A stretch of DNA of 13,683 nucleotides. Source: an uncultured Oscillospiraceae bacterium (GTDB taxonomy: Bacteria > Bacillota_A > Clostridia > Oscillospirales > Oscillospiraceae). Positions within the stretch are counted from its first letter, which is position 1; every line of letters begins with the position of its first letter. The notes under the pieces were generated by a model. The model made no database searches. It was not told the DNA's origin and saw only the letters and a list, made by a program, of their open reading frames with translations. Positions 1 through 13,683 of the stretch are shown one piece after another. Both the position numbers and the translations under genes were made by a program. The stretch spans positions 1-13,683 of the forward strand of contig CALXDE010000134.1 in assembly GCA_944386965.1 (NCBI GenBank). The letters run 5' to 3'.

Positions 1-317
1 GCGCTGTCGGCGGCCATCAGGGTGCGGTAGGTGTCCTCGGAGAAGTCCTGATGGCCGGGGGTGTCCAGGATATTAATGCAGTAGCCGCTGTGCTGGAACT
101 GCATGACCGAGGAGGTCACGGAGATGCCGCGCTGCTTCTCGATCTCCATCCAGTCCGAGGTGGCGGCCCGGGCCCGCTTGCCCTTGACCTCCCCGGCCTG
201 GGCGATGGCCCCGCCGTACAGCAGGAATTTTTCGGTTAAAGTGGTCTTACCGGCGTCGGGGTGGGAGATGATGGCGAAAGTCCGCCGCCGGCTAATTTCA
301 GTTCGTAAATCAGACAT
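1..317 (-). CDS. prfC: Peptide chain release factor 3 (RF3), N-terminal part, cut by left window edge
   Basis: RF3 is a cytosolic translational GTPase that recycles RF1/RF2 from the ribosome after peptide release. The visible 105 or so residues are the start of the G domain. They show the P-loop SHPDAGKTT (residues about 18-26), the RF3-typical stretch [20 protein letters not shown] covering switch I, and the G3 motif DTPGHQDF. The '[14 protein letters not shown]' wording separates RF3 from EF-G, TypA and LepA. The start is ATG at 317-315 with GGAGG seven bases upstream. The gene continues past position 1. Upstream lies an unusually long structured region (318-778) that includes a second copy of this RBS and start. 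No gene precedes it closely; the cysteine desulfurase gene ends 493 bp upstream on the same strand. Confidence 0.95.
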
Positions 318-347
318 GGAATGTCCTCCAGATATTCAGAGATAGGG
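267..347 (-). repeat. 81-bp direct repeat, copy B (contains the functional prfC start)
   Basis: Positions 267-347 match 484-564 base for base at a fixed offset of 217, except for one mismatch (g276 versus a493). The repeat spans the prfC upstream sequence, the RBS, the ATG and the first 17 codons. This copy runs on into the intact prfC reading frame and is therefore the functional one. Seen directly in the sequence. Confidence 0.95.
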
Positions 348-483
348 CCATCATCGACCCCCGGCGCGAGTGCGCCGTACAAGCATTTTTGCCGGAGGCA
401 AAAATCTTGGCAAAGGGGCAATTCACTTGCCCCGGAGCAAAATTAAATCAGGGTTCCCGCAAAAGCGCAAGCTTTTGTGGGAC
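348..483. repeat. 136-bp hairpin-rich insert between the two prfC-start copies
   Basis: The insert holds four separate short hairpins in a row. They are 362-377 (6-bp stem, 4-nt loop), 385-405 (9-bp stem, 3-nt loop), 415-433 (7-bp stem, 5-nt loop) and 456-481 (11-bp stem with one G-U pair, GCAA loop on the plus strand). Its ends carry an imperfect inverted repeat: plus-strand 348-360 begins CCATCATCG and 479-491 ends CGATGATGG, 12 of 13 positions pairing. No long ORF and no transposase are present. The layout fits a small non-autonomous or REP-like intergenic element, or a structured mRNA leader. I cannot tell which from one copy. Confidence 0.6.
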
Positions 484-534
484 GATGATGGCAAAAGTCC
501 GCCGCCGGCTAATTTCAGTTCGTAAATCAGACAT
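448..534 (-). pseudogene. Truncated duplicate of the prfC 5' end (28-codon ORF with intact RBS)
   Basis: Within repeat copy A the ATG at 534-532 keeps the same GGAGG site as true prfC. It reads the first 17 prfC residues (start MSDLRTEIS, ending TFAII), then 11 unrelated residues across the last hairpin of the insert, and stops at TGA (450-448). It cannot encode a GTPase: the P-loop is lost. Because the ribosome binding site is intact it may still be translated and act as a leader peptide for prfC, but that is inference. It could equally be an inert scar of the duplication. Confidence 0.7.
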
Positions 535-564
535 GGAATGTCCTCCAGATATTCAGAGATAGGG
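484..564 (-). repeat. 81-bp direct repeat, copy A (duplicated prfC start region)
   Basis: Second copy of the prfC upstream region, RBS and first 17 codons, 217 bp upstream of the functional copy. Beyond the strict repeat the match resumes for a few bases (TCCCAC) if one inserted G is allowed, so the original duplication probably reached slightly further into prfC. The two copies flank a 136-bp hairpin-rich insert. Confidence 0.95.
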
Positions 565-579
565 GCCGGAAGCGGCCCC
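562..579. other. GC-rich hairpin in the prfC leader
   Basis: A perfect 7-bp stem (GGGGCCG with CGGCCCC) and a four-base loop lie just upstream of repeat copy A. No T-run follows on either strand, so it does not look like an intrinsic terminator. It may be part of a folded leader upstream of prfC. Confidence 0.5.
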
Positions 580-626
580 GGCAGGGGGATACGATACAGA
601 AGCGTTATCAGGAAGCATGTCCATCC

Positions 627-716
627 TCATGGCGGCCCCAGGATCCATGCCGCATCCCTCCAGAGAAGGAAGATGTGCACCTGCGGCAGGCAAAACGCCC
701 GCTGCGTGTCAGACAT
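627..716 (-). CDS. Possible 29-residue leader ORF upstream of prfC
   Basis: Small ORF starting ATG at 716-714 and stopping TGA at 629-627. A purine-rich stretch with AGGGGGAG sits about six bases before the ATG, and a candidate promoter lies 34 bp upstream. The product starts MSDTQR and has no recognisable domain; its middle is hydrophobic (HIFLLW). No homologue is recognised. It could be a regulatory leader peptide, or a chance ORF in non-coding sequence. Confidence 0.25.
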   Translation of the reverse strand: MSDTQRAFCLPQVHIFLLWRDAAWILGPP

Positions 717-749
717 AGCGCTCCCCCTCTCCCTTCTACAGTCCGAACT

Positions 750-778
750 AATGTACCATATTATGGGCATTTTTGCAA
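750..778 (-). promoter_or_regulatory. Candidate sigma-A promoter for prfC (and its leader)
   Basis: Minus-strand TTGCAA (778-773) and TACATT (755-750) are separated by exactly 17 bp, each 4 of 6 to consensus, in a local AT-rich patch. Transcription from here would give a leader of about 425 nt before prfC, covering the small ORF, the hairpins and the duplicated start. No better promoter is evident nearer to prfC. Confidence 0.45.
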
Positions 779-810
779 GAATCAATCTGCCCAAAGCGGC
801 AAATGGTGTG

Positions 811-1977
811 CTATGCCGGGCGGGACAGGATTTCCGTCAGCGCCGCCAGGGCCGCCGCCACGTCCTCCTCTGTGTTCCACCAGCCAAAGGAGAAGCGGAT
901 CGTGCCGGTGGGAAAGGTCCCCAGGGTCCTGTGGGCCGAGGGGGCGCAGTGGAGGCCCACCCGGGTCATGATCCCGTAGTCCCGGTCCATCCGGAAGGCC
1001 GCCTGGGCCAGGTCCTGGGTCAGGGTCTGGAGGGACACCACCCCCGTGCGCCCCTCCCGGCCCCGCCGGCCCAGGATGCGTACCTGCCCCGACGCCTCCA
1101 GGGGGGCCAGCCCGCAGAGGAACCGCTCTGTCAGATCCAGTTCGTGGCGGAGGATGCCGTCCAGGCCCGTCTCCTTCAGCCAGAGCAGTCCCGCCCGGAG
1201 CCCCAGGATCCCGGGGAGGTTCAGGGTGCCCGGCTCGAAGCGGTCCGGGAGAAACGCCGGCACCTCCTCCGTGTGGCTGAGGCTTCCGGTGCCGCCGGAG
1301 AGCAGGGGCTCCAGCTGGGGGACCATGCGCTCCCCCAGCACAAAGCCCCCGGTGCCCTGGGGGCCCAGGAGCCCCTTGTGCCCGGTAAATGCCAGCGCGT
1401 CGATGTGCATGGCCTCCATGTCAATGGGGAGAACCCCGGCGGTCTGGGCGCCGTCTACGAGAAAGAGCAGGCCGCGGCGGCGGCAGAACGCCCCCACCTC
1501 CCCGATGGGCAGCACTGTCCCGCAGACGTTGCTGGCGTGGGTCATCACCACCGCCCGGGTGTTCTCCTGCAGGAGCCCCTCCATCGCATCCAGCAGGAGG
1601 CTGCCGTCCGGAGCACAGGGGATACGGGAGAAAGAGACGCCCTGCCGGGTCAGCTGGGTCAGGGGGCGCATCACCGCGTTGTGCTCCATGGAGGACACCA
1701 GCACATGGTCCCCCGGCCGCAGCAGGCCCTTGAGCAGCACATTGAGGCTCTCGGTGACATTCTTGGTAAAAATCACATTGCGGCAGTCCCCGCCGTGGAA
1801 CAGGCCGCACAGCAGCTCCCGGGTCTCATAGACCTGCTCCTCCACCGCGTAGGCCCGGCCGTAGTTTCCACGGCCCACGTTGCTCCCGCTCTCGGTGAGA
1901 TAGCGGTACATCGCCTCCGCCACAGCCCTTGGCTTTGGAAATGTGGTGCTCCCGTTATCCAGATAGATCTGCTTCAT
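811..1977 (-). CDS. Cysteine desulfurase family protein (class V aminotransferase fold, NifS/Csd-like)
   Basis: A PLP enzyme of the family that removes sulfur (or selenium) from cysteine as a protein-bound persulfide for Fe-S cluster, thio-cofactor or selenium chemistry. The 388 residues have the family's usual length. Visible landmarks are the N-terminal LDNGSTTFPKP (6-16), MEHNA with the PLP-stacking His (99), VDGAQ with the PLP Asp (175) and Gln (178), the Schiff-base Lys in FTGHKG (201), and a likely catalytic Cys in GLHCAP (344). The LDN-TTFPKP start and short Cys loop resemble the Firmicute subfamily annotated simply as 'cysteine desulfurase family protein' rather than IscS or SufS. The ATG at 1977 is preceded by GGGAGG, and a separate promoter (2011-2039) lies upstream. 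No IscU/SufU partner is visible, so its acceptor is unknown. It may be unrelated to the operon upstream. Confidence 0.9.
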   Translation of the reverse strand: MKQIYLDNGSTTFPKPRAVAEAMYRYLTESGSNVGRGNYGRAYAVEEQVYETRELLCGLFHGGDCRNVIFTKNVTESLNVLLKGLLRPGDHVLVSSMEHNAVMRPLTQLTRQGVSFSRIPCAPDGSLLLDAMEGLLQENTRAVVMTHASNVCGTVLPIGEVGAFCRRRGLLFLVDGAQTAGVLPIDMEAMHIDALAFTGHKGLLGPQGTGGFVLGERMVPQLEPLLSGGTGSLSHTEEVPAFLPDRFEPGTLNLPGILGLRAGLLWLKETGLDGILRHELDLTERFLCGLAPLEASGQVRILGRRGREGRTGVVSLQTLTQDLAQAAFRMDRDYGIMTRVGLHCAPSAHRTLGTFPTGTIRFSFGWWNTEEDVAAALAALTEILSRPA

Positions 1978-2010
1978 TGTGCTTTACGCACCTCCCGGCC
2001 AGTTTGAACC

Positions 2011-2039
2011 AGCATATCACAGTTTTTATTCCCCGGCAA
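2011..2039 (-). promoter_or_regulatory. Promoter for the cysteine desulfurase gene
   Basis: Minus-strand TTGCCG (2039-2034), a 17-bp AT-rich spacer and TATGCT (2016-2011), the latter preceded by TGA and so forming an extended -10. It lies about 35 bp before the ATG and downstream of the 2056-2102 hairpin, which points to independent expression from the RuBisCO-like operon. Confidence 0.55.
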
Positions 2040-2055
2040 CGGGATCTTTGTGCAG

Positions 2056-2102
2056 GCGAAAGCCGGGAATGGCTACAGATGTATGCCATTCCCGGCTTTC
2101 GC
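2056..2102. terminator. 18-bp perfect hairpin closing the kinase/RuBisCO-like operon
   Basis: Arms 2056-2073 and 2085-2102 are perfect reverse complements (18 bp) with an 11-nt loop. The hairpin starts 14 bp after the stop codon of the HAD phosphatase gene. No run of T follows on either strand, so a classic intrinsic terminator is not shown. A transcript-stabilising 3' structure or a factor-dependent stop is equally possible. Confidence 0.5.
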
Positions 2103-2116
2103 GCGTCTTATCTCAC

Positions 2117-2755
2117 TTAAAAAGCAGGGCTGTTCCGGACAGCTTCTATCACATCGAAAAACGTATCATACAGCAGGAACTGCCGTCCCATCTTTTGAAG
2201 ATAGGCAGCCAGCACATCCCTGGCAAAGATGGTGTCTACCGCCAGGCTCATCTTCATATCGGTAAAGCTGTCGCCGATGCCGATGGCATGCCGGTAGTCA
2301 TAGAGCGCCATCACGTCGGTCTTTTTCAGGAGCTCGTTGCCGTCGTCATAGGGGGAGACCAGCTTCATCCCCGGCCCGCTGGTGTCCAGGTCCACGGCGT
2401 GGACCCCCAGGAGCCGGCCGCGCCAGGGGGCCAGCCGCAGCTCCACGAACTGCCGCACGCCGCCGGAGATGACCACCACCGGGATCTCGCGCTTGTCCAT
2501 CTCATCTAAAAATTCCGGAAATCCCGGCCGCAGCGCCACGCCCTTCACATAGTCCAGCATCCGCTCCAGGCGGCTGGACGGCGCGCCGTCAAAGGCGTAG
2601 CGTACCACCTGGCTGAGGGTCATCTCCCCGCGCACCAGCTTCCCCTTGACACTGTGGAACTCCTCGGGGGAGGCAAACAGGCGGATGGCCCCCTCCAGGG
2701 TGTCCTCCATGGTGATGGTGCCGTCAAAGTCCACAAAGGCAATGGTATCGTACAT
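2117..2755 (-). CDS. HAD-superfamily phosphatase, MtnX-like
   Basis: A 212-residue HAD phosphatase with all four motifs: DFDGT with nucleophile Asp9 and acid/base Asp11 near the N terminus, SGG at 97-99, Lys144/145, and GDSFTD at 161-166 for Mg2+. The FARDVL stretch (177-182) after motif IV and the overall size match MtnX, which dephosphorylates the enol-phosphate product of the RuBisCO-like enolase MtnW in methionine salvage. It is the last gene of the operon, 21 bp after the RuBisCO-like gene, with GGAGG eight bases before the ATG. The adjacency mirrors mtnW-mtnX, but mtnK, mtnA, mtnB and mtnD are absent, so the real substrate may differ. Phosphoserine phosphatase-like activity is a weaker alternative. 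Confidence 0.85.
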   Translation of the reverse strand: MYDTIAFVDFDGTITMEDTLEGAIRLFASPEEFHSVKGKLVRGEMTLSQVVRYAFDGAPSSRLERMLDYVKGVALRPGFPEFLDEMDKREIPVVVISGGVRQFVELRLAPWRGRLLGVHAVDLDTSGPGMKLVSPYDDGNELLKKTDVMALYDYRHAIGIGDSFTDMKMSLAVDTIFARDVLAAYLQKMGRQFLLYDTFFDVIEAVRNSPAF

Positions 2756-2776
2756 CCGTCCCGCCTCCTCTGCCGA

Positions 2777-4093
2777 TCAGTTCATCAGATCGAAGTTCTT
2801 CTTCAGATCCGGGTTCAGGTAGGCCAGCATCCGGCCCAGCTCCGCGTGGTCTTTGGCGTACTCCACCACGGGGATGCCCTGCATGGCTGCGTCAATGGCC
2901 TGGCGCATGCTCTTGGCCCCGGCCTCGCTGCCGTCGGGATGGCCGTGGACGCCGCCGCCGGCGGCCAGCATCACATCGGTCCCCACAGCCTTGATGATCT
3001 TCTCCACCGCCAGCTGCGTGGTGCCGCCGGAGCAGGCGTACATCATGGGTTTGATGTTCCACCAGGGCTGGGTGAAGAACTTGAAGCAGCGGTAGAACAC
3101 CTTATAGGACACGGGGAACTTGCCGAAGGGGTGGCCGTTGATCTGGAAATCGCCGCCGGCCAGCCGGGTGATCTTGCCGATGAGCAGAGGGGCGGAGATG
3201 CCGGTATAGGTGGAGGCGGCCATGGTGCCGGCGAAGTTCACGTGGGCCAGGATGGGCACATTGATGTTGGGGTCCTCCGCGAGCATTTTCAGGGTATCAA
3301 AGCCGGTGGTGTAGACATTCACCATCAGGCAGTTGTTGCCGTACTCCAGGGCACGATAGGCGTTGTCCCGGACCTTCTCGGTGCTGTCGGAGATATTCAC
3401 GGCATAGAGGCTGTGCTCCCCGGTCTCCTCATAGACCCGCTTCTCGGCGGCCATGAACTTGGTGACCCGCTCCTTCAGCGGGCAGAAGGGCCCGTCGGCC
3501 AGCATCAGCTCGTCGTCCTTGATGACGTCCACGCCGCCCTTGCAGGCGTGGTAGAAGAGGTCGGCCCCCTCGTCCGGCGTCCAGCCGATGTTGGGCTTGA
3601 TCATGGCGTTGAGCAGGGGACGGTCGGGCACGCCCAGCACCTTCCGCAGGCCCTCCACGCCGAATTTGGGCCCCTGGAACTGGGCGATCATCTTCTTGGG
3701 GAAGGCCACGTCGATGAGGCGGATCATGCCGGAGGCGGAGATATTGCCGAACAGGATCGTCATCAGGGAGGACATGCTGTGAGAGAAGTTCTCCATGGGG
3801 TAGGCCACCTGGATGATGTACATGGGCGGCTCGTCGGACTGGTAGTCACAGCCGATGTCCGGCACCTCGTAGAGCGCCACCAGCTTGGAGCCGAAGCGGC
3901 GGGTCTTTTCCATGGAATCCGCCCCCACCTTGATCCAGGTACCGGTGGTCTGCTCGTCGGCAATGGCCATGGCCAGCTTCTCGATGTTGCTGGTCTTTAC
4001 CTTGGCCTGGTAAGTGGCGATGACATAGTCGTTGTCAAAGGCCACCTCCGGAAAGGCATAGGTCAGATTTTCTTCGTCCAGTTTACGGATCAT
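2777..4093 (-). CDS. RuBisCO-like protein (form IV type), probable enolase or decarboxylase on a phosphorylated substrate
   Basis: A 438-residue protein with the RuBisCO large-subunit architecture: N-terminal domain about 20-145, then the TIM barrel about 150-430. By-eye alignment keeps the carbamylation/Mg site GGVDVIKDDE (Lys192, Asp194, Glu195 for RuBisCO Lys201, Asp203, Glu204). It also keeps Glu47, Thr52 and Trp53 (Glu60, Thr65, Trp66), Asn117 (Asn123), Lys166 (Lys175), His284 (His294), Lys325 in the loop-6 position (Lys334), SGG 355-357 (Ser379) and GG 379-380 (403-404). It differs at Asn168 (Lys177), Val285 (Arg295) and Ile318 (His327). Loss of these three argues against ribulose-bisphosphate carboxylation and for the RuBisCO-like class, whose members act as enolases, isomerases, decarboxylases or transcarboxylases. 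The RBS AAGGAGA begins at the stop codon of the aminotransferase gene 14 bp upstream, so the genes are probably coupled. The exact reaction is unknown. Confidence 0.9.
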   Translation of the reverse strand: MIRKLDEENLTYAFPEVAFDNDYVIATYQAKVKTSNIEKLAMAIADEQTTGTWIKVGADSMEKTRRFGSKLVALYEVPDIGCDYQSDEPPMYIIQVAYPMENFSHSMSSLMTILFGNISASGMIRLIDVAFPKKMIAQFQGPKFGVEGLRKVLGVPDRPLLNAMIKPNIGWTPDEGADLFYHACKGGVDVIKDDELMLADGPFCPLKERVTKFMAAEKRVYEETGEHSLYAVNISDSTEKVRDNAYRALEYGNNCLMVNVYTTGFDTLKMLAEDPNINVPILAHVNFAGTMAASTYTGISAPLLIGKITRLAGGDFQINGHPFGKFPVSYKVFYRCFKFFTQPWWNIKPMMYACSGGTTQLAVEKIIKAVGTDVMLAAGGGVHGHPDGSEAGAKSMRQAIDAAMQGIPVVEYAKDHAELGRMLAYLNPDLKKNFDLMN

Positions 4094-4107
4094 GGGATAC
4101 TCTCCTT

Positions 4108-5556
4108 TCAGCGCTCCACGTTGGAAAAGACTTCTTCAAAGGCGGCCAGGGTCTGCTGTATGGTTTCGTCGTTGTCCGCCATGCTGGTGTAGATGCGGCT
4201 GCCGGCCAGGGTGATGACGCCGTTGGCGGTGAGGGCCGCGCCGAACTCCTCGATATACTTCTGGCGCTCCGGGATCTTGGTGAAGATGTCCGGGTCGGAC
4301 ACGTCCAGGTACATGACGCCGGAAACCTCGAAGTGGACAATGGAGCCGGTGTTCCAGGTGACGAAGGGCAGATCGTACTGGTCGATGAGCTTCTGGATGC
4401 CCGCGCAGAGCTTGTCGCCGTTCTCTCCGGCCTTCACCGCCGCGTCCTGGCGGACGATCTCGTCAATGGCGAAGTACCCCGCCGCGCAGCTCAGGGGGTT
4501 GGCGGTGAGGGTGCCGCCCACATAGGCCTTCTTCTTCCCGGCCTTGACGCCGGCCGCCACGCAGGACATGATGTCCGCCCGGCCGCCCACGCCGCCGGCC
4601 ATGGGATAGCCGCCGGCCACGATCTTGCCGAACACGGTGAGGTCGGGTCTGACATCGAAGAAGCCCTGGGCACCGCCGGGGCCCACCCGGAAGGCGGTGA
4701 CCACCTCGTCGAAGATCAGCAGGGTGTCAAACTCGTCGCACAGCGCCCGGACCTTGGCGGCGAAGTCCAGGGCCACCGGGCGGGTGCCGCTCTCGGGGCC
4801 GAAGGGCTCAATGACCACCGTGGCGGTGCCGCCGTGCTTCTCATTCTCCTCCAGCACCCGCCGCAGCCCCTCCACGTCGCCGGGGAAGAACTCGCTGGTG
4901 CTGGCGCTGACATTCTTGGGGATGCCGTGGGCCTCATAGGTCTTGGTGTAGGGGATGTGGAGGGAGTAGACCAGCTGGTCGCTCCAGCCGTGGTAGGCCC
5001 CGCCCACCTTCACGATGCGCTCCTTGCCCGTGAAGGTCCGGGCGATGCGGATGGCCACCATGTCCGCCTCCGTGCCGCTGGCCAGACACCGGTACAGCTC
5101 CACCCAGGGCATGCACTCCTGGATCTTCTCCGCCAGCTTCATCTCATAGGGGTGGAACAGCCCCGTCACCGGACCGGACTCCCGCACCACCTCCCAGACC
5201 TTCTCATTCACCGGGGCGTAGTTGCTGCCCAGGAGGGTGGGGCCGCCGGCCTGGAGATAGTCCACGTAGCGGTTTCCGTCGATATCGTAGAGGTAGGCCC
5301 CCTCGGCCTTGGTGATCACCAGGGGGAAGGGGTAGTTGAAGGCCAGGTTGTGCTGCACGCCGCCGGGGATGACCTTCTTGGCCTCCACGATCATGGAGCG
5401 GGACCCCTGGCATTTCTCATGGAAGTAGGAGAGATATTTCTCCATGGCCGCGGGTTTGATGTGGTGGAGGGGCTCCTTCACCAGCCGGTCCATCTTCTCA
5501 TAGATGGCCTTGTCGTCCGGCCAGTGGGAGATTCCATAGTGTTCTTTCATCAACAT
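4108..5556 (-). CDS. Class III PLP aminotransferase, glutamate-1-semialdehyde aminomutase-like
   Basis: A fold-type I PLP enzyme moving an amino group on or off an aldehyde or keto substrate. In the 482-residue product one sees SGTEA (160-164, phosphate grip), AYHGW (187-191), IFDEVVTAFR with PLP Asp283, and the Schiff-base Lys311 in VFGKIVAGGYP. The TVFGK-IVAGGYPMA-GG wording is that of the HemL/GSA-aminomutase subgroup. It is some 50 residues longer than HemL at the N terminus, and no other haem genes are near, so it is unlikely to be HemL itself. The start is ATG at 5556, eight bases after AAGGAGG; an in-frame TTG at 5580 lies upstream of that site and is rejected. It sits 45 bp after the kinase gene and 14 bp before the RuBisCO-like gene, so it should act on an intermediate of the same pathway. 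Confidence 0.9.
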   Translation of the reverse strand: MLMKEHYGISHWPDDKAIYEKMDRLVKEPLHHIKPAAMEKYLSYFHEKCQGSRSMIVEAKKVIPGGVQHNLAFNYPFPLVITKAEGAYLYDIDGNRYVDYLQAGGPTLLGSNYAPVNEKVWEVVRESGPVTGLFHPYEMKLAEKIQECMPWVELYRCLASGTEADMVAIRIARTFTGKERIVKVGGAYHGWSDQLVYSLHIPYTKTYEAHGIPKNVSASTSEFFPGDVEGLRRVLEENEKHGGTATVVIEPFGPESGTRPVALDFAAKVRALCDEFDTLLIFDEVVTAFRVGPGGAQGFFDVRPDLTVFGKIVAGGYPMAGGVGGRADIMSCVAAGVKAGKKKAYVGGTLTANPLSCAAGYFAIDEIVRQDAAVKAGENGDKLCAGIQKLIDQYDLPFVTWNTGSIVHFEVSGVMYLDVSDPDIFTKIPERQKYIEEFGAALTANGVITLAGSRIYTSMADNDETIQQTLAAFEEVFSNVER

Positions 5557-5601
5557 GTGATCTGCCTCCTTATGCTGCAAAATGCGTGATCCGCCTGCCC
5601 G

Positions 5602-7140
5602 TCATCCGTTGAGGGCGGCAAACGACTTCTTGTTGTCCTTGTACAAATTCTGGAACACCGGCAGGATCTTGTCATACACCGCCGTGTTCTCCGGCCGGGG
5701 GCGGTAGACGGCGCTGACCTGGATAATCCGCTTGATGTCCTTGATGTCTTTGAGCATCCCAAAGCTCACCGCCAGCAGGGCCGCGGCCCCCATGGCCCCC
5801 ACCTGCCGGGTGTTCTCGATCGTCTCCACCTCCCGGCCCAGCACATCCGCCATCACCTGGCAGATATAGGGGGAGATGGCGCTGCCGCCGGCAAAGCGCA
5901 CCACGGGCTTGGTCCGGAAAGCCCCCTCCGTGCATTCCAGCAGCCAGCGCATGTGGAGGCACACCCCCTCGATCACCGCCTTCATCAGGTCGCTGCCATG
6001 GGTGGTGATGTCCAGGTTGAAGAACACGCCCCGGGAGTTGGCATCGTCAAAGGGACAGCGGTTGCCGTGCATCCAGGGGGAGAAGACCACGCCGTTGGCC
6101 CCGGCGGGGGTGTCCTTGATGTAGTCGATCATCTCGTCATAGTCCATCCCCATCTGGTCCACCCGGTCTTTCACCCACTCCATGCACTTGCCGCTGGTCT
6201 CCACCTCGGCGATGTAGTTATAGGTGGTGGGGTCCGCCCCTACCAGGGCGCCAATCAGGTTCCCCAGGTCCAGGTGGAGCTTATCCACTGTGGTGGCCAC
6301 CCAGCCGGAGGTGCCGGAGTACACCAGCACGTCCCCCACCTCCACGCAGCCCGCGCCCACAGAGCACAGGCTCACGTCGCTGCCGCCGGAGAACACCGGC
6401 GTCCCCGCCGCCAGGCCCAGCTCTTCCGCGCCGCGGGGCAGCAGCTTTCCCACCTGATCCGTGGAGTCGCACAGCTCCGGCAGGTGGTCCATGTTGATCT
6501 CCAGCATCCGGCAGAGGGTCTTGCTCCAGCAGCCCTTCTTCACATCGTAGAGGAAGGTGCCGTTGGCGTCGTCCCGGCTGGCCTTCATCACGCCGGTGGC
6601 CCGGCAGATGAGGTACTCCTTGGCATCCAGCCACTTGTATGTCTTCTGAAAGATCTCCGGCTCGTTGTCCCGGACCCAGAGATATTTCCAGGCCGGGTCC
6701 TTGGCGCTGCCGGACACGGCGCCGGTGATTTTCAGGTATTTCAGCACCTTGATGAGATCCAGGCCCTCCACCTTGATGCCCGTGCTCATGCAGCGCTTGA
6801 ACTGGGCGTCGGCCCGGGCGTCCATGCAGCTCATGGCCCGGCGCAGGGGCCGTCCCGCCTTGTCCACCAGCACCACCGTCTGAAACTGGGAGCAGAAGGT
6901 GATCCCCTGGATCTCCTCCTTTGCGGTACCCGTTTTCTCCAGCAGCCGCCGGGTGCTTCGGGCCATGGCCTCCCACCAGTCGTCCGCCTCCTGCTCCACG
7001 CCGCCGTTCTCCAGCACATGGAGATCGTAGTGCTCCACCTCGCCTGCCAGGTACTGCACGCTCTCCTCTGCGGAGATGCGAAACAGGCAGGTCTTCAGTC
7101 CCGTTGTGCCAACATCGTAGGCAATCACGTTCACCGCCAT
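5602..7140 (-). CDS. FGGY-family carbohydrate kinase
   Basis: A 512-residue ATP-dependent kinase with the two actin-like FGGY domains. Landmarks are the N-terminal phosphate loop DVGTTGLK (9-16), the substrate-side Gln85 region, the catalytic base Asp255 in SGGSD, the second phosphate loop YSGTSGW (274-280), the typical NSRGVFFNLD segment (368-377) and AGGSAISP adenosine binding (417-424). The family phosphorylates xylulose, ribulose, glycerol, tetritols, fuculose and autoinducer-2. The substrate cannot be read from the sequence, although overall it looks closer to the xylulokinase-like branch. It is the first gene of the operon and has GGGGAG eight bases before the ATG and a near-consensus promoter at 7201-7229. 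As the only kinase here it presumably makes the phosphorylated intermediate used by the RuBisCO-like protein and the HAD phosphatase. Confidence 0.9.
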   Translation of the reverse strand: MAVNVIAYDVGTTGLKTCLFRISAEESVQYLAGEVEHYDLHVLENGGVEQEADDWWEAMARSTRRLLEKTGTAKEEIQGITFCSQFQTVVLVDKAGRPLRRAMSCMDARADAQFKRCMSTGIKVEGLDLIKVLKYLKITGAVSGSAKDPAWKYLWVRDNEPEIFQKTYKWLDAKEYLICRATGVMKASRDDANGTFLYDVKKGCWSKTLCRMLEINMDHLPELCDSTDQVGKLLPRGAEELGLAAGTPVFSGGSDVSLCSVGAGCVEVGDVLVYSGTSGWVATTVDKLHLDLGNLIGALVGADPTTYNYIAEVETSGKCMEWVKDRVDQMGMDYDEMIDYIKDTPAGANGVVFSPWMHGNRCPFDDANSRGVFFNLDITTHGSDLMKAVIEGVCLHMRWLLECTEGAFRTKPVVRFAGGSAISPYICQVMADVLGREVETIENTRQVGAMGAAALLAVSFGMLKDIKDIKRIIQVSAVYRPRPENTAVYDKILPVFQNLYKDNKKSFAALNG

Positions 7141-7200
7141 CTGATCTGCTCCCCTCTCTGTTCAGAATTTGTGACTGCGCGGGTTGGTCTGCTGTAAAAT

Positions 7201-7229
7201 ATTGTACTCTATTCTAAAATTATAGTCAA
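7201..7229 (-). promoter_or_regulatory. Strong promoter of the kinase / aminotransferase / RuBisCO-like / phosphatase operon
   Basis: Minus-strand TTGACT (7229-7224) and TACAAT (7206-7201), each 5 of 6 to consensus, lie 17 bp apart in an AT-rich spacer about 60 bp before the kinase ATG. An 11-bp palindrome ACAAATTTTGT (7231-7241) abuts the -35 box on its upstream side and could be an operator, though at this AT content it may be chance. Confidence 0.75.
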
Positions 7230-7334
7230 TACAAATTTTGTGGATTTTCACTGACGGCCGCAAAATTTTCTCTCCCCTTTTGTCCATCTCACCAAAATCC
7301 TTCCCTGCGTTCCCCTGCTTTTCTCCCCGCTCTC

Positions 7335-7363
7335 TTTACTTTCCGCCCCCGCGTCGGTATAAT
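7335..7363 (+). promoter_or_regulatory. Promoter of the CYTH-TetR unit
   Basis: Plus-strand TTTACT (7335-7340), a 17-bp spacer and a perfect TATAAT (7358-7363), about 55 bp before the CYTH gene start. It points away from the kinase operon promoter, whose -35 lies about 105 bp to the left, so the two transcription units are divergent. Confidence 0.7.
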
Positions 7364-7417
7364 AGGGATAAAAAATCCCTCCGCGCGGCAGGCGCGGCGG
7401 GAGGAATGGGGAAGAAC

Positions 7418-7978
7418 ATGACAGAAGTTGAGTTAAAGGCCGCCCTGACCGGCCCGCAGGCCGCGGAGCTTCCGGGCCGTCTGGCGAGACTGGGCTTCAC
7501 CCCTGGGGACACCCTCCGGGAAACCGACCTCTATTGGAACGGGACTGCCCGGGACTTTTGGAAAACCGACGAGGCGCTCCGCCTGCGGCGGGAGGCCGGC
7601 GCGGGGTCGGAAACGGTTCTGCTCACCTATAAAGGCCCCAAGGAGGACCGGCGCTCCAATACCCGGCTGGAATATGAGACAGCCGTGGGCGATCTGGATA
7701 CCGCCCGCGCCATCCTGCAGGCTCTGGGGTTTGAAGCGGTGTGCACCGTCTCCAAGACGCGGCAGACCTTTCGTCTGGGCGAGGTGACCGCCTGTCTGGA
7801 TCAGGTGGACGGATTGGGACCGTTTCTGGAGCTGGAGCATCTGCTGCCGGACGGCGCAGAGCGGGAGACGGCGGTAAGCGGCCTGCTGGACCTGCTGGAC
7901 CGTCTGGGCGTATCCCGCCAGGCGCTGGAGCGGAGGTCCTATCTGGAACTGCTGCTGGGCCGGACGCGGGGGCGGTGA
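7418..7978 (+). CDS. CYTH-domain protein (class IV adenylate cyclase / triphosphatase-like)
   Basis: A 186-residue CYTH protein of the CyaB/thiamine-triphosphatase tunnel fold, acting on triphosphorylated substrates with divalent metal. It shows the signature ExExK at the very N terminus (Glu3, Glu5, Lys7) and the alternating basic and acidic strands that line the tunnel: ALRLRRE (53-59), LLTYKGP (68-74), TRLEYET (82-88), SKTRQTF (112-118) and FLELE (136-140). The length fits the CyaB branch. Starts at 7406 and 7418 are in frame; 7418 is preferred because the motif then sits at residues 3-7 and GGGGAAG lies just before it. The activity (cyclase, thiamine triphosphatase or inorganic triphosphatase) cannot be told. 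The TetR gene follows after two bases. Confidence 0.88.
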   Translation: MTEVELKAALTGPQAAELPGRLARLGFTPGDTLRETDLYWNGTARDFWKTDEALRLRREAGAGSETVLLTYKGPKEDRRSNTRLEYETAVGDLDTARAILQALGFEAVCTVSKTRQTFRLGEVTACLDQVDGLGPFLELEHLLPDGAERETAVSGLLDLLDRLGVSRQALERRSYLELLLGRTRGR

Positions 7979-7980
7979 AT

Positions 7981-8604
7981 ATGGAGAAGCTCAGCCGCAG
8001 AGAACTGAATAAGATCCAATGCCGCCAGCGGATTTTGAAGGCCTCCCGCCAGCTGTTCAGCACCAAAGGCTATGAGGAAACCACCATGGAGGATGTGGCG
8101 GACCGGGCCGAAGTGTCCAAGGCCACCCTCTACAACTATTTCCCGGGCAAGGACAGTCTGCTCCTGGGGATTGCTGAGGCGGAGCTGGAACAGATCTGCC
8201 AGCTGATCGAGGGGGAGCTGAGCCAGGTGCCCAGCGCCCTGGACCGCCTGCGCCAAGTGCTGGAGGCCTTTGTCCTGGACTCCATGTGCTACATCTCCCT
8301 GAGCCGGAAGATCACCTATCTCAACTCCTGCGAGGACAGCGATCTTTTTGCCACCCGCCTGGAGATGGTGCAGATTCTCCGGGGCCTGGTCCTCCAGGCT
8401 CAGCAGCAGGGGGAGCTGCGCCGGGATGTGGACACAGACGCGGTCACTGAGCTGGTGATGGGCCTCTATCTCACCGCGCAGTTTCAGTGGGTCCACCTGG
8501 AGGAGCACCCTGCCGATTTCTGGGCGGAGAAGCTGGAGCGGTCCTTTTATCAGGTGCTGGCCTGCGCCCTGCCCGGCGCCCGGCGGGAGGGCCCGCCTTC
8601 CTGA
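7981..8604 (+). CDS. TetR/AcrR-family transcriptional regulator
   Basis: A 207-residue regulator with the TetR N-terminal helix-turn-helix: RILKASRQLFSTKGYEETTM (17-36), then VADRAEVSKATLYNYF (39-54), the family's classic wording. The remaining 150 or so residues are the helical ligand/dimer domain, which is not diagnostic. The ATG lies two bases after the CYTH stop and has only a weak RBS (GGTGA, overlapping that stop), so translation is probably coupled. It may regulate its own unit and possibly the divergent kinase operon, but no operator is proven. A strong terminator follows immediately. Confidence 0.93.
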   Translation: MEKLSRRELNKIQCRQRILKASRQLFSTKGYEETTMEDVADRAEVSKATLYNYFPGKDSLLLGIAEAELEQICQLIEGELSQVPSALDRLRQVLEAFVLDSMCYISLSRKITYLNSCEDSDLFATRLEMVQILRGLVLQAQQQGELRRDVDTDAVTELVMGLYLTAQFQWVHLEEHPADFWAEKLERSFYQVLACALPGARREGPPS

Positions 8605-8609
8605 CGAAC

Positions 8610-8652
8610 AAAAAACCGAGGGGATTGTTAAGACAATCCCCTCGGCTTTTTT
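8610..8652. terminator. Bidirectional intrinsic terminator between TetR gene and tail cluster
   Basis: A perfect 13-bp stem (8616-8628 with 8633-8645) and four-base loop TAAG, flanked by six A on the left and, after one C, six T on the right. It therefore works in both directions: it ends the CYTH-TetR transcript on the plus strand and the convergent tail-gene transcript on the minus strand. Confidence 0.92.
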
Positions 8653-8711
8653 CTTGCGTGTATGACGCCCTCTTGTGTCCAGGGCGGCGAGCCCTTTCGC
8701 CAGGCGCAGCC

Positions 8712-9278
8712 CTATACGGCCAGTTGAAACGTATACCAGGTATACTCTGCGGCGTGGATCATGGCCCAGGTGTACCCGGCGGCCTCGCACTCGGCCCAGG
8801 TGAGATAGCGGAAGTAGAATTCCGTCTCCAGGTGGCAGGGGATGATGTCCAGAATAATGTCCTTAATCTGGTCGAATTCCTCGGGAATGCCCGCCACATT
8901 GGGAAAGATGATCCGGATGTGTCCCTCCCCCATCTCCTGGGCCTCGGCCTTGATGCCGCAGCCGCTGATGGCGCTGTTGATATCCTGAAGGGTAAAGCTG
9001 TCGGCGCTGATGCGCAGCAGCGCCGCGATGGCCGCCCGCCGCAGCTCCGTACCGGAGTTCACCGGCCGCCGGGCGAAGAGACTCTCCCGCAGGGCGAGCC
9101 CCTCGTCCTCCGCCGTAGCCAGAATACTCTCCCGCTCCACCCGCGCCAGGTCCTCCGCGGCGCCGTCCAGCCCCGCGCCCATGGCGTCCAGCTCGCTGCC
9201 GCTGAGGCTTTCCGCGCGCAGGTCATAGATCCCCAGAGGGGCCAGGAGCGCCCGCAGATAGTTGCCGTATGCCGCCAT
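8712..9278 (-). CDS. Tail/baseplate protein, DUF2313 / XkdU-like (gpI/YmfQ family)
   Basis: A 188-residue protein last in the tail operon. Its position directly after the baseplate J gene and its C-terminal aromatic segment (YFRYLTWAECEAAGYTW at 154-170, ending FQLAV) match the PBSX XkdU / DUF2313 family, which sits at the baseplate rim where fibres attach (role as known for P2 gpI). The start overlaps the upstream stop by one base (TGATG). No tail-fibre gene follows: after 59 bp comes the terminator. Confidence 0.75.
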   Translation of the reverse strand: MAAYGNYLRALLAPLGIYDLRAESLSGSELDAMGAGLDGAAEDLARVERESILATAEDEGLALRESLFARRPVNSGTELRRAAIAALLRISADSFTLQDINSAISGCGIKAEAQEMGEGHIRIIFPNVAGIPEEFDQIKDIILDIIPCHLETEFYFRYLTWAECEAAGYTWAMIHAAEYTWYTFQLAV

Positions 9279-10342
9279 CAGGTTTCCTCCTCCATATCGC
9301 TGATGGTAAGATCCCCCAGCCGGGGCAGGGCCGTGACGACCGCCGCCACATCCGCCGTCGGGGAGGTGAAGTGGTAGTTTGCCACGCTGTCCAGGCTGTA
9401 GAGCAGGTGGCCCAGTTCCGCCAGCGTCACGCCTCTCCCCAGCAGATCCCCGGTAAAATGGGCGCGCAGGGCGGCGTCGGCGGCGTCCTCCGCCTGGTCA
9501 TAGGTGTATCCCTCCGCCGCCTGAATCGCCACGCTCACATCCACCGTCTGCTCCTGGGGGGCGCAGACCTCCACATCCACGGCGATCTCCCGCTTCTGCT
9601 GGAGATCCGCCTCAATCTCCGCCAGCAGCTCCGCGCCCGGAAGCCCTGCCTCCGTGGCCACATATACATCCACCGTTCCAATGCCCCGGGCCCGGCCCAC
9701 GGCCTTGGCCGCCGCCACGCCGGGATAGTTCATGGCCTCTAATTCATAGAAGGCGGCATTGGCCCCGTTGGGCAGGCGCTTGAAGCTGTCCAGAATCCGT
9801 TCGCGCAGGGCCTCGTCGCTCTCCCGGTCCGCGCCGCCGGCAAAGGCCACCGGATTGGTACACTTTTTCACACCCGCCGGCGCCACCGCCATGCGCGTCA
9901 CGGTGTCCGCCGCCACATTGCCCCCGCTCCCGGTTTCCAGGGCTTCCGCCAGCACGTCCACATAGAGCTCTCCCGCCTCCAGCACCGCCGCCTGTGTAGT
10001 CTGAAAGCGGCGGCCCTCCCCGGTCATACACACTGTGCCCGCCGGAATGGCCAGGTCCTGGGCCACGGCGGTATCCACCTGAAAGCGGAGGTATCCCTCC
10101 GCCGCCGTGGCCACGCTGCGCTCGATCCCCCGGGTCTGGGCGTGATAGTCCAGATAGACGCCCTGGGCTGTCTGGGGAAAGGCCTGCCCCATGACCCACT
10201 CCGCCTGGAGATACAGCGCCTGGACCTGGGCGGCCGCGGCGTAGAGCCGGGCGGCCAGATCGCAGGACGCGCTGGGCAGATACCCGGACTGGGCGGAGAA
10301 GATCTCCAGCATCTCCTGGTAAATCGTATCGATGGTCTTCAA
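9278..10342 (-). CDS. Baseplate J-like protein (gp47/XkdT family)
   Basis: A 354-residue baseplate wedge protein of the gpJ / T4 gp6 type, which forms the ring around the hub in contractile tails. Supporting features are the length, the N-terminal IYQEMLEIFSAQSGY (6-20), the YLDYHAQTRGIERSVATAAEG stretch around residues 63-83 typical of the family (start of the linker after the N-terminal domain), and the middle GADRESDEALRERILD (189-204). The start is a TTG (10342-10340), ten bases after GGAGG; the next in-frame ATG is ten codons on and has no RBS. It overlaps the DUF2313 gene by one base. Confidence 0.88.
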   Translation of the reverse strand: MKTIDTIYQEMLEIFSAQSGYLPSASCDLAARLYAAAAQVQALYLQAEWVMGQAFPQTAQGVYLDYHAQTRGIERSVATAAEGYLRFQVDTAVAQDLAIPAGTVCMTGEGRRFQTTQAAVLEAGELYVDVLAEALETGSGGNVAADTVTRMAVAPAGVKKCTNPVAFAGGADRESDEALRERILDSFKRLPNGANAAFYELEAMNYPGVAAAKAVGRARGIGTVDVYVATEAGLPGAELLAEIEADLQQKREIAVDVEVCAPQEQTVDVSVAIQAAEGYTYDQAEDAADAALRAHFTGDLLGRGVTLAELGHLLYSLDSVANYHFTSPTADVAAVVTALPRLGDLTISDMEEET

Positions 10343-10380
10343 TCTCTCTTATCCTCCTTCTCCCCGGCCTGCCGCCCGCC

Positions 10381-10725
10381 TCACAGCGTCACCGTGGCGG
10401 TGAGCGCGGCGTTTTCTCCCCGGAGCCACACTGTCAGGTCCATTCGGCCGTTTCCCCGCTCCGTCAGGCGCAGGTCCTCCACCGTCAGTCCCTCCGGGGA
10501 TACCGCCTGGGCGGCATACTGCCGGGCGGCGGAGAGCCGGGCCTCCGGCGCCTCCCGCCCCAGCTGATAGAACTGACTGCCCAGCTCCGGCAGCATGGGC
10601 AGTCCCCCTCTGCGGGCGCTCAGGCGGAACAACACTCTCTGCAGGAGCGCCTCGTCTCCCTCCGCCCGCACCACGCCGCCCCGCCCATCGGGGATATAGT
10701 CTCCGTTTTCCAGTCGTAATTCCAT
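10381..10725 (-). CDS. gp25 / GPW-like baseplate protein (XkdS-like)
   Basis: A 114-residue protein with the gp25-like wedge pattern: an N-terminal region with GDEALLQRVLFRLSARRGG and a PELGSQFYQL block (46-55), typical of the W/gp25 family, which links sheath initiation to the baseplate. Start chosen at ATG 10725 because AGGAGAG lies five bases before it; a GTG five codons upstream overlaps the RBS itself and is rejected. It lies between the spike and baseplate J genes, as in PBSX, P2 and extracellular injection systems. Confidence 0.8.
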   Translation of the reverse strand: MELRLENGDYIPDGRGGVVRAEGDEALLQRVLFRLSARRGGLPMLPELGSQFYQLGREAPEARLSAARQYAAQAVSPEGLTVEDLRLTERGNGRMDLTVWLRGENAALTATVTL

Positions 10726-10736
10726 TCGTGCTCTCC

Positions 10737-11141
10737 TCACTCCGCCGGCACCAGCGTCTCACACGTACAGGGCTTGTAGAGGGTGCCGTTGACATACAGG
10801 GTGCCGGTGAGGTCGATGCGCCCGCCGCTGTGGAGGCGGACGGACGCCTCTCCGGCCCGGATATACACATCTCCCGGCTCCAGGTCCTCCGGAGCCTCCG
10901 CCTGTTCGGCGGCGGCCACGCACTGTTCCGCGCCGGCCACGCCGCCCTTGATGACCAGCACCCGCTCACCGGCCTTGGGCTGCCAGAAATAGCCTCCCGG
11001 GCCGTACACCGGCACATTCCGGTCCTCGCCCCGGGTTTCCACCGCCGCGCTCTCCCCGCCGATGGTGGTGATCCCCAGGTCCACGGCGGTGCTGTCCTCC
11101 CGGGCCCGGGTGCCGCCGGCGATCTTTTCTCCGATCCACAT
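10737..11141 (-). CDS. Baseplate assembly protein V-like spike protein
   Basis: A 134-residue protein resembling the gpV / XkdR-like OB-fold spike. The VPVYGPGGYFWQPKAGERVL stretch (43-62) is the OB-strand pattern of that family, and the C-terminal part (90-123) reads as short beta strands (VYIRAGEASVRLHSGG, then IDLTGTLYVNGTLY). It has a Cys-x-Cys (125, 127) near the C terminus, possibly a metal site at the tip. It is shorter than P2 gpV. Its RBS GGAGGAG lies inside the end of the hub gene, two bases upstream. Confidence 0.75.
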   Translation of the reverse strand: MWIGEKIAGGTRAREDSTAVDLGITTIGGESAAVETRGEDRNVPVYGPGGYFWQPKAGERVLVIKGGVAGAEQCVAAAEQAEAPEDLEPGDVYIRAGEASVRLHSGGRIDLTGTLYVNGTLYKPCTCETLVPAE

Positions 11142-11143
11142 GC

Positions 11144-12082
11144 TTATCGCTCCTCCATAGTCAGGATGGTGGTTTCTCCCCCGGCGCCGCCGCTGGTGAC
11201 GGCCTCCACCACGTCATAGGTCCCATACAGGTCCAGCGGCTCGTAGGACAGCTCCACAATGTCCCCCGGCGCGGCGGAAAAGGGCCCGGAGAGGGTGAGT
11301 TCCGTCTGGCGCGTCCCCTTCCGGGACTGCTGGATCTGGTAATCGCCGGTATAGCGCACCGCGTCGTAGGAGCTGCTGCCCGGCATGTAGAGCACCTGCC
11401 GCCGCGCGCCGCCCCGGCGAAGAAACTCCGTGTTGTCCACCGTCTGCATCACCCGCTGGTTCCGGTCCCGGATGAGGACCTGGCTGATGACGCCGTAGCG
11501 CTTCTCCCGGCGCAGACAGGAGAGGACCGGCGCCGTACCGTCGATGATCCGGCGCTCTCCGCTCCCCGCCATGGGCTCCACCACCAGCTCCCCCTCCGGC
11601 GTGAACCAGGGTATGAACCCTCCGGCCCGGCTGGTAAAATCCGCCAGGGCCTTCCACTGGCTGGAGCCGCTGGTCACCCGGTAATTCATGGCGTCCATGT
11701 CCCGCCAGCGGGAGCAGGCCACGCCCCACGCCGTCACGTGGGTCCGCACGATCTCCGCCGTAGTGGCCTGCTGATAGGTGGCGGCCTCCGCCTCGTTGTC
11801 CAGCAGCAATGCCGCCATGCCCCGGCCGGCCACCCGGAGCAGCAGGCCCTCCTCCGATGCCTCCACCTCGTACTCATCCACCACGCCCCGGAGGATCAGC
11901 GTGTCGTCCTGATAGGCGGCGAAGCGGTTCACGTCCGGCAGGATCTCCTGGAGCTCCCCGTCGTATACCGCCTCGGCCTCCAGCTCATCCGCCGGGACGC
12001 TGCCGGTGCGCCGCACCGTCCAGGTGAGAAGGGTGGGCATGCGATACTGCCGCCCGTCATAGGTCAAAAGCCGCACCGTCAT
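11144..12082 (-). CDS. Baseplate hub protein, gpD / XkdQ-like (late control D family)
   Basis: A 312-residue hub protein of the T4 gp27 / P2 gpD / PBSX XkdQ type, forming the ring that holds the spike at the end of the tail tube. Evidence is its place between the LysM protein and the spike, its length, the early LTWTVRRTGSVPADELEA segment, the central ALADFTSRAGGFIPWFTPEG (typical hub wording), and the GDIVELSYEPLDLYGTYDVV beta-rich end. The ATG at 12082 overlaps the upstream stop by one base (TGATG); a longer frame opens at 12193 but lies inside the upstream gene. Confidence 0.85.
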   Translation of the reverse strand: MTVRLLTYDGRQYRMPTLLTWTVRRTGSVPADELEAEAVYDGELQEILPDVNRFAAYQDDTLILRGVVDEYEVEASEEGLLLRVAGRGMAALLLDNEAEAATYQQATTAEIVRTHVTAWGVACSRWRDMDAMNYRVTSGSSQWKALADFTSRAGGFIPWFTPEGELVVEPMAGSGERRIIDGTAPVLSCLRREKRYGVISQVLIRDRNQRVMQTVDNTEFLRRGGARRQVLYMPGSSSYDAVRYTGDYQIQQSRKGTRQTELTLSGPFSAAPGDIVELSYEPLDLYGTYDVVEAVTSGGAGGETTILTMEER

Positions 12083-12654
12083 CACGGCAGCGCCACCTCC
12101 TGTCCCACCACGATGAGGTTGGGATTCTTGATGGCCGGGTTCACCGCCAGGAGCTCCTCCAGCGTGGTGCCGTACCGCCGGGCGATGCGCCACAGGGTGT
12201 CCCCCTGGACCACGGTGTGGGTCTGCCGGGGCGTGGAGACGGCGGAGGTCACCGTGGCGGTGCCGCCGCTGTCCGGAAACTGTTCCAGGGCCTGGCTGTA
12301 GCCGTCAAAGCTCTCCCGGAATTCGAAGCTGTAAGCCACATAGTCCGGCAGAGGCTCCTGCCGCACCGACAGGGCGGTGAAGTAGGCGTTGGAGATCTGC
12401 CAGACCGGATGGACCAACAGGCCCGGCCCGCCGCCGTAAAACACGGTGGCCAGTTTTTTGAATTCGTCGTAGGCCCCCTCCCCGGCAAACTCCCCCTCCC
12501 CCCGGAGAATCCGGCAGGACTGTCCCAGGTCCTGCATGCAGTAGCGGCCAAAGGGCACCTTGTGCTCGGCCAGCTGCCGCTGGAAGGAGATGGTGTAGGT
12601 GTGGGGATTGTGGGGCCAGATATAGTCCTTGTAGCGCATGGGCTGCAATTCCAT
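12082..12654 (-). CDS. LysM-domain baseplate/tail protein (XkdP / Afp7-like)
   Basis: A 190-residue protein. Residues 1-125 form a tail-associated domain with no named motif that I recognise. A Thr/Ser-rich linker (about 128-144) leads to one LysM domain (145-189: HTVVQGDTLWRIARRYGTT, NPAI, VVGQEV). In PBSX (XkdP) and in Afp/PVC injection systems (Afp7) such proteins lie next to the hub and join tube end and baseplate; LysM here is probably structural rather than for the host wall. RBS AGGTGAG precedes the ATG, 11 bp after the upstream stop. Confidence 0.85.
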   Translation of the reverse strand: MELQPMRYKDYIWPHNPHTYTISFQRQLAEHKVPFGRYCMQDLGQSCRILRGEGEFAGEGAYDEFKKLATVFYGGGPGLLVHPVWQISNAYFTALSVRQEPLPDYVAYSFEFRESFDGYSQALEQFPDSGGTATVTSAVSTPRQTHTVVQGDTLWRIARRYGTTLEELLAVNPAIKNPNLIVVGQEVALP

Positions 12655-12665
12655 TGTCTCACCTC

Positions 12666-13322
12666 TCAGTACAGGGGAAATCCGCTGTCATACCGGCGGC
12701 TGTCCCGCTCAAAGCGCCGGGACAAAGCCGCCGCGCCCTCCGGGACCCCTCCCGGCCGGGCCGCCTCCCGCCGGGTATCCGTCGGCCAGGCGGAGTGTCC
12801 GGCAGCTCCGGCGGTTTCCAGCGGCCCTGCCTCGGCTGCCCGGCGGTCCGGAACCGGCAGCGCCGGCTCCGCCGCCTCCGGCGCCGCTCGGGAAGGCAGC
12901 TCCGGCGTCAAAGCCGCGGCTGTCTCTTGCCCAGGCAGCTCCACCGGCTGGGTCACAGGCCTTCCCCGCTCCGGCAGGTCCGCCCGGACCGGCTCCCGCT
13001 CCGCAGGCGTCTCCAGCTCCGGCGCAAGCCCCTTCGCCGCTCTGGCCGGAAGGTCCGGCGCCTCCGCCGACGTCCTTCCCCGCCGCGGAAGGGCAGTGTC
13101 CGCGTCCAGAGCGGAGAGGGCACGGAACCGCTCCGGATCAAACGACTCGTCCGCGGCTGTCTCCGGGCTCTGGTCCGGCCTCTGGACAAGGGGCTGCGCG
13201 GAGGCGGGGACGCTCTCCCGCGTCCCCGCCGCTCCGCCGGCAATTGCCGCCGCCAGCTGCCCCAGGAGGCTGGCCGGCAGGCGAAGCGTAACCTCGATCT
13301 GCTGTTCCTGACGCTCCTCCAT
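12666..13322 (-). CDS. Disordered Pro/Ala/Glu/Arg-rich protein of the tail cluster, function unknown
   Basis: A 218-residue protein I do not recognise. After a short ordered N terminus (QQIEVTLRLPASLLGQLAAA at 7-26, a possible strand and helix) it is low-complexity, rich in Pro, Ala, Arg and Glu with loose recurring LP-(A/S/E)-R blocks. It closes with a conserved-looking tail LSRRFERDSRRYDSGFPLY (200-218). It overlaps the tube-like gene stop by one base and precedes the LysM gene by 11 bp, so it is part of the tail operon. In PBSX this slot holds the tail-assembly chaperone (XkdN) and the large tape-measure protein (XkdO); this protein looks like neither. Confidence 0.7.
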   Translation of the reverse strand: MEERQEQQIEVTLRLPASLLGQLAAAIAGGAAGTRESVPASAQPLVQRPDQSPETAADESFDPERFRALSALDADTALPRRGRTSAEAPDLPARAAKGLAPELETPAEREPVRADLPERGRPVTQPVELPGQETAAALTPELPSRAAPEAAEPALPVPDRRAAEAGPLETAGAAGHSAWPTDTRREAARPGGVPEGAAALSRRFERDSRRYDSGFPLY

Positions 13323-13683
13323 CAGGCGCTCACTTCCATCCGCTTACGGGCGATGACGGATACCTTTTCCGCCACCATGGCGCCCAGCTTTCCCTCCTCG
13401 GCGATGGCGTTCCAGTTGCAGCCGCTGTAGATGACCTTCCGGTCCGGCTTGCAGATGACCAGGGAGAAGTCGGAGATGGAGTAGAAATCAATGCCGTCGC
13501 TGATGGCCGCGTCCGTGGCGTAGAGCCGGGTCAGCTCCAGCAGATACTGGTTCTGTCCGGCAATGGTGGCCACCGGCTCCTTCTCGCCGAAGGCCTCCAC
13601 CACCTGGCTGGTCTTGGTGGCCTTGGCGGTGTAGCTCTGGACCACCGCCACCTTTTTCCCCTCCAGCTCCAGCCAGATGTCGC
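13322..13683 (-). CDS. Phage tail tube-like protein, C-terminal part (cut by right window edge)
   Basis: The frame is open to the window end, giving about 119 residues. The GTG at 13651 is internal, since in-frame sequence upstream reads DIWLELEGKK before it. The pattern (WLELEGKKVAVVQSY, then ISDGIDFYSISDFSLVICKP near the middle, and a C-terminal basic end) fits a small beta-sandwich tail-tube-type protein and the position fits a tube gene, but I cannot assign a named family with certainty. It may instead be a tube-initiator or baseplate-associated relative. Its stop overlaps the next start by one base. Confidence 0.55.
   Translation of the reverse strand, partial: DIWLELEGKKVAVVQSYTAKATKTSQVVEAFGEKEPVATIAGQNQYLLELTRLYATDAAISDGIDFYSISDFSLVICKPDRKVIYSGCNWNAIAEEGKLGAMVAEKVSVIARKRMEVSA

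What the first reader, a model, noticed from the sequence alone, without database searches (positions are those of the whole stretch)
2117..7140. Four-gene operon built around a RuBisCO-like protein, with no matching known pathway
An FGGY kinase, a GSA-aminomutase-like aminotransferase, a RuBisCO-like protein and an MtnX-like phosphatase share one strong promoter with 14-45 bp spacing and end at a hairpin. Known RuBisCO-like pathways (methionine salvage with MtnK/A/W/X/B/D; apiose and oxo-isoapionate routes with a decarboxylase or transcarboxylase) do not, to my knowledge, combine these four enzymes. The gene set implies: phosphorylate, transaminate, enolise or decarboxylate, dephosphorylate. 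This is the best candidate for an undescribed pathway in the window.
Basis: partly seen in the sequence, partly recalled or inferred. Interest (0 to 1): 0.75.

Follow-up and report, generated by a model that had tools for sequence, protein, structure and literature searches.

The report
RuBisCO-like sugar-phosphate operon, substrate unknown
A set of genes shared by many gut and sediment bacteria groups a relative of the CO2-fixing enzyme RuBisCO with a sugar kinase, an aminotransferase and a phosphatase, and probably breaks down or salvages a nitrogen-containing sugar-like compound that is not yet identified.

Summary
The operon is real. On the minus strand, an FGGY kinase, a class III aminotransferase (AMT), a RuBisCO-like protein (RLP) and an MtnX-like HAD phosphatase sit 45, 14 and 21 bp apart, behind a conserved promoter and before an 18-bp hairpin. 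It is not unique to one genome: among RLP loci of >=61% identity with enough flank, AMT adjoins RLP in 22 of 24, the phosphatase in 22 of 24, and a kinase lies near in 21 of 24. A TetR regulator and a CYTH protein usually travel with it. The RLP keeps 15 of 20 RuBisCO active-site positions and loses the (recalled) second-phosphate ligands; it lacks the MtnW base, so it is neither RuBisCO, MtnW nor OiaX by the tests made. AMT paralogues sit in a second, RLP-free cluster (kinase, AMT, class II aldolase), and both kinase clades serve both cluster types. Best reading: an undescribed salvage or catabolic route for an amino-polyol or amino-sugar-like compound through a mono-phosphorylated ketone, processed by RLP plus phosphatase or by an aldolase. 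Substrate and RLP reaction remain unproven. The paper searches listed nothing on this set.

The parts
7201..7229 (-). Promoter TTGACT-17 nt-TACAAT of the operon; weak imperfect palindrome in the spacer (possible TetR operator)
   Evidence: Consensus scan 10 of 12; region conserved in the window plus L001, L002, L020, L023, L026; palindrome 7 of 10 pairs in the window, 5, 6 and 6 in L001, L023, L026, permutation p 0.02: weak
5602..7140 (-). FGGY carbohydrate kinase, 512 aa
   Evidence: PF00370 143.8 bits, PF02782 72.7 bits; best NCBIfam XylB 284 bits, below its 380 cut-off
4108..5556 (-). Class III PLP aminotransferase (AMT), about 482 aa; resembles GSAM and D-phenylglycine aminotransferase
2777..4093 (-). 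RuBisCO-like protein (RLP), 438 aa
2117..2755 (-). MtnX-like HAD-IB phosphatase, 212 aa
   Evidence: PF12710 40.5 bits; TIGR01488 53 bits over its cut-off 45; MtnX equivalog models below cut-off
2056..2102 (-). Perfect 18-bp hairpin, 11-nt loop, 3' of the operon, no U-run
7406..7978 (+). CYTH-domain protein, divergent (start 7406 or 7418); part of the conserved neighbourhood
   Evidence: PF01928 108 bits; found at 16 of 27 close RLP loci, 17 of 28 with L092, in several positions
7981..8604 (+). TetR-family regulator, divergent; part of the conserved neighbourhood
   Evidence: PF00440 66 bits; found at 21 of 27 close RLP loci, 22 of 28 with L092

Best explanation
A salvage or catabolic operon, probably TetR-controlled, for a nitrogen-containing, sugar-like compound (an amino-polyol or amino-sugar). 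Inferred steps: the FGGY kinase phosphorylates a terminal hydroxyl; the aminotransferase turns the neighbouring amine into a ketone, giving a ketone next to CH2-O-phosphate (a ketose-1-phosphate type intermediate); the RLP binds this single phosphate in the RuBisCO P1 site, is activated by carbamylation of K192 and Mg, and moves protons through an enediolate (isomerisation or enolisation); the MtnX-like phosphatase removes the phosphate and pulls the reaction forward. In sister clusters a class II aldolase takes the RLP's place. Shown: gene order, conservation, kinase exchange between cluster types, and kept or lost residues. Inferred: every reaction and the substrate.
For: Linkage across Oscillospiraceae, Anaerovoracaceae, Christensenellaceae and a spirochaete MAG: AMT beside RLP 22 of 24, phosphatase 22 of 24, kinase near 21 of 24. 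Role-for-role replacement: in L066 the phosphatase is another HAD type and an amidohydrolase joins; in L027 AMT is absent and a saccharopine-dehydrogenase-like gene follows RLP. RLP keeps the recalled catalytic and P1 residues and loses R295, H298, H327 of the P2 site in all 22 full-length close rows. AMT paralogues lie beside a class II aldolase in 5 of 6 contigs fetched for them (L100, L101, L102, L104, and a 74-aa fragment in L105; not L103). The two close RLP loci without AMT (L018, L092) lie in genomes that carry this aldolase cluster (L102, L101). Kinase clades A and B each hold kinases of both cluster types. RLPs of 37-46% identity sit near PTS IIBC and EI, sugar-binding (SorC-type) regulators, FGGY kinases or a GlpA-like oxidoreductase: sugar-phosphate settings. 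MFS_1 or MFS_2 permeases join some clusters. Precedent: in R. palustris an RLP and the aldolase Ald2 share 5-methylthioribulose-1-phosphate (PMC5893883, passages; that Ald2 is class II is recalled).
Against: No biochemical or expression data; the amine-next-to-phosphate step rests on chemistry alone. The kinase resembles xylulokinase, which phosphorylates C5, not C1 (recalled). AMTs of the aldolase clusters form their own clade, so the two cluster types may act on different substrates. Four genomes (G001, G985, G1053, G1055) hold both kinds of module, and L015/L016 hold both in one stretch, so RLP and aldolase may act in sequence or separately rather than as alternatives. Kinase clade B has 94/93 support, just under the tool's mark. 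The role of CYTH is unexplained. L013 lacks kinase and phosphatase near RLP.
Confidence: 0.4

Rival explanations
1. Beta-amino acid route with a decarboxylating RLP: the kinase phosphorylates a hydroxylated beta-amino acid, AMT makes the beta-keto acid, RLP decarboxylates it as OiaX does, the phosphatase finishes. The class II aldolase of sister clusters would be a decarboxylase like the 3-oxo-tetronate-4-phosphate enzyme.
Against: OiaX of L039 differs at E60, W66 and N123 and keeps R295; the window RLP scores 210 bits against a 700 cut-off for OiaX. The same aldolase matches ribulose-phosphate 4-epimerase and ribulose-1-phosphate aldolase models better (134.9 and 111.8 bits, both below cut-off). 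A catabolic decarboxylase would give a usable sugar phosphate, so a dedicated phosphatase seems needless (inference).
Confidence: 0.2
2. Biosynthesis: the operon makes an amino-polyol or azasugar-like product, AMT installs the amine, the phosphatase releases the product and the MFS protein exports it.
For: The logic resembles azasugar clusters with an aminotransferase and a phosphatase (recalled). TetR-controlled MFS genes are often exporters (recalled); MFS sits between kinase and AMT in L006, L007, L009, L014, L019.
Against: Kinase plus class II aldolase in sister clusters is a catabolic pattern (recalled); an aldehyde dehydrogenase is fused to the aldolase in L100; sugar-binding regulators sit beside L067 and L072.
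Confidence: 0.15
3. A methionine-salvage variant for 5-methylthioribose or 5-deoxyribose, with RLP as MtnW and HAD as MtnX.
For: RLP and HAD are nearest to MtnW and MtnX in sequence; mtnA is present in 10 of 14 genomes.
Against: MtnW base K98 (recalled) is N117 here; equivalog cut-offs missed; mtnA lies on another contig in nine genomes and about 725 kb away in G001, and was not found in G007, the draft genome nearest to the window; the acireductone dioxygenase family has no match in 13 of 14 genomes, and in G004 only partial hits, the best 29.6 bits against a cut-off of 27; no MtnK- or MtnB-type protein among the eight window proteins scanned.
Confidence: 0.07

Closest known systems
Methionine salvage MtnW/MtnX (Bacillus, Geobacillus)
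   Same: RLP plus HAD phosphatase acting in series on a mono-phosphorylated ketone; nearest solved sequences and folds
   Different: Lacks MtnW base K98 and has K at the 334 position; FGGY kinase and class III aminotransferase instead of MtnK/A/B; acireductone dioxygenase not found in 13 of 14 genomes
MTA-isoprenoid and DHAP shunts (R. rubrum, R. palustris)
   Same: RLP or an aldolase as alternative users of one ketose-1-phosphate (PMC5893883, passages)
   Different: No aminotransferase or phosphatase named in the passages seen; entry by MtnP/MtnA there; mtnA not linked here
Apiose pathway RLPs (OiaX and relatives)
   Same: RLP in a carbohydrate operon with a kinase
   Different: L039, L040, L042, L044 sit beside four-carbon acid sugar kinases; all six plasmid RLPs carry F66 and R295; no class III aminotransferase or MtnX is annotated beside them
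5-deoxyribose salvage clusters
   Same: Same logic as the RLP-free sister cluster: phosphorylation, isomerisation, aldol cleavage (PMC6079011, start of abstract in a search listing)
   Different: Aminotransferase in place of the isomerase; FGGY kinase

Membership tests
RuBisCO superfamily (RLP) | PF00016 and PF02788 over curated cut-offs | tested here: met
   179.4 vs 30.1 and 45.3 vs 20.7 bits
Bona fide RuBisCO | All recalled catalytic residues, including both phosphate sites | tested here: not met
   15 of 20 kept; K177N, R295V, H298A, H327I, L335F; below form III and large-subunit cut-offs
MtnW (DK-MTP-1-P enolase) | Equivalog cut-off and base K98 (recalled) | tested here: not met
   338 vs 409 and 295 vs 513.6 bits; N117 at the K98 position
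OiaX | Equivalog cut-off; four-carbon acid sugar kinase neighbour | tested here: not met
   210 vs 700 bits; the operon's kinase is FGGY; four of six plasmid RLPs looked at have the four-carbon acid sugar kinase
Methionine salvage pathway | Linked mtnA and acireductone dioxygenase | tested here: not met
   mtnA in 10 of 14 genomes but unlinked; dioxygenase family: no match in 13 of 14, partial hits in one; genomes are partly drafts
Glutamate-1-semialdehyde aminomutase | Equivalog cut-off; R32 and E406 (recalled) | tested here: not met
   274.6 vs 527.3 bits; A80 and S461 at these positions (my reading)
MtnX phosphatase | Equivalog cut-off | tested here: not met
   91.7 vs 292 and 84.3 vs 303.2 bits; HAD-IB subfamily TIGR01488 met, 53.1 vs 45
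FGGY kinases | PF00370 and PF02782 over cut-offs | tested here: met
   143.8 vs 28.8 and 72.7 vs 27 bits
Xylulokinase | Equivalog cut-off | tested here: not met
   284.3 vs 380.25 bits
DeepYkr RLP (methylthioribulose-1-P 1,3-isomerase) | 1,3-isomerase activity; clade membership | not tested
   No R. rubrum sequence was obtained; activity needs the bench

The most novel reading that the evidence does not exclude
The RLP, with RuBisCO's E60, N123, K175, K201, H294 and K334 all kept and the second phosphate site lost, is a carboxylase or decarboxylase of mono-phosphorylated ketones, coupled to an aminotransferase that interconverts the resulting beta-keto and beta-amino acids: a RuBisCO-family C1 step in anaerobic fermenters whose genomes (7 of 7 searched) hold no other RuBisCO-family gene.
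Probability: 0.1. Interest if true: 0.9.

Novelty: new variant of a known kind. Interest (0 to 1): 0.6.

Why it matters
Few RLP functions are known. This defines a well-conserved RLP subfamily, common in gut metagenome data, with a distinct active site and an unreported partner set including an aminotransferase. Loci in named cultured strains (Emergencia timonensis, Anaerovorax, Sinanaerobacter, Mobilibacterium) make it testable. The sharing of kinases between RLP clusters and class II aldolase clusters points to a ketose-1-phosphate type intermediate.

Tried and rejected
Whole-genome context of the window itself: none is held; G007 (locus L001: RLP 100% identical, other genes lower) served as proxy. 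Riboswitch or other RNA: no Rfam match at gathering scores in the window. Methionine salvage, OiaX, RuBisCO and GSAM membership: tested and not met. TetR operator: only a weak palindrome. Distant RLPs: no AMT was found beside the RLP in L025, L027, L068-L076, so the AMT link does not hold for clostridial RLPs in general. A count of AMT contexts over many genomes could not be run: the requests did not complete. The Carter 2018 apiose paper is not held. Structure comparison adds only fold: AMT ties between D-phenylglycine aminotransferase and GSAM, RLP is nearest MtnW.

Dropped rows: loci that repeat contigs already held (L045, L046, L077, L078, L080-L083, L093, L098, L099, L106) were not counted again. 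L021/L023 and L024/L026 are pairs of contigs of one MAG each and were counted as loci. Loci with too little flank were left out of each count: AMT (L016, L021, L024, L028), phosphatase (L018, L023, L026, L029), kinase (L021, L022, L024, L028). One search used a cruder gene finder that missed genes in GC-rich loci; counts come.
Full report
Observation. The four genes lie where described, on the minus strand, with gaps of 45, 14 and 21 bp and a purine-rich ribosome-binding site before each start. A 10-of-12 promoter precedes the kinase; its region is conserved in six aligned sequences (window and five relatives), with TTGAT in two of them. A perfect 18-bp hairpin follows the phosphatase stop; it has no U-run, so 'terminator' is likely but not shown. 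Divergently, a CYTH-domain gene (7406-7978) and a TetR gene (7981-8604) follow.

Conservation. One scan of genome contigs gave 38 loci, 27 with RLP at 61% identity or more. I counted partners by tblastn within 8.5 kb. With the extra locus L092 from another genome: AMT 22 of 24 loci with enough flank (missing in L018, L092; partial in L013), phosphatase 22 of 24 (missing in L013; L010 has only a fragment match about 4 kb away at a contig end), kinase 21 of 24 (missing in L013, L018, L092; L029 is partial and divergent). TetR was found at 22 of 28 and CYTH at 17 of 28, several of the 28 being truncated. CYTH lies divergently beside TetR (window, L001, L002, L020, L023, L026), convergently after the phosphatase (L003-L008, L012, L017, L022), or on the operon strand (L015, L016 between phosphatase and kinase; L092 after the phosphatase); this argues for a functional link. 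The distribution is patchy: a match at E <= 1e-20 in 18 of 391, 3 of 394 and 12 of 297 genomes drawn around known carriers; of these 33, only 9 (2, 2 and 5) belong to the close subfamily. Seven of seven carrier genomes hold no other RuBisCO-family gene. The best 120 RLP relatives listed are all 79% or more identical, the best 120 AMT relatives all 69% or more; both lists are capped.

A sister cluster. AMT paralogues of 49-54% identity occur in five of the 20 genomes searched (G001, G985, G1053, G1055, G891). I fetched their six contigs: five have a class II aldolase beside AMT (L100, L101, L102, L104; only a 74-aa piece in L105), four of these also an FGGY kinase; L103 has neither. In L100 the aldolase is fused to an aldehyde dehydrogenase. 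L015 combines AMT, RLP, phosphatase, CYTH, kinase, class II aldolase and MFS in one stretch, and L016 all of these but AMT, its contig starting within RLP. The two close RLP loci without AMT belong to genomes carrying the aldolase cluster (G1055, G985). In the kinase tree, clade A joins window-type kinases with those of aldolase clusters L101 and L104 and of L015/L016 (100/99), and clade B joins L006-L009 and L014 with L027 and aldolase clusters L100 and L102 (94/93) (L008 is included in L006-L009). AMTs by contrast split by cluster type (100/97 for the aldolase type). I infer one upstream module feeding two downstream modules. Cautions: the AMT split, and four genomes that hold both modules, which leaves sequential or separate action open.

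Variants. L066: kinase, RLP 46%, AMT 63%, a different HAD, a nitroreductase, an amidohydrolase and TetR on one strand. L067: RLP 49%, AMT 52%, MFS_2 permease, sugar-binding (SorC-type) regulator. L027: kinase, RLP, saccharopine-dehydrogenase-like gene, no AMT nearby. Other distant RLPs adjoin PTS IIBC and EI (L094), a sugar-binding regulator (L072, L075), a GlpA-like oxidoreductase with an FGGY-like kinase further on (L072, L096), or a zinc alcohol dehydrogenase and a HAD (L068). An RLP tree (FastTree) places AMT-linked RLPs in three separate branches.

Mechanism. Shown: linkage, kinase exchange, residue pattern. Inferred: kinase makes a phosphate ester; AMT makes the ketone beside it; RLP forms the enediolate; the phosphatase finishes. 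Rivals are decarboxylation of a beta-keto acid phosphate, a biosynthetic direction, and methionine salvage; the last is disfavoured by residues, cut-offs, unlinked mtnA (10 of 14 genomes) and the missing acireductone dioxygenase (no match in 13 of 14, partial hits in one).

Literature. Searches on RLP with aminotransferase, FGGY, gene cluster, DeepYkr, apiose, class II aldolase, gut and sugar phosphate and on Emergencia timonensis listed no paper on this gene set. Searches showed only the top of longer lists, and only open-licence papers are searchable. I saw passages of PMC5893883 and PMC6302742, the start of the abstract of PMC6079011 in a listing, and could not read the apiose paper.

Verdict. 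A real, conserved operon type that the searches did not find described; new variant of a known kind (RLP pathways); substrate open.

Noticed in passing
8712-13681: A phage-tail gene run on the minus strand (tail protein, baseplate wedge, baseplate hub, LysM protein; PHROGs matches in 7 of 8 proteins) borders the TetR gene, so a prophage or tailocin-like element sits next to the operon in this strain.
   Followed up: partly
811-1977: A cysteine desulfurase family gene (TIGR01977 438.9 vs 377 bits) follows the operon on the same strand; among the loci it is found beside the operon only in L001, so it is probably not part of it.
   Followed up: partly
8616-8645: A 13-bp stem with a T-run lies between the TetR gene and the phage genes, a likely terminator.
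   Followed up: no
L094 7512-8855: An RLP of about 42% identity directly beside a PTS IIB-IIC protein, with EI nearby: an RLP apparently fed by a PTS-made sugar phosphate.
   Followed up: partly
L100 11674-13632: A class II aldolase fused to an aldehyde dehydrogenase in the Emergencia timonensis genome, beside a kinase and an AMT paralogue.
   Followed up: no
L043 2351-7239: In Natronococcus an RLP sits with an FGGY kinase, a class II fructose-bisphosphate-type aldolase and a dehydrogenase rather than a four-carbon acid sugar kinase.
   Followed up: no
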